In this document: in pieces, positions 1-64,000 of the stretch
Layout of the letters: every line of letters starts with the position of its first letter
How positions within the stretch are numbered: position 1 is the stretch's first letter
Source: Hamadaea flava
GTDB lineage: Bacteria; Actinomycetota; Actinomycetes; Mycobacteriales; Micromonosporaceae
NCBI RefSeq assembly: GCF_024172085.1
Contig: NZ_JAMZDZ010000001.1
Coordinates: 7,068,001 to 7,132,000, forward strand
Direction: 5' to 3'
Length of the DNA: 64,000 nucleotides
The notes under the pieces: model-generated
The model's input: only the letters and a program-made list of their open reading frames with translations
Told to the model about the DNA's origin: nothing
Databases searched by the model: none
Position numbers and translations under genes: made by a program

Positions 1-78
1 ATCTCGACCGGCGGCGGCGCCTCCTTGGAGTTCCTGGAGGGCAAGGACCTCCCGGGCATCGAAGCACTGGAGCAGTGA
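1..78 (+). CDS. pgk: phosphoglycerate kinase, C-terminal fragment
   Basis: Only the last 25 codons are in the window. They read ISTGGGASLEFLEGKDLPGI and then EALEQ before TGA. The STGGGASLEFLEG block is the conserved C-terminal nucleotide-loop signature of phosphoglycerate kinase, which makes ATP from 1,3-bisphosphoglycerate in glycolysis. The stop codon abuts the ATG of tpiA directly, so the two glycolytic genes are cotranscribed and probably translationally coupled. Confidence 0.93.
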   Translation: MSTGGGASLEFLEGKDLPGIEALEQ

Positions 79-864
79 ATGGCTGAGGCGAAGCGCCGGC
101 CCCTGATGGCCGGCAACTGGAAGATGAACCTCAACCACCTCGAGGCCATCGCGCTGGTGCAGAAGCTGGCTCACACGCTGACCGAGAAGGAGCTGACCGA
201 CGTCGAGGTCGTCGTGCTGCCGCCGTTCACGGACATCCGCAGCGTGCAGACCGCGATCGACGGTGACAAGTGGCTCATCGGCTACGGCGCGCAGGACGTC
301 TCGGCGCACGTGTCCGGGGCGTACACCGGGGAGATCTCCGGCGCGATGCTGGCCAAGCTCGGCTGCCAGTACGTCGCCGTCGGCCACTCCGAGCGGCGTG
401 AGTACCACAACGAGGACGACGCGCTGGTCAACGCCAAGGTCAAGGCGGCGCTGGCCAACGAGATCGCGCCGATCCTCTGCGTCGGCGAGGGCCTGGAGAT
501 CCGCGAGCGCGGCGAGCACGTGACGCACACCCTCGCCCAGCTCGACGGGGGCCTGGACGGCCTCAAGGCCGAGCAGGTCGAGAAGGTCGTCGTCGCGTAC
601 GAGCCGGTCTGGGCGATCGGCACCGGCAAGACCTGCGGCGCGGAGGACGCGCAGGAGGTCATCGGCGCGATCCGGGGCCGGATCGCCGAGGTCTTCGGCG
701 CCGACGTCGCGCAGAAGGTGCGCATCCTCTACGGCGGCTCGGTGAAGGCGGCGAACGCGGCCGGCATCATGGCGCAGCCCGATGTGGACGGCACCCTGGT
801 CGGCGGGGCCAGCCTGGTCCTGGAGGAGTTCGCCGGGATCGTCCGGTACGCCAAGGCGGCCTGA
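79..864 (+). CDS. tpiA: triosephosphate isomerase
   Basis: This cytosolic TIM-barrel enzyme interconverts dihydroxyacetone phosphate and glyceraldehyde 3-phosphate. The product is 261 residues, normal for the family. All catalytic landmarks are present: N13 and K15 in AGNWKMN, the electrophilic His103 in VGHSERR, the base Glu175 in [11 protein letters not shown], the mobile loop after it, and the phosphate-binding YGGSVK near residue 220. ATG follows the pgk stop without a gap, giving the order pgk-tpiA. A strong hairpin follows 20 bp after the stop and probably ends this transcript. Confidence 0.98.
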
Positions 865-883
865 TCCGCCCGGCTTAGAACCG

Positions 884-922
884 AGTTCGGCGCGATGTCC
901 CAGCGGGGCGTCGCGCCGAACT
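884..922 (+). terminator. hairpin terminator after tpiA
   Basis: Perfect 12-bp arms (AGTTCGGCGCGA at 884-895 and its complement at 911-922) enclose a loop that can extend the stem through G-U pairs. There is no T-run, as is common for actinomycete terminators. It lies 20 bp past the tpiA stop. Confidence 0.65.
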
Positions 923-944
923 GCTTCATGGAAAACTCTCGCTG

Positions 945-964
945 TCGCGATCGGCGGATCGCGA
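945..964. promoter_or_regulatory. small palindrome upstream of a secreted-protein gene
   Basis: The arms TCGCGATC and GATCGCGA flank a GGCG loop, about 40 bp before the next start codon. It could be an operator or a 5'-UTR hairpin of the downstream gene. No function is assigned. Confidence 0.3.
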
Positions 965-1003
965 GGTCACGGTCCACTTCGGACCGACTTCACGGGAGGA
1001 ACC

Positions 1004-1435
1004 ATGAAACGAGTCATCGCGGTGGCGACCGCGCTCGTAGCGTGTGCGACGGTCCTGCTGCCGGCGTCCCCGGCCGCGGCGGCGACGCCGGTCTGCACCA
1101 GCTCCGTCCTGCAGCCCACCACGGGCATCGACCCCTACACCGGCGCCCGGCTGTCCGCCAGCGTCCCCTCGGCCAGCGGCAGCACGAACTGCCACCTCCA
1201 GTCGGGGATCGCCAACGCGGCGGTGAAGGTGCTCCAGCGGGAGCTGAACGACTGCTACCAGACCGGCCTGACGGTCGACGGGATCTACGGCTCGGCCACC
1301 AAGGCGAAGGTCGCGTCGATCCAGGACGCGTACAACATCAACGCCGACGGGATCTACGGCCCCACCACCCGCTCGGTGATGTACTGGGCGACCCGGAACG
1401 ACTTCGCCCAGCTGCGCTGCTTCCGGCTCCAGTGA
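1004..1435 (+). CDS. secreted peptidoglycan-binding-domain protein
   Basis: The 143-residue product begins with a Sec signal peptide: a KR n-region, a hydrophobic core at residues 5-20, and an AAAA/TP cleavage zone around residue 27. The mature part carries one peptidoglycan-binding (PG_binding_1-like) module, seen in AVKVLQRELNDCY, TVDGIYGSATKAKVASIQ and DGIYGPTTRSVM at about residues 70-130. Four cysteines could form disulfides. There is no catalytic domain, so a cell-wall-anchored accessory role is inferred. The ATG was chosen because GGGAGGA lies 5 nt upstream and the signal peptide starts there. It sits alone between two hairpins. Confidence 0.8.
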   Translation: MKRVIAVATALVACATVLLPASPAAAATPVCTSSVLQPTTGIDPYTGARLSASVPSASGSTNCHLQSGIANAAVKVLQRELNDCYQTGLTVDGIYGSATKAKVASIQDAYNINADGIYGPTTRSVMYWATRNDFAQLRCFRLQ

Positions 1436-1468
1436 TCCGGAGCCGGCCGGTGACGCGCTGAGTCATCG

Positions 1469-1502
1469 ACTCCTGACCTTGCGTCAGGTCAAGGTCAGGA
1501 GT
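1469..1502. repeat. 13-bp-arm inverted repeat (terminator or operator)
   Basis: ACTCCTGACCTTG (1469-1481) and its exact complement (1490-1502) flank an 8-nt loop. It lies between two plus-strand genes. It may terminate the peptidoglycan-binding gene. The CTTG/CAAG half-sites also resemble MerR-family operators, so control of the downstream lipoprotein gene is possible. Confidence 0.6.
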
Positions 1503-1579
1503 TGATTGCGAAAGGCCGCCCGGGTTCCCGCGCGTGCGGCGCAAACCATAGAGTGTCTGGCGTCCCATCCCCACCCCCC

Positions 1580-3331
1580 ATGAGGACGAGCATGCACCGC
1601 CATGTCACCGCCCCAGCCTGGCGTCGCCGGGCCGCGTACGGGGTCACCGCCGCGCTGGTCCTGAGCGGCGTCGCCGCCTGCGACTCGGCCGCCAGCACGG
1701 AGGCCGACGCCCCCGCGAAGGGCGGCACCCTCACCGTCTTCGTCGGGGCCCTGCCCGATCACCTCGATCCGCAGATCATCAACGCCGCGCTCGAGGTCAA
1801 CATCAGTCGCCTGATCACCCGGACGCTGACGACGACCAAGGCGGAGCCGGGTGACGCGGCCAGCGAGATCGTGCCCGACCTGGCCACCGACACCGGGCGG
1901 CCGTCCGACGGGAACAAGACCTGGGAGTTCAAGCTCCGCGACGGGGTGAAGTGGCAGGACGGGACCCCGGTCACCTGCAAGGACCTCAAGTACGGCGCCG
2001 AGCGCAACTTCTCCGATCTGATGCAGGACGGGCTGCCCTACGTCCGCAACTACCTGGACGCGCCGAAGGACTACAAGGGCCCGTTCCTCAACGGCAACAA
2101 CGGCGGCCAGGGCATCAAGGCCGTCGAGTGCGTCGACGAGAAGACGGTCCAGTACCACCTGAAGCAGGCGGTCGGCGACTTCGGCTACGTCGCCGCGCTC
2201 ACCGGGCTGGCCCCGGTCCGGCAGGAGATCGAGGGCAAGGACCGGCCGGCGTACGACGAGCAGCCGTTCTCCTCCGGCCCCTACAAGATCACCGACCGGA
2301 CCGACGCCGCGCTGACCCTGGTCCGCAACGACAACTGGGACGCGGGCACCGACTCGGTGCGCAAGGCGTACCCGGACAAGATCATGATCCAGGCCGCCAA
2401 CGACTCGGCCGAGGAGACCAACAAGCTCATCGCCGACCAGGGCCCGGAGCACTCCGGGATCATGATCGACCAGGATGTCGCCCCGAACTTCCTCCAGCAG
2501 GTCGTCAACGACCCCGAGCTGGCCGCCCGGACCGCCACCGGCACCACGGGCGCGGTGCGCTTCTTCGCGATCAACACCCGCAAGATCAAGGACGTGAAGT
2601 GCCGGCAGGCCCTGTCGTACGCCTTCGACAAGCGCAAGCTGCGTACGGCGTTGGGCGGCTCGATCTCCGGTGAGCTGGCGACCTCGTTCATCCCGCCGTC
2701 GCTGGCGGCGCACAAGGACTTCGACGTCTACGGCACCAACACCCGGCCGGACGGCGACATCGACCGGGCCGCCGAGCTGCTGAAGCAGGCCAAGGACTGC
2801 CCGAAGAAGCTGCGAGTGGCGTACCGGGACAGCCCGGCGATCAAGCGGCTGATGAAGCCGGTCGTGGAGATGTACCTGCGGATCGGCGTCCAGGTCGAGG
2901 CGGTGCCGGTGACCTACAAGACGTACTACCACGACGTCTCGGACTCCAGCCTCAACTTCGACCTGATCTTCGCCGGCTGGGTGCCGGACTACCCGAACGG
3001 CTCGGCCGTGCTGCCGGCCCTGTTCGACGGCCGCAACCTACCCGCGCCGGGGGAGACGGGGACGAACAACTACTCGTTCTTCGACGACGACGAGATCAAC
3101 CGGCTGATCGACGAGGCGGTCGCCGAGCCCGACCTGGAGCGTCAGTACAAGCTCTGGGGCGAGCTGGACCAGAAGATCATGGAGAAGGCGGCCGCCATCC
3201 CGGTGGTCTACAGCGTGGCCCAGCGGATCTACGGGTCGAACGTGTCGAACGTCTTCATTTCCCCCATGTTCGCCCAGCCGGACATCAGCGCGATCGGCTT
3301 GAAGAACCCGAGCCAGTCCGGCGCCTCCTGA
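1580..3331 (+). CDS. ABC transporter substrate-binding lipoprotein, family 5 (peptide/oligosaccharide type)
   Basis: The product is an extracellular solute-binding lipoprotein of the OppA/DppA family (SBP_bac_5), 583 residues, usual for the family. After an Arg-rich n-region the lipobox VAAC-D puts the lipidated Cys at about residue 34. An acidic linker then leads into the binding fold: GGTLTVFVGALPDHLDP, VPDLATDTGRPSDGNKTWEFKLRDGVKW and FSSGPYKI are family hallmarks. The ATG at 1580 was preferred over an upstream in-frame start because it gives a compact lipoprotein signal. No permease or ATPase genes adjoin it, so it is an orphan receptor and its ligand is unknown. Confidence 0.88.
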   Translation: MRTSMHRHVTAPAWRRRAAYGVTAALVLSGVAACDSAASTEADAPAKGGTLTVFVGALPDHLDPQIINAALEVNISRLITRTLTTTKAEPGDAASEIVPDLATDTGRPSDGNKTWEFKLRDGVKWQDGTPVTCKDLKYGAERNFSDLMQDGLPYVRNYLDAPKDYKGPFLNGNNGGQGIKAVECVDEKTVQYHLKQAVGDFGYVAALTGLAPVRQEIEGKDRPAYDEQPFSSGPYKITDRTDAALTLVRNDNWDAGTDSVRKAYPDKIMIQAANDSAEETNKLIADQGPEHSGIMIDQDVAPNFLQQVVNDPELAARTATGTTGAVRFFAINTRKIKDVKCRQALSYAFDKRKLRTALGGSISGELATSFIPPSLAAHKDFDVYGTNTRPDGDIDRAAELLKQAKDCPKKLRVAYRDSPAIKRLMKPVVEMYLRIGVQVEAVPVTYKTYYHDVSDSSLNFDLIFAGWVPDYPNGSAVLPALFDGRNLPAPGETGTNNYSFFDDDEINRLIDEAVAEPDLERQYKLWGELDQKIMEKAAAIPVVYSVAQRIYGSNVSNVFISPMFAQPDISAIGLKNPSQSGAS

Positions 3332-3352
3332 CCGGCGACCGGGCGGAGTCTT

Positions 3353-3386
3353 CGCGGGAGCATGCCCACCGGGGTGTGCTCCCGCG
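3353..3386 (+). terminator. hairpin terminator
   Basis: The arms CGCGGGAGCA (3353-3362) and TGCTCCCGCG (3377-3386) form a 10-bp GC-rich stem 21 bp after the lipoprotein gene stop. Confidence 0.75.
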
Positions 3387-3437
3387 CCTTCGTCCGGCTA
3401 TTCTGATCCCCGACAACGCCCTCTGAGAGGACCTCCC

Positions 3438-3689
3438 GTGCCGATTTGGTTCGCCTACACGCTGATCGTGATCCTGCTCCTCACGAGCGGCCTGTTGACC
3501 CTGCTGGTCCTGCTCCACCGGGGCAAGGGCGGCGGCCTGTCGAGCATGTTCGGCGGCGGGGTCTCCTCCAACCTGGCCGGTTCGTCCGTCGCCGAGAAGA
3601 ACCTGGACCGATACACCGTTCTGGTCGGTGTCATCTGGTTCGCGTGCATCGTCGGTCTCGGCCTCTGGCTCAAGCTCGAAGTCAAGTAA
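3438..3689 (+). CDS. secG: preprotein translocase subunit SecG
   Basis: SecG is the small auxiliary subunit of the SecYEG protein-conducting channel in the cytoplasmic membrane. The 83-residue product has two membrane helices (about residues 3-24 and 58-78). They flank a Gly/Ser-rich cytoplasmic loop with the family motif GKGGGLSSMFGGG. GTG is the start, preceded by GAGAGGA. Its place just downstream of pgk-tpiA is the usual actinobacterial and firmicute arrangement. Confidence 0.95.
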   Translation: MPIWFAYTLIVILLLTSGLLTLLVLLHRGKGGGLSSMFGGGVSSNLAGSSVAEKNLDRYTVLVGVIWFACIVGLGLWLKLEVK

Positions 3690-3754
3690 TCATCCACTCG
3701 TTCGGCGTGTTCCGGCCCACCGTGCACCCATAGGTCGCGGGGATGCGCTAGGCT

Positions 3755-3889
3755 GATGGCATCTTTTTGCGTACGAGGTTCACTCGCGCTGCTTGACCAG
3801 CACTTTTGGGAAGGCTTCGCGTGCTCCGCAGCTAAAAGGTCACGATGCAGACGCACGTGGAAGAACCCACCAAGGGAGTTAGGCGCAGC
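3755..3889 (+). promoter_or_regulatory. long 5' leader of the cold-shock gene
   Basis: TAGGCT at 3749-3754 is a plausible -10 element. It would give an unusually long leader of about 130 nt before the Csp start, with a T-rich beginning (CTTTTTGCG). Long structured leaders act as thermosensors in some cold-shock genes. That role is inferred here and no folding was computed. Confidence 0.4.
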
Positions 3890-4093
3890 ATGGCACAGGG
3901 AACCGTCAAGTGGTTCAACGCGGACAAGGGCTTCGGCTTCATCTCGGTCGACAACGGCGGCCCGGATGTGTTCGTTCACTTCTCGGCCATCCAGAGCAGC
4001 GGGTATCGCAGCCTGGAGGAGAACCAGCGGGTTGAGTTCGAGATCGCTCAGGGAGCCAAGGGCCCCCAGGCCGAGCAGGTCCGCCCGCTCTGA
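3890..4093 (+). CDS. cold-shock protein (CspA family)
   Basis: This single-stranded nucleic-acid-binding OB-fold protein of 67 residues acts as an RNA chaperone. RNP1 (KGFGFIS, residues 14-20) and RNP2 (VFVHFSAI, residues 27-34) are intact, as is the opening [11 protein letters not shown]. The start at 3890 has AAGGGAG 11 nt upstream. An in-frame ATG at 3845 would add 15 residues, but they are absent from typical Csp proteins. A perfect terminator follows 12 bp after the stop. Confidence 0.97.
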
Positions 4094-4105
4094 TCAGACT
4101 CACGC

Positions 4106-4137
4106 AAAGGCCCCCGCACTTCGGTGCGGGGGCCTTT
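4106..4137 (+). terminator. strong intrinsic terminator after csp
   Basis: A perfect 14-bp stem (AAAGGCCCCCGCAC at 4106-4119 with its complement at 4124-4137) is closed by a stable TTCG tetraloop. The end CCTTT gives a short T tract. The AAA/TTT ends make it usable from both sides, so it may also terminate the minus-strand pentose-phosphate operon. Confidence 0.92.
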
Positions 4138-4166
4138 CGCGGTCATCGGGCCGAATACCGCGTCCG

Positions 4167-4940
4167 TCAGGAGCGCAGGCTGACCGCCTTGGCCGGCAGC
4201 TGAGCCGCGGCGGCCCGGTCCAGCAGCCACAACGTACGCCCGACACCCTCCACGCCACCGGCGGGCACCTGTACTGCGCCGGCGCCGGAGACGGCCATCC
4301 CGATGGCGGCGGCCTTGCCCGGACCGGTGGCGATCAGCCACACCTCGTCGGCGGTGTTGATCGCCGGGAGGGTGAGGGTGATCCGCACCGGCGGCGGCTT
4401 CGGCGCTCCGCGTACGGCGGCCACCGGACGCGTCTCGTAGGCGGCCGGCTGCTCCGGGAAGACCGACGCGACGTGGCCGTCCTCGCCCACCCCGAGCAAC
4501 ACCAGGTCGAAGTACGGCAGATCCGCCGAACCCTCCGCGACCCGGGCCAGCTGAGCGGCGTACCGGGCGGCGGCGGCCTCCGGATCGTCCCCGTCCGGCC
4601 CGTCCGACGGCGCCATCGGGCGTACCCGTGCGGGATCGAGCGGAACCAGGTCGAGAAGCGCCTGGCGCGCCTGGGTCTCGTTGCGATCAGGGTGGCCGGC
4701 CGGCAGGAAGCGCTCGTCGCCCCACCAGACGTCCACCCGTGACCAGTCGACGGCCCCGAGGGCCGGGCTGGCGGCCACGGCCCGGTAGACCGCGGCGGCG
4801 ACCCGCCCACCCGTGAGCACGACGCTCGCGCTGCCGCGGGCCGACTGGGCGTCGATCAGCTTGACCGTCAACCGCGCCGCGACCGCCTCAGCCAGCAGGT
4901 CGGCGTCGGCGTGGACGATGACGGCGTGCTCCGCGCTCAC
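4167..4940 (-). CDS. pgl: 6-phosphogluconolactonase
   Basis: The enzyme hydrolyses 6-phosphogluconolactone in the oxidative pentose-phosphate pathway. The 257-residue product belongs to the DevB/SOL type, with the GVGEDGHVASVFP and VWWGDERFLPAGHPDRNE signatures typical of that fold. GTG is the start. It overlaps the opcA stop as GTGA, so translation is coupled to opcA. This is the last gene of the tkt-tal-pgi-zwf-opcA-pgl operon. Confidence 0.95.
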   Translation of the reverse strand: MSAEHAVIVHADADLLAEAVAARLTVKLIDAQSARGSASVVLTGGRVAAAVYRAVAASPALGAVDWSRVDVWWGDERFLPAGHPDRNETQARQALLDLVPLDPARVRPMAPSDGPDGDDPEAAAARYAAQLARVAEGSADLPYFDLVLLGVGEDGHVASVFPEQPAAYETRPVAAVRGAPKPPPVRITLTLPAINTADEVWLIATGPGKAAAIGMAVSGAGAVQVPAGGVEGVGRTLWLLDRAAAAQLPAKAVSLRS

Positions 4941-5917
4941 ACGTTCACCAGGTCCTTCACCCCGACGCGCTGGCCGATGCGGTCGTTGAGCCCCTCGGTG
5001 CCGGTGGCGGCCTCCAGCGCGGCGGCGTAGATCTGGTCGGCGTCGAGCCGACGCAGCTCCTCGGCCAGTTCCTCGCCGAGCCGACGGTGCACCAACGGCA
5101 GCACCCGGTCGTGCGAGCCGCTCCGCGACAGCACCGCCGTGCCCTCGTTGCGGGTCAGCGACAACTCGGAGCCGTCGCCGAGGGTCACCGCGACCTGATC
5201 CAGCCGCGATCCGGGCTTGAGCGTCGGAGTGACGCCGAGCCGGGCGCAGAGCCACCCCGACAGCAACGCGGCCACCGGGTCATCGCCGGGCGCGGTCACC
5301 GAGACCGCCGTCGCCGGTTCAGTCACGGTGTCGAACGCGCCCGCCAGAAGGGTCCGCCACGGCGTCGTACGCGTCCAGGCCAGGTCGGTGTCCCCCGGGG
5401 CGTAGTCGACCGCTCGCTGGCGCAGTGAGGCCATCGGATCGGCGGCCTGTGCGACGTCGGTGATGCGCCGCTCGGCGACGACCCCCAGCGGGTCCTCGGC
5501 GATGCGATCCGGGGGAGCGCCGTGCCACCAGGTCACCACCGGGACGTCCGGGGCGAGCAGCGGGATGACGACGCTCTCGGCGTGCTGGGCGACGCCGCCG
5601 TGCATCCGCAGCACGACCGCCTCGGCCGGGCCGAGGCGCCCGCCGACGATGATCTCGGCGTCGAGCCGGTCCTTGGCCGGGTCGACGCCGGGCCGGGTCG
5701 CCCCGGCGGTCGGCGAGATCCGGCTGACCACGATGAGGCGGCAGGGGTGCGACGCGGCGGCGATCGTCGCCGCGTCCTCGACCGCGCGTACGCGTGCCTC
5801 TTCGACCACGACGACCAGCGTCAAGGCCAGTCCGCTCGCGACGCCGCCGGCGGAGTGCCGTTCGGCGGCGAGCTTGCGGACGACCTCGGCCCCGGTAGTG
5901 TCCCAGAGAGCCAGCAT
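4937..5917 (-). CDS. opcA: glucose-6-phosphate dehydrogenase assembly protein OpcA
   Basis: OpcA is needed for assembly or redox-dependent activation of glucose-6-phosphate dehydrogenase in cyanobacteria and actinobacteria. The 326-residue product opens MLALWDTTGAEVVRKLAAER. It contains the family-typical HPCRLIVVSRI and VTWWHGAPP segments, then a C-terminal OpcA_C region. ATG lies 12 bp after the zwf stop, and the stop overlaps pgl. Its position beside zwf supports the assignment. Confidence 0.95.
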   Translation of the reverse strand: MLALWDTTGAEVVRKLAAERHSAGGVASGLALTLVVVVEEARVRAVEDAATIAAASHPCRLIVVSRISPTAGATRPGVDPAKDRLDAEIIVGGRLGPAEAVVLRMHGGVAQHAESVVIPLLAPDVPVVTWWHGAPPDRIAEDPLGVVAERRITDVAQAADPMASLRQRAVDYAPGDTDLAWTRTTPWRTLLAGAFDTVTEPATAVSVTAPGDDPVAALLSGWLCARLGVTPTLKPGSRLDQVAVTLGDGSELSLTRNEGTAVLSRSGSHDRVLPLVHRRLGEELAEELRRLDADQIYAAALEAATGTEGLNDRIGQRVGVKDLVNV

Positions 5918-5929
5918 TGTTCAGTCCTC

Positions 5930-7480
5930 CTATGCCCGGCGCCAGGTGCGGCCCTCGCGGGCCAGCATCTCGTCCGCCTCGATCGGCCCCCAGGTACCGG
6001 CCCGGTAGGGGTCGGGTTTGGTGCCGGCCCACGCCTCTTCGAGCGGGTCGACCACCCGCCAGCTCTCCTCGACCTCGTCGGCGGTCGGGAACAGCGTCCG
6101 GTCGCCGATGAGGACGTCCAGGACGAGCCGCTCGTACGCCTCCGGGCTGGCCTCGGTGAAGGCCTCGCCGTAGGAGAAGTCCATCGCGATGTCGCGCAGC
6201 TCCATCGCGGTGCCGGGGACCTTCGAGCCGAACTTGAGCACGACGCCCTCGTCCGGCTGCACCCGGATGACCAGCTGGTTGTTGCCGAGCAGTTCCACGT
6301 CGTCGGGGTTGAACGGCAGGTGCGGCGCCTTCTTGAACAGGATCGCCACCTCGGTGACCCGGCGCGGCATGCGCTTGCCGCAGCGGATGTAGAACGGGAC
6401 CTCGGCCCAGCGCCGGTTCTGGATGCCCAGTTCGACGGCCACGTAGGTCTCGGTCGTCGAGGTCGCGGGGACGTCGGACTCCTCCAGATACCCGGCCACC
6501 GGCTCGCCGGCCACCCAGCCCGCGGTGTACTGGCCGCGGACGGTGCCGGTGGCGATGTCGCTGGGCAGCTTGATGGCCCGCAGCACCTTCAGCTTCTCCG
6601 CCCGGATCTCGCTCGCGTCGAAGCTCGTCGGCTCCTCCATCGCCACCAGTGCGAGCAGCTGCAACAGGTGGTTCTGCAGCACGTCCCGCGCGGTGCCGAC
6701 CGAGTCGTAGAACGCCGCCCGGGTGCCGATGCCGACGTCCTCGGCCATCGTGATCTGCACGGAGTCGACGTACTTGGTGTTCCAGACCGGCTCGAACAGC
6801 GCGTTGGCGAACCGCAGCGCCAGGATGTTCTGGACGGTCTCCTTGCCGAGGTAGTGGTCGATGCGGAAGACGTCCGGCGCGGTGAACACGTCGTCGACGA
6901 GGTCGTTGAGCTTCTTCGCCGACTCCAGGTCGTTGCCGAACGGCTTCTCCACGACCACCCGGCGCCAGCCGCCGGACTTCTCGTTGCTCGCCATGCCGGT
7001 CCGCTCGAGCTGCTTGAGCACGGTCGGGAAGGCGGCGGGCGGGATGGAGAAGTAGAACGCGGCGTTGCCCTTGATGCCGTGCGTCTCCCGCAGGTCGTCC
7101 AGCGTGGCGGCGAGATGGTCGAACCCGGCGTCGTCGTCGAACGCGCCGGCCACGAACTTGATGTTGCCGACCAGCCGCTGCCACACCTCCTCCCGCCACG
7201 GCGTACGCGCGTGCTCCTGGGCGTGCTGGCGGGCGAAGTCCTCGAAGTCGCCGTCACCCCAGTCCCGCCGGGCGTACCCCAGGACGACGAAGCCGGGCGG
7301 CAACATCCCCCGGTTCGCCAGGTCGTAGATCGCGGGAATGAGCTTCTTGCGGGACAGGTCGCCGGTCACGCCGAAGATGACCAGGGCGCAAGGTTCGGGA
7401 ATGCGGGGCAGTCGCCGGTCCTGCGGATCGCGCAGGGGGTTGCGCGGCCCCGTCTCTTCCTTTCTCCGGGCGAGGGACAC
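5930..7480 (-). CDS. zwf: glucose-6-phosphate 1-dehydrogenase
   Basis: The enzyme oxidises glucose 6-phosphate to 6-phosphogluconolactone with NADP+ and commits carbon to the pentose-phosphate pathway. The 516-residue product has the dinucleotide motif GVTGDLS (37-43), the active-site RIDHYLGKE (206-214) and the EKPFG block (178-182). GTG is the start. Only 1 nt separates it from the pgi stop, so coupling is likely. Downstream opcA supplies its assembly factor. Confidence 0.97.
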
Positions 7481-7481
7481 G

Positions 7482-9101
7482 TCAGGCTCCCAAGATGCGG
7501 GCGGCGTCGAGGAGGCGGGCCACCCCGGCGCGCCGGTCGTTCAAGTGCAGGTGCAGCAGCGGACGGCCCCGCCCGGCCAGCGCCTGCCGGTCGCCGGCGG
7601 CCTGTGCCGCCTGCAGCTCGCCGAAGGTGTAGGGGCGCCCCGGAACCGGGAGGTCGTCGGTGACCGCGCCGGTGATCTGGAGGAACGCGCCGACCTGCGG
7701 GCCGCCCTTGTGGAACTGGCCGGTCGAGTGCAGGAAGCGCGGCCCCCAGCCGAACGTGACCGGCCGGCCGGTAGCGGTGGCCAGCAGTGGGCGTACCTCG
7801 GCGGCCTGGGCGTCGGCGACCCGGTCCAGGTAGGCCATGACGGCCACGTAGCCGTCCGGGCCGACCTGCTCGGTCAGCCACCGCAGGGCGGACTCCACAT
7901 CGGACACCTCGGCCGAGGAGTAGCCGGCGACCGGGCCGTCGGTGAAGGTGGCCGCCACCATCGGCGTACCGGACTCCAGGATCTTCTTGGTGTTCTCCTT
8001 GGACTCCGTCACATTCGGCTGGTCGAACGGGTCGATCCCGATGACCCGGCCGGCGATGGCGGTGGCGTACTCCCAGGCGAGGAACTGCGCGCCGAGCGGG
8101 CCGTTGACCGCCACGGTGCCCGGCGTCGCCGGAGCGGTGACGTCCTGCGGCCCGCCGACCAGCACGGTCAGCACGTCGTCGCCGGTGGCGCCGGGCGCGG
8201 TCGGCGACTCCACCACGACAGGCAGGATGCCGAGGCCCTGCTTGCCGGTGGACTCGGCGATCAGCTGCTCGGCCCAGTCGCCGAGGCCGACGATGCCGCT
8301 GCCGTCCTCGGCCAGGCTCACCTTGTCCCGGCCGGCCTGCGCGGCCGCTCCGAGCAGGGTGCCGAGCGCCAGCGCGGGATTGCCGTCCGCCTCGGCCAGG
8401 CTCGGCGTCAACGCCTGCGCCTGGTCGAGCAGGTCGGCCACGTCGACCCCGGCCAGCGCGGTGGGCACCAGGCCGAACGCGGTCAGCGCCGAGTAGCGGC
8501 CGCCCACGTTCGGGTCGGCGAGGACGACGAACGCGCCCATCTCGCGCGCGGTCTGCTCCAACGGGGAGCCCGGATCGGTCACGATGACGAACCGGCGGCC
8601 CGCCTCGGCCTCGCTGAGCCCGGCGTCCAGGAACGCCTGCCAGTACGCCCGCCGGTGGCTGTCGGTCTCGACGGTCGACCCCGACTTGCTCGCCACGACG
8701 ACGACGGTCCGGTCCAGCCGGTCGGCGATGGCCGCGCGTACCTGATGGGGGTCGGTCGTGTCGAGGACGGTGAGCGGACGGCCGAGCGTACGCGAGATGA
8801 CCTCCGGGGCCAGCGACGAGCCGCCCATGCCGGCCAGCACGACGTGATCCAGGTCGGCCAGTTCCGTGGCCAGCTCGGCGAGCTGGGGGAGCAGGGCACG
8901 GCTGATCTCGGCGGCGTTCAGCCAGCCGAGCCGGACGGACGCCTCAGCCTCGGCGGCCGGACCCCACAGCGAGGGGTCCTGAGCCGCCAGTTTCGCCGGT
9001 ACGCCCGCCGCGACCAACTCGTCCCGGGCCTGGGTCGCGACCGGGGTGTCGACGCTGTCCGCCCGGACCGCCAAGCCCGCCGCGAATTCGACCTCACTCA
9101 T
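7482..9101 (-). CDS. pgi: glucose-6-phosphate isomerase
   Basis: The 539-residue product interconverts glucose 6-phosphate and fructose 6-phosphate. It has the SIS-type sugar-phosphate fold: [11 protein letters not shown] and [12 protein letters not shown] bind phosphate, and [19 protein letters not shown] carries the C-terminal catalytic signature. It belongs to the actinobacterial/cyanobacterial branch often fused or linked with transaldolase. ATG overlaps the tal stop as ATGA. Its placement inside the pentose-phosphate operon lets fructose 6-phosphate cycle back to Zwf. Confidence 0.95.
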
Positions 9102-10279
9102 GCCTGCTCCAGCTTCGCCGCGATCCCGTCGAGCAGCTCGGTCCAGCTGGTCTCGAACTTCTCCACACCTTCGGTCTCGAGCACCTCGACGACGTCGTCC
9201 ATGTCGACGCCGACCGCACGCAGATCGTCGAGGACCTGCTGGGCCTCGACGAAGTGGGTCGTGATGGTGTCGGCCGAGACGGCCGAGTGGTCGTCGGCGG
9301 CCCGCATCGTCTTCTCGGGCATCGTGTTGACGGTCCCCGGCGCGATCAACTCGTCGACGTAGAGCACGTCGGAGTAGTCCGGGTTCTTCGTGCCCGTCGA
9401 CGCCCACAGCGGACGCTGCGGCCGTGCTCCGGCCGCCTTCAGCGCCGCCCAGCGCTCGCCGCCGGCCACCTCCAGGAACGCCTGGTACGCCAGCCGGGCG
9501 TTGGCCACGGCGGCCTTGCCTCGCAGCGCCAGTGCCTCGGGCGTACCGATCTTCTCCAGGCGTTTGTCGACCTCGGTGTCCACCCGGGACACGAAGAACG
9601 ACGCGACCGACTCCAGCTTGGTCAGGTCGTGCCCGTTGGCCTTGGCCTGCTCCAGCCCGGTCAGCCAGGCGTCCATGACGGCCCGGTAGCGCTCCAGCGA
9701 GAAGATCAGCGTCACGTTCACGCTGATCCCGTGGGCGAGGGTCTGGGTGATCGCCGGCAGACCGGGTTCGGTCGCCGGGATCTTGATGAAGAGGTTCTCC
9801 CGGTCCACCAGCCACCACAGCTGCTTCGCCTCGGCGACGGTCGCGTCGGTCGCCATGGCCAGCCGTGGGTCGACCTCGATCGAGACGCGGCCGTCGGTGC
9901 CCTCGGACGCGTCGTACGCCGGACGCATGACGTCACAGGCCCAGCGCACGTCGTACGTCGTGATCATCCGGGCTGCCTCGTCCACCGTCACCTTGCGTAC
10001 GGCGAGGTCGTGCAGCTGCTCGGCGTACAGCTCGGAGCCCGCCAGCGCGGCGGCGAAGATGGTCGGGTTGCTCGTGACGCCGACGACGTGCTGCTCGGTA
10101 CGCAGCTTGTCCAGCCCGCCGCCTGCGCCACTGTGGTCGGTCCCGGCCGTCCTCCGGTCCTCCGGGCTCACGCCCTTCGGCCCGATCGAGCGACCGGAAC
10201 CAACAAGCCGTTCCCGCGAGATGTCGTCCAGCCACACCGCTACCCCAGCGGCGGAGAGCTTCGCAAGGTTGCCTGCCAT
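9098..10279 (-). CDS. tal: transaldolase with an N-terminal insertion
   Basis: Transaldolase moves a dihydroxyacetone unit between sugar phosphates. The 393-residue product shows [24 protein letters not shown] and the Schiff-base lysine motif LFIKIPAT. Between the first two lies an extra stretch of about 28 residues (26-53, [20 protein letters not shown] and flanks) that usual transaldolases lack. ATG at 10279 was chosen because GAGGAG lies 7 nt upstream; a GTG codon directly before it is the alternative. It overlaps pgi by 4 bp and lies 11 bp after tkt. Confidence 0.95.
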
Positions 10280-10290
10280 CACCAGTCTCC

Positions 10291-12393
10291 TCAGTTCCCG
10301 GTCGTCTCACCCTTGATGGCGCCGATGCGCGACAGGCTCGCGCGCGCGGCCGCCACCACGTTGTCCGGCGTGAAGCCGAACTTCTCGAACAGCACCTGGT
10401 AGGGCGCGGACGCGCCGTAGTGCTCGATGCTCACCGACTCGCCGTCCGGGCCGACCAGGTCGCGCCACGACATCTCGACGGCCGCCTCGACGCTGACCCG
10501 GGCCCTCACGCTCGGCGGCAGGATCAGGTCGCGGTACTCCCGGTCCTGCGCCCGGAACCACTCCTGGCACGGCACCGAGACGACCCGGGTGGCCAGCCCA
10601 TCGGCCTCCAGGCGCTCGCGCGCGGTCAGCGCGATCGGCACCTCGGAGCCGGTGGCCATGATGATCACCTGCGGCTTGCCGTTGCCCGCCTCGGCCAGGA
10701 CGTACGCGCCCTTCGTGAAGTCCTCGTAGGACACGCTGGCCGGGTCGAGCACCGGCAGCGCCTGCCGGGTCAGCACCAGGCCGGTCGGCCGGTCGACGTG
10801 CTCCAGCGCGGCGCGCCACGCGTACGCGGTCTCGTTGGCGTCGGCGGGGCGGACGACGTCCAGCCCCGGGATCGCCCGCAGCGCCGAGAGGTGCTCGATC
10901 GGCTGGTGCGTCGGGCCGTCCTCGCCGAGGCCGATGGAGTCGTGCGTCCACACGTAGGTCACCGGCAGGCCCATCAGCGACGCGAGGCGTACCGAGGGCC
11001 GCATGTAGTCGCTGAAGACCAGGAAGGTGCCGCCGTAGGGCCGCGTCTTGCCGTGCAGGGCGATGCCGTTCAGGATGCCGCCCATGGCGTGCTCGCGGAT
11101 GCCGAAGTGCAGCGTCCGGCCGTACTCGTGACCGGGGAACTCCTTGGTCGCGAACTCGGCGGGGATGAACGACGGCTCGCCCTTCATCGTCGTGTTGTTG
11201 CTCTCCGCGAGGTCGGCCGAACCGCCCCACAGCTCCGGCAGGACCGGCGCCAGCTTGTTCAGCACCTCGCCCGAGGCGGCCCGGGTCGCGATCGCCTTGC
11301 TGCCCGCGGGCCACTCCGGCAACGACGCGGTCCAGCCTTCCGGGAGCGTACGCGCGAGGAGGCGCTTGAGCAGCGCCGCGCGCTCCGGGTTGGCCGTGCT
11401 CCAGGCGTCGAACCGCTGCTGCCAGGCGGCGTGGAGGTCGCCGCCCCGGTCGCCGACCGCGCGGGCGTGCGCGAGTACTTCGTCGTTGACGTCGAAGCTG
11501 GCGTCGGGGTTGAAGCCGAGGATCTTCTTCGTCGCGGCGACCTCGTCGGCGCCCAGGGCGGAACCGTGGATCTTGCCGGTGTTCTGCTTGTTCGGCGCGG
11601 GCCAGCCGATGATCGTGCGCAGCGCGATGAAACTCGGCCGGTCGGTCTCGGCCCTGGCGTCCTGCACGGCCTGCCAGAGCGCCTCGACGTCCTCCTCGTA
11701 CTTGCCCGTACGCGTCCAGTCGACGCGGGCGGTGTGCCACCCGTACGCGGCGTATCGCGCGACTACGTCCTCGGACTTGGCGATGCGGGTGTCGTCCTCG
11801 ATCGAGATCTCGTTGTCGTCGTAGATCATGATGAGGTTGCCGAGCTTCTGGTGGCCGGCGATGGCGCTGGCCTCGTGGCTGATGCCCTCCTCGATGTCGC
11901 CGTCGGAGGCGAAGACGAAGATGTTGTGGTCGAAGATGCTCTGGCCGACGGCGGGCTCCGGGTCGAGCAGGCCGCGCTCGCGGCGGGCCGCCATCGCCAT
12001 GCCGACCGCGTTGGCGATGCCCTGGCCGAGCGGGCCGGTGGTGGTCTCGACGCCGCGAGTGTGCTTGTACTCGGGGTGACCGGGAGTCAGCGAGCCCCAC
12101 TGCCGCAACTGCTGCAGATCCGACAGCTGAAGGCCGTAGCCGCTCAGGTAGAGCTGAATGTAGAGGGTCAGGCTGCTGTGCCCGCAGGACAGCACGAACC
12201 GGTCCCGGCCCAGCCAGTGCGGATCGGCCGGATCATGCCGCATCACCTTCTGGAAGAGGAGGTACGCCGCCGGCGCCAGGCTCATCGCGGTGCCGGGATG
12301 CCCGTTGCCGGACTTCTCGACCGCGTCCATGGCCAGCACCCGGATCGTGTCGACGGCGCGCTTATCAAGATCAGACCAACTCAACTCGGCCAC
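10291..12393 (-). CDS. tkt: transketolase
   Basis: This thiamine-diphosphate enzyme moves two-carbon units in the non-oxidative pentose-phosphate pathway. The 700-residue product has the N-terminal [14 protein letters not shown] motif, the ThDP/Mg motif [15 protein letters not shown] (about residue 150), and the pyrimidine-domain [18 protein letters not shown] at 12393 was preferred because AGGAAG lies just upstream; an in-frame ATG at 12414 would add seven residues. It is the first gene of the minus-strand pentose-phosphate operon. Confidence 0.97.
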
Positions 12394-12744
12394 GGTGCTT
12401 CCTGCTCCCTGCATATGTGATGGTCCGGCCAGCGCTCGCGGCTGTTCGCCAGATGTGCAGGAACAGCGTGAGCTTCCGGCCGGAGTGTGTCTCGGGCGGC
12501 CACGGTGTCGCCTTTCCCCTCAGACCCTACAGATCGTGTGCACGGTGCGTACGCGATCTCCCTCACTTCCCCCGGGCGCGCCGTGCTATGCGGATCGCGG
12601 CCCGGCAGGGTGCCGTTGGTTCCGGTCGAGCCCGGTCCTCGCGGCTGACCACGCCGCGTCGAGCCGGACCGGCCGGTGGTGTGATCGGTCGCACCTCGGC
12701 GGGGCTGAAAAGGTCTGCGCTGGTGCTTGGCTTACCCTCTAGCG
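12394..12744. other. divergent intergenic region between tkt and ctaB
   Basis: These 351 bp hold the promoters of the minus-strand tkt operon and plus-strand ctaB. On the minus strand TAGGGT (complement of 12530-12535) could be a -10 element, giving a tkt leader of about 130 nt. I see no convincing ORF or RNA gene. Confidence 0.5.
12733..12738 (+). promoter_or_regulatory. -10 element placing ctaB as leaderless
   Basis: TACCCT ends 6 nt before the GTG start of ctaB. Transcription would then begin at or next to the start codon. Confidence 0.55.
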
Positions 12745-13716
12745 GTGAGCACGCTCGCCGCTGAGCCGGCCTCTCCCGTAGATCTCCCCCCACGCGACTC
12801 CGCCACCGACGAACCCGCGGTCATCGAGGGTTCGCACGCGCGACGTTCCGTGCGTGCCGTCGTCTCGGCGTACGTGGCGCTGACCAAGCCCCGCATCGTC
12901 GAGCTGCTGCTCGTCACGACCGTCCCGGCGATGATGCTCGCGGCCGGCGGCGTGCCCTCGATCGGGCTGATGCTGGTCGTGCTCGTCGGCGGATCGCTGG
13001 CGGCCGGGGCGGCCAACGCGCTCAACTGCTACATCGACCGCGACATCGACCAGCTGATGCGGCGTACGTCGCGGCGGCCGCTGCCGCGGCACACCGTGTC
13101 GCCGCGGTCGGCGCTCGTCTTCGGGCTGGTCCTGGCGGCGGTGTCGACCCTGCTGATGGCGGTCTTCACGAACTGGCTGGCGACCGCGCTGACCGTCGCG
13201 GCGGTCGTCTACTACGACGTCGTCTACACCCTGTGGCTGAAGCGCACCACCTGGCAGAACACGGTGTGGGGCGGCGCCTGTGGGGCGGCCCCGGTGCTGA
13301 TCGGCTGGGCGGCCGTGACCGGCTCGCTGTCGTGGGCGGCCTGGCTGATGTTCGCCATCGTGTTCCTGTGGCAGCCGCCGCACTTCTACGCGCTGGCCAT
13401 CAAGTTCAAAGACGATTACGCGCGGGCGGGCATCCCGATGCTGCCGGTGGTCCGCTCGCTCCAGCGTGTCGGCCTGGAGAGCGTCGTCTACACGGCGCTG
13501 ACCCTGGTGGCGTCGGTGGCGTTGTGGCCGTTCGGGATGAGCTTCATCTATGGCGTTCCCGCGATCGTGCTCGGCGTGCTGTTCCTCAAGCAGGCCTGGG
13601 ACCTGTACGGTCAGGCCCGCCGGGGCGAGAAGGTGCGACCGATGAAGATGTTCCACTGGTCCACGACGTACCTCACGTTGCTCTTTGTGGCAATCGCCAT
13701 CGATGCCGTAATCTGA
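12745..13716 (+). CDS. ctaB: protoheme IX farnesyltransferase (heme O synthase)
   Basis: CtaB attaches a farnesyl group to heme B to give heme O, the first step to heme A for cytochrome aa3 oxidase. The 323-residue membrane protein of the UbiA family has about nine helices. It carries both Asp-rich prenyl-diphosphate motifs: [15 protein letters not shown] at about 99-113, and [12 protein letters not shown]. The GTG at 12745 has no Shine-Dalgarno but sits 6 nt after TACCCT, suggesting a leaderless message. ctaA, for the next step, lies 2 kb downstream in the opposite direction. Confidence 0.95.
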
Positions 13717-13843
13717 CGTAGCTGTCCGGACACGCCCGATTTGCTGGGGGCGAAAGAATCATGCCAGTTTGATGGTGTGCTATGTCCGGTATTGGCCGGG
13801 ATGAAAGTGGACATTCCCCGTTAACCCCGCTGACCCCGCGTCG

Positions 13844-13857
13844 TAACACGTGTCACA
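13844..13857. promoter_or_regulatory. palindrome GTAACACGTGTCAC
   Basis: This near-palindrome centred on CACGTG lies about 50 bp before the small gene at 13909 and could be a transcription-factor site. No regulator is proposed. Confidence 0.25.
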
Positions 13858-13908
13858 GAAGGCCCTCGAACGCGCCGCGGTCCGTGACGTTCTGCTTATC
13901 GTCATGGC

Positions 13909-14235
13909 ATGGCAGATGGTTCCGATACGACTCTCACCCTCGAATCTCCGGCCCTGGAGAAGACCCTCGTCTCCGGGATCAAGGGATTCGCCGGTGAGCA
14001 CGGCGGGGCGAAGGCGGTCATCGAATTTCTCGGGCGGCGCGGCGCGCGCGTCGTACTCGTCGGCAACGACGGCGGCTGGGGAGACCTGGTCGCGCCGAGC
14101 ACCGATGTCGCGCGAGCCGCGTGCGAGGAGGCCGGGGTGCCGGTGGAAAACGGCTGGGAGCGCGAGCTCGTCGAGCTGATGCGGCCGAGCAACGACCTGT
14201 GGCGTTCGATGGGCCGGCGGCAACTCGCCCGCTGA
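13909..14235 (+). CDS. conserved-looking small protein, unknown function
   Basis: I do not recognise this 108-residue acidic soluble protein. A segment GARVVLVGNDGGWGDL followed by ARAACEEAGVPV looks like a small alpha/beta nucleotide- or domain-docking fold, but no family is assigned. It has no signal peptide or membrane helix. There is no Shine-Dalgarno. Instead TATCGT (13897-13902) ends 6 nt before the ATG, so it is probably leaderless. It sits between ctaB and an ATP-grasp gene with codon usage like its neighbours, so it is likely a real gene. Confidence 0.65.
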   Translation: MADGSDTTLTLESPALEKTLVSGIKGFAGEHGGAKAVIEFLGRRGARVVLVGNDGGWGDLVAPSTDVARAACEEAGVPVENGWERELVELMRPSNDLWRSMGRRQLAR

Positions 14236-14257
14236 TCGTTCGGCACAGCCCCTCTTG

Positions 14258-14263
14258 TAATCT
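14258..14263 (+). promoter_or_regulatory. -10 element for leaderless ATP-grasp gene
   Basis: TAATCT ends 7 nt before the GTG start at 14271. Confidence 0.55.
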
Positions 14264-14270
14264 TTGCAGC

Positions 14271-15179
14271 GTGAATAACCCCTTACTCGTAGGCGACGCG
14301 ACCCGGGCCCAGGCCCGGGTCGCTCTCGTTACCTGCCGGGATCTTCCGGCGCTGGAGGACGACGACCGCCTCCTGCTCGCCCCGCTGGCCGAGCGCGGCG
14401 TGACCGCGGAACCGGTGAGCTGGGACGACGCCGAGGCCGACTGGGCCGCCTACGATCTGATCGTCCTCCGCTCGCCGTGGGACTACTTCTACCGCTACGC
14501 CGAGTTCCTGGAGTGGATCGGGCGGCTGCCCGCCGGCCGGGTGCTGAACCCCGCCGGCGTCGTGCGATGGAACACCGACAAGCGGTACCTGCGCGAGCTG
14601 GCCGAGGCCGGGGTGCCGGTCGTGCCGACGCAGTGGATCGACGCGGGGGACACGTTCACCCCGCCCGCCGGGGAGTACGTCGTCAAGCCGGCCGTCAGCG
14701 CCGGCAGCAAGGACACCGGCCGGTACGGACCGGACGACACCGACCTGGCCCGGGCCCACGTCCAGCGGCTCCAGCAGGCCGGCCGGCTGGTCATGGTGCA
14801 GCCCTACCTGCCCGCCGTCGACACGTACGGCGAGACCGCGCTGCTGCACTTCTCCTCGCCGGAGAGCGGAGAGCTGGAGTTCAGCCACGCCATCCGCAAG
14901 GGACCGATGCTGGCCGGGCCGGACACCGGGACCGACGGCCTCTACGTGCCCGAGGCGATCACCGCCCGGGACCCGTCCGAGGCGGAGTTCGCGCTGGCCA
15001 AGCAGGTGCTGGCAGCTGCTCCGACAGGGCTGCTCTACGCTCGCGTGGACGTCATCCCCGGCATCGACGGGTCGCCCGTCCTGGTGGAACTGGAGCTGAC
15101 CGAGCCCAGCGTCTTCCTCGCGTACGCGGATGGAGCCGCGGAGCGGTTCGCCGACGCGATCGTGGCGCGCCTGAGCTGA
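14271..15179 (+). CDS. ATP-grasp domain protein
   Basis: The 302-residue product looks like an ATP-grasp ligase of the RimK/glutathione-synthetase-like group, which joins a carboxylate to an amine or thiol using ATP. The lysine strand and glycine loop EYVVKPAVSAGSKDTGRY (about 138-155), the MVQPYLP strand, the YARVDVI metal-site strand and LVELELTEPSVFL fit the fold. DcsG of cycloserine biosynthesis is a known relative, but the substrate here is unknown. GTG is the start, 7 nt after TAATCT. It converges on the next minus-strand gene with no gap. Confidence 0.82.
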   Translation: MNNPLLVGDATRAQARVALVTCRDLPALEDDDRLLLAPLAERGVTAEPVSWDDAEADWAAYDLIVLRSPWDYFYRYAEFLEWIGRLPAGRVLNPAGVVRWNTDKRYLRELAEAGVPVVPTQWIDAGDTFTPPAGEYVVKPAVSAGSKDTGRYGPDDTDLARAHVQRLQQAGRLVMVQPYLPAVDTYGETALLHFSSPESGELEFSHAIRKGPMLAGPDTGTDGLYVPEAITARDPSEAEFALAKQVLAAAPTGLLYARVDVIPGIDGSPVLVELELTEPSVFLAYADGAAERFADAIVARLS

Positions 15180-15542
15180 TCAGGCAGGGGAATCGCCGAA
15201 GGCGCGGGCCTCGTCGAGACCGTCGCGCAGCCGCCGCTGGAGATCCTCCAGGCAGCCGGCCGTGTCGTCGGCCTTCTCCTGGGCCACCGCGAGCAGCTCG
15301 GCCGCGCGCTCGAACAGCGGCGCGGCCTTGGCCGGTTCACCCTGCCGGACCAGGGCCGCGATCGACTCGACGACCTGCCCGGCGGCTTCGGCGTACCTGA
15401 TCGCGCCCCAATAGTCGAGATCCGCCTCGGCGCTGAACGCCGTTTCGACCGCGCCAGCCAGCGCCGCGGGGTCGATCACGGCACGCCGGCGCAGAGAGGG
15501 GGACACGCCGCACATCATGCACCGCCCGGTGCCTGCGGTCAC
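15180..15542 (-). CDS. small helical protein, unknown function
   Basis: I do not recognise this product of up to 120 residues. It is predicted to be almost all helical and Ala/Glu-rich, with amphipathic stretches such as AALVRQGEPAKAAPLFERAAELLAV that resemble a TPR-like helix pair. The GTG at 15542 overlaps the ctaA stop as GTGA, which favours coupling and would include an N-terminal CMMC motif. An internal GTG at 15506 would give 108 residues without it. It follows ctaA in one transcript, but a link to heme A synthesis is only positional. Confidence 0.6.
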   Translation of the reverse strand: MTAGTGRCMMCGVSPSLRRRAVIDPAALAGAVETAFSAEADLDYWGAIRYAEAAGQVVESIAALVRQGEPAKAAPLFERAAELLAVAQEKADDTAGCLEDLQRRLRDGLDEARAFGDSPA

Positions 15543-16564
15543 GACCTTTCTCGGGCACCGGTCGCGTTTGCAACCGTCAAGTTATCTTCCAGTGACCGAC
15601 CGGCTGACTGACGGACCAATGGCACGGGTCGGGCCGGGAGCACCGCCCACCACACGCGCAGCGCGGCGATCCAGACCAGACTCGCGCCGAACATGTGCAC
15701 GCCGACGAGCACCGGCTGCAGATGCGTGAAGTACTGGACGAACCCGATGACGCCCTGTCCGGCCAGGACGCCCAGCAGGACCAGGGTCGCGGCCGCGGCG
15801 GCGGTCGCGCGGACCGCCCGCAGGGCCAGCCAGGCCGCGGCGGCCAGGCCGAACAACAGGAACACCAGGTCCGCGTGGACCTGCGAGATCTGGGCCGGAT
15901 CGAGGCCGTTGCGGGCCGCGCCCTGGTCGCCCGCGTGCGGTCCGCTGCCGGTCACCATCGTGCCGATCACGAGTACGCCCACCGCGGCGGCCTGGATCAG
16001 GCCGACCAGCCAGCGCAGTTCCCGGGCGACGGTCACGCGGGTCGGCGCGAGGTGCGGGTCGGCGTCCAGTGTGCTGCGCCAGAACCCGAAGGCGGCGAAG
16101 ATGATTCCGATGCTGACCATGAAGTGCAGCCCCACGATCCAGGGGTTCAGGTTGGTCAGCACGGTCAGGCCGCCCCAAGCGGCCTGGGCCGGGATGCTCA
16201 GCGCGGTCCAGAACGACCAGCGCACCATCGACCGGGCCTGACCGGGGTCGCCGCCGGTCGCGCGGATCCGCTTGGCCGCCTGGCGGGCCAGCAGGAAGCC
16301 GAGGACGGCGAGGATGGCGACGACGAAGGTCAGCAGCCGGTTGCCGAACTCGATGGCGCCGTTGACGCCCATCTCGCGGGTGGCGACCAGGGATTCGCCG
16401 GTGCACTTGGGCCAGGTCGGGCAGCCGAGCCCGGATCCGGTCAGGCGGACGGCTCCGCCGGTGACGACGATGCCGACGTTCGCCGCGAGGCTGGCCAGGG
16501 CGGTGCCCCGCAGCAGCTTCGGCGCCGCCCATACCTCACGCAGCTCACCCACGCCGCCGAGCAT
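15539..16564 (-). CDS. ctaA: heme A synthase (COX15/CtaA)
   Basis: CtaA oxidises the C8 methyl of heme O to the formyl group of heme A. The 341-residue protein has eight predicted membrane helices in two similar halves. It shows TGSGLGCPTWPKCTGES near residue 42 (a conserved Cys pair), plus His residues in IEFGNR, GLHFMV, QVHADL and GVHMFG that fit heme ligands. ATG is the start. With ctaB nearby it completes heme A supply for cytochrome c oxidase. Confidence 0.93.
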   Translation of the reverse strand: MLGGVGELREVWAAPKLLRGTALASLAANVGIVVTGGAVRLTGSGLGCPTWPKCTGESLVATREMGVNGAIEFGNRLLTFVVAILAVLGFLLARQAAKRIRATGGDPGQARSMVRWSFWTALSIPAQAAWGGLTVLTNLNPWIVGLHFMVSIGIIFAAFGFWRSTLDADPHLAPTRVTVARELRWLVGLIQAAAVGVLVIGTMVTGSGPHAGDQGAARNGLDPAQISQVHADLVFLLFGLAAAAWLALRAVRATAAAAATLVLLGVLAGQGVIGFVQYFTHLQPVLVGVHMFGASLVWIAALRVWWAVLPARPVPLVRQSAGRSLEDNLTVANATGARERS

Positions 16565-16657
16565 AGCCAGCGCACGGATGTGGGCTGCCTCACCGTGCCG
16601 TGTCCGGCTGCCGGAACGGTCACACCCTGTTCACCGGCGATCTTCGACGTGGTCTCT

Positions 16658-17539
16658 ATGCTGCGTTCCATGTTCCGCCGACTTGCTCCGGCCACCCTGG
16701 CCGCCGCCCTTCTTTCCGCCGCCGCGCTGACCGCGTGCGCGCCCGCCGACGAGACCCCGTCGTCGTCGGCCTCCGCCTCCGGAGCCGCCTGCACCAAGGA
16801 CTCCCTCAAGACGCTCGCCGCCGGGAAGCTGACCATCGGCACCGACGAGCCGGTCTACGAGCCGTGGTTCGTGGACAACAAGCCCGACAACCAGAAGGGG
16901 TTCGAGGGCGCGGTCGCGTACGCCGTGGCCACCAAGCTCGGCTATGCCCCCGGTGACGTCGTCTGGACCCGCGTGACGTTCAACAACGCCATCGCGCCCG
17001 GGGCGAAGCCGTACGACTTCGACGTCAACGAGTTCTCGATCACCGAGGACCGCAAGAAGGCGGTGGACTTCTCCTCGCCGTACTACGACGTCCGGCAGAC
17101 CGTCATCGCGCTGAAGTCGTCGAAGATCGCCGGGGCGAAGTCGATCGCCGACCTCCAGGCGGCCAAGCTGGGCGCTCAGGTCGGCACGAGCAGCTACACC
17201 GCGATCGCCGAGGTGATCAAGCCGACCGGGCAGCCGTCGGTGTTCAACAACAACGACGACGCGAAGAAGGCCCTGCAGAACGGTCAGATCGACGGCCTGG
17301 TCGTCGACCTGCCGACGGCGTTCTACATGACCGGCGCGGAGATCGAGAACTCGCTCATCGTCGGCCAGCTGCCGGCGACGACCGGCCAGGCCGAGCAGTT
17401 CGGCCTGGTGCTGGACAAGGGTTCGGCGCTGACCTCCTGCGTCAGCCAGGCGGTCGACGCCCTGCGCGCCGACGGCACGCTGACCAAGCTGCAGCAGACG
17501 TGGCTCGCGCAGTCCGCGGGCGCGCCCGAACTGTCGTGA
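16658..17539 (+). CDS. polar amino-acid ABC transporter substrate-binding lipoprotein
   Basis: This is an extracellular receptor of SBP family 3, 293 residues. An Arg-rich start, a hydrophobic core and the lipobox LTAC (Cys near residue 25) mark a lipoprotein. The fold begins at KLTIGTDEPVYEPWF and contains FDVNEFSITEDRKKAVDFSSPYY and the hinge LGAQVGTSSY. Its stop overlaps the permease start as GTGA, and the ATPase follows, so this is a complete importer. The ligand is not defined by sequence. Confidence 0.93.
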   Translation: MLRSMFRRLAPATLAAALLSAAALTACAPADETPSSSASASGAACTKDSLKTLAAGKLTIGTDEPVYEPWFVDNKPDNQKGFEGAVAYAVATKLGYAPGDVVWTRVTFNNAIAPGAKPYDFDVNEFSITEDRKKAVDFSSPYYDVRQTVIALKSSKIAGAKSIADLQAAKLGAQVGTSSYTAIAEVIKPTGQPSVFNNNDDAKKALQNGQIDGLVVDLPTAFYMTGAEIENSLIVGQLPATTGQAEQFGLVLDKGSALTSCVSQAVDALRADGTLTKLQQTWLAQSAGAPELS

Positions 17540-18414
17540 CCGATCCGGTCCTTCTCTCGGCTGCCACGGCCCCCGCGCCGTGGCAGCCCAGCGCGGTCGA
17601 ACGCGGACGGATGGCGTACCGGCGGCGGCGGGCGATCCTGTCCGTCCTGATCGCGGCGGTCTCGACGGCCGTCGTCGGGGTGCTGCTGGCCGTCGCGGTC
17701 ACCGGCGCACCCGGCTGGGACCGGGTCAAGTCGTCCTTTCTGGACTGGAATGTCGCCGAGGACGCCCTGCCGGAGATCCTGCACGGCCTGCTGCTGAACC
17801 TTGAGCTGCTGGTCTTCTGCGCCGTCGGGGCGCTGCTGCTCGGGCTGGTCGTCGCCATCCTGCGTACGCTGCGGGGTCCGGTCGCCTTCCCGGTCCGCGC
17901 GCTGGCCACCGGCTACACGTACACCTTCCGGGGTGTGCCGCTGATCATCGTGTTGTACGTCATGACCCTCGGCGTACCGGGACTGCGCTTGCAGGGCATG
18001 CCCTCGACGCTGGTCCTGGGCGGGGTCGCGCTGGTCATCACGTACGGGGCGTACCTGGCCGAGGTGTTCCGGGCCGGGATCGAGTCCATCCATCCGAGCC
18101 AGATCGCCGCCGCCCGGTCGCTGGGCCTGACGTATCGGCAGGCGATGCGGCACGTGGTGCTGCCGCAGGCCGTCCGCCGGGTCGCGCCGCCGCTGCTCAA
18201 CGACACCGTCGCCCTGCAGAAGGACGTCGGCCTGGTGTCGCTGGCCGGTCCCATCGACGCCGTACGCGCGGCGCAGATCCAGGTCGCCGAGACCTACAAC
18301 TTCACCCCTTACATCGTCGCCGGAGTGCTGTTCGTGTTGCTCGCCCTGCCGCTGATCGGCGTGACCGACTGGGTGACCCTGCGGGCCGCCCGCCGCCAGG
18401 GAGCCCGGGGATGA
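17536..18414 (+). CDS. amino-acid ABC transporter permease
   Basis: The 292-residue inner-membrane subunit has a long N-terminal cytoplasmic segment, a first helix at about 37-58, and a HisM/GlnP-type core. The EAA coupling loop reads AARSLGLTYRQAMRHVVLPQ, and the family block YTFRGVPLIIVLYV precedes it. The GTG at 17536 overlaps the receptor stop. The stop overlaps the ATPase ATG. A single permease gene implies a homodimeric channel. Confidence 0.93.
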   Translation: MTDPVLLSAATAPAPWQPSAVERGRMAYRRRRAILSVLIAAVSTAVVGVLLAVAVTGAPGWDRVKSSFLDWNVAEDALPEILHGLLLNLELLVFCAVGALLLGLVVAILRTLRGPVAFPVRALATGYTYTFRGVPLIIVLYVMTLGVPGLRLQGMPSTLVLGGVALVITYGAYLAEVFRAGIESIHPSQIAAARSLGLTYRQAMRHVVLPQAVRRVAPPLLNDTVALQKDVGLVSLAGPIDAVRAAQIQVAETYNFTPYIVAGVLFVLLALPLIGVTDWVTLRAARRQGARG

Positions 18415-19157
18415 CGCCCGTGCTGCGCTGCGAGAACCTGCGCAAGTCGTTCCGGGGCAATCTCGTGCTCGACGACCTCAGCCTGGACGTCGCCGAGCAC
18501 GAGGTCGTGGCGCTCATCGGGGCGTCCGGCTCGGGCAAGTCGACCCTGCTGCGCTGCGTCAACCTGCTGGAGCAGATCGACGACGGGCTGATCCACCTCG
18601 ACGGCGAGCACATCACCGATCCCCGGGTGGACCCCGACCGCGTACGCCGCAAGATCGGGATCGTCTTCCAGGCGTACAACTTGTTTCCGCATATGACGGT
18701 GCTGGACAACATCACCCTCGCGCCGACCCGCGTGCATCGCCGGGTCCGGGCCGAGGCGCGGGAGCAGGCGATGTCCTGGCTGGCCCGGGTGGGTCTGGCG
18801 GACAAGGCGGGGGAGTACCCCGATCGGCTGTCCGGTGGGCAGCAGCAGCGCGTCGCGATCGTGCGGGCGTTGGTGAACTCGCCGCGCCTGCTGCTGCTGG
18901 ACGAGGTGACCTCGGCGCTGGACCCGGAGCTGGTGGGGGAGGTGCTGACCATGATCCGCGAGCTGAAGGGCGAGGGGATGACCATGGTCCTGGCCACTCA
19001 TGAGATGGGTTTCGCCCGGCAGGTCGCCGACCGGATCGTGTTCCTCGACGGCGGCCGGGTGCTGGAGCAGGGGCCGCCCGAGGAGGTCTTCGGTGCCCCC
19101 CGGCAACCCCGTACGCAGCAGTTCCTGCGCCGAATCGTGGAGGCGGGCCGGCTGTGA
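18411..19157 (+). CDS. amino-acid ABC transporter ATP-binding protein
   Basis: The 248-residue ATPase of the GlnQ/HisP group energises the importer encoded just upstream. Walker A is GASGSGKST (37-45), the signature is LSGGQQQR, Walker B is LLLLDEVTSALD and the H-loop is ATHEMGF. ATG overlaps the permease stop as ATGA. Right after the stop comes a cluster of the 42-bp interspersed repeat. Confidence 0.95.
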   Translation: MTPVLRCENLRKSFRGNLVLDDLSLDVAEHEVVALIGASGSGKSTLLRCVNLLEQIDDGLIHLDGEHITDPRVDPDRVRRKIGIVFQAYNLFPHMTVLDNITLAPTRVHRRVRAEAREQAMSWLARVGLADKAGEYPDRLSGGQQQRVAIVRALVNSPRLLLLDEVTSALDPELVGEVLTMIRELKGEGMTMVLATHEMGFARQVADRIVFLDGGRVLEQGPPEEVFGAPRQPRTQQFLRRIVEAGRL

Positions 19158-19170
19158 ACGGACATTCGGG

Positions 19171-19242
19171 GCCGGGGAGCCTCTTGCCGGGGAGGCTCTT
19201 GCCGGGGAGGCTCTCGGCCGAGCCGCCAGGAGTGCGGTCGGG
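19171..19242 (+). repeat. 42-bp interspersed element, intergenic copy with triplicated 15-bp end
   Basis: Three tandem units of GCCGGGGAGSCTCTY (19171-19185, 19186-19200, 19201-19215) lead into CGGCCGAGCC and CCAGGAGTGCGGTC. The last unit plus tail (19201-19242) matches the element found inside sufD, the GH13 gene and hemH. A diverged partial copy (GGCGAGCCGCCGGAG) continues to about 19257. It lies 13 bp after the ATPase stop. Confidence 0.8.
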
Positions 19243-19262
19243 CGAGCCGCCGGAGGCAGACA

Positions 19263-19281
19263 GTAGGCTAGGCTAACTTTC
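19263..19281. promoter_or_regulatory. IdeR/DmdR-like iron box upstream of the suf operon
   Basis: GTAGGCTAGGCTAACTTTC matches the actinobacterial iron-repressor consensus TTAGGTTAGGCTAACCTAA at 14 of 19 positions by hand count, with the central half-sites intact. It lies 64 bp before sufR. It suggests iron-dependent control of Fe-S assembly in addition to SufR itself. Confidence 0.5.
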
Positions 19282-19328
19282 GGTGCTGTGGATCACCGGA
19301 GGCGTGGTTTGCGCACCTGAACGTAAAT

Positions 19329-19344
19329 AAGTCACACTGGTGTA
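19329..19344. promoter_or_regulatory. candidate sufR promoter/operator
   Basis: The palindrome ACAC-TG-GTGT lies immediately before the GTG start, with CACACT 6 nt before it as a possible -10. The position suits autoregulation by SufR, but the site is short. Confidence 0.35.
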
Positions 19345-20049
19345 GTGGAAATCGCGGCGGCCCGATCCTCCGGGCTTCAGTACGCCCCAGCGGAGGGCGC
19401 CGATCGGCGTACCCGCGACCGGGTGCTGGAGTTGCTGGGGCTCGGCGGCGCGACCGCGGCCCAGCTGGGCGACGCGCTCGGGCTGAAGCCCGCAGCCATC
19501 CGCCGGCACCTGGACGCGCTGCTCTGCGACGGTCTGGTGACCGGCCGGGACCAGCCGGCGAAGGGCCGGGGCCGGCCCGCGAAGATCTTCTCGCTGACCC
19601 GTGAGGGACGTGAGGGGCTCGGCGGCCACACCTACGACGACCTGGCCGCCGCCGCGCTGCGGTGGATCGCGGCCCAGAACGGCGACTCCGGTGTCACCGA
19701 GTTCGCCCGCGCACAGGTCGCACAGCTGGAGACCCGCTGCCGCGAGGCCATGACGTCGGCGGGCGAGGACCCGTTGGCCCGGGCGGAGGCGCTGGCTCAA
19801 GCGCTGACCGCCGAGGGATACGCTGCCAGCGCCTCCGTGATCGCCAGCGGTGGCCAACTGTGCCAGCACCATTGCCCGGTGGCGCACGTCGCCGCCGAGT
19901 TCCCGCAGCTCTGCGAGGCCGAGACCCAGGTGATCGCCCGCCTGGTCGGCTCGCACGTGCAGCGGCTGGCGACGATCGCCCACGGGGACGGCGTCTGTAC
20001 GACGCACATCCCTGGACAACTACACCAAGTCACGGTGAGGGATAACTGA
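19345..20049 (+). CDS. sufR: SufR-type iron-sulfur cluster-sensing repressor
   Basis: The 234-residue product has an N-terminal winged helix-turn-helix (about 25-85, with [13 protein letters not shown] as recognition region). Its C-terminal domain carries Cys173, Cys177, Cys190 and Cys218 in CQHHC, PQLC and GVCTTH, which fit a bound Fe-S cluster. Such proteins repress the suf operon while holding a cluster. It is the first gene of sufR-sufB-sufD-Rieske-sufC-sufS-sufU-sufT and overlaps sufB by 1 nt (TGATG). GTG is the start; no Shine-Dalgarno is visible. Confidence 0.93.
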
Positions 20050-21464
20050 TGACCGAGATCACGCAGGAAGAGCATCTTGCTGCCCTGGGGAAGTACGAGT
20101 ACGGCTGGGCCGACTCCGACATCGCGGGCGCGTCGGCGCAGCGCGGCCTGAACGAGGCCGTCGTACGCGACATCTCGGCGAAGAAGAACGAACCCGAGTG
20201 GATGCTCGACCTCCGGCTGAAGGGCCTGCGCCTGTTCGGCCGCAAGCCGATGCCGTCCTGGGGCGCGGATCTGTCCACGATCGACTTCGACAACATCAAG
20301 TACTTCGTCCGCTCGACCGAGAAGCAGGCGGCGAGCTGGGACGAGCTGCCCGAGGACATCAAGAACACCTACGACAAGCTGGGCATCCCCGAGGCGGAGA
20401 AGCAGCGCCTCGTCGCCGGTGTCGCGGCGCAGTACGAGTCCGAGGTGGTCTACCACAAGATCCGTGAGGACCTTGAGGAGCAGGGCGTCATCTTCCTCGA
20501 CACCGACACCGGCCTCAAGGAGCACCCGGAGCTGTTCCAGGAGTACTTCGGCACGGTGATCCCGGTCGGGGACAACAAGTTCGCCGCGCTCAACACCTCG
20601 GTGTGGTCCGGCGGCTCGTTCATCTACGTGCCGAAGGGCGTGCACGTGGAGATCCCGCTCCAGGCGTACTTCCGGATCAACACCGAGAACATGGGCCAGT
20701 TCGAGCGGACCCTGATCATCGTGGACGAGGACGCGTACGTCCACTATGTCGAGGGCTGCACCGCGCCGATCTACTCGTCCGACTCGCTGCACAGCGCGGT
20801 CGTCGAGATCATCGTGAAGAAGGGCGGCCGCTGCCGCTACACCACGATCCAGAACTGGTCGAACAACGTCTACAACCTGGTGACCAAGCGCGCCGTCGCG
20901 CACGAGGGCGCGACCATGGAGTGGATCGACGGCAACATCGGTTCCAAGGTCACCATGAAGTACCCGGCCGTCTACATGGTCGGCGAACACGCCAAGGGCG
21001 AGGTGCTCAGCGTCGCGATGGCCGGCGAGGGCCAGCACCAGGACGCCGGCGCGAAGATGGTGCACGCCGCGCCGCACACCAGCTCGACCATCGTCTCCAA
21101 GTCGATCGCCCGGGGCGGCGGCCGCACCTCCTACCGCGGTCTCGTCCAGGTGCTCGAGGGCTCCAGCCACAGCAAGTCCACAGTCAAGTGCGACGCGCTG
21201 CTGGTCGACACCATCTCCCGGTCGGACACCTATCCGTACGTCGACATCCGCGAGGACGACGTGGCGATGGGGCACGAGGCCACCGTCTCCAAGGTCAGCG
21301 AGGACCAGCTCTTCTACCTGATGAGCCGCGGGCTGTCCGAGGACGAGGCCATGGCGATGATCGTGCGCGGCTTCATCGAGCCGATCGCCAAGGAGCTCCC
21401 GATGGAGTACGCCCTGGAACTGAACCGCCTGATCGAACTGCAGATGGAAGGTGCCGTCGGCTGA
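20049..21464 (+). CDS. sufB: Fe-S cluster assembly scaffold protein SufB
   Basis: SufB forms the SufBC2D scaffold on which clusters are built. The 471-residue product shows the SufB hallmarks [45 protein letters not shown] (scaffold Cys) and [12 protein letters not shown]. The C-terminal [21 protein letters not shown] is also present. No intein interrupts it, unlike some mycobacterial SufB proteins. It overlaps sufR upstream and sufD downstream by 1 nt each. Confidence 0.97.
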
Positions 21465-22657
21465 TGACGACCCTGGAGACCAGCGCACCGCCGAAGACGA
21501 AGTCCCAAGCCCTGCGCTCCTACGACGTCGCGGACTTCCCGGCCCTCACGGGGCTGGAGGAGGAGTGGCGGTTCACCCCGCTGAAGAGGCTGCGCGACCT
21601 GGCCACCACCGGGTCGGGCGCAGTCGCGACGGGGGCGGCGCCGAAGTGGGAGATCCCGGCGCTGCCCACCGGGGTCACCGTGACCACCGTCGGCCGGGAG
21701 GACGCCCGGCTCGGCAGCGTGCTCACGCCGTTCGACCGGATCAGCGCGCTCGCGTACGGGGCCTTCGAGAGCGCCACGCTGATCAGCGTCGCGAACGAGG
21801 CCACCCCGGCCGAGCCCATCCAGGTACGCCTGGTGGGCGGCGGCGCGGAGGCGATCGCGTACGGGCACACCTTCATCGAGATCGGCGCGCTCGCCGAGGC
21901 GACGCTGATCCTGGAACACACGGGCAGCGCCACGCTGGCCGACAACGTGGAGATCTCGGTCGGCCCCGGCGCGCACCTGACCCTGGTCACCGTGACCGAC
22001 TGGGCGCGGGACGCCGTGCAGGCGCAGCACCTGAAGTTCCGGCTGGGCCGCGACGCCAAGGTCCTGCACGTGCAGGTCTCCCTCGGCGGCGACCTGGTCC
22101 GCCAGTACACCTCGGTCGAGTACGCCGACCGCGGCGGCGACATGAGCGCCTACGGGCTGTACTTCGCGACCGAGGGCCAGCACCTCGAACACCGCCTGCT
22201 CGTTGACCACGCCGTGCCGGACTGCCGTTCGTACGTGGGTTACCGGGGCGCGCTGCAGGGTGAGCAGGCGCACACGGTGTGGGTCGGCGATGTGCTGATC
22301 CGGGCCGAGGCGACCGGCACCGACACCTACGAGATCAACCGGAACCTGCTGCTGTCCGACGGCGCGCGGGCCGACTCGGTGCCGAACCTGGAGATCGAGA
22401 CCGGCGAGGTGGCCGGGGCGGGGCACGCCAGCGCCACCGGCCGGTTCGACGACGAGCACCTGTTCTACCTGATGGCCCGGGGCATCCCCGAGGACGAGGC
22501 GCGCAAGCTGGTCGTCCGCGGCTTCTTCGCCGAACTGCTCGCGAAGATCCCCGTACCGGAGCTGCACGACCGGCTCGGCGATGTGATCGAGGCGCGGCTG
22601 CATGCCGGGGAAGGCTTGCCTGAGCCGCCAGAAGTGCAGTCAGGGGCCTCGGCATGA
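21464..22657 (+). CDS. sufD: Fe-S cluster assembly protein SufD
   Basis: SufD is the SufB paralogue in the SufBC2D scaffold complex, needed for iron entry. The 397-residue product has a SufD-type beta-helix core with HRLLVDHAVPDCRSYVGYRG and the end LFYLMARGIPEDEARKLVVRGFF. Its last 17 residues, AGEGLPEPPEVQSGASA, come from the 42-bp interspersed element, which reaches to within 10 bp of the stop. Usual SufD proteins end before this. The stop overlaps the Rieske gene as ATGA. Confidence 0.95.
   Translation: MTTLETSAPPKTKSQALRSYDVADFPALTGLEEEWRFTPLKRLRDLATTGSGAVATGAAPKWEIPALPTGVTVTTVGREDARLGSVLTPFDRISALAYGAFESATLISVANEATPAEPIQVRLVGGGAEAIAYGHTFIEIGALAEATLILEHTGSATLADNVEISVGPGAHLTLVTVTDWARDAVQAQHLKFRLGRDAKVLHVQVSLGGDLVRQYTSVEYADRGGDMSAYGLYFATEGQHLEHRLLVDHAVPDCRSYVGYRGALQGEQAHTVWVGDVLIRAEATGTDTYEINRNLLLSDGARADSVPNLEIETGEVAGAGHASATGRFDDEHLFYLMARGIPEDEARKLVVRGFFAELLAKIPVPELHDRLGDVIEARLHAGEGLPEPPEVQSGASA
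22604..22645 (+). repeat. 42-bp interspersed element, copy within the 3' end of sufD
   Basis: GCCGGGGAAGGCTTGCC then TGAGCCGCCAGAAGTGCAGT matches the copy in the GH13 gene at 36 of 42 positions by hand count. It is read in frame as AGEGLPEPPEVQSG. Confidence 0.85.
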
Positions 22658-22986
22658 GTTTCCGCCAGGCCTGTTCCACCGACGACGTCGCCAAGGGCTC
22701 GGCCCTGCACGTCGAGGTGGAGGGCGTCGAGATCGCCATCGTGCACGCGGAGGACGACCGGTTCTACGCGATCCACGACGAGTGCTCGCACGCCTCGATC
22801 CCGCTGTCCGACGGCGAGGTCGACGGCTGCACCCTGGAATGCTGGCTGCACGGCTCGCGTTTCGACCTTCGGACCGGAGAGCCGACCGGGCTGCCCGCGA
22901 CCGAACCCGTTCCCGTCTATCCCGTCGAAGTCCGCGACGGTTCTGTCTACGTCAGCCTGGCGTCGAGTAATGGAGTTACCCCATGA
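22654..22986 (+). CDS. Rieske [2Fe-2S] protein of the suf operon
   Basis: The 110-residue soluble protein resembles ferredoxin subunits of non-heme dioxygenases (NirD-like Rieske fold). Ligands are Cys44-x-His46 and Cys63-x2-His66 (DECSHAS and LECWLHGSRFD). It occurs in actinobacterial suf operons between sufD and sufC; electron donation during cluster assembly is inferred. Both ends overlap neighbours by 4 bp. Confidence 0.92.
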   Translation: MSFRQACSTDDVAKGSALHVEVEGVEIAIVHAEDDRFYAIHDECSHASIPLSDGEVDGCTLECWLHGSRFDLRTGEPTGLPATEPVPVYPVEVRDGSVYVSLASSNGVTP

Positions 22987-23747
22987 GCGTTCTGGAGATC
23001 CGTGACCTGCAGGTGTCGGTCAAGCTGCCCGAGGGCGAGCTGAAGCCGATCCTCGCGGGCGTCACCCTGACCGTGCGGTCGGGCGAGACCCACGCGATCA
23101 TGGGCCCCAACGGCTCGGGCAAGTCGACGCTGGCGTACTCGATCGCCGGGCACCCGAAGTACGAGATCACCGGCGGCACCGTCACCCTCGACGGTCAGGA
23201 CGTCCTGGCCATGGCGGTGGACGAGCGCGCCCGTGCCGGGCTCTTCCTCGCCATGCAGTACCCCGTCGAGGTCCCCGGCGTCTCGGTGGCCAACTTCCTG
23301 CGTACCGCCAAGACCGCCATCGACGGTGAGGCCCCCAAGCTGCGCACGTGGGGCGCGGACCTGAAGGGCGCGATGGAGCGCCTGGGCATGGACCCGGCGT
23401 TCGCGCAGCGCAACGTGAACGAGGGCTTCTCCGGCGGCGAGAAGAAGCGGCACGAGATCGTGCAGCTGGAGCTGCTCCGGCCGAAGATCGCGATCCTGGA
23501 CGAGACCGACTCGGGCCTCGACGTGGACGCGCTGCGGGTGGTCAGCGAGGGCGTCAACCGGGTCAAGGAGACCACCGGCATCGGCACGCTGCTGATCACG
23601 CACTACACCCGGATCCTGCGCTACATCAAGCCTGACTTCGTGCACGTCTTCGTCGCCGGGAAGATCGTCGAGGAGGGCGGCCCGGAGCTGGCGGAGAAGC
23701 TGGAAGCCGAAGGCTACGAGCGCTACGTCACGGGTGCGGCGGCCTGA
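22983..23747 (+). CDS. sufC: Fe-S cluster assembly ATPase SufC
   Basis: SufC is the ABC-type ATPase that drives conformational change of SufBD. The 254-residue product has Walker A GPNGSGKST (about 40-48), signature FSGGEKKRHE, Walker B IAILDETDSGLD and the H-loop ITHYTR. It carries no membrane partner, as expected for SufC. ATG overlaps the Rieske stop; sufS follows after 9 bp. Confidence 0.97.
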   Translation: MSVLEIRDLQVSVKLPEGELKPILAGVTLTVRSGETHAIMGPNGSGKSTLAYSIAGHPKYEITGGTVTLDGQDVLAMAVDERARAGLFLAMQYPVEVPGVSVANFLRTAKTAIDGEAPKLRTWGADLKGAMERLGMDPAFAQRNVNEGFSGGEKKRHEIVQLELLRPKIAILDETDSGLDVDALRVVSEGVNRVKETTGIGTLLITHYTRILRYIKPDFVHVFVAGKIVEEGGPELAEKLEAEGYERYVTGAAA

Positions 23748-23756
23748 GGAGGCGTC

Positions 23757-25064
23757 ATGTCGGTGATCACCATTCCTGAGGGGATGCCCCAGTACGCGGA
23801 GAAGCCGCGCCTGGACGTCGAGGCGATCCGGGCGGACTTCCCGATCCTGTCCCGCACCGTCAACGGCCACCCGCTGGTCTACCTGGACTCGGCCGCGACC
23901 TCGCAGAAGCCGCGTCAGGTGATCGAGGCGATCGCCGACCATTACCTCCACCACAACGCCAACGTCTCCCGGTCGGTCCACACGCTGGGCACCGAGGCGA
24001 CCGAGGCGTTCGAGGGAGCACGGGCCACGGTCGCCGGGTTCATCGGGGCGCCGCGGGCCGAGGAGATCGTCTTCACGAAGAACTCGACGGAGTCGATCAA
24101 CCTGGTGGCGCACGCCTTCTCCGGCACGGCGGCCGATCCGCGCTTCCGCCTCGGGCCGGGCGACGAGATCGTCATCACCGAGATGGAGCACCACTCCAAC
24201 CTCGTGCCGTGGCAGCTGCTCTGTGAGCGCACCGGGGCGACGTTGAAGTGGCTCGGCGTGACCGACCAGGGCCGGCTCGACGAGTCCAACCTGGACGAGC
24301 TGATCACCGAGCGGACCAAGCTCGTCTCGATGGTGCACTACTCGAACATCCTCGGCACGATCAACGCCACCTCGCGCGTCACCAAGCGCGCGAAGGAGGT
24401 CGGCGCGCTGGTGCTGCTGGACTGCTCGCAGTCCATCCCGCACCTGCCGTTCGACGCTGTCGACTACGGCGTGGACTTCGTCGCCTTCACCGGGCACAAG
24501 ATGCTCGGCCCGACCGGGATCGGCGCCCTGTGGGGCCGCTACGAGCTGCTGGAGGCGATGCCTCCGTTCCTCGGCGGCGGTTCCATGGTGGAGACGGTGA
24601 CCATGCCGCGTACCACGTTCGCGCCGCCGCCGGCCCGGTTCGAGGCGGGCACCCCGCCGATCGCCGAGGCCGTCGGGCTGGCCGCCGCCGTCCGCTACCT
24701 CCAAGAGGTGGGGATGGAGGCGATCCAGTGGCACGAGAAGGAGCTGACGGCGTACGCGCTCGACGCGCTGGCCACCGTGCCCGGACTGCACGTCTTCGGT
24801 CCCACGGTGCCCGTCGGCCGGGGTGGGACGATCTCGTTCTCGCTGGCCGCCCCGGACGGCATCCCGATCCACCCGCACGACGTCGGTCAGGTTCTCGACA
24901 GCCTCGGCGTGCAGGTCCGGGTCGGACACCACTGCGCCCGGCCGACCTGCGTACGCTTCGGCGTCGCGGCGATGACCCGCGCCTCCTTCTACCTCTACAC
25001 GACGACCGACGAGGTCGACGCCCTGGTGCGCGGCCTGGCTCAGGTCCGGAAGGTGTTCGCGTAG
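23757..25064 (+). CDS. sufS: cysteine desulfurase SufS
   Basis: This PLP enzyme removes sulfur from cysteine as a persulfide for cluster assembly. The 435-residue product is group II: the PLP lysine is in FTGHKMLGPTG and the catalytic Cys is in RVGHHCARPTC near the C terminus. N-terminal YLDSAATSQKP and VHTLGTEATEAFEGAR are also typical. It is followed after 2 bp by its sulfur acceptor SufU. Confidence 0.97.
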   Translation: MSVITIPEGMPQYAEKPRLDVEAIRADFPILSRTVNGHPLVYLDSAATSQKPRQVIEAIADHYLHHNANVSRSVHTLGTEATEAFEGARATVAGFIGAPRAEEIVFTKNSTESINLVAHAFSGTAADPRFRLGPGDEIVITEMEHHSNLVPWQLLCERTGATLKWLGVTDQGRLDESNLDELITERTKLVSMVHYSNILGTINATSRVTKRAKEVGALVLLDCSQSIPHLPFDAVDYGVDFVAFTGHKMLGPTGIGALWGRYELLEAMPPFLGGGSMVETVTMPRTTFAPPPARFEAGTPPIAEAVGLAAAVRYLQEVGMEAIQWHEKELTAYALDALATVPGLHVFGPTVPVGRGGTISFSLAAPDGIPIHPHDVGQVLDSLGVQVRVGHHCARPTCVRFGVAAMTRASFYLYTTTDEVDALVRGLAQVRKVFA

Positions 25065-25066
25065 CC

Positions 25067-25516
25067 ATGCAGCTCGATCAGCTCTACCAAGAGATCATCC
25101 TCGATCACTACAAGCGCCCGCTCGGCCGAGGGCTCCGTGAGCCCTACGGTGCGGAGGCGCACCACGTGAACCCCACCTGCGGGGACGAGATCACCCTGCG
25201 GGTCAACGCCGGCGACGGCAAGATCGTCGACGTGTCGTGGGAGGGGCAGGGCTGCTCGATCAGCCAAGCCTCGGCGAGCATCCTGCACGAACTGCTCACC
25301 GGTTCGGCCGTGAGCGAGGCGCTGAAGGTGCACGAGACGTTCGTGGAGCTGATGCAGAGCAAGGGCCAGATCGAGCCCGACGAGGAGGTCCTCGGCGACG
25401 CGGTCGCGTTCGCCGGGGTGGCGAAGTATCCGGCGCGGGTGAAATGCGCGCTGCTTTCCTGGATGGCGTTCAAGGACGCGCTGGCGCGGGCCGGCGCGAT
25501 GGAGGTTCCCTCATGA
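25067..25516 (+). CDS. sufU: SufU zinc-dependent sulfurtransferase / scaffold
   Basis: SufU accepts persulfide sulfur from SufS. The 149-residue IscU-fold protein has Cys38, Asp40, Cys63 and Cys127 (NPTCGDE, GCSIS and ARVKCAL), matching the zinc and transfer residues. The 18-20 residue insertion between the second and third ligands separates SufU from IscU. ATG starts 2 bp after sufS, and the stop overlaps sufT. Confidence 0.95.
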   Translation: MQLDQLYQEIILDHYKRPLGRGLREPYGAEAHHVNPTCGDEITLRVNAGDGKIVDVSWEGQGCSISQASASILHELLTGSAVSEALKVHETFVELMQSKGQIEPDEEVLGDAVAFAGVAKYPARVKCALLSWMAFKDALARAGAMEVPS

Positions 25517-25932
25517 GCGAAGTGGTTTCTTCGGACACGTCGGCTGTCACGGAGGCCGAGGTCTCGGCTGACACGCGGGCGACCGAGGCCGAGGTCTCGA
25601 CTGTCTCGCGGGCGACGGAGGCCGAGGTCGAGGAGGCGATGAAGGACGTCGTCGACCCCGAGCTGGGGATCAACGTCGTGGACCTCGGCCTGATCTACGG
25701 CGTCCACGTCGACGACGACAACGTCGTCACCCTCGACATGACGCTGACCTCGGCGGCCTGCCCGCTGACCGACGTCATCGAGGACCAGGCGCGGTCGGCT
25801 GTCTGTGGCGGCCCCGGTGGCGGTCTCGCCTCCGACATCCGCATCAACTGGGTGTGGCTGCCGCCGTGGGGCCCGGACAAGATCACCGACGAGGGCCGGG
25901 ATCAGCTCCGGGCGCTCGGCTTCAACGTCTGA
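25513..25932 (+). CDS. sufT: SufT-like Fe-S assembly factor (MIP18/DUF59) with repeated N-terminus
   Basis: The 139-residue protein belongs to the MIP18/DUF59 family involved in Fe-S maturation. The core is AMKDVVDPELGINVVDLGLIYG then DMTLTSAACPLTDVIEDQ with its conserved Cys, and the Trp-Pro-Pro-Trp end. The N-terminal 40 residues are an acidic tandem repeat of an 11-residue unit (TEAEVSADTRA, TEAEVSTVSRA, TEAEVEE) encoded by 33-bp direct repeats. ATG overlaps the sufU stop. It is the last gene of the operon. Confidence 0.92.
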   Translation: MSEVVSSDTSAVTEAEVSADTRATEAEVSTVSRATEAEVEEAMKDVVDPELGINVVDLGLIYGVHVDDDNVVTLDMTLTSAACPLTDVIEDQARSAVCGGPGGGLASDIRINWVWLPPWGPDKITDEGRDQLRALGFNV

Positions 25933-25981
25933 CCGCATCGCGCCGCCCGGCCGCCGGCGCGGCCCGCGCGGCTTCGCGTGT

Positions 25982-26031
25982 CGATCTAGGCGAGAAATGG
26001 TTGCCCTGGCCGCCATTTCTCGCCTAGATCG
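25982..26031. repeat. paired-hairpin element, type A (locus 1)
   Basis: Perfect 19-bp arms beginning CGATCTAGGCGAGAAATGG surround a 12-nt loop (26001-26012). It lies 50 bp after sufT. The arm sequence recurs at 62197-62245. Confidence 0.85.
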
Positions 26032-26053
26032 TTTTCGGCCCCGTGAGGCGTCC

Positions 26054-26105
26054 GTGATCTTGAATAGAAAACGCTGCCGGGACGCCGTTTTCTATTCAAG
26101 ATCAC
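26054..26105. repeat. paired-hairpin element, type B (locus 1)
   Basis: Perfect 20-bp arms (GTGATCTTGAATAG then AAAACG) surround a 12-nt loop. The type A and B arms share GATCTnG and AGAAA. Both hairpins lie between convergent sufT and the DUF402 gene, where they could also serve as terminators. Confidence 0.85.
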
Positions 26106-26169
26106 CAAGTGCGGCCCGAATCGCGGCACCGAGAGCGGCGATCTCCGCAGTATGCAGCGTCGAACGGGG

Positions 26170-26676
26170 TCATGCGAGCATTGCCAGGTAGTGGTCGGGG
26201 GCGGTGTGGAACGGCTCGTCGAAGTTCGCAACAGCCGACAGAAGCCACGAAGCCGACGACCGAGCCGCAGCGACGACGGCCTCCGGGTAGGCGTACTTGG
26301 CCGTGTGAAGAAGGAACTCGTCTTCGTCGAGCAGCGACACTTCGCCGGTCGTCCGGAGCCGGATGACGTCGAGGTCCAGGTCGACGATGGTCAGCTCGTC
26401 GGTGCCGGTCCATTCCGGGATCGCGGTGACGTCGCAGTAGATGGCCGTCCGCGAGTCGGACTCGCTGTTGAATCGGGCGGTCCACCAGCGATCTCGGGGA
26501 GCGACCATGAGCCGGGGTCCGTGCACGGTGACCCAATGTCCGCCGTCGCGCCGCCAGGTTCCGCCGGGTGGGGAGCCCAGCCAGACGCCGTGTTCGTCCT
26601 CGCCGAGCCGGCGCAGCGTCGTCTCCCAGTGCAGTCGCCCGTCGAATTTCCGATACAGCACCCGTACGTCGCTCAC
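26170..26676 (-). CDS. DUF402 domain protein
   Basis: The 168-residue protein fits the DUF402 family, whose members include phosphatase-like and FAU-1 RNA-binding proteins. Supporting segments are WETTLRRLGEDEHGVWLG, WWTARFN, AIYCDVTAIPEW, IVDLDLDVIRLR and LLDEDEF, where the acidic residues probably bind a divalent metal. Function here is not known. GTG at 26676 was chosen because the minus-strand hexamer TACGGT (complement of 26684-26689) ends 7 nt before it. It is divergent from the phosphoketolase gene. Confidence 0.82.
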   Translation of the reverse strand: MSDVRVLYRKFDGRLHWETTLRRLGEDEHGVWLGSPPGGTWRRDGGHWVTVHGPRLMVAPRDRWWTARFNSESDSRTAIYCDVTAIPEWTGTDELTIVDLDLDVIRLRTTGEVSLLDEDEFLLHTAKYAYPEAVVAAARSSASWLLSAVANFDEPFHTAPDHYLAMLA

Positions 26677-26724
26677 GTAGGCCACCGTAGAGGGCAGCGC
26701 ACCGCAAACGGGTAAGGGACCGAC

Positions 26725-29091
26725 ATGTACCTGGACGATGAGACGCTGGACACCGTCGACGCCTGGTGGCGGGCGGCGAACTATCTGACCGTCGGGCAGA
26801 TCTACCTGATGGACAATCCGCTGTTGCGGGAGCCGCTGACGGCCGAGCAGATCAAACCCCGGCTGCTGGGGCATTGGGGCACCAGCCCCGGGTTGAACCT
26901 GGTCTGGGCCCATCTGAACCGGGCGATCATCGCCCGCGATCTCGACGCGCTGTTCATCGCCGGCCCTGGGCACGGCGGCCCGGCGATGGTGGCGAACACC
27001 TGGCTGGAGGGGGCGTACAGCGAGCGGTATCCGGCGGTCGGGCGGGACGAGGCGGGGATGGCTCGGCTGTTCCGGCAGTTCTCCTTCCCGGGCGGTATTC
27101 CGAGCCACGCCGCGCCCGAGGTACCCGGGTCGATCCACGAGGGCGGCGAGCTGGGCTATTCGCTGATGCACGCCTACGGGGCGGTGTTCGACAATCCGGA
27201 TCTGGTGGTCGCCTGCGTCATCGGCGACGGCGAGGCCGAGACCGGCCCGCTGTCGGCGTCGTGGCTGGGCAACATGTTCTGCGATCCGGTGACCGACGGC
27301 GCGGTGCTGCCGATCCTGCACCTCAACGGCTACAAGATCGCCAACCCGACGCTGTTCGCCCGGATCCCGGAGGACGATCTCCGCGAGGTCATGCATGGGT
27401 ACGGCTATGAGCCGTTCGTGGTGGCCGGGGACGATCCGGTCAAGGTCCACCACGAGCTGGCTCGGACGATGGACGAGGCGTTGGACGAGATCAAGCGGAT
27501 TCAGCAGGCGGCGCGGTCGTCCAAGGACGGCAGCCGTCCCCGCTGGCCGATGATCATTCTGCGTACGCCGAAGGGCTGGACCGGTCCGGCGGAGGTGGAC
27601 GGGGTGCAGGTCGAGGGCACCTTCCGGGCGCATCAGGTGCCGCTGCCCGGCGTACGCGAGAACGCCGAGCACCGGGCCCAGCTGGAGCAGTGGTTGCGCT
27701 CGTATCGGCCGGAGGAGTTGTTCGACGCGACCGGCGTACCCGTGGCGGCCCTGGCGGGCAACGCGCCCACCGGAGCGCGGCGCATGTCGGCCAACCCGCA
27801 CACCAACGGGGGAGCGCTGCTCCGGGATCTGGCACTGCCCGAGATCGACGAGTACGCCGCCGACGTCCCGATGCCGGGTGCCACGACGGCGGAGGCGACC
27901 CGGTTCACCGGGGCCTGGCTGGCGGAGGTGATCCGGGCCAACCCGGACCGGTTCCGCCTGTTCGGCCCGGACGAAGTCGCCTCGAACCGGCTGACCGCCG
28001 TGTTCGACGTGACCGACCGGGCGTTCACGGGCCGGATCATCCGTGGTGACGATCATCTGGCGCCGAGTGGGCGGGTGATCGAGGTGCTGTCGGAGCATCT
28101 GTGCCAGGGGTTCCTGGAGGGCTACCTGCTCACCGGTCGGCACGGGCTGCTCACCTCCTACGAGGCGTTCATCCACATCGTCGATTCGATGGTCAACCAG
28201 CACGCGAAATGGCTCAAGACCACGCGCGAGATCGGCTGGCGGCAGCCCCTGGCGTCGCTGACCTACCTGCTGTCCAGCCACGTGTGGCGGCAGGACCACA
28301 ACGGGTTCTCCCACCAGGACCCCGGGTTCATCGACCACGTCGTGAACAAGAAGGCCACCGTCGTCCGCGTCTACCTGCCGCCGGACACCAACACCTTGCT
28401 GTCCACCATGGATCATTGCCTGCGCAGCCGGCACTACGTCAACGTCATCGTCGCCGGCAAACAACCCGCGCCGAACTGGCTGACCATGGACGACGCCAAG
28501 CTGCACTGCCGCCGTGGCCTCGGCATCTGGGACTGGGCCTCGACCGCCGGCGACGACGAACCCGACGTCGTCCTGGCCTGCGCCGGTGACGTGCCCACCT
28601 TGGAAACCCTGGCCGCCGCCGACCTGCTACGCCAGCACCTGCCCGACCTGAAGGTCCGCGTCGTCAACGTCGTGGACCTCATGCGCCTGCAGCCGGACAC
28701 CGAACACCCGCACGGGCTGCCCGACGGGCAGTTCGACGCGATCTTCACCCACGACAAGCCGGTCGTGTTCGCCTACCACGGCTATCCGACCCTGATCCAC
28801 CGGCTGACCTACCGCCGCAACAACCACGACAACATCCACGTGCGCGGCTATAAGGAGGAAGGCACGACCACCACGCCGTTCGACATGGTCATGCTCAACG
28901 ACCTCGACCGGTTCCACCTGGTCATCGACGTCATCGACCGGGTGCCCGGCCTGGCCGTCGGCGCCGCGGCCCTACGCCAGCAGATGACCGACGCCCGCCA
29001 GATCTGCCGCGATTACACGCGCCGCGTCGGCGAGGACCACCCCTGGGTCCGCGACTGGAAATGGCCGGCCGAGCCCGACCGACCGGCCTGA
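26725..29091 (+). CDS. xfp: phosphoketolase (xylulose-5-phosphate/fructose-6-phosphate)
   Basis: This thiamine-diphosphate enzyme splits xylulose 5-phosphate or fructose 6-phosphate to acetyl phosphate and a shorter sugar phosphate. The 788-residue product shows the family motifs [46 protein letters not shown] and the ThDP motif GDGEAETG near residue 168. [17 protein letters not shown] lies in the pyrimidine half. ATG follows AAGGGA. It offers a bypass linked to the pentose-phosphate pool made by the operon at 4-12 kb. It ends back-to-back with the next minus-strand gene. Confidence 0.97.
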
Positions 29092-29451
29092 TCAGGCCTT
29101 CGCGGCGAGTTCGGTCCGCAGTTCCCGCAGCACCACCACGGTGTACGCGGCCAGCAGCGCAGGGAACACGAAACCGGCGATCATCGCGCCCGTCTCCGTG
29201 CCGGAGACCGCGATGGTGGCCCCGAGGGAGGCGAGCACCCGCACGACCGCCACCCCGATGACGCCGCGGGTCATCCAGGTCGGAGGCTGGGCCGTGATGG
29301 AGACCACGTAGATCCCGCTCGCGGTGAGGATGGCCAGCACCGCGCTCGGCATGAAGACCGTCCCGGCCGTGTTGACCAGCCCGAAGACACCCGAGACGAA
29401 CATGATCGCCGCGAGCAGCTTCATCCGCGTGCGTGCGCTGGACTTCTCCAA
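29092..29451 (-). CDS. small integral membrane protein, unknown function
   Basis: The product of up to 119 residues has four predicted membrane helices (about 11-30, 36-53, 62-80 and 87-108) and a basic C-terminal tail. I do not recognise a family. The TTG at 29451 has GGAAGAA a few nt upstream; an ATG at 29424 is the alternative. It converges on xfp, the two stops being adjacent (TGATCA). Confidence 0.6.
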   Translation of the reverse strand: MEKSSARTRMKLLAAIMFVSGVFGLVNTAGTVFMPSAVLAILTASGIYVVSITAQPPTWMTRGVIGVAVVRVLASLGATIAVSGTETGAMIAGFVFPALLAAYTVVVLRELRTELAAKA

Positions 29452-29499
29452 GATCGTTCTTCCGTTCCGGTCGCTGGTTTGGCGTGAAGCGTACCCGGT

Positions 29500-29505
29500 T
29501 ATCCT
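29500..29505 (+). promoter_or_regulatory. -10 element for leaderless GH13 gene
   Basis: TATCCT ends 6 nt before the GTG start at 29512. Confidence 0.55.
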
Positions 29506-29511
29506 CGATCC

Positions 29512-31149
29512 GTGTCAGGTCAATGGTGGCGGCATGCCGCGATCTATCAGATCTATCCCCGTAGCTTCGCCGACGGCACCGCGGACGGGATCGGCGACGT
29601 CGCGGGCATCCGCGCTCGGCTCGGCTACCTGAAGGAGCTGGGGATCGACGCCCTGTGGCTGAGTCCCTGGTACACCTCGCCGATGGCCGACGCCGGCTAC
29701 GACGTGGCCGACTACCGGGACATCGACCCCCTGTTCGGCACGCTGGCCGACGCGGAGGCGTTCCTGGCCGAAGCGCACCAGCTGGGCATCCGCGTGATCG
29801 TGGACATCGTCCCGAACCACTGCTCGGACCAGCACCCCTGGTTCCAGGCCGCCTTGGCGGCCGGGCCGGGCTCGCCTGAGCGGGACCTGTTCTGGTTCCG
29901 GCCCGGCCGCGGTGAGCACGGGGAACTGCCGCCCAACGACTGGCAGTCGAACTTCGGCGGCCCGGCGTGGACCCAGGTTGCCGGGGAGGGCTCGCCCGAG
30001 ACGCCAGGAGTGCAGTCAGGCGGGGAGTGGTACCTGCACCTGTTCGCCCCGGAACAACCGGACTGGAACTGGGATCATCCCGACGTCCGCGAGGACTTCA
30101 CGCGTACGCTGCGGTTCTGGCTCGACCGGGGCGTCGACGGCTTCCGCATCGACGTCGCCGAGGCGCTGGTGAAGGATCCGGCGCTGCCCGACTTCGCGGA
30201 CATGCCGCTCGGCGTACCGGCGCCCTGGGTCGACCAGGACGGCGTGCACGAGATCTACCGCGAATGGCGCAAGATCGCCGACTCCTACCCGCAGGAGGCG
30301 ATCTTCGTCGGCGAACTGTGGATCACCGACCCCGAGCGCTTCGCCCGCTACCTGCGGCCGGACGAGCTGCACACCGGGTTCAACTTCCCGTTCCTGTCAG
30401 CCGCCTGGGACGCGGGCGACCTGCGTACCGTCATCGACCAGACCTTGGCCACCCACGAGCCGATCGGCGCCCCCGCGACCTGGGTGTTGTCGAACCATGA
30501 CGTCACCCGCGTGGTGACGCGGTACGGCCGGGCGGACACCCGCCACACCTGGGACCTGACGCGGGAGGCGCATCCGGCCGACCTGGAGCTGGGGACCCGC
30601 CGGGCGCGGGCGGCCGCGTTGCTGTCGCTCAGCCTGCCCGGGACGGTCTACGTGTACCAGGGCGAGGAACTGGGCCTGCCGGAGGTGCAGGATCTGCCCG
30701 AGGAGGTGCTGGCCGATCCGCGCTGGGTGCGGTCCGGGCACACCGACCGCGGCCGGGACGGCTGCCGGGTGCCGCTGCCGTGGAGTGGCGACGCGGCGCC
30801 GTTCGGATTCAGCCCCACCGGCGTACGCACGTGGCTGCCGCAGCCGCCGGAGTGGAAGGCCTTGACGGCGGAGGCGGAGAGCGGCGACCCGGGTTCGATG
30901 CTGTCGCTGTACCGCACGGCGCTGCGGCTGCGTCACGAGATGGCTGAGCTGCTCGACGAAGGTCTGCGCTGGTTGCCGGCCGAGCCCGGCGTTCTCGCGT
31001 ACGCCCGCGGCGAGACGTTCGTCTGCGTGGTCAACACCGGCGCCGAGCCGGCGGAGTTGCCCGCGTACGCCGAGATTCTGCTGGCCAGCGGCGATCTCGT
31101 GGCCGGAAAACTGCCCGCCGACACGGCGGTCTGGCTGCGCATCGCCTGA
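29512..31149 (+). CDS. GH13 alpha-glucosidase (oligo-1,6-glucosidase type)
   Basis: The 545-residue cytosolic enzyme of glycoside hydrolase family 13 cleaves alpha-glucosidic bonds in small malto- or isomalto-oligosaccharides. The four GH13 regions are clear: DIVPNHCS, GFRIDVAEAL (nucleophile Asp), VGELW (acid/base Glu) and LSNHDVTR. Residues 157-170 (AGEGSPETPGVQSG) come from the 42-bp interspersed element, inserted in the loop between FGGPAWTQV and EWYLHLF, which relatives join by a short linker. GTG is the start and no Shine-Dalgarno is present. It is monocistronic. Confidence 0.93.
   Translation: MSGQWWRHAAIYQIYPRSFADGTADGIGDVAGIRARLGYLKELGIDALWLSPWYTSPMADAGYDVADYRDIDPLFGTLADAEAFLAEAHQLGIRVIVDIVPNHCSDQHPWFQAALAAGPGSPERDLFWFRPGRGEHGELPPNDWQSNFGGPAWTQVAGEGSPETPGVQSGGEWYLHLFAPEQPDWNWDHPDVREDFTRTLRFWLDRGVDGFRIDVAEALVKDPALPDFADMPLGVPAPWVDQDGVHEIYREWRKIADSYPQEAIFVGELWITDPERFARYLRPDELHTGFNFPFLSAAWDAGDLRTVIDQTLATHEPIGAPATWVLSNHDVTRVVTRYGRADTRHTWDLTREAHPADLELGTRRARAAALLSLSLPGTVYVYQGEELGLPEVQDLPEEVLADPRWVRSGHTDRGRDGCRVPLPWSGDAAPFGFSPTGVRTWLPQPPEWKALTAEAESGDPGSMLSLYRTALRLRHEMAELLDEGLRWLPAEPGVLAYARGETFVCVVNTGAEPAELPAYAEILLASGDLVAGKLPADTAVWLRIA
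29980..30021 (+). repeat. 42-bp interspersed element, copy inside the GH13 gene
   Basis: GCCGGGGAGGGCTCGCCCGA then GACGCCAGGAGTGCAGTCAG. The frame is kept and starts on a codon boundary, as in hemH and sufD. It matches the hemH copy at 37 of 42 positions. Confidence 0.87.
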
Positions 31150-31161
31150 CCTGCGCGCCGG

Positions 31162-31167
31162 TACGCT
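31162..31167 (+). promoter_or_regulatory. -10 element for leaderless TRIC gene
   Basis: TACGCT ends 6 nt before the ATG at 31174. Confidence 0.55.
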
Positions 31168-31173
31168 CCCGGC

Positions 31174-31947
31174 ATGTCGGATCCGGTGCAGGCGGTGGCT
31201 TTGCCGCACGCCGTGGACGTCGCGTCGGTCGTGCTGGGGGCGGCTCAGGGCGCGTTGTTCGCGTCGCAGGTGGCCAAGGAACGCAAGATCGACCTCGTCG
31301 GCATCGCGATGGTCGCGATCGCGACCGGGCTCGGCGGCGGCATCGCCCGGGATCTGCTGCTGAACCAGGTTCCCGCCGCGTTGCAGAGCAACGAGTACGT
31401 CAGCTCGGCGCTGGTCGCCGCGGTCGTGGCGGTCGGGCTGAGCGGCGCGATCAGCCGCCTCGACCCGCTGGTGGTGGCGTTCGACGCGCTGTCGCTCGGG
31501 CTCTACCTCGTCGTCGGTCTGTCGAAGGCGAGCAGCTTGGGGCTGGGGTCGGTGCCGTCGATCTTCATCGGCATCCTGTCCTGCACCGCCGGCGGCGTCG
31601 TCCGCGACCTGCTGCTGCGGACCGAGGTCGCGATGGTCACCGTCGGATCGTTCTACGCCTTCGCGGCGTTCAGCGGCGCGCTCGTCTACATGGGACTTCT
31701 CCAGGTCGCCAATCAGGGCGTCGCGACCTGGATGGCTGTGCTCGTGACGTTCAGCGTACGCATGCTGTCGATCTGGTTCGGCTGGAGCACGCCGCACGCG
31801 AGCGCGCTGCGGATGGAGCGGCTGGACGCGAGCGTCGAGTCGATGGAACGGATGGCGCGGTCCGGAGTGGACGTCATCCTGCGCGGGGGCAAGGGTTTCA
31901 TGCGGAGCGACCGGACGGAGTCCGACGGCCGGACCTCCGAGGAATAG
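31174..31947 (+). CDS. TRIC-family cation channel protein (UPF0126)
   Basis: The 257-residue membrane protein has seven predicted helices built from two similar halves. Each half carries a glycine-rich loop: TGLGGGIARDLLL and TAGGVVRDLLL. This is the pattern of bacterial trimeric intracellular cation channels. The C-terminal 50 residues are hydrophilic, with ERLDASVESMERMARSGVD likely helical. Ion selectivity is not shown by sequence. It converges on the next gene across a bidirectional terminator. Confidence 0.9.
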   Translation: MSDPVQAVALPHAVDVASVVLGAAQGALFASQVAKERKIDLVGIAMVAIATGLGGGIARDLLLNQVPAALQSNEYVSSALVAAVVAVGLSGAISRLDPLVVAFDALSLGLYLVVGLSKASSLGLGSVPSIFIGILSCTAGGVVRDLLLRTEVAMVTVGSFYAFAAFSGALVYMGLLQVANQGVATWMAVLVTFSVRMLSIWFGWSTPHASALRMERLDASVESMERMARSGVDVILRGGKGFMRSDRTESDGRTSEE

Positions 31948-31950
31948 GCG

Positions 31951-31978
31951 ACGCCCCGGCCTGGGCAGGCCGGGGCGT
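31951..31978. terminator. bidirectional terminator between convergent genes
   Basis: The 13-bp arms ACGCCCCGGCCTG and CAGGCCGGGGCGT are almost contiguous (2-nt centre). They sit between the TRIC gene and the GlsB-like gene and can serve both strands. Confidence 0.85.
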
Positions 31979-31998
31979 ACCGAATTCAGCGGGGGTCG

Positions 31999-32271
31999 TC
32001 AGCCGACGCTTCGCCGGCCCATGGCTCCGGAGACCAGGACCACCCCGATCGCCGCGAGGACGACTTGGATGATGATCTCCAGCCAGTCGACGCCGTCCGT
32101 GGTGGCCCAGCCCGCCGCGCGGGCGATGGCCGTGCCGATCAGGGCGGCGACGATGCCGACGATGATGGTCAGCCAGATGGGAATCGACTGCGGGCCCGGC
32201 ACCACCAGCCGGCCCAGCGCACCGATGATCAGTCCGACGATGATCGCCGAGATGATGCCGGTTACGGTCAT
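31999..32271 (-). CDS. GlsB/YeaQ/YmgE-family membrane protein
   Basis: The 90-residue protein has three membrane helices with glycine spacing (IISAIIVGLIIGALGRLVVPG, ending in a C-terminal helix), as in the transglycosylase-associated GlsB/YeaQ stress-protein family. Members are induced by envelope or acid stress in other bacteria; the role here is inferred. ATG at 32271 is set by a strong AAGGAGGGG 4 nt upstream, one of the best Shine-Dalgarno sites in the window. Confidence 0.88.
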   Translation of the reverse strand: MTVTGIISAIIVGLIIGALGRLVVPGPQSIPIWLTIIVGIVAALIGTAIARAAGWATTDGVDWLEIIIQVVLAAIGVVLVSGAMGRRSVG

Positions 32272-32372
32272 GGTCCCCTCCTTAGGATTGATGCCTAAGA
32301 GCTTCCCCGCTGGGCCATCGACCAAACACCACGTCTGGCCAGGGACGGTGAAAGCTTGGCAGTATGGGGGGC

Positions 32373-32690
32373 GTGATCGTGAATGACGTCCCGGAACTCG
32401 CTCGCTTCGAAGGCCGACTGGAGGGCCGCCCCGAGGATCCCGCCGGTGCCGGTGACCTCGCCGGATACCTTGAGTACCACCGCTTCGACGGCGTCTGGGC
32501 GTTGAATCACGCGTTCACCTTCCCGGCGTACCGGGGTCGTGGGGTAGCGGCGGAGATCACACGCGCGGCGTTGGACGCGGCTCGGGAGGCGGGCGCGCAG
32601 GTTCGTCCGATCTGTCCGTTCGTTGCGGATTACCTCGACACCCATCCGGAGTACGCCGACCTGGCCGCCCCGGAAAAGGCGGAGCAGTGA
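32373..32690 (+). CDS. small GNAT-like N-acetyltransferase
   Basis: The product is about 105 residues and fits the short GNAT subgroup (YjdJ/NATD1-like). It has LNHAFTFPAYRGRGVAAEITRAALDAAR, including the acetyl-CoA pyrophosphate loop YRGRGVA, and the C-terminal VRPICPFVADYLDTHPEYADL. Substrate unknown. The start is uncertain: GTG 32373 lies 7 nt after CAGTAT, ATG 32364 would add three residues, and GTG 32379 has a G-run upstream. Confidence 0.85.
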   Translation: MIVNDVPELARFEGRLEGRPEDPAGAGDLAGYLEYHRFDGVWALNHAFTFPAYRGRGVAAEITRAALDAAREAGAQVRPICPFVADYLDTHPEYADLAAPEKAEQ

Positions 32691-32747
32691 CGAATCCGCA
32701 ACGTGACCACCTGCCCTGATGGCGGGTGGCAATGGCAGGATGAGCGC

Positions 32748-33476
32748 ATGCTCCCCCCGCGTGCGCTTCTCCTGGACTTCGGCGGCGTCGTGGCCGAGGC
32801 CGTCGACGACACCGCTGACGTCGGCTTCCCGACGCGGGTGCACGAGCTGATCGGCCGTTCGCTGCCGCTGGACCGGATCGAGGCCGACCTGGCCGCCGCC
32901 GACGCCGCCCGGGACCGATGGCGGTCGAACCCGGAGAATCCGGAACTGAGCCACGTCCAGCTCTGGGCGGACTTCGTGGCCAAGGACTGGCCGGAGCAGG
33001 CCCGCGAGATGGCGGTCGGCTGGGCCGACGAGCTGACGAGCGCCTGGGCGCGGCGGAAGTGGGCGGTCGTCGAGGGGATGACCGAAGTCCTGGAGTTCAC
33101 CGTAGGCCGGGGTCTGCCGGTGTCGATCGTCAGCAACACCCGCAGCGGCGAGGCGTACCGGGGGTTTCTCGAGCGCGCCGGGCTGACCGGCGCGTTCGCC
33201 GCCCAGATCTACAGTGACGAGGCAGGCGTCTTCAAGCCCAACCCCGGCATGATCCGGGCCGCGACGCAGGCCTTGGACGTGCCCGCCGGCCAGTGCTGGT
33301 TCGTCGGCGACTCGCTCAGCCGCGACATCGAGTGCGGCCGCCGGGCGGGCGTCGGCGCGGCCATCCTGCGGCCCAGCCGGTCCTGGACCAACGACCGCTG
33401 GCAGGCCGAGCCGGACGCGGTCGTCGCCGACGGGCACGAGCTGCTCAAGCTGCTGAAGCGCGCCCTCGACGTCTGA
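32748..33476 (+). CDS. HAD-superfamily hydrolase
   Basis: The 242-residue soluble hydrolase of the haloacid dehalogenase superfamily opens LLLDFGGVV (nucleophile Asp). It continues with VSIVSNTRSGEAYRGFLE (motif II), KPNPGMIRAA (motif III Lys) and WFVGDSLSRDIECGRRAG (motif IV). A helical cap lies at about 20-95. It resembles subfamily IA phosphatases; the substrate is unknown. ATG at 32748 lies 6 nt after CAGGAT. Confidence 0.9.
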   Translation: MLPPRALLLDFGGVVAEAVDDTADVGFPTRVHELIGRSLPLDRIEADLAAADAARDRWRSNPENPELSHVQLWADFVAKDWPEQAREMAVGWADELTSAWARRKWAVVEGMTEVLEFTVGRGLPVSIVSNTRSGEAYRGFLERAGLTGAFAAQIYSDEAGVFKPNPGMIRAATQALDVPAGQCWFVGDSLSRDIECGRRAGVGAAILRPSRSWTNDRWQAEPDAVVADGHELLKLLKRALDV

Positions 33477-33499
33477 CCGTTCTACATCTCTCGTTCCGC

Positions 33500-33560
33500 G
33501 CTGGATCACGGATCTCGGTCGAATCTCGACCCATGATTCGACGCGGATCCCTGATCCAGC
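33500..33560. repeat. nested cruciform-like repeat between convergent genes
   Basis: Outer arms GCTGGATCA/TGATCCAGC (33500-33508, 33552-33560), middle GGATC/GATCC and inner arms GTCGAATC/GATTCGAC (33518-33525, 33535-33542) are nested. It separates two convergent stops and may act as a bidirectional terminator or belong to a REP-like family. Confidence 0.7.
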
Positions 33561-33568
33561 TCGAAAAT

Positions 33569-34879
33569 CTAAGCGGCGGCGCGGGCGGCGCGAGCGCGTA
33601 CGGTCAGTTCCCCGGCCAGCTCGTAGGCCTCGGCGAGGTCGCGCTCCGGCGCGGAGGCCGGCGGAGCGCCGGCGACGTCGACGTGCACGGTGGCCAGCCC
33701 GAGGCGGCGCTGCACCGGCCCCTGCTGGACGCGGACCGATTGGATTCGCGCGTACGGCACCAGGCGCAGCCGGCGGGTGAGCAGACCGTCGACGGTCGCG
33801 AAGACGTGCGGCGTGAGCCCGGCCGCGAGCACCGTGCGGGCCAGCGGCGCGAGCCACACCGCCCGCTCCGGCACTCCGCTCAGCGGCAGCGCCGCGATGT
33901 CCACCGAGGCCAGCTCGCCGTCGACACGCGGCAGCAGCCACGGCACGACCGCGCGCGCCTCGTCCAGCGTCGCGACCGGCAGCAGGGTGGTCGCCTCGTG
34001 GTCGTCCGGGTCGGCGCCCTGCGAGCCCTGCGCGGCGATGTCCACAGTGGCCTTCAGCCAGCGTTTCGGCCGCCAGATCAGCGGCCAGGTGACGGTCACC
34101 CCCTGCACCCGCTGCACCGGCACGGTCTGGCTGTGCGTCTCGGTCAGGCCCCGCCGGATGTGCAGCCGCGTCTCACGCTCGGTCAGCGTGCAGCGCCAGT
34201 TGCGGGTCACGCGGCGTACCGGGCGGATCAGGACGCCGATCAACGCCGTGATCATGCTCGCGATCGCGATGAACCCGAAGCTCCCGGCCAGGGCGAACTG
34301 CACGACGACGAACGCGGCGGCGATCGGCAGGAAGATCACCTCGGGGGTCATCGCCTGGCTGAGCAGCAGGTCCTCGTCACGCGCCGCGTACAGAACCGGC
34401 TCCGGTCCGCGCGGCTCGTTCTCCGCGGGCGCCGCCGAGCCGCCGCGGGCCAGCTCCAGCAGCTGGGTACGCAGAGAGCCGGCCTCGGCGACGGTCAAGT
34501 AGGCCAGCGGGGCTTCCGCCTTCCCACCGCCGACCACTTCGAGGCGGAGTTCGGCGAGCCCGGTGAGCTGCGCGAGGAACGGCCGGACGACTTCGACCGA
34601 CTGCAGGCGCTCCAGCGGGATCGTGCGTACGCGGCGGGAGAAGGTGCCCTCGTAGATCCGCAGTTCCCGGCCGGTCACCTCGTAGCCGGTGAACCGCCAG
34701 GTGATCACGGAGTAGATGACCGCGCCGATCAGGATGAGCACGACGACGCCGAGGAAGCGGGCCACCCCGAGGTTGGCGAAGCCCTGCCAGGAGATGACGG
34801 CGACGAGCGCGATGAGTTGACGGATGCTGTGCAGGAACGGCGAGAGCGGGTGCAGCCTGCGCCGCGGCAGGTCCGTCAC
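33569..34879 (-). CDS. bacterial PH-domain membrane protein (YdbT-like)
   Basis: The 436-residue membrane protein has paired hydrophobic segments (about 17-55 and 180-225) and three bPH2/DUF304-type domains, seen in YEVTGRELRIYEGTFSRRVRTIPLERLQSVEV, then LTERETRLHIRRGLTE, then LRLVPYARIQSVRVQQGP. It is likely a membrane-anchored adaptor. GTG overlaps the stop of the upstream PH gene as GTGA, and the two form the usual YdbS-YdbT pair. Molecular role unknown. Confidence 0.87.
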   Translation of the reverse strand: MTDLPRRRLHPLSPFLHSIRQLIALVAVISWQGFANLGVARFLGVVVLILIGAVIYSVITWRFTGYEVTGRELRIYEGTFSRRVRTIPLERLQSVEVVRPFLAQLTGLAELRLEVVGGGKAEAPLAYLTVAEAGSLRTQLLELARGGSAAPAENEPRGPEPVLYAARDEDLLLSQAMTPEVIFLPIAAAFVVVQFALAGSFGFIAIASMITALIGVLIRPVRRVTRNWRCTLTERETRLHIRRGLTETHSQTVPVQRVQGVTVTWPLIWRPKRWLKATVDIAAQGSQGADPDDHEATTLLPVATLDEARAVVPWLLPRVDGELASVDIAALPLSGVPERAVWLAPLARTVLAAGLTPHVFATVDGLLTRRLRLVPYARIQSVRVQQGPVQRRLGLATVHVDVAGAPPASAPERDLAEAYELAGELTVRARAARAAA

Positions 34880-35379
34880 AGCCCTTCCTTCCGGATCTCG
34901 CCGAGCGCCGTCAGCCGGTCCCGCAGCCGGGCGGCCTCGGCCGGCAGCAAGCCCGGCACCCGGGCGTCGCTGGCCGCGGCGGCGGTGTGCAGCTGAACCG
35001 TGGCCAGTCCGAACAGCCGTTCCAGCGGACCGGCGCTGACGTCGACGAACTGCATCCGGGCGTACGGGACGATGCTCAGGTGCCGCACGATCCGGCCGTG
35101 CCGGACGAGCAGGTCGTCGTCGCGTTCGGCGTAGCCCCACGAGCGCACGCTCCGCCCGATCAGCACGATGCGGACGAGCGTCGCGGCGACGAGGACCGCG
35201 CCGATGACGAGGGCCCAGATCCACTGCCAGATCAGGTAGACGGCGATCGTCGCGGCCAGCGGCACGATCAGGCCGAGCAGCAGCTCGACGCGCTTGAGCG
35301 TGGCCAGGCGGGGGGAGACGGGATGCCAGTCGACCGTGTCGGGCCACGGCTGGAGGGCGTCGGCCACGGGATGCGTCAC
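34876..35379 (-). CDS. bacterial PH-domain membrane protein (YdbS-like)
   Basis: The 167-residue partner protein has two membrane helices (about 35-75) followed by one bPH2/DUF304 domain with LLVRHGRIVRHLSIVPYARMQFVDVSAGPLERLFGLATV. GTG is the start. The minus-strand hexamer TAGATT (complement of 35387-35392) ends 7 nt before it, so it may be leaderless. It overlaps the larger PH protein gene by 4 bp. Confidence 0.87.
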   Translation of the reverse strand: MTHPVADALQPWPDTVDWHPVSPRLATLKRVELLLGLIVPLAATIAVYLIWQWIWALVIGAVLVAATLVRIVLIGRSVRSWGYAERDDDLLVRHGRIVRHLSIVPYARMQFVDVSAGPLERLFGLATVQLHTAAAASDARVPGLLPAEAARLRDRLTALGEIRKEGL

Positions 35380-35389
35380 GGTTGAGAAT

Positions 35390-35599
35390 CTACGCGAGCG
35401 GGTCGACGGCGCGTAGGAAGCCGCGGGCGTCGAGGAACGCGGCCAGCGAATCTCGGTGGGCGGGGCAGGCCAACCAGACTTTTCGCCGCTCGGGCTCGTG
35501 TAGCTTGGGGTTGTTCCAGCTCAACGCGTAGGCCGCGGCCTGTCGGCAGCCCTTGGCGGAGCAGATGCGATCCGGCTGATCGCTCGAATGAGTAGTCAT
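35390..35599 (-). CDS. small Cys/His protein, conserved actinobacterial type
   Basis: The 69-residue soluble protein carries ICSAKGCRQAAAYALSWNNPKLH near its N terminus and WLACPAHRDSLAAFLDARGFLR near the end. The Cys-x4-Cys and Cys-x2-His pairs could bind zinc. I recall similar short proteins across actinobacteria but no function. The ATG at 35599 was chosen because the conserved-looking part starts just after it. It ends 11 bp before the YdbS-like gene start on the same strand. Confidence 0.7.
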   Translation of the reverse strand: MTTHSSDQPDRICSAKGCRQAAAYALSWNNPKLHEPERRKVWLACPAHRDSLAAFLDARGFLRAVDPLA

Positions 35600-35813
35600 A
35601 GCAGTAGAGATAAAGCGCCGGACGACCACGGGGGAAGTCGTCCGGCGACGCGCAAATACTAACCACATTTGCGGGGTGCGTGTCCAGTCCCGCGGTGTGC
35701 CTGATCGGCCGGACCCGGCCGTCGTTCAGGGAGCCCGCGCGGCGGTCCTGGTGGCAATTGTTCCCTTATGACACTCTTATGCGGGTAGTTGCGTCACTCT
35801 CTGGAGGCGATCA

Positions 35814-36920
35814 GTGACGGAGAAGAGTCTCGGTTCCGATCTCGATCTCGCCGAGGGCGTGCTCGTCACCGAAAACGGCACATCTGATGCGGGCCTCGCC
35901 GGCCCGGAAGCGCTCAACGGGCATCCGATACCGCCGGCTCAGGACGCGTCGCTGCTCGAACGGGCGCTCTTCGAGGTCAAGAAGGTCATCGTCGGCCAGG
36001 ATCTGCTGCTCGAGCGGATGTTCGTGGCGCTGCTCGCTCGGGGGCACTGCCTGCTGGAGGGCGTACCGGGGGTGGCGAAGACGCTCGCGGTGGAGACGCT
36101 CGCCGAGACCGTCGGCGGCACCTTCGCCCGTATCCAGTTCACGCCGGACCTGGTCCCGGCCGACATCGTCGGCACCCGGATCTACCGGCAGTCGACCGAG
36201 TCCTTCGACGTGGAACTCGGTCCGGTCTTCGTGAACTTCCTGCTCGCCGACGAGATCAACCGGGCTCCGGCCAAGGTGCAGTCGGCGCTGCTGGAGGTGA
36301 TGGCCGAGCGGCACGTCTCGCTCGGCGGCGCCCGGCACGACGTGCCGAACCCGTTCCTGGTGATGGCCACCCAGAACCCGATCGAGCAGGAGGGGGTCTA
36401 CCCGCTACCCGAGGCGCAGCGCGACCGGTTCCTGCTGAAGGTGCTCGTCGGATACCCGTCGGACCTGGAGGAGCGCGAGATCGTCTACCGGATGGGGGTG
36501 GCCCCGCCGTCGGCGGCGCAGGTGCTCAACCCGGTCGACCTGATCGGGTTGCAGACCCGGGCCGACCACGTGTTCGTCCACAATGCTCTGGTCGACTACG
36601 CGGTACGCCTGGTGACCGCCACCCGGGCGCCGGCCGAGCAGGGCATGGAAGACGTCGCGCAGCTGATCCAATACGGCGCGAGCCCCCGAGCCTCGCTCGG
36701 CCTGGTACGGGCGGCCCGGGCGCTGGCGTTGCTGCGCGGGCGCGACTACGTCCTGCCGCAGGACATCCAGGAGCTGACTCCGGACGTACTGCGGCACCGG
36801 CTGGTCCTCAGCTACGACGCGCTCGCCGACGACGTGCCGCCGGACCGCATCGTCGAGCGCATCCTCGAGACCGTCCCGCTGCCCTCGGTGGCGCCCCGGC
36901 AGCAGGCCGACCGACGGTGA
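35814..36920 (+). CDS. moxR: MoxR-family AAA+ ATPase
   Basis: MoxR ATPases act as chaperones for assembly of VWA-domain and membrane complexes. The 368-residue product has Walker A GVPGVAKT at about 83-90, Walker B FLLADEINRAPAKVQSALLEVM, and sensor VMATQNPIEQEGVYPLPEAQRDRF. The GTG start has CTGGAGG upstream. The stop overlaps the DUF58 gene as GTGA. MoxR-DUF58-VWA is a conserved unit that here precedes fabG-fabI-hemH, as in mycobacteria. Confidence 0.95.
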   Translation: MTEKSLGSDLDLAEGVLVTENGTSDAGLAGPEALNGHPIPPAQDASLLERALFEVKKVIVGQDLLLERMFVALLARGHCLLEGVPGVAKTLAVETLAETVGGTFARIQFTPDLVPADIVGTRIYRQSTESFDVELGPVFVNFLLADEINRAPAKVQSALLEVMAERHVSLGGARHDVPNPFLVMATQNPIEQEGVYPLPEAQRDRFLLKVLVGYPSDLEEREIVYRMGVAPPSAAQVLNPVDLIGLQTRADHVFVHNALVDYAVRLVTATRAPAEQGMEDVAQLIQYGASPRASLGLVRAARALALLRGRDYVLPQDIQELTPDVLRHRLVLSYDALADDVPPDRIVERILETVPLPSVAPRQQADRR

Positions 36921-37816
36921 TCTCACCGGCCCAGACCGCTGTGCTGGCGCGGCTGCACCTGCAGGTGACCCGCCGGCTCGACGGCCTGCTCCAAGGCGAC
37001 TACCTCGGCCTGTTGCCCGGACCGGGCAGCGAGGCGGGGGAGTCCCGCGAATACCGCGCCGGCGACGACGTACGCCGCATGGACTGGCCCGTCACCGCGC
37101 GTACCACCGTGCCCCATGTGCGCTTGACCGAAGCGGACCGGGAACTGGAGACGTGGCTGGCGATCGACGCGTCGGCGAGCCTGGACTTCGGCACCGCCCG
37201 GATGCGCAAGTGGGACGTGGCGCTGGCCGCGGCGGCGGCCATGACTCACCTGACCGTGCGTGGCGGCAACCGTGCGGGCGCTCTGGTCTGCACGGGCGAC
37301 GGCGTACGCCGCATTCCGGCTCGGGGCGGCCGCCGGGGCGCACAGTCGCTCATGCACGCGATCGCCGGGCTGGAGATGCGTCCGGGGCGGGCCGATCTCG
37401 GCGAGCTGTTCGACGGGCTGATGCGGCCGCCGCGGCGACGCGGGCTGGTCGTGATCATCTCCGACTTCCTGGGCGACGCCCGGTCATGGCAGCGTCCGCT
37501 CTCCCGATTGGCGGTACGCCACGACATCCTGGCCGTCGAGATCGTCGATCCGCGTGAGCTGGAACTGCCCGCCGTCGGCGTGATCGAGGTGGCCGACCCG
37601 GAGAGCGGTCAGGTGCATGAGGTCGACGTGACCGAGCGCCTGGCCGGGGCGTACGCCGCCGCCGCGGCCGAGCAGCGGGCCGAGGTGTCCGGGACGCTCC
37701 GGTCGGCGGGCGCGGCGCATCTGCGGTTGAGCACCGACCGCGATTGGCTGCTGGACATCGTGAACTTCGTCGCGGCGCGTCGGCATCGGCACAACCGGCG
37801 AGCCGAGGTTCGCTGA
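36917..37816 (+). CDS. DUF58 domain protein
   Basis: The 299-residue protein has the DUF58 signature SREYRAGDDVRRMDWPVTARTTVPHVR at about 35-61 followed by a VWA-like fold (LAIDASASLDFGT and VVIISDFLGD). It is the usual partner of MoxR and may be its client or scaffold. It starts with an overlapping GTG and ends 17 bp before the VWA gene. Confidence 0.93.
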   Translation: MISPAQTAVLARLHLQVTRRLDGLLQGDYLGLLPGPGSEAGESREYRAGDDVRRMDWPVTARTTVPHVRLTEADRELETWLAIDASASLDFGTARMRKWDVALAAAAAMTHLTVRGGNRAGALVCTGDGVRRIPARGGRRGAQSLMHAIAGLEMRPGRADLGELFDGLMRPPRRRGLVVIISDFLGDARSWQRPLSRLAVRHDILAVEIVDPRELELPAVGVIEVADPESGQVHEVDVTERLAGAYAAAAAEQRAEVSGTLRSAGAAHLRLSTDRDWLLDIVNFVAARRHRHNRRAEVR

Positions 37817-37833
37817 GGAGCGGGGTTGGCTAC

Positions 37834-38784
37834 ATGGTGAGTTTCCTGCAGCCGTGGGCGCTGCTGTTCCTCCTGCCGGTGGTGGCCGTCGCCGGAGGTT
37901 ACGTCTATCGGCAGTACCGAAAGCGCGTCAACGCCGTGCGCTTCTCCAACGTGGACCTGCTGAAGACGTTGGCGCCCAAGGGGATCGGCTACAAGCGCCA
38001 CGTCACGGCGGCGGCGCTGCTGCTGTGCCTGCTGACGCTGGCGCTGACGACCGCCCGCCCGGCCCTGGCCATGCAGGTGCCGCTGGAACGGGCGACCATC
38101 GTGCTGGCCATCGACGTGTCGCTGTCGATGGAGTCCAAGGACGTCGAGCCCTCGCGGATCCAGGCCGCCCAGGAGGCCGCGATCAGCTTCGCGCGCGAGG
38201 TGCCGGCCGCGTACAACCTGGGTCTGGTGTCCTTCGCGAAGTCCGCGAACGTGCTGGTCTCCCCGGGCAAGGATCGCGATCAGGTGGTGAACGCGATCCA
38301 GAGCCTGCAGCTCGACGAGGCGACCGCGACCGGCGAGGCGGTCTTCACCGCGCTCGACGCGATCCGCACGGTGCCGCCGGACGGAGCACAGGGCGCGCCG
38401 CCGGCGCGAATCCTGCTGCTCTCCGACGGCTACCGGACCGCCGGCCGGCCCACCGAGGACGCAGCCGCGGCGGCGACCGAGGCGGACGTGCCGGTCTCCA
38501 CGATCGCGTTCGGCACCGACGACGGCATGGTCGACATCGGCGGCATGCCGCAGCGCGTCCCGGTGGACCGGGAGGCGCTGGCGCAGCTGGCCGAGTCGAC
38601 CGGCGGCTACTTCGCCGAGGCCGCGAGCGCGCGCGAACTCAAGCAGGTGTACGAAGACCTCGGCTCGTCCGTAGGCCATCGCAAGCAGACGCGCGAGGTC
38701 ACGGCCTGGGCCGCCGGGGCAGCTCTGCTCTTCGGCCTCTGCGCGGCCGGCCTGTCCCTGCTCTGGGGCTCCCGCCTCCCCTGA
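37834..38784 (+). CDS. VWA-domain membrane protein (BatA/BatB type)
   Basis: The 316-residue protein has a short N-terminal helix (about 8-24), a second helix (about 52-70), a von Willebrand A domain with the MIDAS motif DVSLSMESKD, and a C-terminal helix (about 292-312). It is the third member of the MoxR-DUF58-VWA unit and is probably assembled by MoxR. Start is ATG 37834; a GTG one codon later is possible. Confidence 0.92.
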   Translation: MVSFLQPWALLFLLPVVAVAGGYVYRQYRKRVNAVRFSNVDLLKTLAPKGIGYKRHVTAAALLLCLLTLALTTARPALAMQVPLERATIVLAIDVSLSMESKDVEPSRIQAAQEAAISFAREVPAAYNLGLVSFAKSANVLVSPGKDRDQVVNAIQSLQLDEATATGEAVFTALDAIRTVPPDGAQGAPPARILLLSDGYRTAGRPTEDAAAAATEADVPVSTIAFGTDDGMVDIGGMPQRVPVDREALAQLAESTGGYFAEAASARELKQVYEDLGSSVGHRKQTREVTAWAAGAALLFGLCAAGLSLLWGSRLP

Positions 38785-38824
38785 CTTTTCTGCAACGCGA
38801 CGCCGCCGCGACGCTGCTGAGCAT

Positions 38825-38874
38825 GATCAGGGTCACTGCCACGTCACCATAGCAACGCAAAATTGACCCTGATC
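38825..38874. repeat. inverted repeat GATCAGGGTCA
   Basis: Perfect 11-bp arms (38825-38835 and 38864-38874) enclose 28 nt. It lies 40 bp after the VWA gene and could terminate that transcript and, from the other side, the minus-strand small-ORF unit. Confidence 0.65.
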
Positions 38875-39001
38875 TTTCTTGATGTTTCGTCTTAGGGATC
38901 GAGAACGGCTGATATTTGGTTCCTGGCAAGGCGCACGACGCCGCCGTTGCCTGGGGGCAACAAGGTGGCGAGCAACGCCGCCAGGGGCCAAATAGCGGCC
39001 G

Positions 39002-39082
39002 TTATCGAGAAGCCAGCACGAACAAGGTGAAGACCCAGAGGCAGGCGAGGGTGAATCCGAGTGGTGCGAGGAAACGGCTCAT
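39002..39082 (-). CDS. 26-residue single-helix membrane peptide
   Basis: The ORF encodes MSRFLAPLGFTLACLWVF then TLFVLASR. A basic start precedes one hydrophobic segment of about 18 residues, so a single-pass membrane peptide is likely. GGAG (complement of 39089-39092) lies 6 nt before the ATG. Hairpin GTTGCC-tggg-GGCAAC (38946-38961) follows about 40 bp after the stop. I do not recognise it. It could be a toxin-like or regulatory membrane peptide, or chance; the leader ORF upstream argues for a real unit. Confidence 0.45.
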   Translation of the reverse strand: MSRFLAPLGFTLACLWVFTLFVLASR

Positions 39083-39236
39083 GGTGAACTCCAGCGGGTT
39101 CCGGATCGGGCACAGATCGGGTTACCTGCGCGAAGCAGGCCGCTGAACGTCATGGCTGGACAAGGTCCCGGCCAGCACACATGTAGCCCCGCCAACGGCG
39201 GAGCGGATGCTGGGCGGGTGGGCGCGAGGCGCGGAG

Positions 39237-39287
39237 TTATCCGCGGAAAGCAGCCCAGCCACGACTGGAAGGATCGCTATTTCGCAC
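39237..39287 (-). CDS. 16-residue leader-type ORF with extended Shine-Dalgarno
   Basis: GTG opens a 16-codon frame, MRNSDPSSRGWAAFRG, ending TAA. AGGAGGTGATC (complement of 39291-39301) lies before it with 8-nt spacing from the AGGAGG core and pairs with the last 11 nt of a typical 16S anti-Shine-Dalgarno end. It is the strongest ribosome site I found in the window. It lies 155 nt upstream of the 26-residue ORF, so a translational attenuator or leader peptide is plausible. Confidence 0.45.
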   Translation of the reverse strand: MRNSDPSSRGWAAFRG

Positions 39288-39359
39288 AGCGATCACCTCC
39301 TGTAGGCCAGGCGCCGAAGGGCGCGTCCTTGTCGGAAACGGACGAAAGTCCCGAGGCAG

Positions 39360-39389
39360 ATGATAGCTCCTGTCTCGGGGCCGGTTCCA
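39360..39389 (-). promoter_or_regulatory. candidate promoter of the small minus-strand unit
   Basis: On the minus strand TGGAAC and TATCAT are separated by 18 bp. Transcription from here would give a leader of about 270 nt before the 26-residue ORF and would include the 16-codon ORF. Confidence 0.35.
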
Positions 39390-39465
39390 CTTGGGTCACC
39401 CGACTCGCCGCAAAGATCACCCGACCGGACGGGCGGGGCTGGGCCCCTCAGCCACATTGTGGGAA

Positions 39466-39484
39466 ACCTACAAGATCTGTAGGT
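39466..39484. promoter_or_regulatory. palindrome ACCTACA-N5-TGTAGGT upstream of fabG
   Basis: Perfect 7-bp arms around AGATC lie 91 bp before fabG. This is a good size and place for a TetR-like operator controlling the fatty-acid genes. A T-run after it means a terminator cannot be excluded. Confidence 0.45.
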
Positions 39485-39565
39485 GGTTTTCTGCGTCGCC
39501 CTCGCCACGGCGTCCCGTTCGGCGACCTCTAGGCTCATCGCGGAAGCTCATCGGACTCGCACTAG

Positions 39566-40288
<723 letters not shown>

Positions 40289-40322
40289 CTTTCACCACCC
40301 CGTACGGAGTTAGGGAGACAGC

Positions 40323-41084
40323 GTGCTGCTCGAAGGCAAGAAGATCCTGGTCACCGGCGTCATCACCGATCAGTCCATCGCGTTCAGCGTGGCGAGGGTG
40401 GCTCAGGAGCAGGGCGCCGAGATCGTGCTGACGGCGTACCCGCGGCCGACGCTCGTGGAGCGGATCGCCAAGCGGCTGCCCAAACAGGCCCCGGTCATCC
40501 CGCTCGACGTGACCAACGCCGAGGAGCTCGCCGGCATCGCCGACAAGGTACGTGAACACCTGCCGACCCTCGACGGCATCGTGCACTCGATCGGGTTCGC
40601 GCCGCAGACCGCGCTGGGCGGCAACTTCCTGGAGACGAAGTGGGAGGACGTGGCGGCCGCCGTGCACGCCTCGACGTACTCCTACAAGTCGCTGGCCACG
40701 GCGTTGCTGCCGCTCATGAAGCCGGGCGGGTCGATCGTCGGGCTCACCTTCGACGCGACCGTGGCGTACCCGGTCTACGACTGGATGGGCGTGGCCAAGG
40801 CCGGTCTGGAGTCGGCGAGCCGCTACCTCGCGCAGTACCTCGGCCCGCAGGGCATCCGCAGCAACCTCGTCTCGGCCGGTCCGCTGCGCAGCATGGCGGC
40901 CAAGTCGATCCCGGGCTTCGAGAAGTTCGAGGAGTCGTGGGCCAACCGTGCCCCGCTCGGCTGGGAGCTGACCAACGCCGAGCCGGCCGCCAAGGCCGTC
41001 GTGGCGCTGCTGTCGGACTGGTTCCCGGCCACCACGGGTGAGATCGTCCACGTCGATGGGGGCTATCACGCGATGGCTGGCTAA
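40323..41084 (+). CDS. fabI: enoyl-ACP reductase (InhA/FabI)
   Basis: The enzyme performs the last reduction of the fatty-acid elongation cycle using NADH. The 253-residue product is InhA-like: the cofactor loop GVITDQSIAFSVA (about 14-26), FAPQTALGG, catalytic Tyr and Lys in YDWMGVAKAGLES, and RSNLVSAGPLRSMAAKSIPGF. GTG follows a TAGGGAGA ribosome site. Its TAA stop forms part of the TAATCT hexamer that precedes hemH. Confidence 0.96.
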   Translation: MLLEGKKILVTGVITDQSIAFSVARVAQEQGAEIVLTAYPRPTLVERIAKRLPKQAPVIPLDVTNAEELAGIADKVREHLPTLDGIVHSIGFAPQTALGGNFLETKWEDVAAAVHASTYSYKSLATALLPLMKPGGSIVGLTFDATVAYPVYDWMGVAKAGLESASRYLAQYLGPQGIRSNLVSAGPLRSMAAKSIPGFEKFEESWANRAPLGWELTNAEPAAKAVVALLSDWFPATTGEIVHVDGGYHAMAG

Positions 41085-41087
41085 TCT
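41082..41087 (+). promoter_or_regulatory. -10 element for leaderless hemH
   Basis: TAATCT overlaps the fabI stop and ends 6 nt before the hemH GTG. hemH may therefore have its own leaderless transcript besides readthrough from fabG-fabI. Confidence 0.5.
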
Positions 41088-41093
41088 GGCTTC

Positions 41094-42164
41094 GTGCCAG
41101 TAGACGCCTTTTTGCTGCTGTCGTTCGGCGGTCCCGAGGGCCCCGACGACGTGATGCCGTTCTTGCGCAACGTGACCGCCGGGCGCGGTGTCCCGGAGGA
41201 GCGGCTGCTCGAAGTCGCCGAGCACTACCAGCACTTCGGCGGCGTCTCGCCGATCAACGAGCAGAACCGGGCGCTCCTGCGGGCGATCGAGGCCGACTTC
41301 CGGGATCAGGGTGTCGGCCTGCCCCTCTACTGGGGCAACCGCAACTGGCAGCCGATGCTCGCCGACACCCTGGCGCAGATGCGCGATGACGGCGTCGAGT
41401 TCGCGGTCGGGCTCGCGACGAGCGCGTACGCCGGATATTCGTCGTGCCGGCAGTATCTGGAGGACATCGCGGCGGCCCGGGCCAAGGTCGGTCCGGGCGC
41501 GCCCGAGGTCGTCAAGCTGCCCCACTTCTACGACCGTCCCGGGTTCGTCGAGCCACACGTGGACGCCGTCCGGGCGGCGCTGGCGAAGGTCGGGCCCGGC
41601 CCGGCTCGGATCGTCTTCACCGCGCACTCGATCCCGCTGTCCATGGCGCGTACGGCGGGCCCGGGAGCCGGGGAGGGCTCGGCCGAGCCGTCAGGAGTGC
41701 AGTCGGTCGGTCTGTACGAGGCTCAGCTGAGGGAGGTCGCCCGGCTGGTCGCCGAGCGCGCCGCGCCCGGCCTCGCCTGGGACCTCGTCTGGCAGTCCCG
41801 GTCCGGCCCGCCGCAGGTGCCGTGGCTGGAGCCGGACGTCAACGACCACCTCCGGACGGTGGCGGAGAAGGCGGTGGTAGTGAGCCCGATCGGGTTCGTC
41901 TCCGACCATCTCGAAGTCATCTGGGACCTGGACAACGAGGCGGCCGCGACGGCGGCCGAGCTGAGTCTGGCGTACGCCCGCGCGGCGACCCCGGGCACCG
42001 ATCCTCGCTTCGTGCGGATGATCACCGATCTCGTACGCGAGGCGATGGCCGCACCGCAGGCAACAGCGCCGTCCGATACACGGCCGACACCCGGGCTCGG
42101 TAGGCTTTCGGCGATACAGACGTGCGGGGCCGGGTGTTGTCCGGCGCCCGCGAGGCGCGGATAG
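41094..42164 (+). CDS. hemH: ferrochelatase (coproporphyrin type)
   Basis: It inserts iron into (copro)porphyrin III in actinobacterial heme synthesis. The 356-residue product shows LLSFGGPEGPDDVMPFL, FGGVSPINEQNRAL, FTAHSIP (catalytic His) and DLVWQSRSGPPQVPWLEPDV. The internal YSSCRQY and C-terminal TCGAGCCPAP supply cysteines that fit the [2Fe-2S] cluster known for actinobacterial ferrochelatases. Residues 192-206 (AGEGSAEPSGVQSVG) are a copy of the 42-bp element, between HSIPLSMARTAG and LYEAQLREV, lengthening a loop. Confidence 0.95.
   Translation: MPVDAFLLLSFGGPEGPDDVMPFLRNVTAGRGVPEERLLEVAEHYQHFGGVSPINEQNRALLRAIEADFRDQGVGLPLYWGNRNWQPMLADTLAQMRDDGVEFAVGLATSAYAGYSSCRQYLEDIAAARAKVGPGAPEVVKLPHFYDRPGFVEPHVDAVRAALAKVGPGPARIVFTAHSIPLSMARTAGPGAGEGSAEPSGVQSVGLYEAQLREVARLVAERAAPGLAWDLVWQSRSGPPQVPWLEPDVNDHLRTVAEKAVVVSPIGFVSDHLEVIWDLDNEAAATAAELSLAYARAATPGTDPRFVRMITDLVREAMAAPQATAPSDTRPTPGLGRLSAIQTCGAGCCPAPARRG
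41667..41708 (+). repeat. 42-bp interspersed element, copy inside hemH
   Basis: GCCGGGGAGGGCTCGGCCGA then GCCGTCAGGAGTGCAGTCGG. The core GGCTCGGCCGAGCC is a perfect 14-bp palindrome. It starts on a codon boundary and keeps the frame. Confidence 0.87.
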
Positions 42165-42174
42165 GTGTGGGCGG

Positions 42175-42954
42175 ATGACCGAACGGAAGCCGATCGAGAG
42201 CTGGCTGACCGACATGGACGGCGTGCTCGTGCACGAGGGCGTGCCGGTGCCGGGAGCGACCGAGTTCATCGGGCGGCTGCGCGCCTCCGGTAAGCCGTTC
42301 CTCGTCCTGACGAACAACTCGATCTACACGCCCCGGGATCTGCACGCCCGGCTGACCCGGCTCGGGTTCGACCTGCCGGAGGACGCCATCTGGACGTCGG
42401 CGCTGGCGACCGCGCAGTTCCTGGCCGACCAGCGGCCCGGCGGGACGGCGTACGTGATCGGCGAGGCGGGCCTGACGACCGCGATGCACAACGCCGGTTA
42501 CATCCTCACCGACTACAAGCCCGACTACGTGGTGCTGGGCGAGACCCGCAACTACAGCTTCGAGGCGATCACGATGATGATCCGCCTGATCAACAACGGG
42601 TCGCGGTTCATCTGCACCAACCCCGACGCGACCGGCCCGTCGAACGAGGGTGCGCTGCCGGCCGCCGGCTCGGTCGCGGCGCTCGTCACGAAGGCGACCG
42701 GCATCGAGCCGTACTTCGTGGGCAAGCCCAACCCGATGATGATGCGCTCGGCGCTCAACAAGATCGGCGCGCACTCGGAGTCGGCGGCGATGATCGGCGA
42801 CCGGATGGACACCGACATCCTGTGTGGACTGGAGGCGGGCCTCCAGACGTTCCTCGTGCTGACCGGCATCAGCACCAAGGAGGACATGGAGCGCTATCCG
42901 TTCCGGCCCTCGCGCGTGGTCGGCTCGGTCGCCGACCTCATCGCCGAGGTCTGA
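42175..42954 (+). CDS. HAD-IIA phosphatase (NagD-like)
   Basis: The 259-residue hydrolase has the DxD nucleophile motif in LTDMDGVLVHEG, VLTNNS (motif II), GKPNPMMMRSAL (motif III) and IGDRMDTDILCGLEAG (motif IV), with a C2-type cap between. Relatives dephosphorylate nucleotides or sugar phosphates. It lies 10 bp after hemH and may be cotranscribed. Confidence 0.92.
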   Translation: MTERKPIESWLTDMDGVLVHEGVPVPGATEFIGRLRASGKPFLVLTNNSIYTPRDLHARLTRLGFDLPEDAIWTSALATAQFLADQRPGGTAYVIGEAGLTTAMHNAGYILTDYKPDYVVLGETRNYSFEAITMMIRLINNGSRFICTNPDATGPSNEGALPAAGSVAALVTKATGIEPYFVGKPNPMMMRSALNKIGAHSESAAMIGDRMDTDILCGLEAGLQTFLVLTGISTKEDMERYPFRPSRVVGSVADLIAEV

Positions 42955-42973
42955 CCGGGTTTCTGATCGCGTT

Positions 42974-43768
42974 CTACAGCACCAGATCGGAGTTGATCGC
43001 GGCCGCGACGCCCCGCCGGCAGGCGGTGGCCAGCGGCCGCAACGCCTCATCCCGTTGCTGCGCCTCGAAACTGTTCAGCGCGCCACCGGGCGCTTCCTGA
43101 CCGGCCAGGATCAGTACGCGCTCCAGCAGCAACGTCCGCGCGTACAGCCGCCGGGCGGGGACGTCGTAGCCCGGGGGCAGATCGGCCTCGGTCGGTCGCC
43201 GGAGGGCGCTGATCGCCCCGGCCAACTCCGGCCGCCACCGCGCGACGTCGAGTTTGGCGAGTTTGGCGGTGGTGTCCTGGACGGCCAGCGACAGCTCGCC
43301 TTCGGCCTGCCGGACCGTCGGCTTCGGACCGGTGACAGGCATCGGCGGGAGCTGGTACGCCGTCCACCGGATCGTCAGGAAGACGTCGCCGGAGCCGGAG
43401 ACGTGTTCCTGTGCCTGGGGCGCCAAGCCGAGCATCCCGGCCAGTACGCCTTCCCCGGCGACCAGCGCCGCGCCGGTGAAGTCGCCGGGACCGAGCCCGT
43501 CGGGGTCGCCCGGCGCGGGCAGGGTCAGCCGGATCTCGTCCGGATGCAACTGCCGCAAATGCGGGAGTGCCTCCCGTAGCGGCAGGTCGGACCAGGTGCC
43601 CGGCAGGTCTGCCGCGACGTGTTCCTCGGTCGTGCCGTCGGGCGGCGACTCGATCGCGTCGATCGCGTCGTCGAAGGACGTGAGGCCCGCGCGCCAGGCT
43701 CGGCACCACGCGACGAAGCGGGCCGAGCGGCGTTCGGCGAGGGCGACCGAGTGCGCCGCAGCAGACAT
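42974..43768 (-). CDS. unknown protein, possible Rv1486c-position counterpart
   Basis: I do not recognise a domain in this 264-residue soluble protein. It has a basic, Arg/Trp-rich start (RRSARFVAWCRAWRAG), a middle beta-rich part (GDVFLTIRWTAYQLP) and a helical C-terminal half. It occupies the place of Rv1486c, between ferrochelatase and NfeD genes, in mycobacteria; homology is not proven. ATG at 43768 lies 7 nt after the minus-strand hexamer TATTCT (complement of 43776-43781), so it is probably leaderless. Confidence 0.7.
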   Translation of the reverse strand: MSAAAHSVALAERRSARFVAWCRAWRAGLTSFDDAIDAIESPPDGTTEEHVAADLPGTWSDLPLREALPHLRQLHPDEIRLTLPAPGDPDGLGPGDFTGAALVAGEGVLAGMLGLAPQAQEHVSGSGDVFLTIRWTAYQLPPMPVTGPKPTVRQAEGELSLAVQDTTAKLAKLDVARWRPELAGAISALRRPTEADLPPGYDVPARRLYARTLLLERVLILAGQEAPGGALNSFEAQQRDEALRPLATACRRGVAAAINSDLVL

Positions 43769-43825
43769 GCTGCTCAGAATACGCTCCCCACCGCCCCGGA
43801 CAGATATCACCTACGATGTGCTCCC

Positions 43826-45391
43826 GTGGTAGACACCCCGACGCCGGTGCGGCGTACGCCCTTGCTCGGCCTCCTCCTCACGATTCCCGCGCTCCTGCTG
43901 CTGTGTTCGGGCTATGTGGTACCGACTGTGCGGCTGTTCTGGACGAGCCTGCACAACGCCCGGTTCCTCAAGGAGAACTCGGAATTCGTCGGGCTGGAAA
44001 ACTATGGCCACCTTGATCGGTTCTACGGCACCGGCACGCTGATCGCCGTCGGGCTGGGACTCGCCGCCGCCGCGGTCGCCATCGTCGTCGGCGGCGGAAT
44101 CGCGTACCTCGCGCATCGGTCCGGGCGTGTCGGCCGTCGTCTGGTGTGGATCGGCTTCGCGCTGCCGTTGTCGGCGTTGGCGTCGACCGCCGTCGCGGTC
44201 GCCTGGTTCCTCACGCTGACCGGCGACTCGGCGCGCACCTACTTCGAACACCCGGTGGCTGGGAACTTCGTCGTCGCGCTGCTCGCCGCTTTCGGGCTGC
44301 TGAGCGGGGTCGGCGCGGTGGCGTACCTGCTGGTGCTGCGGGCGGGCCGCCGGGTCGCGGTCACCGGTGGCCTGGTCGCGCTGATCCTCGGCGCGTCGTC
44401 GATCGCGCTGGTTCTGCAGTCTGCAGCGTTCCCGCTGCTGTTGCGCAGCCCGCGCGCCGACGCGCCGCCGGTCCTCCAGATCTACACCGAGGCGTTCCAG
44501 ACCGCGCGGTTCGGGCTCGCCGCGGCGGGCAGCGTCGTCCTGCTCGTGGTGCTGGCGATCCTCGGAGTTCTGGTCACGGCTGCGGTGGTTGCGATGCAAG
44601 CCCGACTGGTACGCGTGGAGAACGCCGAATCGGGGTCGAAACCGGGCTGGACGGTCGCGACCGCCGTCGTGGGCGGCGGGGTGCTCCTGTTCGGTCTGTT
44701 CGGCCTCGGTCCGTGGCTGCTGCGGCTGGCCGACTTCGGTGAGCTGCCCGACGGTGTGGCCGGGCCGATCTTCTTCACCTGGGCGCCGCCGCTGGTCTCC
44801 ACGGTGGTGGGCGTGGGCGCGGCCGTGCTGGCCGGGTTCGGCATCGGCGGGCTGCGTCCCCTCGGTACGCGGAGTCACCTGCTGCTCCTGCCGTTCGCGC
44901 CGTGGCTGTTCGTCGGATTGGCTCCGCTGATGGTCGACGCGTACGCCCACCTGTGGCGGCCGGACAGCGGTGACAACATCGCGTTGGCGTTCCTGCGGGC
45001 GATCCCGCCGTCGTCGCTGAGTATCCCGGCCCTGGTGCTGTCCGCCGTCCTGTTCCGTGGACTGTCGACTCAGGACCGTCCGTGGCGCGCGTGGCGTACA
45101 GCGGCTCCGACGATCGGCCTGGTCGCCCTGGTGACCTGGGTGATCCAGGCGCAGGATCTGCTCTGGACGCTGCTGGTGACCGTCGACGCCGACTACGGCA
45201 GCCTGCAATATTGGGCGGTCCGCCAGACCTCCCAGTACGCCTTCAGCCGCGACATGGACTCGATGGTCGGCTGGATGTACCCGATCCCGGGCTGGCTGCT
45301 CGTCGCGGCCGCGGTCGCAGTGGTGGGCGTGTTCGTCCTCGACCGGCTGGCGCTGCACACCGGACCGGAGGAGCAGCCGCCAGTAGCATGA
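43826..45391 (+). CDS. orphan permease-like polytopic membrane protein
   Basis: The 521-residue protein has about 12 predicted helices. Its start (PALLLLCSGYVVPTVRLFWTSL, then FVGLENYGHL) matches the opening of sugar ABC permeases of the MalF type. Its end (VDADYGSLQYWAVRQTSQYAFSRDMDSMVGWMYPIPGWLL) recalls the last part of such proteins. A clear EAA coupling loop is not visible, and no receptor or ATPase gene adjoins it. It may be a degenerate or repurposed permease. GTG is the start, 8 nt after TACGAT. Confidence 0.65.
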   Translation: MVDTPTPVRRTPLLGLLLTIPALLLLCSGYVVPTVRLFWTSLHNARFLKENSEFVGLENYGHLDRFYGTGTLIAVGLGLAAAAVAIVVGGGIAYLAHRSGRVGRRLVWIGFALPLSALASTAVAVAWFLTLTGDSARTYFEHPVAGNFVVALLAAFGLLSGVGAVAYLLVLRAGRRVAVTGGLVALILGASSIALVLQSAAFPLLLRSPRADAPPVLQIYTEAFQTARFGLAAAGSVVLLVVLAILGVLVTAAVVAMQARLVRVENAESGSKPGWTVATAVVGGGVLLFGLFGLGPWLLRLADFGELPDGVAGPIFFTWAPPLVSTVVGVGAAVLAGFGIGGLRPLGTRSHLLLLPFAPWLFVGLAPLMVDAYAHLWRPDSGDNIALAFLRAIPPSSLSIPALVLSAVLFRGLSTQDRPWRAWRTAAPTIGLVALVTWVIQAQDLLWTLLVTVDADYGSLQYWAVRQTSQYAFSRDMDSMVGWMYPIPGWLLVAAAVAVVGVFVLDRLALHTGPEEQPPVA

Positions 45392-45397
45392 TCCCTC

Positions 45398-46207
45398 GTG
45401 GGACGCTATGACGATGTACTCGCCGGGGGACGACGCCCCCGGCGGGTGATCCCGGTGCACGAGGCCGAAATCGAGCTGGTCGTGGAGGACGCCGACTCGG
45501 GGTTCTGCGGAGCCGTGATCGGCTTCGAGGGCCAGGCCGTCATCCTGGAGGACCGGCACGGCAATCGCCGGCTGTTCCCGCTGGAACCGGCGGCGTTCCT
45601 GCTCGACGGGGTCACCGTCACGCTGACCCGCCCGGCTCGGTCCACTGCGGACAGCGGCTTGAAGCTGACCGCGTCGGGCTCCGTCGCGGTGGGACCACAG
45701 CGCGCCCGGGTCGCCCGCGCGGGCCGGATCTGGGTCGAAGGACTGCACGACGCCGCTCTGGTCGAACGGGTCTGGGGTGACGACCTGCGGGTCGAGGGCG
45801 TCGTCGTGGAACCCCTCGACGGCGTGGACGACTTGCAGCGCCGGGTCGCCGAGTTCTCGCCGGGGCCGGACGCGCGTCTCGGCGTACTCGTGGATCATCT
45901 GGTGACCGGGAGCAAGGAAAGCCGGATCGTGGCCGCGGTGACCGACCCCCACGTGCTGGTGACCGGGCATCCCTACGTGGACGTCTGGCAGGCCGTGAAG
46001 CCGGCGTCGGTGGGCATCGCCGCGTGGCCGCAGGTGCCGCGCGGCACCCCCTGGAAGGAGGGGGTGTGCGCGGCGCTGGGCGTGGCCGAGCCCGCGGACC
46101 TGTGGCGGCTGATCCTGAGCCGCGTGAACAGCTACCGCGACCTGGAGACGCCGCTGATCGGGGCGGTCGAACGCCTCATCGACTTCGTCACCACCCCTCC
46201 CGACTAG
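45398..46207 (+). CDS. DUF3097 family protein
   Basis: The 269-residue soluble protein fits the actinobacterial DUF3097 family: YDDVLAGGRRPRRVIPVHEAEIELVVEDADSGFCGAVIGFE, VWVEGLHDAALVERVWGDDLRVEGVVVEPLDG and DHLVTGSKESRI. The WVEGLHDAALVE part resembles a Toprim-like acidic fold, so nucleic-acid processing is possible but unproven. GTG is the start, 6 bp after the permease-like gene, and the two are probably cotranscribed. Confidence 0.85.
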   Translation: MGRYDDVLAGGRRPRRVIPVHEAEIELVVEDADSGFCGAVIGFEGQAVILEDRHGNRRLFPLEPAAFLLDGVTVTLTRPARSTADSGLKLTASGSVAVGPQRARVARAGRIWVEGLHDAALVERVWGDDLRVEGVVVEPLDGVDDLQRRVAEFSPGPDARLGVLVDHLVTGSKESRIVAAVTDPHVLVTGHPYVDVWQAVKPASVGIAAWPQVPRGTPWKEGVCAALGVAEPADLWRLILSRVNSYRDLETPLIGAVERLIDFVTTPPD

Positions 46208-46232
46208 CCCCCGCCCACCCGCCTTTCCCCGC

Positions 46233-46332
46233 GATCATGAACTATCGGTCATGATCAAGCTGGAATCGTGTGGGTGGGCGGGCGGTGGTGTCGTGTCCCT
46301 GCGACCCTGATCGACTCCGTAAGCGGGTGATC
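46233..46332. repeat. GATCATGAACTA intergenic repeat, copy 1
   Basis: Palindromic GATCATGA/TCATGATC (46233-46256) is followed, after an extra GT-rich stretch, by GTGTCGTGTCC, CCCTGATCGA and GTGATCGACA. The same ordered motifs occur at 49413-49496. It separates DUF3097 from the convergent serine hydrolase. Confidence 0.75.
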
Positions 46333-46337
46333 GACAG

Positions 46338-47672
46338 TCAGTCGCCGAGCAGCGGCGCGCGGCGGAACACGAAGGTGGCGATGTCCAACGCCTCCGGTAC
46401 GCCGTCCCCGTCGCGCAGGACGGCCAGGATCTCGCCGTCGTGCTCGCCGGAGATCCCGCGCCAGAGATCCTTGCCCTCGGGGCGGAAGCGGACCTCGGGG
46501 CGGGGCCGGGTCACCGAGCCGAGCACGAGCTGACCGGTCGTCAGGTCGTGGCGGACCTCGTACTCGCGGCCCATCCACCACCAGCGGCCCAGGAGGTCGG
46601 CCACGTCGGACGGCGGTTGCGCGGCGGGCCGCCAGGGGGCGATCGCCTCGGGCTCGCCGTCCAGGACGGTAGCCATCATGTCGAAGGCGAGCCGGCCCAG
46701 GGACTTGCCGTGCAGGGTGTACGCGTTGGCGTAGGCGACGACGCCGGTGCGGCTGGGCCGGTGGACGACGAGCGCTGCCAGGTAGCCCGGCATCGATCCG
46801 CCGTGGCCGAGGTACACGCGCTCGCCCTCGCGGTACAGCTCGATGCCGAGGCCGTGCCCGCCGCTCCAGGTGTCCAGGTCGTTCATCACCACGGGCGCGG
46901 ACATCTCGCGGAGCGTGGCCGGGTCGAGGATGGCCGGGTCCGGATCGGCCAGGAACGCCGCCCACTTCGTCAGGTCGACCGGCGTGGACCACAGCTGCCC
47001 GGCGGGGGCCATCGCGCCGGTGTCCGAGCGGGGCTCCTCCCGCAGCGTGTCCAGCCAGGGGTGCACGACGTAGCCGGGCGCGAACGGGTCGGCCGGGTGG
47101 TAGCTGGTCCGGGTCATCCCGAGCGGCGTGAGCAGGCGCTGCTGGAGCAGTTCGGCCCAGGTGAGCCCGGTGACCCGGTGCAGGACCGCCCCGAGCAGCC
47201 CGTAGGCCAGGTTCGAGTAGTGATAGCCGTGGTGCGGCGCCAGGGCCAGCTTCTCCGGGGTCAGCGCGGCCAGCAGGTCCTCGATGTCACCGCCGTCGGT
47301 GCGCTCCCACCAGGCCCCGTCCGGCTCCCGCTGCAGCCCCGCCGAGTGCGCCAGCAGCTGCCGGAGCGTCACGTTGCTGCCGACCGGCGTACCGGGCAGG
47401 TGCCGGTAGAGCAGGTCGTCCAGGGACAGCAGACCTTGATCGCGCAGCTGAAGGAGCAGGACAGCGGTCATCGTCTTGGAAATCGAGCCGATCCGGAACT
47501 GGACGTTCGCCACGGAGGCGCCGTCGCCCGGCCGATCCAGCACCGTCCCGGCCCCGGCCACATGGGCCAGTTCTCCAGCCCGCACGACGGCGGCGGCCAC
47601 GCACGGGGCGCGTCCCGCCGCCTGAGCGCGGGCCACGAGCTGGTCGAGGGCGAGCGAGGTCTGCGGCAGCAA
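46338..47672 (-). CDS. serine hydrolase of the beta-lactamase/class C PBP family
   Basis: The 444-residue product has the three active-site motifs SISKT (Ser-x-x-Lys, about 64-68), YSN in HGYHYSNLAYG, and HGG in LGHGGSMPGY. There is no signal peptide, so a cytosolic esterase/peptidase-like role is more likely than antibiotic hydrolysis. A C-terminal beta-barrel-like domain (about 345-444) follows. TTG is the start, set by GGAGG 6 nt upstream. Confidence 0.9.
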   Translation of the reverse strand: MLPQTSLALDQLVARAQAAGRAPCVAAAVVRAGELAHVAGAGTVLDRPGDGASVANVQFRIGSISKTMTAVLLLQLRDQGLLSLDDLLYRHLPGTPVGSNVTLRQLLAHSAGLQREPDGAWWERTDGGDIEDLLAALTPEKLALAPHHGYHYSNLAYGLLGAVLHRVTGLTWAELLQQRLLTPLGMTRTSYHPADPFAPGYVVHPWLDTLREEPRSDTGAMAPAGQLWSTPVDLTKWAAFLADPDPAILDPATLREMSAPVVMNDLDTWSGGHGLGIELYREGERVYLGHGGSMPGYLAALVVHRPSRTGVVAYANAYTLHGKSLGRLAFDMMATVLDGEPEAIAPWRPAAQPPSDVADLLGRWWWMGREYEVRHDLTTGQLVLGSVTRPRPEVRFRPEGKDLWRGISGEHDGEILAVLRDGDGVPEALDIATFVFRRAPLLGD

Positions 47673-47847
47673 CGGGCACCTCCGGGTTCGACGGGTTGTG
47701 CAAGGTTCGTCCGATCAACGCCGCGCCGACGCTAGCCGTTATCGCGATCGCCGAAACGGCCGGGTGGGGTGAGCCCGAACGGCCCACCCCGGGCAGTAGA
47801 TGCGGGCCGGGCTTACACGACTTGCCCCGACGTGCCACGATCATGCT

Positions 47848-48279
47848 GTGGAGAGTTGGGGATGGTGGCTGATCGCCGCCGGAGCGCTCGTCGTCGGCGA
47901 GCTCTTCATGGGAGACTTTGTGCTGCTCATGCTGGCCGCTGGCGCGGCCGCCGCGGCCCTGGCCGGCGTGCTGGGGCTCGGCATCGTGGGCGAACTGCTG
48001 GTTTTCGCGGTCGTTTCGGGGCTCGCGCTGTTCTTCGTGCGGCCGTGGATCAAGAACCGGTTCTATCGCAACTCACACCAGGTCAAGATCGGCGTCTCGA
48101 CCATCCTCGGCTCCGAAGCGGTCGTCATGGAGCGGGTCGACGTCGAGAACGGCCAGGTCAACCTGAGCGGTGAGCTGTGGCGGGCGCGGCCCTACGACGC
48201 CTCTCGGGCGTACGAGCCGGGAGAGCGCGTCCGTGTGATCGAGGTAGACGGAGCCACCTTGAAGGTGGGGAAGGACTGA
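47848..48279 (+). CDS. NfeD-like membrane protein
   Basis: The 143-residue protein has three or four membrane helices (about 4-75) followed by a C-terminal OB-fold (GSEAVVMERVDVENGQVNLSGELWRARPY). NfeD proteins partner with SPFH proteins in membrane microdomains, and an SPFH gene follows after 1 bp. GTG is the start. The pair corresponds in order to Rv1487-Rv1488. Confidence 0.92.
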   Translation: MESWGWWLIAAGALVVGELFMGDFVLLMLAAGAAAAALAGVLGLGIVGELLVFAVVSGLALFFVRPWIKNRFYRNSHQVKIGVSTILGSEAVVMERVDVENGQVNLSGELWRARPYDASRAYEPGERVRVIEVDGATLKVGKD

Positions 48280-48280
48280 C

Positions 48281-49336
48281 ATGGACAACCCAGTCACGGT
48301 GTTTCTGTATCTCGTCATCGGGATCGTCGCGCTGATCGTGGTCATCACGCTGCTGCGCTCGGTGCGCCAGGTGCCGCAGCAGCGCAACGACGTCGTCGAG
48401 CGGCTCGGCAAGTACCACCGGACCCTGACGCCCGGCCTGAACATCCTGGTGCCGTTCGTCGACGCCGTACGCACCAAGGTGGACCTGCGCGAGCAGGTGG
48501 TCAGCTTCCCGCCGCAGCCGGTGATCACCTCGGACAACCTCGTGGTCTCCATCGACACGGTGCTGTACTTCAAGGTCGTCGACCCGGTGAAGGCGACCTA
48601 CGAGATCGCCAACTTCCTGCAGGCGATCGAGCAGCTGACCGTCACGACGCTGCGTAACGTCATCGGCTCGATGGACCTGGAGCGCGCGCTGACCAGCCGC
48701 GAGGAGGTCAACCGGCACCTGTCGGTGGTGCTCGACGAGACCACCGGCCGCTGGGGCGTCAAGGTGACCCGGGTCGAGATCAAGGCGATCGAGCCGCCGC
48801 CCAGCATCCGCGACTCGATGGAGAAGCAGATGCGGGCCGAGCGAGACCGCCGTGCGGCGATCCTGACCGCCGAGGGCGTCAAGCAGTCCCAGATCCTCAC
48901 GGCCGAGGGTGACAAGCAGGCCGCCGTGCTCCGCGCCGATGGTGACCGGCAGGCCCGGATCCTGCAGGCAGCCGGTCAGGCCAAGGCGATCGAGACGGTC
49001 GTCAGCGCCATCCACGCCGCCGACATGGACAGCACCGTCATGGCGTACCAGTACCTGCAGGCGCTGCCGCAGATCGCCCAGGGCGCCTCGAACAAGCTGT
49101 GGATCGTCCCGGCCGAGCTGAGCCGCGCCCTGGAGGGCATCAGCAACGCCTTCGGCGGCCTGCACCCGCCCGCGCCGGCGTCGGAGCGCCCGAAGCGCCC
49201 AGCGACCAGCGTGGACACCACCGAGGTCGTCGAGGCTGCCCAGAAGGCGGCGGACGAGGTCGCCAAGATCGAGGGCGAGGCTAAGGCGGCCGGCGAGGCG
49301 GCCTCCGGCCAGCTCCCGCCGACCGACAAAGCCTGA
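48281..49336 (+). CDS. SPFH/band 7 protein (QmcA/paraslipin type)
   Basis: The 351-residue protein has one N-terminal membrane helix (about 5-25), an SPFH domain (VVERLGKYHRTLTPGLNILVPFVDAVRTKVDLREQVV), and a long coiled coil of EGVKQSQILTAEGDKQAAVL type. The Ala/Pro-rich C-terminal tail is less ordered. It is expected to form oligomeric rings with NfeD at the membrane. ATG starts 1 bp after the NfeD stop. Confidence 0.94.
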   Translation: MDNPVTVFLYLVIGIVALIVVITLLRSVRQVPQQRNDVVERLGKYHRTLTPGLNILVPFVDAVRTKVDLREQVVSFPPQPVITSDNLVVSIDTVLYFKVVDPVKATYEIANFLQAIEQLTVTTLRNVIGSMDLERALTSREEVNRHLSVVLDETTGRWGVKVTRVEIKAIEPPPSIRDSMEKQMRAERDRRAAILTAEGVKQSQILTAEGDKQAAVLRADGDRQARILQAAGQAKAIETVVSAIHAADMDSTVMAYQYLQALPQIAQGASNKLWIVPAELSRALEGISNAFGGLHPPAPASERPKRPATSVDTTEVVEAAQKAADEVAKIEGEAKAAGEAASGQLPPTDKA

Positions 49337-49349
49337 GCCTCTCAGTGGG

Positions 49350-49391
49350 GGCGGGCCCGCCACGGCGGGCCCGCCACGGCGGGCCCGCCCC
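49350..49391. repeat. three tandem 14-bp palindromic units
   Basis: GGCGGGCCCGCCAC occurs twice in a row, then GGCGGGCCCGCCCC. Each unit contains the perfect palindrome GGCGGGCCCGCC. It lies just after the SPFH gene and could terminate it. Confidence 0.75.
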
Positions 49392-49412
49392 GCGCTGGGC
49401 GTGTTCCTGGGC

Positions 49413-49496
49413 GTGATCATGAACTAACGGTCGTGATCGACCGGCGTGTCGTGCCCGCAGCGCCCTGATCAACCCCCTCTGGCCGTGATCGACAAC
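49413..49496. repeat. GATCATGAACTA intergenic repeat, copy 2
   Basis: GTGATCATGAACTAACGGTC then GTGATCGACC, followed by GTGTCGTGCCC, CCCTGATCAA and GTGATCGACA. It matches copy 1 at 46233 in motif order but lacks its GT-rich insertion. Confidence 0.75.
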
Positions 49497-49518
49497 GAAG
49501 TCCGGGCAGAATGGCGGC

Positions 49519-50322
49519 GTGGAGCTGATCACCGACCCGGCGGACGAGCGCATCGCCGACTACCGGGCGCTGACCGATCTGGAGCTGCGGACGCGCTGGG
49601 AGCCGCCGAACGGGCTGTTCATCGCCGAGGGCGAGCTGGTGCTGCGCCGGGCCTTGGCGGCCGGGTATCGGCCACGGAGCGTACTGATCGAGGCTAAGCG
49701 GGCGGGGCAGCTGGCCGATCTGGCTCAGGGCGGGCTGGGGGAGGCCGCCGTCTACGGGGCCGACGCCGCTCTGCTGCAGCAGATCACCGGCTTCCACGTG
49801 CATCGGGGCGTCCTGGCCAGCTTCCATCGCAAGACCCTGCCGAGCGTCACCGAGGTGTTGGCCCAGGCCAGGCGGGTGGTGGTGCTGGAAGACATCAACA
49901 ACCACACGAACATCGGGGCGATCTTCCGGGGCGTCGCCGCGCTCGGCATGGACGCCGTGCTGCTCTCGCCGACCTGCGCCGACCCGTTGTACCGCCGCAG
50001 CGTCCGGGTCAGCATGGGCGAGGTCTTCGCCATCCCGTACGCCACGCTCGACCCCTGGCCGGAAGGGCTCGACGTGCTGCGGGAGGCCGGCTTCACGGTG
50101 CTGGCGATGACTCCCGCGCCGGACGCGATCTCGTTGCATGAGCTGTCTGCCGACCAGCGGAGACGACCGGCCTTGCTGATGGGTGCGGAGGGGCCGGGGC
50201 TGACCGCGGGGGCGCTCAAGTCGAGCGATGCCCGGGTGGTCATTCCGATGCACCGTGGGGTCGACTCGCTCAATGTGGCGGCCGCGACGGCTGTGGCCTG
50301 CTGGGAGCTGACGCGGCCATGA
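49519..50322 (+). CDS. TrmH/SpoU-family RNA 2'-O-methyltransferase
   Basis: The 267-residue SPOUT enzyme probably methylates rRNA or tRNA ribose. The knotted C-terminal domain shows motif 1 NHTNIGAIFR, motif 2 LLMGAEGPGL and motif 3 IPMHRGVDSLNVAAATAVACWEL. An N-terminal RNA-binding-like domain (about 1-95) precedes it, with the start GTG 6 nt after CAGAAT. The exact RNA target is not shown. Confidence 0.92.
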   Translation: MELITDPADERIADYRALTDLELRTRWEPPNGLFIAEGELVLRRALAAGYRPRSVLIEAKRAGQLADLAQGGLGEAAVYGADAALLQQITGFHVHRGVLASFHRKTLPSVTEVLAQARRVVVLEDINNHTNIGAIFRGVAALGMDAVLLSPTCADPLYRRSVRVSMGEVFAIPYATLDPWPEGLDVLREAGFTVLAMTPAPDAISLHELSADQRRRPALLMGAEGPGLTAGALKSSDARVVIPMHRGVDSLNVAAATAVACWELTRP

Positions 50323-50338
50323 CGCGACGGGCCCAGCC

Positions 50339-52069
50339 GTGACCGCGCCCGGTTACCCGACCATACGCGAGGTCGTGGCGCTCGACGCGATGCAGGTCGG
50401 GTCGCCGCGCGTGGTCGCCGGCGCCGAGCACCTCGACCGGGCGGTCCGTTGGGTGCACTCGTCGGAGGTGCCTGACATCGCCAGCCTGCTCCGGGGCGGG
50501 GAGCTCGTGCTGACCACCGGGATCGGCCTGCCCGCCGACGACGACGGCATCCGGGCGTTCGTCCGGGAGCTGGCCGAGGTCGGCGTGTCCGGGCTGGTCG
50601 TCGAGCTGGGCCGGCGCTACCCGTCGACGGTGCCCCGGGTGATGGCGGTGGCCGCCGAGAAGCTCGGGCTGCCCCTGGTGGAGCTGCGGCGGCCGACCCC
50701 GTTCGTGCAGATCACCGAGGCGGTGCACGCCCGCATCGTCGATGCGCAGCTGACCGAGCTGCGGGCGACCGAGGAGATCCACCAGCGGTTCACCGAGCTG
50801 AGCGTGGAGGGCGCCGAACCGGCCGAGGTCGTGCACCAGGCGGCGCAGTTGTCGGGGTGCCCGGTGGTCTTGGAGAACCTGGGCCGCAAGGTGCTCGCCT
50901 TCGACGCGGCCGGGGGCCGGGCCGAACCGCTCCTGGACGGCTGGGAGCAGCATTCCCGCCAGGTACGCGTCACCGGCCGGACCGGTTACGACCCGGACGC
51001 GGGCTGGCTGGTCACCATGGTCGGGGCCCGGGGGCAGGACTGGGGCCGGTTGCTGCTGCGCTGGCCGTCGGACGGGCCGCCGCCGACCCGGCTGACGATC
51101 CTGGTGGAGCGGGCCGCCTCGACGCTGGCCCTGGGCCGGTTGATCCAGCGGGACGAGGAGGGGCTGGAACGGCAGCTGCACGGCACGCTGCTGGCCGCCC
51201 TACTCGATCACAGCCTGCCGGTGGACGAGGTCGCCCTGCGGGCGCGGGCGCTGGGGGTGACCGTCGATCGGCGGCGACTCGTCGGGGTCGTGATCCGGCC
51301 GCTGTCCCGCCGGGCTGACCGCGACAAGAGCCAGGCCGACCACGCTCAGAGCCGGGACGAGCGCGACAGTGCCCGGGGCGACCGCGACAGCGCGGACGGC
51401 CGGCGCCGCGACGGTGACAAGAGCGAGGTCACCGCCATGCAGGCCCGGATGCGGGACCTCGCCGACGCGGCGACCCAGGGCGTACGCGAGGCGAAGCTGA
51501 CCGGGTTGACCGGGGTGCTCGACGACCACGTGGTCGGCGTGCTGCTGGCGGTGAAGTCAGCCGCCGACGAGGACGCCGCGCTGGAACGGTTCGCCGCGGC
51601 GTTGCGCCGGGGTCGGGAGGAGGTCCTCGTCGCAGCGGGGTCCGGTGTGGACAGTCTGCGGGAGGCGCGCCGGTCGCTCGTCGAGGCGCGTCAGGTCGCC
51701 GATGCCGCCCGGCACGACACCCCCAGCGCCGTCCCGGTGCTGCGGCTGCCGAACGTCGGGCTCGCCGGGCTGCTGCACCTGCTGCGCGACGAGCCCCGCT
51801 TACAGACCTTCGTCGAACGGCAGCTCGGCGGGCTGCTCGCGTACGACGCGAAGCATCCGCGTGATCCGTTGCTGCCGACGCTGCGGATCTATCTGGAGTC
51901 TGGGCGCAACAAGTCGATCGCGGCGGCCGCGGCGCACTTGTCCCGGCCGGCCTTCTACGAGCGGCTGGCCCGGATCGGGCGGGTCCTCGACGTCGACCTC
52001 GACTCCGTGCCGGCGTGCTTGTCGCTGCACGTCGCCTTGCTTGCCTGGGAGGCCATCCGCTCGGAATAG
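50339..52069 (+). CDS. PucR-family transcriptional regulator
   Basis: The 576-residue regulator has an N-terminal purine-catabolism-regulator-like domain (TIREVVALDAMQVGSPRVVAG, about 7-125), a middle GGDEF-like segment, and a C-terminal HTH_30 (TLRIYLESGRNKSIAAAAAHLSRPAFYERLARI). Residues about 323-362 are a low-complexity Asp/Arg/Ser stretch (ADRDKSQADHAQ, SRDERDSARGDRDS) that looks inserted. The genes after it suggest control of beta-alanine or pyrimidine breakdown. GTG is the start, 17 bp after the methyltransferase gene. Confidence 0.9.
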   Translation: MTAPGYPTIREVVALDAMQVGSPRVVAGAEHLDRAVRWVHSSEVPDIASLLRGGELVLTTGIGLPADDDGIRAFVRELAEVGVSGLVVELGRRYPSTVPRVMAVAAEKLGLPLVELRRPTPFVQITEAVHARIVDAQLTELRATEEIHQRFTELSVEGAEPAEVVHQAAQLSGCPVVLENLGRKVLAFDAAGGRAEPLLDGWEQHSRQVRVTGRTGYDPDAGWLVTMVGARGQDWGRLLLRWPSDGPPPTRLTILVERAASTLALGRLIQRDEEGLERQLHGTLLAALLDHSLPVDEVALRARALGVTVDRRRLVGVVIRPLSRRADRDKSQADHAQSRDERDSARGDRDSADGRRRDGDKSEVTAMQARMRDLADAATQGVREAKLTGLTGVLDDHVVGVLLAVKSAADEDAALERFAAALRRGREEVLVAAGSGVDSLREARRSLVEARQVADAARHDTPSAVPVLRLPNVGLAGLLHLLRDEPRLQTFVERQLGGLLAYDAKHPRDPLLPTLRIYLESGRNKSIAAAAAHLSRPAFYERLARIGRVLDVDLDSVPACLSLHVALLAWEAIRSE

Positions 52070-52074
52070 GGGAG

Positions 52075-52563
52075 TTACAGGTCCCGGGCCATCCACTCGA
52101 TCCGCAGGTCGGGGTGCGAGTGCAGCGGCTCGAACTCGCCGAGCGAGCTGAATCCGTGGCGCAGGTAGAGCTTGCGGGCGGTCTCGTTGCCCTCGGTGAC
52201 GCCGAGGCGGATGCGGGTGAAGCCCTTGGCCCGCGCCCACTCCAGGGTGTCGTCGACCAGCGCGCCGGCGATCCCGGTGCCGCGCATGCTCTCCTCGACC
52301 CACATCGCGAGGATCAGCGGCTCGGGGAACTCCGGAACCTCGGCGCAGGCGATCTGACCCGCCGGTACGCCGTCGAGGTAGCCGATGCTGCGCAGGGCGT
52401 CGTCGCCGCGCTCGAGCCACCAGCGGTGCCAGTAGTGATCGTCGGCGTCGACGGCGTTGGCGTACGTCTCGCCGTAGGCCGTGGGGGCCAGCCGCAAGGC
52501 GTTGAGCCGCAGGGCTTTCCAGGATTGCCAGTCGTCAAGGGTGGTACGCCGGATCTCGATCAC
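52075..52563 (-). CDS. GNAT-family N-acetyltransferase
   Basis: The 162-residue acetyltransferase has the usual GNAT order: IEIRRTTLDDWQSWKALRL, the central strand LILAMWVEESMRGTGIAGALVDDTLEWA with acetyl-CoA loop RGTGIAG, and FTRIRLGVTEGNETARKLYLRHGF. Substrate unknown. GTG is the start. It lies opposite the regulator and aminotransferase genes and is probably independent of them. Confidence 0.92.
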   Translation of the reverse strand: MIEIRRTTLDDWQSWKALRLNALRLAPTAYGETYANAVDADDHYWHRWWLERGDDALRSIGYLDGVPAGQIACAEVPEFPEPLILAMWVEESMRGTGIAGALVDDTLEWARAKGFTRIRLGVTEGNETARKLYLRHGFSSLGEFEPLHSHPDLRIEWMARDL

Positions 52564-52705
52564 GGTCCGACACTATCCGCAGGTGATTGGAGCAGACGAA
52601 CGGGTTATCGCCACCGATTGTCCGCCCAACGCTGTGTCATTCATCACCGCGTACGCCTGACAGCCTGTTCGTTGTGTTCGACCGGAGCCGATGGGACGCT
52701 GTGGC

Positions 52706-54007
52706 ATGGCAACCACCGACGATCTGCTGGCCCGCCACCGGGCCGTCCTGCCCGCCTGGGTCAGCCCGTTGTACGCCGAACCGATCGAGCTGGTGACGGG
52801 ATCGGGCTGCCGCGTCACCGACGCCGGCGGGCGTACCTATCTGGACTTCTTCGGCGGCGTGCTGACGACGTCCATCGGCTATGACGTCGCCGAGATCTCC
52901 GACGCCGTACGCCGTCAGGTCGGCACCGGCATCGCGCACTCCTCGACGCTGTACCTGATCCGGCAGCAGGTCGAGCTGGCCGAGAAGATCGCCCGGGTCT
53001 CCGGCATCCCGGACGCGAAGGTGTTCCTGGCCAACTCCGGCACCGAGGCGACCGAGACGGCGTTGCTGCTGGCGACCCAGGTCCGCCGCAGCAACCAGAT
53101 CCTGGCGATGCGCAACTCGTACCACGGGCGCAGCTTCGGCGCGCTCGGCGTCACGGGCAACCGCGGCTGGGCGGCGTCCTCGCTGACCCCGGTCAACGTC
53201 AGCTACCTGCACTCCGGCGACCGGCTGCGGGGACTGTTCGCCGGGCTCTCCGACGCCGACTACATCGGCAAGGCGGTCGAGGATCTGCGCGAGGTGCTGG
53301 CCACCACGACCAGCGGTGACGTCGCCTGCCTGATCGCGGAGCCGATTCAGGGCGTCGGCGGGTTCGTCGCCCCGCCCGACGGATTCTTCGGCGCGCTCAA
53401 GGAAGTCCTCGACGAGTACGGCATCCTCTGGGTCTCCGACGAGGTGCAGACCGGCTGGGGGCGTACGGGGGAGCACTTCTGGGGTTATCAGGCCCATGGC
53501 GCCGTGCCGGACATGCTGACCTTCGCCAAGGGCATCGGCAACGGGTACGCCCTCGGCGGGGTGGTGGCCCGCCCCGAGGTGATGGACTGCCTGACCGCGA
53601 CCTCGTTCAACACCTTCGGCGGCAACCCGATCTCCAGCGCCGCCGGCTCGGCGGTCCTCGACTACATCCTCGACCACGACCTGCAGGGCAACGCCGCCCG
53701 CGTCGGCGAGGTGCTGCACCGGGGACTCCGCGAGATCGCGGCCGCGTCGCCGATCGTCGCCGACGTCCGGGGCAAGGGCCTGATGCTGGCCGTCGAATTC
53801 GTGGAACCCGGGACGCTGACCCCGTCGCCGCGCGCGACGTTGGGCGTACTGGAGGAGTGCAAGGCGGCCGGGCTGCTGGTCGGCAAGGGCGGTCTCTACG
53901 GCAACGTGATCCGAATGGGTCCGCCGCTCACGCTGACCGAGGCGGAGGCCAAGGAAGGGCTGGGCATCCTGGCCCACGCCATCGAGACGGTCGGAGCGGC
54001 CCAGTGA
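52706..54007 (+). CDS. class III PLP-dependent aminotransferase (AGXT2/beta-alanine-type)
   Basis: The 433-residue enzyme transfers amino groups from an omega-amino acid or alanine. The fold signatures are FLANSGTEATETAL, YHGRSFGALGVTG, LIAEPIQGVGGFV, VSDEVQTGWGRTG and the PLP lysine in LTFAKGIGNGYALGG. Its stop overlaps the dehydrogenase start as GTGA. With PucR upstream and MmsA downstream, a beta-alanine (or beta-aminoisobutyrate) to semialdehyde step is the best inference. Confidence 0.9.
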   Translation: MATTDDLLARHRAVLPAWVSPLYAEPIELVTGSGCRVTDAGGRTYLDFFGGVLTTSIGYDVAEISDAVRRQVGTGIAHSSTLYLIRQQVELAEKIARVSGIPDAKVFLANSGTEATETALLLATQVRRSNQILAMRNSYHGRSFGALGVTGNRGWAASSLTPVNVSYLHSGDRLRGLFAGLSDADYIGKAVEDLREVLATTTSGDVACLIAEPIQGVGGFVAPPDGFFGALKEVLDEYGILWVSDEVQTGWGRTGEHFWGYQAHGAVPDMLTFAKGIGNGYALGGVVARPEVMDCLTATSFNTFGGNPISSAAGSAVLDYILDHDLQGNAARVGEVLHRGLREIAAASPIVADVRGKGLMLAVEFVEPGTLTPSPRATLGVLEECKAAGLLVGKGGLYGNVIRMGPPLTLTEAEAKEGLGILAHAIETVGAAQ

Positions 54008-55515
54008 AGAGCGGCCTTCTGAAGCACGTCAAGCACTACGTCGCGGGCAAGGACTGGGAGCAGCCAGGCGGCGCGGCCCGCCGGGGCGATCTCTACGACC
54101 CGGCCACGGGCGAAGTCACCGGGCACGTCGACTTCGCGTCTTCGGCGGACGTCGGCACCGTGGTCACGGCCGCGGCCGCGGCCTTCCCCGCCTGGCGCGA
54201 CGCCTCGCTCGCCAAGCGCACCGCCGTCATGTTCGCGCTGCGCCAGCTCGTCCACGAGCGGCGCGACGAACTCGCCGCCGCCATCACCGCCGAACACGGC
54301 AAGGTCCTCTCCGACGCCGCCGGCGAGGTGCAACGCGGCCTTGAGGTCATCGAGTACGCCTGTGGCATCCCGACCGCCCTGAAGGGCGGCTTCAGCGAGA
54401 ACGTCTCGACCGGAGTGGATTCGTACTCGATCCGTCAGCCGCTGGGCGTCGCCGCCGTGATCTCGCCGTTCAACTTCCCCGCGATGGTGCCGTTGTGGTT
54501 CGTGCCGATCGCGATCGCGGCGGGCAACACGGTCGTCCTGAAGCCGTCGGAGAAGGACCCGACGGCGTCGACGCTGCTCGCGGCGTGGTTCAGCGAGGCC
54601 GGGCTGCCCGACGGCGTCCTGAACGTCGTGCACGGCGACAAGGAGGCCGTCGACGCGCTCCTCGACCATCCGGACGTGAAGTCGGTGTCGTTCGTCGGCT
54701 CGACCCCGATCGCCCGGTACGTCTACGAGCGCGGCACCGCCAACGGCAAGCGCGTACAGGCGCTGGGCGGGGCGAAGAACCACATGGTGGTGCTGCCCGA
54801 CGCCGACCTCGACCTGGCCGCCGACGCGGCGGTCAGCGCCGGATTCGGCTCGGCCGGCGAACGGTGCATGGCGATCTCGGTCGTCGTCGCGGTCGAGCCG
54901 GTGGCCGACGAGCTGATCACGCGGATCACCGAGCGGATGGCCCGGATTCGCACCGGCGACGGCCGCCGCGGCTGCGACATGGGGCCGCTGGTCACCCGGG
55001 AGCACCGCGACAAGGTCGCCGGCTACCTGGCGGCAGGGGTACGCGAGGGCGCGAAGCTGGTGGTGGACGGCCGGACCGTCGAGCCCGACGGCGACCAGGC
55101 CGGGTTCTGGCTCGGCCCCACCCTGTTCGACGACGTCCGGCCGGAGATGACCGTCTACACGGACGAGATCTTCGGGCCGGTTCTCTCGATCGTGCGGGTC
55201 CGGACGTATGAGGAGGCAGTCGACCTGGTCAACGCGGGTCGCTACGGCAACGGCACGGCGATCTTCACCAACGACGGCGGGGCCGCGCGGCGGTACCAGC
55301 ACGAGGTGGAGGTCGGCATGATCGGGGTGAACGTCCCGATTCCGGTGCCGATGGCGTACTACTCCTTCGGTGGGTGGAAGGCGTCGCTGTTCGGTGACAC
55401 GCACGCGCACGGCGCCGAGGGCGTCCACTTCTTCACCCGCGGCAAAGTGGTTACCAGCCGTTGGCTCGACCCCTCGCATGGTGGGGTGAATCTGGGGTTC
55501 CCCACCCAAAACTGA
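54004..55515 (+). CDS. mmsA: CoA-acylating methylmalonate/malonate-semialdehyde dehydrogenase
   Basis: The 503-residue aldehyde dehydrogenase converts methylmalonate or malonate semialdehyde to propionyl- or acetyl-CoA. It is MmsA-like: SPFNFPAMVPLWFVPIAIAAGN, SFVGSTPIARYVYE, ALGGAKNHMVVLPDAD and catalytic Cys in GERCMAISVVVAV. The end reads VNVPIPVPMAYYSFGGWKASLFGD. Coupled translation with the aminotransferase supports a two-step pathway from an amino acid to acyl-CoA. Confidence 0.95.
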   Translation: MKSGLLKHVKHYVAGKDWEQPGGAARRGDLYDPATGEVTGHVDFASSADVGTVVTAAAAAFPAWRDASLAKRTAVMFALRQLVHERRDELAAAITAEHGKVLSDAAGEVQRGLEVIEYACGIPTALKGGFSENVSTGVDSYSIRQPLGVAAVISPFNFPAMVPLWFVPIAIAAGNTVVLKPSEKDPTASTLLAAWFSEAGLPDGVLNVVHGDKEAVDALLDHPDVKSVSFVGSTPIARYVYERGTANGKRVQALGGAKNHMVVLPDADLDLAADAAVSAGFGSAGERCMAISVVVAVEPVADELITRITERMARIRTGDGRRGCDMGPLVTREHRDKVAGYLAAGVREGAKLVVDGRTVEPDGDQAGFWLGPTLFDDVRPEMTVYTDEIFGPVLSIVRVRTYEEAVDLVNAGRYGNGTAIFTNDGGAARRYQHEVEVGMIGVNVPIPVPMAYYSFGGWKASLFGDTHAHGAEGVHFFTRGKVVTSRWLDPSHGGVNLGFPTQN

Positions 55516-55646
55516 TCATCATCCCGATCATCCTCGGCGTCTGGTTCGCCCCCATTTGTGGGCACCAGGCGCCGTTTTCATGGGCGATATTCTTACCAAA
55601 CGCGTGTCCGAATCATCCGATTACCAATTCGGGACCCCGGCCGCCC

Positions 55647-55664
55647 CGATCGGCCGACCGATCG
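55647..55664 (+). terminator. possible terminator after mmsA
   Basis: A perfect 7-bp stem CGATCGG/CCGATCG with a 4-nt loop, 132 bp after the mmsA stop. Confidence 0.4.
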
Positions 55665-55793
55665 ACGGCAGTGACCTTGGTCTCGCGCATCCGCCCTGGT
55701 AGGCGTGGTCGTGGCCAGTGTCACTGTGGCATTATCGGCCGGGCCAACCCCGGCGTCGGCTAGATAACGGGTTGGAAAACTTCCCCCAACTAC

Positions 55794-55828
55794 TTGACAA
55801 GGTAGCGGTTTTAGTAAGAACTTTTACC
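55794..55828 (+). promoter_or_regulatory. promoter and candidate operator of the rpiR-ngc locus
   Basis: TTGACA (55794-55799) and TAAGAA (55815-55820) form a sigma-70-like promoter with a short 15-bp spacer. The -10 overlaps the imperfect palindrome GTAAGAACTTTTAC (55814-55827). Overlap of a palindrome with the promoter suits autoregulation by the RpiR protein. Confidence 0.45.
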
Positions 55829-55887
55829 AACAACAGTAAACACTCCTGCGTATTAGTTGGGCTTCGAGCCGAAGGGGAATGCCGCTC

Positions 55888-56844
55888 ATGGATGGCGAGG
55901 TGACGGTCAGCACGGGACAGCCCGTGTCGGCCACCGCCGTACCTGCGGCCCGGAGCGCCGACGGCGAAACCGAGAGCCTGCTGACGCGCATCCGCGCGCA
56001 GCTCCCGGAGTTCACGGGGGCGTTGCGTCGGGTCGCTGATCATGTTCTGGCGGATCCGGCGGCGGCGGCGCGGGCGACGATCGTGGAGTTGGCGGAGCGT
56101 AGTGGGACCTCGCCGGCGACGGTGACCCGGTTCTGCCGGGCGTTGGGTTTCGACGGGTACGCGGATCTGCGGTTGGGGATCGCGGGGGAGACCGGCCGGT
56201 TGGCTCGGTCGGCCGGGTGGCAGGTCGACATCGGGCGGGAGATTCAGCCGACCGATCCGCTGGAGCGGGTGTTGTCGCAGTTGATGGCGGCGGACACCCT
56301 GGCGATGCGGGATACGGCGGCGCGGATCGATCTGTCGGCGGTGGAGCGGGCGGCGGATGCGATCGCGGCGGCGTCGCGGGTGGACATCTACGGGGCGTCG
56401 GGTAGTGCCCTGGTGGGTGAGGAGCTGCAGTTCTCGTTGCATCGGATCGGGATCGCGGCGTGGGCGTGGACCGACATCCACAACGGTCTGGCTTCGGCGG
56501 CTTTGCTGGGGCCGGGGGATGTGGCGTTGGGGATCTCGCACTCGGGGCAGACGCGGGAGACGATCGAGATGATCGCCGAGGCGGGCAGTCACGGTGCGAC
56601 CACGATCGCGTTGACCAGCTTCCCCCGCTCCCCGCTGGCGGACGTCGCCGACTTCGTGCTGTTGACGGCGACGCAGGCCACGACCTTCCGGCCGGACGCG
56701 TTGTCGGCGCGGCATCCGCAGCTGGTGGTGCTGGACCTGTTGTACATCGCGGTAGCGCAGCGCACGCATGAGCGCTCGCACGCGGCCTTTCAGCGTACGG
56801 CTCGTGCGGTGGAGGCCCATCGGATCAAGGAGGTCGCCGAATGA
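55888..56844 (+). CDS. RpiR/MurR-family transcriptional regulator
   Basis: The 318-residue regulator has an N-terminal RpiR helix-turn-helix (LADPAAAARATIVELAERSGTSPATVTRFCRALGFDGYADL, about 50-92) and a C-terminal SIS sugar-phosphate-binding domain with VDIYGASGSALVGEELQF and GISHSGQTRETIEMI. It precedes an N-acetylglucosamine-type ABC transporter and probably senses an amino-sugar phosphate. ATG 55879 and ATG 55888 are both possible; AAGGGG lies 11 nt before the latter. Confidence 0.9.
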   Translation: MDGEVTVSTGQPVSATAVPAARSADGETESLLTRIRAQLPEFTGALRRVADHVLADPAAAARATIVELAERSGTSPATVTRFCRALGFDGYADLRLGIAGETGRLARSAGWQVDIGREIQPTDPLERVLSQLMAADTLAMRDTAARIDLSAVERAADAIAAASRVDIYGASGSALVGEELQFSLHRIGIAAWAWTDIHNGLASAALLGPGDVALGISHSGQTRETIEMIAEAGSHGATTIALTSFPRSPLADVADFVLLTATQATTFRPDALSARHPQLVVLDLLYIAVAQRTHERSHAAFQRTARAVEAHRIKEVAE

Positions 56845-57013
56845 AGGACCTCCGCTCAGTCTTCGACGCGGCGCCGACGCCGCACCGCGTCGAGGTCCCT
56901 TCGGGGATGTGTTTCATGACCGTCCTCTTGGGGACGAACGCCAACCCTTACCTCGAGTCGCGGTGTGCCGGACGTCTCCGGCCCATCGCCTGACCCGTAC
57001 CGAGGAGACAAAG

Positions 57014-58441
57014 ATGTCCAACTCCCCCTCTGAGCTGAGCCGCCGCACGGTTCTGCGCCGTGCCGCGGTGGCCGGCGCGCTCGCCGTGCCCGCCGTCAGC
57101 TTCCTGGCCGCCTGCAGTGACGACGACAAGGGCGGCGACACCGGCGGCACGGCCAAGACCCCGACCAACCCGTTCGGCATGAAGGAAGACGCGACCGTCG
57201 AGGTCGTCATCTTCGATGGTGGCTACGGTCAGAAGTACGCGACCGACGGCCTCGAGCCGAACTTCAAGACCGCGTGGCCGAAGGCGACCGTCAAGCACAC
57301 CGCCACCCAGGACATCACGGCGCTGGTGCAGCCGCGGTTCCAGGGCGGCAACCCGCCGGAGTTCGTGAACAACTCCGGCACGAAGTCGATGGACTTCGGT
57401 GCCCTGGTCGCCGACGAGCAGCTCGCCGACCTGACCGAGCTGTGGGACGCGCCGTCGGTCGACGACCCGAACAAGAAGGTCCGCGACACCGTGTTCGCCG
57501 GCACCGTCGACGCGGGTTCGTTCAACGGCAAGCCGTTCGTGCTGTACTACGTGTCGACCGTGTTCGGCATCTGGCACTCCGGCAAGTTGTTCAAGGACAA
57601 CGGCTGGGAGGCCCCGAAGGACTGGGCCGGCTTCCTCGCGCTGTGCGAGAAGATCAAGGCCAAGGGCATCACGCCGTACGGCTACGCGGGCGCCAACGCC
57701 GCGTACTACCAGTGGAACGTGATCCTGGTCCAGGCCGCGAAGATCGGCGGCGGCGACATCCTGAAGAACATCGACAACCTCGAAGACGGCGCGTGGACCA
57801 ACGAGGCCGTCGTCAAGGCGGCTTCCGCGTGGGGCACCCTGGCGTCGAAGGGTTACATCAACCCGGCGTTCGAGGGCCTCAAGCACACCGAGGTGCAGCT
57901 CCAGCAGAACCAGTACAAGCTGGCGATGTACCCGTCGGGCGACTGGCTGGAGGGCGAGCAGGCCGCCACCACGCCGAAGGACTTCGAGTACCAGCTGGCG
58001 CCGGTTCCGGCGTACGACGGCTCCGACAAGCTGTCGCCGGGTGCCGTTCGCTCGGCGGCCGGTGAGGGCTACTTCGTCTCGAAGTCCTCGGCCAACAAGG
58101 CGGCGGGCCTGGAGTTCATGCGCCAGATGCTGTCCAAGAAGAGCGCCCGCGCGTTCACCGAGATCACCGAGGCGCACGCGCCGACCGTGGTCGCGGGCGC
58201 GTCGGACGGCTTCGCCTTCCCGGCCGGTGTCAAGAGCTCGCAGGCTGCTCTTGCCGCGGCGGGCAAGGATGTCGTTACCCTCTTCTTCGACGGCTGGTAC
58301 CAGGACCTCGACAAGGAGGCCCGCGCCGCCACCAACGAGCTCATGTTCGGCCGCATCGACGGCAAGGCGTGGGCCGAGCGGATCCAGAAGAAGGCGGACG
58401 CCATCAAGAAGGACGCGTCCATCACCAAGTTCAAGCGCTGA
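57014..58441 (+). CDS. ngcE: N-acetylglucosamine/chitobiose ABC transporter substrate-binding lipoprotein
   Basis: The 475-residue receptor resembles Streptomyces NgcE, which binds N-acetylglucosamine and diacetylchitobiose. The twin-arginine start SRRTVLRRAAVAG and lipobox FLAAC indicate Tat export of a lipoprotein. NPFGMKEDATVEVVIFDGGYG, QPRFQGGNPPEFVNNSG and DAPSVDDPNKKVRDTVFAGTV closely recall NgcE. ATG has GAGGAG 6 nt upstream. Two permease genes follow. No ATPase gene is present; such systems usually share MsiK encoded elsewhere. Confidence 0.88.
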   Translation: MSNSPSELSRRTVLRRAAVAGALAVPAVSFLAACSDDDKGGDTGGTAKTPTNPFGMKEDATVEVVIFDGGYGQKYATDGLEPNFKTAWPKATVKHTATQDITALVQPRFQGGNPPEFVNNSGTKSMDFGALVADEQLADLTELWDAPSVDDPNKKVRDTVFAGTVDAGSFNGKPFVLYYVSTVFGIWHSGKLFKDNGWEAPKDWAGFLALCEKIKAKGITPYGYAGANAAYYQWNVILVQAAKIGGGDILKNIDNLEDGAWTNEAVVKAASAWGTLASKGYINPAFEGLKHTEVQLQQNQYKLAMYPSGDWLEGEQAATTPKDFEYQLAPVPAYDGSDKLSPGAVRSAAGEGYFVSKSSANKAAGLEFMRQMLSKKSARAFTEITEAHAPTVVAGASDGFAFPAGVKSSQAALAAAGKDVVTLFFDGWYQDLDKEARAATNELMFGRIDGKAWAERIQKKADAIKKDASITKFKR

Positions 58442-58459
58442 TTTAGGAGCGTTGGGATC

Positions 58460-59374
58460 ATGCGGCACGGCAAGTACCCGTTCGTGGCGGGCTTCCTGTT
58501 CCTGCCGGTCCTCTTGTATGTAACGTTCGTCATCTATCCGACGTTGCGAACGTTCTACATCTCGATGACCGCGTGGCGGGGCTTCTCGGTTGCGCCGAAG
58601 TGGATCGGTTTCGACAACTACAAGCAGTTGTTCGACGACGACCGCTTCTGGCAGGCCATCAAGCACCACCTTGAACTGTTGGTTGCCCTGCCGCTGATCA
58701 CCATCGCGGTCGCCCTGTTCTTCGCGTTCCTGTTGAACGTGGGCGGCGGCTCCAAGGGCGGAGTACGGACCGGGGTCTGGGGGTCGAAGTTCTACCGGGT
58801 GGTGTTCTTCCTCCCCCAGGTCCTGGCCATCGCCATCGTCGGCGTGATGTTCCAGACGGTCTACCGTCCGGACAACACCGGCCTGGTGAACGGGGTGCTC
58901 ACCAAGCTCGGGTTCGATCCGGTCGCCCTGCTGGTCAACAAGAACACCGCGCTGTGGGCGATCATGTTCGTCGCCATCTGGCAGGCGATCGGCTTCTACG
59001 TGGTGCTGTTCTCGGCCGGGATGGCCAGCATCCCCGCCGAGATCTACGAGGCCGCCGAACTCGACGGAGCCTCCCGCTTCTCGCTGTTCTTCCGGGTCAC
59101 GCTGCCGCTGCTGTGGGACACGATCCAGGTCGCCTGGGTCTATCTGGGCATCGCCGCCTTCGACTTCTTCGCGCTCGTCAACGTGCTGGCGCAGGACGGC
59201 GGCTACGGTGGCCCGGACGGTGCGACCACGACACTGGCGACCGAGCTGTATTACGCGGCGTCGAAGAGCAAGCTCGGCTACGCGTCGGCGATCGGTGTCG
59301 TCCTCTTCTTCTTGACGCTGACCTTCGCCGCACTGACACTGCGTGTCACCAAGCGCGAAACCATCGAGTACTGA
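58460..59374 (+). CDS. ngcF: sugar ABC transporter permease, MalF-type
   Basis: The 304-residue membrane subunit has six predicted helices and the coupling motif YEAAELDGASRFSLFFRVTLPLL. The opening FLFLPVLLYVTFVIYPTLRTFYISM and WIGFDNYKQLF is typical of MalF/UgpA permeases. ATG starts 18 bp after ngcE, and ngcG follows after 12 bp. Confidence 0.92.
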   Translation: MRHGKYPFVAGFLFLPVLLYVTFVIYPTLRTFYISMTAWRGFSVAPKWIGFDNYKQLFDDDRFWQAIKHHLELLVALPLITIAVALFFAFLLNVGGGSKGGVRTGVWGSKFYRVVFFLPQVLAIAIVGVMFQTVYRPDNTGLVNGVLTKLGFDPVALLVNKNTALWAIMFVAIWQAIGFYVVLFSAGMASIPAEIYEAAELDGASRFSLFFRVTLPLLWDTIQVAWVYLGIAAFDFFALVNVLAQDGGYGGPDGATTTLATELYYAASKSKLGYASAIGVVLFFLTLTFAALTLRVTKRETIEY

Positions 59375-59386
59375 TCGGGAACCGCG

Positions 59387-60304
59387 ATGACGACGAACAC
59401 CACCCCTGCGCAGGACCGTCTTCCGGCCTCCGCAAGCCCGGCCGCTCGTGCGGCGGCGGGCCGCCAGAAGCGGGAGATCCGCTTCTTCTCCCGGCTCAGC
59501 AGCATCTCGCTGATGGTCTGGTCGGTCATCATCCTGGGCCCGCTCATCTGGGTCTTCCTCTCCTCCTTCAAGTCGCCGGAGGAGATCTTCAGCAGCCCGT
59601 GGACGCTGCCGGCGGAGCTGCGGTGGGACAACTGGGGGCGCGCCTGGAACACCGCGCACATCGGCACCTACATGATCAACAGTGTGATCGTGGTGGGCAT
59701 CAGCACCATCGGCACGATGCTGCTCGGCTCGATGGCCGCCTACGTGCTCGCGCGGTACAAGTTCTTCGGCAACCGTTTCATCTACTACCTGTTCGTCTCG
59801 GGCCTGGCCTTCCCGGTCTTCCTCGCGCTCGTGCCGCTCTTCTTCGTCGTACGCGACCTGGGCCTGCTGGGCACGAAGACCGGCCTGATCCTGGTCTACA
59901 TCTCCTACTCGCTGCCGTTCACGGTCTTCTTCCTCAGCGCCTTCTTCAAGACGCTGCCGACCTCGGTGGCCGAGGCGGCGATGATCGACGGCGCCGGGCA
60001 CGTGAAGCTGTTCTTCCGGGTCATGATGCCGATGGCGAAGTCCGGCTTGATCAGCGTGGGCATCTTCAACGTCATCGGGCAGTGGGCGCAGTACCTCCTG
60101 CCGGTCTACCTGGTGCCCGGCGGTTACGAGAAGAACTGGGTGCTCACCCAGGGCATCGCCGAGATCTCGACCCAGGCCGGCTTCAAGTCCGACTGGGGCG
60201 CGCTGTTCGCGGCGATCACCATCGCGATCCTCCCGATGATCATCGTCTACGCCGTCATGCAGCGGCAGATCCAGGCGGGCCTCACCGCCGGCGCGGTCAA
60301 GTAG
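59387..60304 (+). CDS. ngcG: sugar ABC transporter permease, MalG-type
   Basis: The 305-residue second permease has six helices and the coupling motif VAEAAMIDGAGHVKLFFRVMMPM. VFLSSFKSPEEIF and the C-terminal VMQRQIQAGLTAGAVK are typical of the MalG group. It completes the ngcEFG-type importer and is followed by a strong terminator. Confidence 0.92.
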   Translation: MTTNTTPAQDRLPASASPAARAAAGRQKREIRFFSRLSSISLMVWSVIILGPLIWVFLSSFKSPEEIFSSPWTLPAELRWDNWGRAWNTAHIGTYMINSVIVVGISTIGTMLLGSMAAYVLARYKFFGNRFIYYLFVSGLAFPVFLALVPLFFVVRDLGLLGTKTGLILVYISYSLPFTVFFLSAFFKTLPTSVAEAAMIDGAGHVKLFFRVMMPMAKSGLISVGIFNVIGQWAQYLLPVYLVPGGYEKNWVLTQGIAEISTQAGFKSDWGALFAAITIAILPMIIVYAVMQRQIQAGLTAGAVK

Positions 60305-60320
60305 ACCACCTGTCCCCTCG

Positions 60321-60354
60321 AACGAGCCGATCTCCGCGTGGAGGTCGGCTCGTT
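60321..60354 (+). terminator. terminator after ngcG
   Basis: The 10-bp arms AACGAGCCGA/TCGGCTCGTT extend inward by CTCC/GGAG across one mismatch around a GCGT loop, and end in TTT. Confidence 0.9.
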
Positions 60355-60374
60355 TGTCGTACGGGGAACGCAGA

Positions 60375-62039
60375 ATGAGCAGCGTGATCGTCGCCGTCGC
60401 ACCGGACCAGTCGGGGGGTGCCGTCGTCCAGCCGCTCGGGCCGGACGGCGCTCCGACGGCGGAGCCACGCCGCGTCACCGAGCTGGCCGCCGAGCTTCGC
60501 GCCCAGCCCGAGGCACGCTGGGTGTGGCCGAGTTCGGAGACGAGCTACCCGGCGATCCTGGACGCTGCGGTGCGCGTACCACGGTGTCATGACCTGGAGA
60601 TGACCGAAGCCCTGCTGGTCGGCGCGGAGGGTGAGTGGGGCGCGCCCCGGTCGATGGCGGCCGCGTGGGCGCGCCTGACCGGCGGACCGGTGCCTCCCGA
60701 TCCTCCGGTACGCCAAGCCGCACCGCCCGGCGAAGCGCAAGGGACCCTGTTCGGCGAGCCCAGCGCGGTCGCCGAGGCCACCATCGAGCAGGTCACCGGG
60801 GTGTACGCCGCCCAGGTGAAGCGGATGGCGGCCACGGCCGACCCGGCGCGGTTCCGCATGCTGGTGGCGGCCGAGTCGGCCAGCGCGCTGATCGCCGTCG
60901 AGATGGCCCGGGCGGGGCTGCCGTGGCACGCGCCGACTCACGACCAACTGCTCACCGACCTGCTGGGCGCGCGCCGACCGGCCGGTGGGCCGCCGCAGAA
61001 GCTGGTCGAGCTGACCGAGCAGATCTGCGAGTCGCTGGCGAGCCCGGGGCTGCGTCCCGATTCGCCGGCCGAGCTGCGGCGCGCGCTGCGCAAGGCGGGC
61101 ATCGACGTGCCGAACACCCGGGCGTGGGTGCTCAAGCAGGTCGAGCACCCGGCGATCGAGCCGATCCTGCACTACAAGGAGCTGTACCGGATCTGGACCG
61201 CGCACGGCTGGTCGTGGCGGCAACAGTGGGTTCGGGAGGGCCGGTTCCATCCGGCGTACGTGCCGGGCGGGGTGGTCAGCGGTCGCTGGGCGACCCGGGG
61301 CGGCGGCGCGCTCCAGATCCCGGCCGTGCTGCGCGGGGCGGTACGCGCCGATCCCGGCCGTCGCCTGGTCGTCGCCGACGCTGGTCAGCTCGAACCACGC
61401 ATCCTCGCGGCGGTGTCCCGCGATCCCGGGCTGTGCAAGGCGGCCGGGCCGGGCGACATCTACACCGGGCTGGAGGGATTCGCCGACCGCGCCACTGCGA
61501 AGATCGCCCTCCTGGGCGCGATGTACGGGCAGACCGGCGGCCAGGCGGCCCCGGCACTCGCCGTCCTCAAAGGACGCTATCCGCGCGCCTGGGCGGTCGT
61601 GGAAGACGCCGCGCGTACGGGGGAGAGCGGGGGTCTCGTGCGCTCCTGGCTCGGCCGCACGTGTCCGCGACCCGGGGCCGCCCCCGAATCCGAGGGTGAC
61701 TGGTTCAACAGCCGCGACGGGGACCTGCGTACGTCGGCGGGTCAGCGCGCCCGGGGCCGGTTCACCCGCAACTTCGTGATCCAGGCGACCGCCGCCGAAT
61801 GGGCCGCGACCCTGCTCGCCCTCGTCCGCTCCCGGCTCTGGGACGTCGACGCCGAACTCGTGTTCTTCCAGCACGACGAGGTGATCCTCGACTGCTCCAC
61901 CGCCTGTGCCGACGACGTCGCCGTGGTGCTGCAGGAGTGCGCCGACGAGGCCGGGCGGTTGCTGTTCGGGTCGACGGGCGTCCACTTCGTCATGGACGCC
62001 AAGGTCGTCGGGGCGTACTCGGACGCCAAGCCTTCATAA
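60375..62039 (+). CDS. family-A DNA polymerase-like protein (bifunctional 3'-5' exonuclease/polymerase group)
   Basis: The 554-residue protein has a PolA-type C-terminal domain: motif A VVADAGQLEPRILA (Asp, Glu and Arg kept, Tyr-Ser changed), a motif B equivalent around AKIALLGAMYGQTGG, and motif C FFQHDEVILD. The N-terminal 150 residues do not show an obvious complete DEDD exonuclease set. It matches a second PolA-like protein common in actinobacteria, distinct from replicative PolA. Role unproven; repair is possible. Confidence 0.87.
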   Translation: MSSVIVAVAPDQSGGAVVQPLGPDGAPTAEPRRVTELAAELRAQPEARWVWPSSETSYPAILDAAVRVPRCHDLEMTEALLVGAEGEWGAPRSMAAAWARLTGGPVPPDPPVRQAAPPGEAQGTLFGEPSAVAEATIEQVTGVYAAQVKRMAATADPARFRMLVAAESASALIAVEMARAGLPWHAPTHDQLLTDLLGARRPAGGPPQKLVELTEQICESLASPGLRPDSPAELRRALRKAGIDVPNTRAWVLKQVEHPAIEPILHYKELYRIWTAHGWSWRQQWVREGRFHPAYVPGGVVSGRWATRGGGALQIPAVLRGAVRADPGRRLVVADAGQLEPRILAAVSRDPGLCKAAGPGDIYTGLEGFADRATAKIALLGAMYGQTGGQAAPALAVLKGRYPRAWAVVEDAARTGESGGLVRSWLGRTCPRPGAAPESEGDWFNSRDGDLRTSAGQRARGRFTRNFVIQATAAEWAATLLALVRSRLWDVDAELVFFQHDEVILDCSTACADDVAVVLQECADEAGRLLFGSTGVHFVMDAKVVGAYSDAKPS

Positions 62040-62133
62040 GGCGGCTCCACAAGCCGCGCTCACGCTCGGCTCACGCTCGGCGCATCCTCCGCGTTCACGC
62101 TCGGCTCACGCTCGGCGGTCAGCCCGCCGCGCG

Positions 62134-62185
62134 GTGATCTTGAACGAAAACTGCTGCTATGGCGACGTTTTCTGTTCAAGATCAC
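62134..62185. repeat. paired-hairpin element, type B (locus 2)
   Basis: The arms GTGATCTTGAACGAAAAC and GTTTTCTGTTCAAGATCAC pair except for one bulged base. They match the type B arms at 26054-26105 apart from AAT to AAC-type changes. Confidence 0.83.
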
Positions 62186-62196
62186 GCCGCACTTGT

Positions 62197-62245
62197 CGAT
62201 CTAGGCGATGAATGGCGGCTATGGCGACCTTTTCTCGCCTAGATC
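62197..62245. repeat. paired-hairpin element, type A (locus 2)
   Basis: GATCTAGGCGATGAATGG (62198-62215) pairs with CCTTTTCTCGCCTAGATC (62228-62245) with three mismatches. The outer arm GATCTAGGCGA is identical to locus 1. Its loop shares GCTATGGCGAC with the neighbouring type B loop. Confidence 0.83.
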
Positions 62246-62261
62246 ATCCCGCCGCAACGCA

Positions 62262-62450
62262 ACGCGACGCGACGCTGCGCACGACGATGCCGGCCGCGCA
62301 CGACGATGCCCGCCGCGACGCGACGCTGCGCACGACGATGCCCGCCGCGACGCGACGCTACGCACGGCGAGGCCGGCCGCGCACGACGATGCCCGCCGCG
62401 ACGCGACAACGATGCCCGCCGCAGACGACGATGCCCGCCGCGACAGCGAC
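62262..62450. repeat. tandem array around CGACGATGCCCGCCGCG
   Basis: ACGATGCC recurs six times, plus one variant (GCGAGGCC), with irregular spacing of about 18-50 bp, embedded in GACGCGACGCT repeats. It is a degenerate variable-number-type repeat without unique spacers. Confidence 0.75.
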
Positions 62451-62471
62451 GGGCATCATTCGGACGAAACG

Positions 62472-63293
62472 TCAGATGTCGACGCCGAATCTTCGCAGGA
62501 TCGCGCCGCCGGCCAGCCAAGCCCCCGCGCCGAACGAGACGATAATGAAGATTGTGGAGAGCACTAGCGTCTCGACCTTGCCGCCGACCTCGACCGAGAT
62601 GGAGTTCGGCACACCGATCATCCGCCACAGCCGAATCTTCTTGAAGCCGGTCGGGATGGGCCACAGGATCGGTACGCCGGCGCTGGTCACGATGTCGCCC
62701 ATGAGGTGCACGAAACAGCCGACGCCGACGGCGAACCCGATGAGCGGATAGCCTCGGCCCGAGTCGAGGTTCTCGAAGGTGTACCAGGAGGCGGCAGCCG
62801 CGACAGCGGTCGTGATGACCCAGCCGGCCCGCTTCGCCCAGTGCTCGAAGACGCCGCGCAGGGCCAGCCCGATCATGAAGAACAGGATCGGCAGCACGGC
62901 CCACTTGCCGAACCGCTGGCACAGGAAGCTCGCGCCCCAGCCCATCAGCAGGACGAACGGTAGCGTGTGGGTGAACGTGCGGTGCCCGTAGTCCCGCTTG
63001 GGGTCGTGGCTGAGCCGCGTCGCGGTGTAGATGCCGAGGGAGAGCTTCTCGATGACCTCGGAGATGAACATGGAGACCGGGCCGAACGTGTGCGCCACGG
63101 TCGCGCCGCCCTGGTTGGTGGTCACCTTGCCGGAGAGGTCCAGGTCGGGCAGGAGCGCGCCGCCGGCGCACATCGCGGTGCCGAGGGCCAGATAGAGCGG
63201 CGACTGGTGTGGATAGTCGAAGACCTGCTCCATCACCACGGATCCGGCGAGCCAGGTGGCGGCGCCGGAAAGCGCGTGCGAACGCCCCATCAT
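62472..63293 (-). CDS. YdjM/DUF457-family membrane-bound metal-dependent hydrolase-like protein
   Basis: The 273-residue membrane protein has six or seven helices. It carries the YdjM-type His/Asp motifs SHALSGAATW, GALLPDLDLSG, DYGHRTFTHTL and CFVHLMGDIVTSAGV. The family is annotated as membrane-bound hydrolases or LexA-regulated inner-membrane proteins; activity is unproven. Two ATG codons are adjacent; the first was taken, with GGGGAGGA about 10 nt upstream. Confidence 0.88.
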   Translation of the reverse strand: MMGRSHALSGAATWLAGSVVMEQVFDYPHQSPLYLALGTAMCAGGALLPDLDLSGKVTTNQGGATVAHTFGPVSMFISEVIEKLSLGIYTATRLSHDPKRDYGHRTFTHTLPFVLLMGWGASFLCQRFGKWAVLPILFFMIGLALRGVFEHWAKRAGWVITTAVAAAASWYTFENLDSGRGYPLIGFAVGVGCFVHLMGDIVTSAGVPILWPIPTGFKKIRLWRMIGVPNSISVEVGGKVETLVLSTIFIIVSFGAGAWLAGGAILRRFGVDI

Positions 63294-63372
63294 GGTGGCT
63301 GATTCCTCCCCATTGGATGACCCCGAGATCACGGGTCGCGCACACTTTGCCAGAACACTTGTCCCAACGCAA

Positions 63373-63405
63373 TCAGCCGGACCTCCAAGGTGGATGTCCG
63401 GCTGA
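63373..63405 (-). terminator. terminator of the minus-strand PhzE-like gene
   Basis: Perfect 10-bp arms TCAGCCGGAC (63373-63382) and GTCCGGCTGA (63396-63405) lie 13 bp beyond the stop of the minus-strand gene. Confidence 0.8.
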
Positions 63406-63418
63406 CGACGGTGGATTT

Positions 63419-64000
63419 CTAGCGCACGGGCTCCACTGCCAGCAGATCGGCGATCAGCGACGTGAGAATGCCCGGTCCGTCCTCGGTCAGCACCGACTCC
63501 GGATGGAATTGGACTCCGGCGTACCGGGGTGCGCGGAGCGCGTGCACGAATCCGTCCGGTCCGGCGGCCAGCTCGACACCGTCCACATCGGAGGCAAGGG
63601 CGGTGAACGTCGAGTAATAGCCGACTCGGCGTACCGTGCCGAACAGGTCGGCGTCGACCGGCAGGCCCTGCGCCGGCAGCTCGCGCCGATGCAGGGTCAG
63701 CCCCAGTTCCTGGGCCAGCACCTGATGCCCCAGGCACACGGCGAGCAGCGGCTTGCGGTCCGCGAGCCGCCGCCGGATCACCCGGCGCAGCGCGGCCGCG
63801 TTGGCCAGCGCCGGGTCCGCGGGATCGCCCGGTCCGGGCCCGGCCACGACCAGGTCCGCGTCGATGCTCTCCACGACCGACTTGTACGCCTGAAGCGTGA
63901 CCGTCATCCCCAGCGAGCGGAGCATGTGGGCGAGCATGCCGGTGAAGGTGTCCTCGGCGTCCACGACGACGCAGGTACGCCCCTCGAACGGGCGCGCGAA
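63419..64000 (-). CDS. PhzE/anthranilate-synthase-like protein, C-terminal glutamine amidotransferase part (truncated by window edge)
   Basis: The frame stays open to the window edge, so only about the last 193 residues are seen. They form a class I glutamine amidotransferase: VVAGPGPGDPADP (oxyanion region), nucleophile Cys in LLAVCLGHQV and the His/Glu pair in VQFHPESVLTEDG. FEGRTCVVVDAEDTFTGMLAH at its start recalls the linker between synthase and amidotransferase domains in PhzE-type fusions. A stand-alone TrpG/PabA would normally start near here, but the preceding in-frame residues argue for a fusion. The product could serve aromatic or phenazine-like metabolism. Confidence 0.82.
   Translation of the reverse strand, partial: FARPFEGRTCVVVDAEDTFTGMLAHMLRSLGMTVTLQAYKSVVESIDADLVVAGPGPGDPADPALANAAALRRVIRRRLADRKPLLAVCLGHQVLAQELGLTLHRRELPAQGLPVDADLFGTVRRVGYYSTFTALASDVDGVELAAGPDGFVHALRAPRYAGVQFHPESVLTEDGPGILTSLIADLLAVEPVR

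Follow-up and report, generated by a model that had tools for sequence, protein, structure and literature searches.

A 39-nt dispersed repeat inserted in frame in hemH and other genes of Hamadaea

The ferrochelatase gene hemH of Hamadaea flava contains a short stretch of DNA that is found again elsewhere in the analyzed window, i.e., the 64,000 nucleotides G000:C1:7068001-7132000 of the 8.86 Mb genome, which forms a single contig (G000 in the following; G001, G002 and G003 are three Hamadaea congeners). What is this stretch, and how does an essential gene come to carry it? A first-pass annotation, made from the sequence alone, described a 42-bp interspersed element with four matching sites in the window, which starts on a codon boundary of hemH, is free of stops in that frame and adds about 15 residues to the enzyme. 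All four sites are real and can be aligned (Table 1), and both the codon-boundary start and the open frame were confirmed. The repeat unit is, however, 39 nt long and not 42 nt, because tandem arrays in G001 have a period of 39 nt and HemH has 13 extra residues compared to G002 and G003 rather than about 15.

Table 1. Copies of the repeat and the gene hemH in the window (R1, covariance model of the repeat)
Feature	Position	Strand	Evidence and remarks
Element copy in hemH	41667..41705	+	Read AGEGSAEPSGVQS; R1 58.6 bits; 13 residues without counterpart in HemH of G002 and G003
hemH (ferrochelatase, PF00762), carries the insertion	41094..42164	+	Pfam E 1.2e-81; ORF; AlphaFold2 model
Element copy in alpha-amylase family gene	29980..30018	+	Read AGEGSPETPGVQS; R1 64.0 bits; PF00128 over window:29488-30618
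Element copy at 3' end of SufBD-type gene	22604..22642	+	R1 62.6 bits; SUFBD_core PF01458; translation
Element copy, class with an extra loop T	19201..19240	+	R1 61.6 bits; non-coding according to the codon model
Two tandem 15-nt 5'-half elements	19171..19200	+	Each ends in the hairpin loop; sequence read directly; full copy adjoins 3'

The repeat family and its hairpin

The insert in hemH is one copy of a dispersed repeat that reaches well beyond the window. R1, built from 44 copies, matched 81 times in G000, 59 times in G002, 51 times in G003 and 34 times in G001 (E ≤ 0.01; at most 150 candidates scored per genome). The 17-mer CCGCCAGGAGTGCAGTC of the conserved tail occurs 78 times in G000 with up to two mismatches vs. 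5 times for its reversed control, which excludes chance as the source of the repeat; G003, G002 and G001 have 54, 52 and 29 such matches (reversed controls 2, 1 and 3). In the other 196 of 200 genomes scanned from the family, 0–8 matches per genome were counted, all within the range of the controls. An exact 20-mer scan across 84,980 species returned 19 stretches, every one in Hamadaea records; one of them (L013) has two copies, at coordinates identical to those in G002 contig C110. At 1e-5 and with stricter filters, R1 found nothing outside G000 in 200 genomes of the order. A phage or plasmid origin was set aside, as IMG/VR viral contigs contained no exact match and the plasmid search gave only five Sinorhizobium records at an E-value of 0.5, covering 66% of the query. 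The first interpretation, an interspersed element that an actinomycete carries within an essential gene without loss of frame, is supported: the genome contains about 80 copies, and HemH from outside the genus does not share the insert (see below). No repeat of such kind was described for Hamadaea or Micromonosporaceae among the matches listed in titles and abstract openings of open-licence PubMed Central articles.

Copies were listed from 78 model matches in G000, excluding the five weakest (20.6–26.5 bits), and from a second set of 48, excluding 12 repeats of duplicated loci, giving 109 copies, 108 of them distinct (L081 repeats L010). In the unit, GCCGGGGA precedes a hairpin of two complementary stem strands around a CTYG loop, and GAGCCGCCAGGAGTGCAGTCAG comes after it; the part behind the second stem strand reads GAGCCGCCAGGAGTGCAGTC with an AG that is nearly constant. 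The core from GCC to GTC mostly measures 38, 39 or 40 nt, and these classes differ in the stem-loop. The alignment of the 38-nt class comprised 51 copies, which form 42 distinct rows; 95.2% of the cells of a four-pair stem are paired, and 24 double changes were counted in the stem compared to 7.4 in shuffles, none of 500 shuffles reaching as high. The signal vanishes when the stem partner is slid. Based on this covariation, we conclude that the pairing is kept more than the letters. Across the family, the structure is a covarying stem of 3–4 bp with the CTYG loop, in a register other than that of the perfect palindrome noted at first. The latter (GGCTCGGCCGAGCC, 14 nt) does exist, but is private to hemH, being present in one of the 109 listed copies. 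Folding of the hairpin was no better than that of shuffled sequence. An extended outer stem was rejected as a covarying structure: it is conserved (92.5% paired), yet without a single double change. A larger parent element was likewise rejected, as the flanks of 96 non-palindromic copies have C/A before the unit and AG-Y after it, but no clear conservation otherwise. Half elements are found at window positions 19171–19200, and 3' parts alone are present in G002 at the L044 and L036 sites, which suggests breaks at the hairpin.

Occupied and empty sites

In HemH of G000, the link between the conserved GP and LYE reads GP-GAGEGSAEPSGVQSVG-LYE. The corresponding links are GP-QG-GLYE in G002 (96% identical to G000) and GP-EG-NLYE in G003 (93%), so that G000 has 13 more residues between GP and LYE than either. 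The expectation that close relatives lack the insert was thus borne out for these two species but not for G001, the most distant congener (80% identical), in which GP-PADERSRESPGVRSGN-LYE represents a diverged copy in the identical place. Outside the genus, 36 HemH matches were obtained, and the 26 that were compared all lack the insert sequence; R1 found no copy in hemH of these loci, its single match (E 0.64) lying outside the gene. Longer links of other sequence occur at the site in three non-genus loci (L059, L066, L067). On the genus tree given below, presence in G000 and G001 and absence from G002 and G003 would require two gains (two events), or one gain followed by two losses (three events); the hemH stems of G000 and G001 differ, which favors two gains. 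An AlphaFold2 model of HemH based on 28 sequences (pTM 0.87) predicts the insert as an unstructured loop between two helices, with pLDDT below 50 for residues 193–204. In the two alignments to solved ferrochelatases that were inspected, the insert stretch falls in or beside a gap. No promoter or terminator consensus was found in the surroundings of hemH.

To assess mobility, sequence flanking 24 copies of G000, without the element itself, was searched across the genus, and alignment of the regions yielded 60 site-species pairs. In 40 of these, G000 has a gain of at least 30 nt. G003 contributes 22 of 24 sites (1 without a clear call, 1 between), G002 12 of 20 (5 filled, 1 without a clear call, 2 between) and G001 6 of 16 (10 without a clear call); the uncalled site in G002 (L115) holds a full copy by eye. 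Not all gain pairs are clean: L032 has a change of other size, and L148 and G002 L044 appear partly occupied. Remnant-like sequences were seen for L024 in G003 and L036 in G002. In the reverse test, 18 copies from relatives were searched, of which 17 aligned over the site (L109 matched with one flank only). The element was absent from G000 at 16 of the 17 sites, the remaining one (L008) being a diverged copy of G000's own. Twelve of the 16 differ by 36–40 nt, three by 24–30 nt (L083, L089, L095), and L085 was poorly aligned. Thus, site occupancy differs between species in both directions, with 39 nt as the commonest difference. On the genus tree ((G000,G002),G003),G001, favored by 104 site patterns vs. 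56 and 54, the simplest reading of these sequences is gains in more than one lineage.

Copies inside genes and their reading frame

A copy was called genic when an open frame was supported on both sides by a codon model trained on the window; the gene calls rest on this model and Pfam. By this criterion, 34 of the 109 listed copies are genic (23 of 73 in G000). The carrier scan covered part of the genic carriers, and 28 of 29 scanned proteins had a Pfam match at E 0.001, two of them below the curated cut-off; SufBD, CobS and the amino-acid kinase were added by eye. The carrier families comprise ferrochelatase, EPSP synthase, galactose-1-phosphate uridyltransferase, CobS, SufBD, alpha-amylase, pirin, a class II tRNA synthetase with anticodon domain (ThrRS by eye), a Mur ligase (MurF by eye), an amino-acid kinase missed by the codon model (L120, ArgB by eye) and others. 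In G001, a queuosine synthesis protein (L231, 4882–6021) contains three tandem 13-residue units (AGERLREPPEVQ). The copy in the SufBD-type gene forms an in-frame C-terminal tail, HAGEGLPEPPEVQSGASA, followed by the stop, which overlaps the next ATG.

At 11 sites called genic, the length difference from an empty orthologue is a multiple of three in all 21 resolved pairs (39 in 15, 36 in 5 and 33 in 1). Since the same applies to 16 of 19 resolved pairs not called genic (39 in 7; the exceptions are 34, 35 and 41), a contrast between coding and non-coding lengths is not demonstrated. Several sites not called genic are probably missed genes.

The reading frame is biased. Among 26 sense copies, 21 read the tail as EPPGVQS or closely similar (p = 9e-7 against one third); three other settings gave 21/26, 20/24 and 22/28. 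The counts comprise hemH from two species and two tandem units from a single gene, but not the copies in SufBD and CobS. Eight of nine antisense copies have a TPGGS- or TSGGS-like reading. Stops do not explain the sense bias: of 108 copies, 105, 105 and 92 are stop-free in the three sense frames, respectively. For the three antisense frames, the numbers of open copies are 108, 102 and 18. The peptides of the favored frames are short, hydrophilic and rich in Pro and Gly, with Glu and Ser. Judged from sequence, copies in genes appear to be translated as a 13-residue loop, e.g., in hemH. A tail variant with C changed to A, GAGACGCC (ETP in place of EPP), was seen in the gene copies L146, L129, L047, L115 and at window position 29980.

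Possible mechanism and known elements

We consider it probable (about 0.8) that the repeat is a genus-restricted, non-autonomous mobile micro-element which is moved in trans and filtered by selection at the protein level. This reading builds on what is demonstrated, i.e., dispersal, occupied and empty sites, conserved pairing and in-frame position. An enzyme supplied in trans would move or copy the element and would probably recognize its hairpin in DNA or RNA that is single-stranded. Within host genes, the element could then survive as a surface loop owing to its length and its mostly stop-free frames, while selection would discard insertions that shift the frame or give the protein a worse peptide. 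A host benefit would not be required, the element being tolerated selfish DNA. Some results speak against this explanation. In two copy-rich regions of G000 (6.742–6.760 and 6.926–6.940 Mb) and three of G001, visual inspection of the N-terminal 60 residues encoded by every predicted gene revealed no recognizable mobilizing gene (Pfam check for CobS alone). Target-site duplication was rejected, since the filled/empty pairs revealed no consistent case by eye; an excision product was not seen either. The HemH distribution needs two gains or a gain with two losses, the hairpin has no folding advantage over shuffled sequence, the outer stem is conserved without covariation, and L024, L036, L044 and L148 resemble internal deletions more than clean empty sites. 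As a separate observation, locus L227 (5111–6406) encodes a protein starting ...NPYRGCSHACVYCLGGDTQILMADGHTRPLAEL, which by eye resembles an intein within a radical-SAM protein.

Alternatively, the repeat might have spread passively with bigger mobile palindromic repeats, single copies being remnants or products of gene conversion. Twelve copies indeed sit at the tip of one long palindrome family, GTCGAATCT - short loop - AGATTCGAC, some members of which hold the 39-nt element at the tip, and the palindrome is abundant in its element-free form (exact copies: G000, 38; G003, 65; G002, 95). Further, L026, L027 and L085 lie within another palindrome by eye, and L004, L013 and L021 have a common flank. 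Nevertheless, we regard passive spread as unlikely: palindromes are a minority (10 of 109 listed copies score at least 12, vs. 5 of 5000 random positions), the gain at genic sites is about 39 nt alone, without palindrome arms, and G001 has no exact palindrome match but 34 element matches. The 12 tip copies all have a core of the 39-nt class and could stem from a single composite; for this reason, they were not taken as evidence of targeting, and hairpin-tip targeting as a rule was set aside. The frame preference itself, strong in both orientations, could be mechanistic, i.e., insertion could be targeted to a codon phase instead of being filtered by selection; a 39-nt gain is commonest for cores of 38, 39 and 40 nt, sites not called genic included. 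We hold this to be rather improbable, as 5 of the 26 sense copies depart from the preferred frame, flank preference hardly exceeds the C/A before and Y after the unit, and the coding lengths are explicable by selection with no need for targeting.

As to the moving enzyme, a small, dispersed, hairpin-bearing element with GGGGA before the stem in the inspected copies and no target duplication seen would fit a REP-like element moved by a Y1 transposase (RAYT/IS200-type). This is very unlikely, however, since Y1_Tnp (PF01797, E 0.01) matched in none of the four genus genomes (one of them 87% complete) but in 6 of 14 control genomes, the GTAG/CGTC tag is absent and the stem has just 3–4 bp. A reverse transcriptase (PF00078, E 0.001) was found in none of the four genus genomes and in 3 of the 14 controls. 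These two Pfam families cover only some of the enzymes that could act as the mover. Finally, the insert might be spliced out or bypassed in the product; mitochondrial byp elements are removed from theirs. Insertions in conserved enzymes, with a hairpin, agree with this, but we give it hardly any credence: length and frame are kept (21/21 genic pairs) and the frame is biased, neither of which removal would require, no Rfam family matched in the window at gathering scores, and the genus has no reverse transcriptase match. The byp elements are mentioned in the available text of PMC6649704.

Returning to a mobile micro-element, Rickettsia palindromic elements (RPE) are a close functional counterpart. 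According to the available text of PMC10969869 and PMC6649704, RPE are dispersed, structured and inserted in frame in unrelated metabolic genes with a conserved peptide. The Hamadaea repeat is likewise dispersed, hairpin-bearing and in frame in metabolic genes with a conserved peptide. In contrast, RPE are about 150 bp long (100–150 bp with an extended palindrome) and known from Rickettsia, whereas the repeat has a 39-nt unit with a covarying stem of 3–4 bp, occurs in actinomycete genomes of 7–9.5 Mb, and most of its listed copies are not called genic. The exact 20-mer scan placed the repeat in Hamadaea and not in Rickettsia, although diverged relatives would escape such a scan. The likeness to RPE proposed at first is therefore a good functional analogy but does not amount to membership, as size, structure and taxon differ.

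Cyanobacterial small dispersed repeats (SDR; Elhai et al., 2008) are some 20 bp long, tandemly repeated and possibly mobile in the available text of PMC2884548, and the Hamadaea repeat is similarly very short and dispersed, with presence/absence differences; compared by description alone, frame-biased insertion in essential protein genes is a difference, being unmentioned for SDR in that text. For REP/REPIN and CGTC repeats, the available parts of PMC3733652 and PMC3116915 describe dispersed hairpins of 20–40 nt, CGTC repeats having intragenic units and no associated transposase. Their stems of 5–13 or 8–9 bp differ from the 3–4 bp found here, and both the tag at the hairpin end and a Y1 transposase in the genome are missing in Hamadaea. 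Mycobacterial interspersed repetitive units are small dispersed actinobacterial repeats that can extend over the end of a gene without breaking its frame, which is also seen for the SufBD copy, but they are longer and mainly intergenic. Terminal inverted repeats and target-site duplications, as in MITEs, were not seen consistently by eye at filled/empty pairs, nor does any of the four genomes match the reverse transcriptase of retro-elements. In sum, the repeat works like RPE and resembles SDR, and it lacks tested defining features of RPE, REP/RAYT, MITEs and retro-elements. Tentatively, it may represent a new kind of mobile DNA below 40 nt, although we would sooner doubt than assert this: 13 codons with a length and codon content suited to proteins, a typical gain of 39 nt, one tolerated frame preferred from either strand, tandem stacking within an enzyme (the three units of the G001 queuosine synthesis protein), and a mover other than a Y1 transposase or a reverse transcriptase.

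The best-known case of mobile elements tolerated in genes is Rickettsia, whose small intracellular genomes, being under relaxed selection, offer an easy excuse. Here, a much smaller element does likewise in genomes of 7–9.5 Mb, in enzymes that serve haem, the cell wall, aromatic amino acids and tRNA. As filled and empty alleles exist among close species, it is directly testable what a 13-residue loop costs, how frames are filtered and which enzyme moves the element, and such alleles point to a route for proteins to gain loops.

Further repeats were observed in the window. Two AT-richer palindromic repeats have two copies each, in inverted orientation, one at 25976–26031 and 62197–62252, the other at 26053–26106 and 62133–62186. 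Overlapping direct repeats, ACGACGATGCCCGCCGCGAC and its neighbors, occupy 62263–62444.
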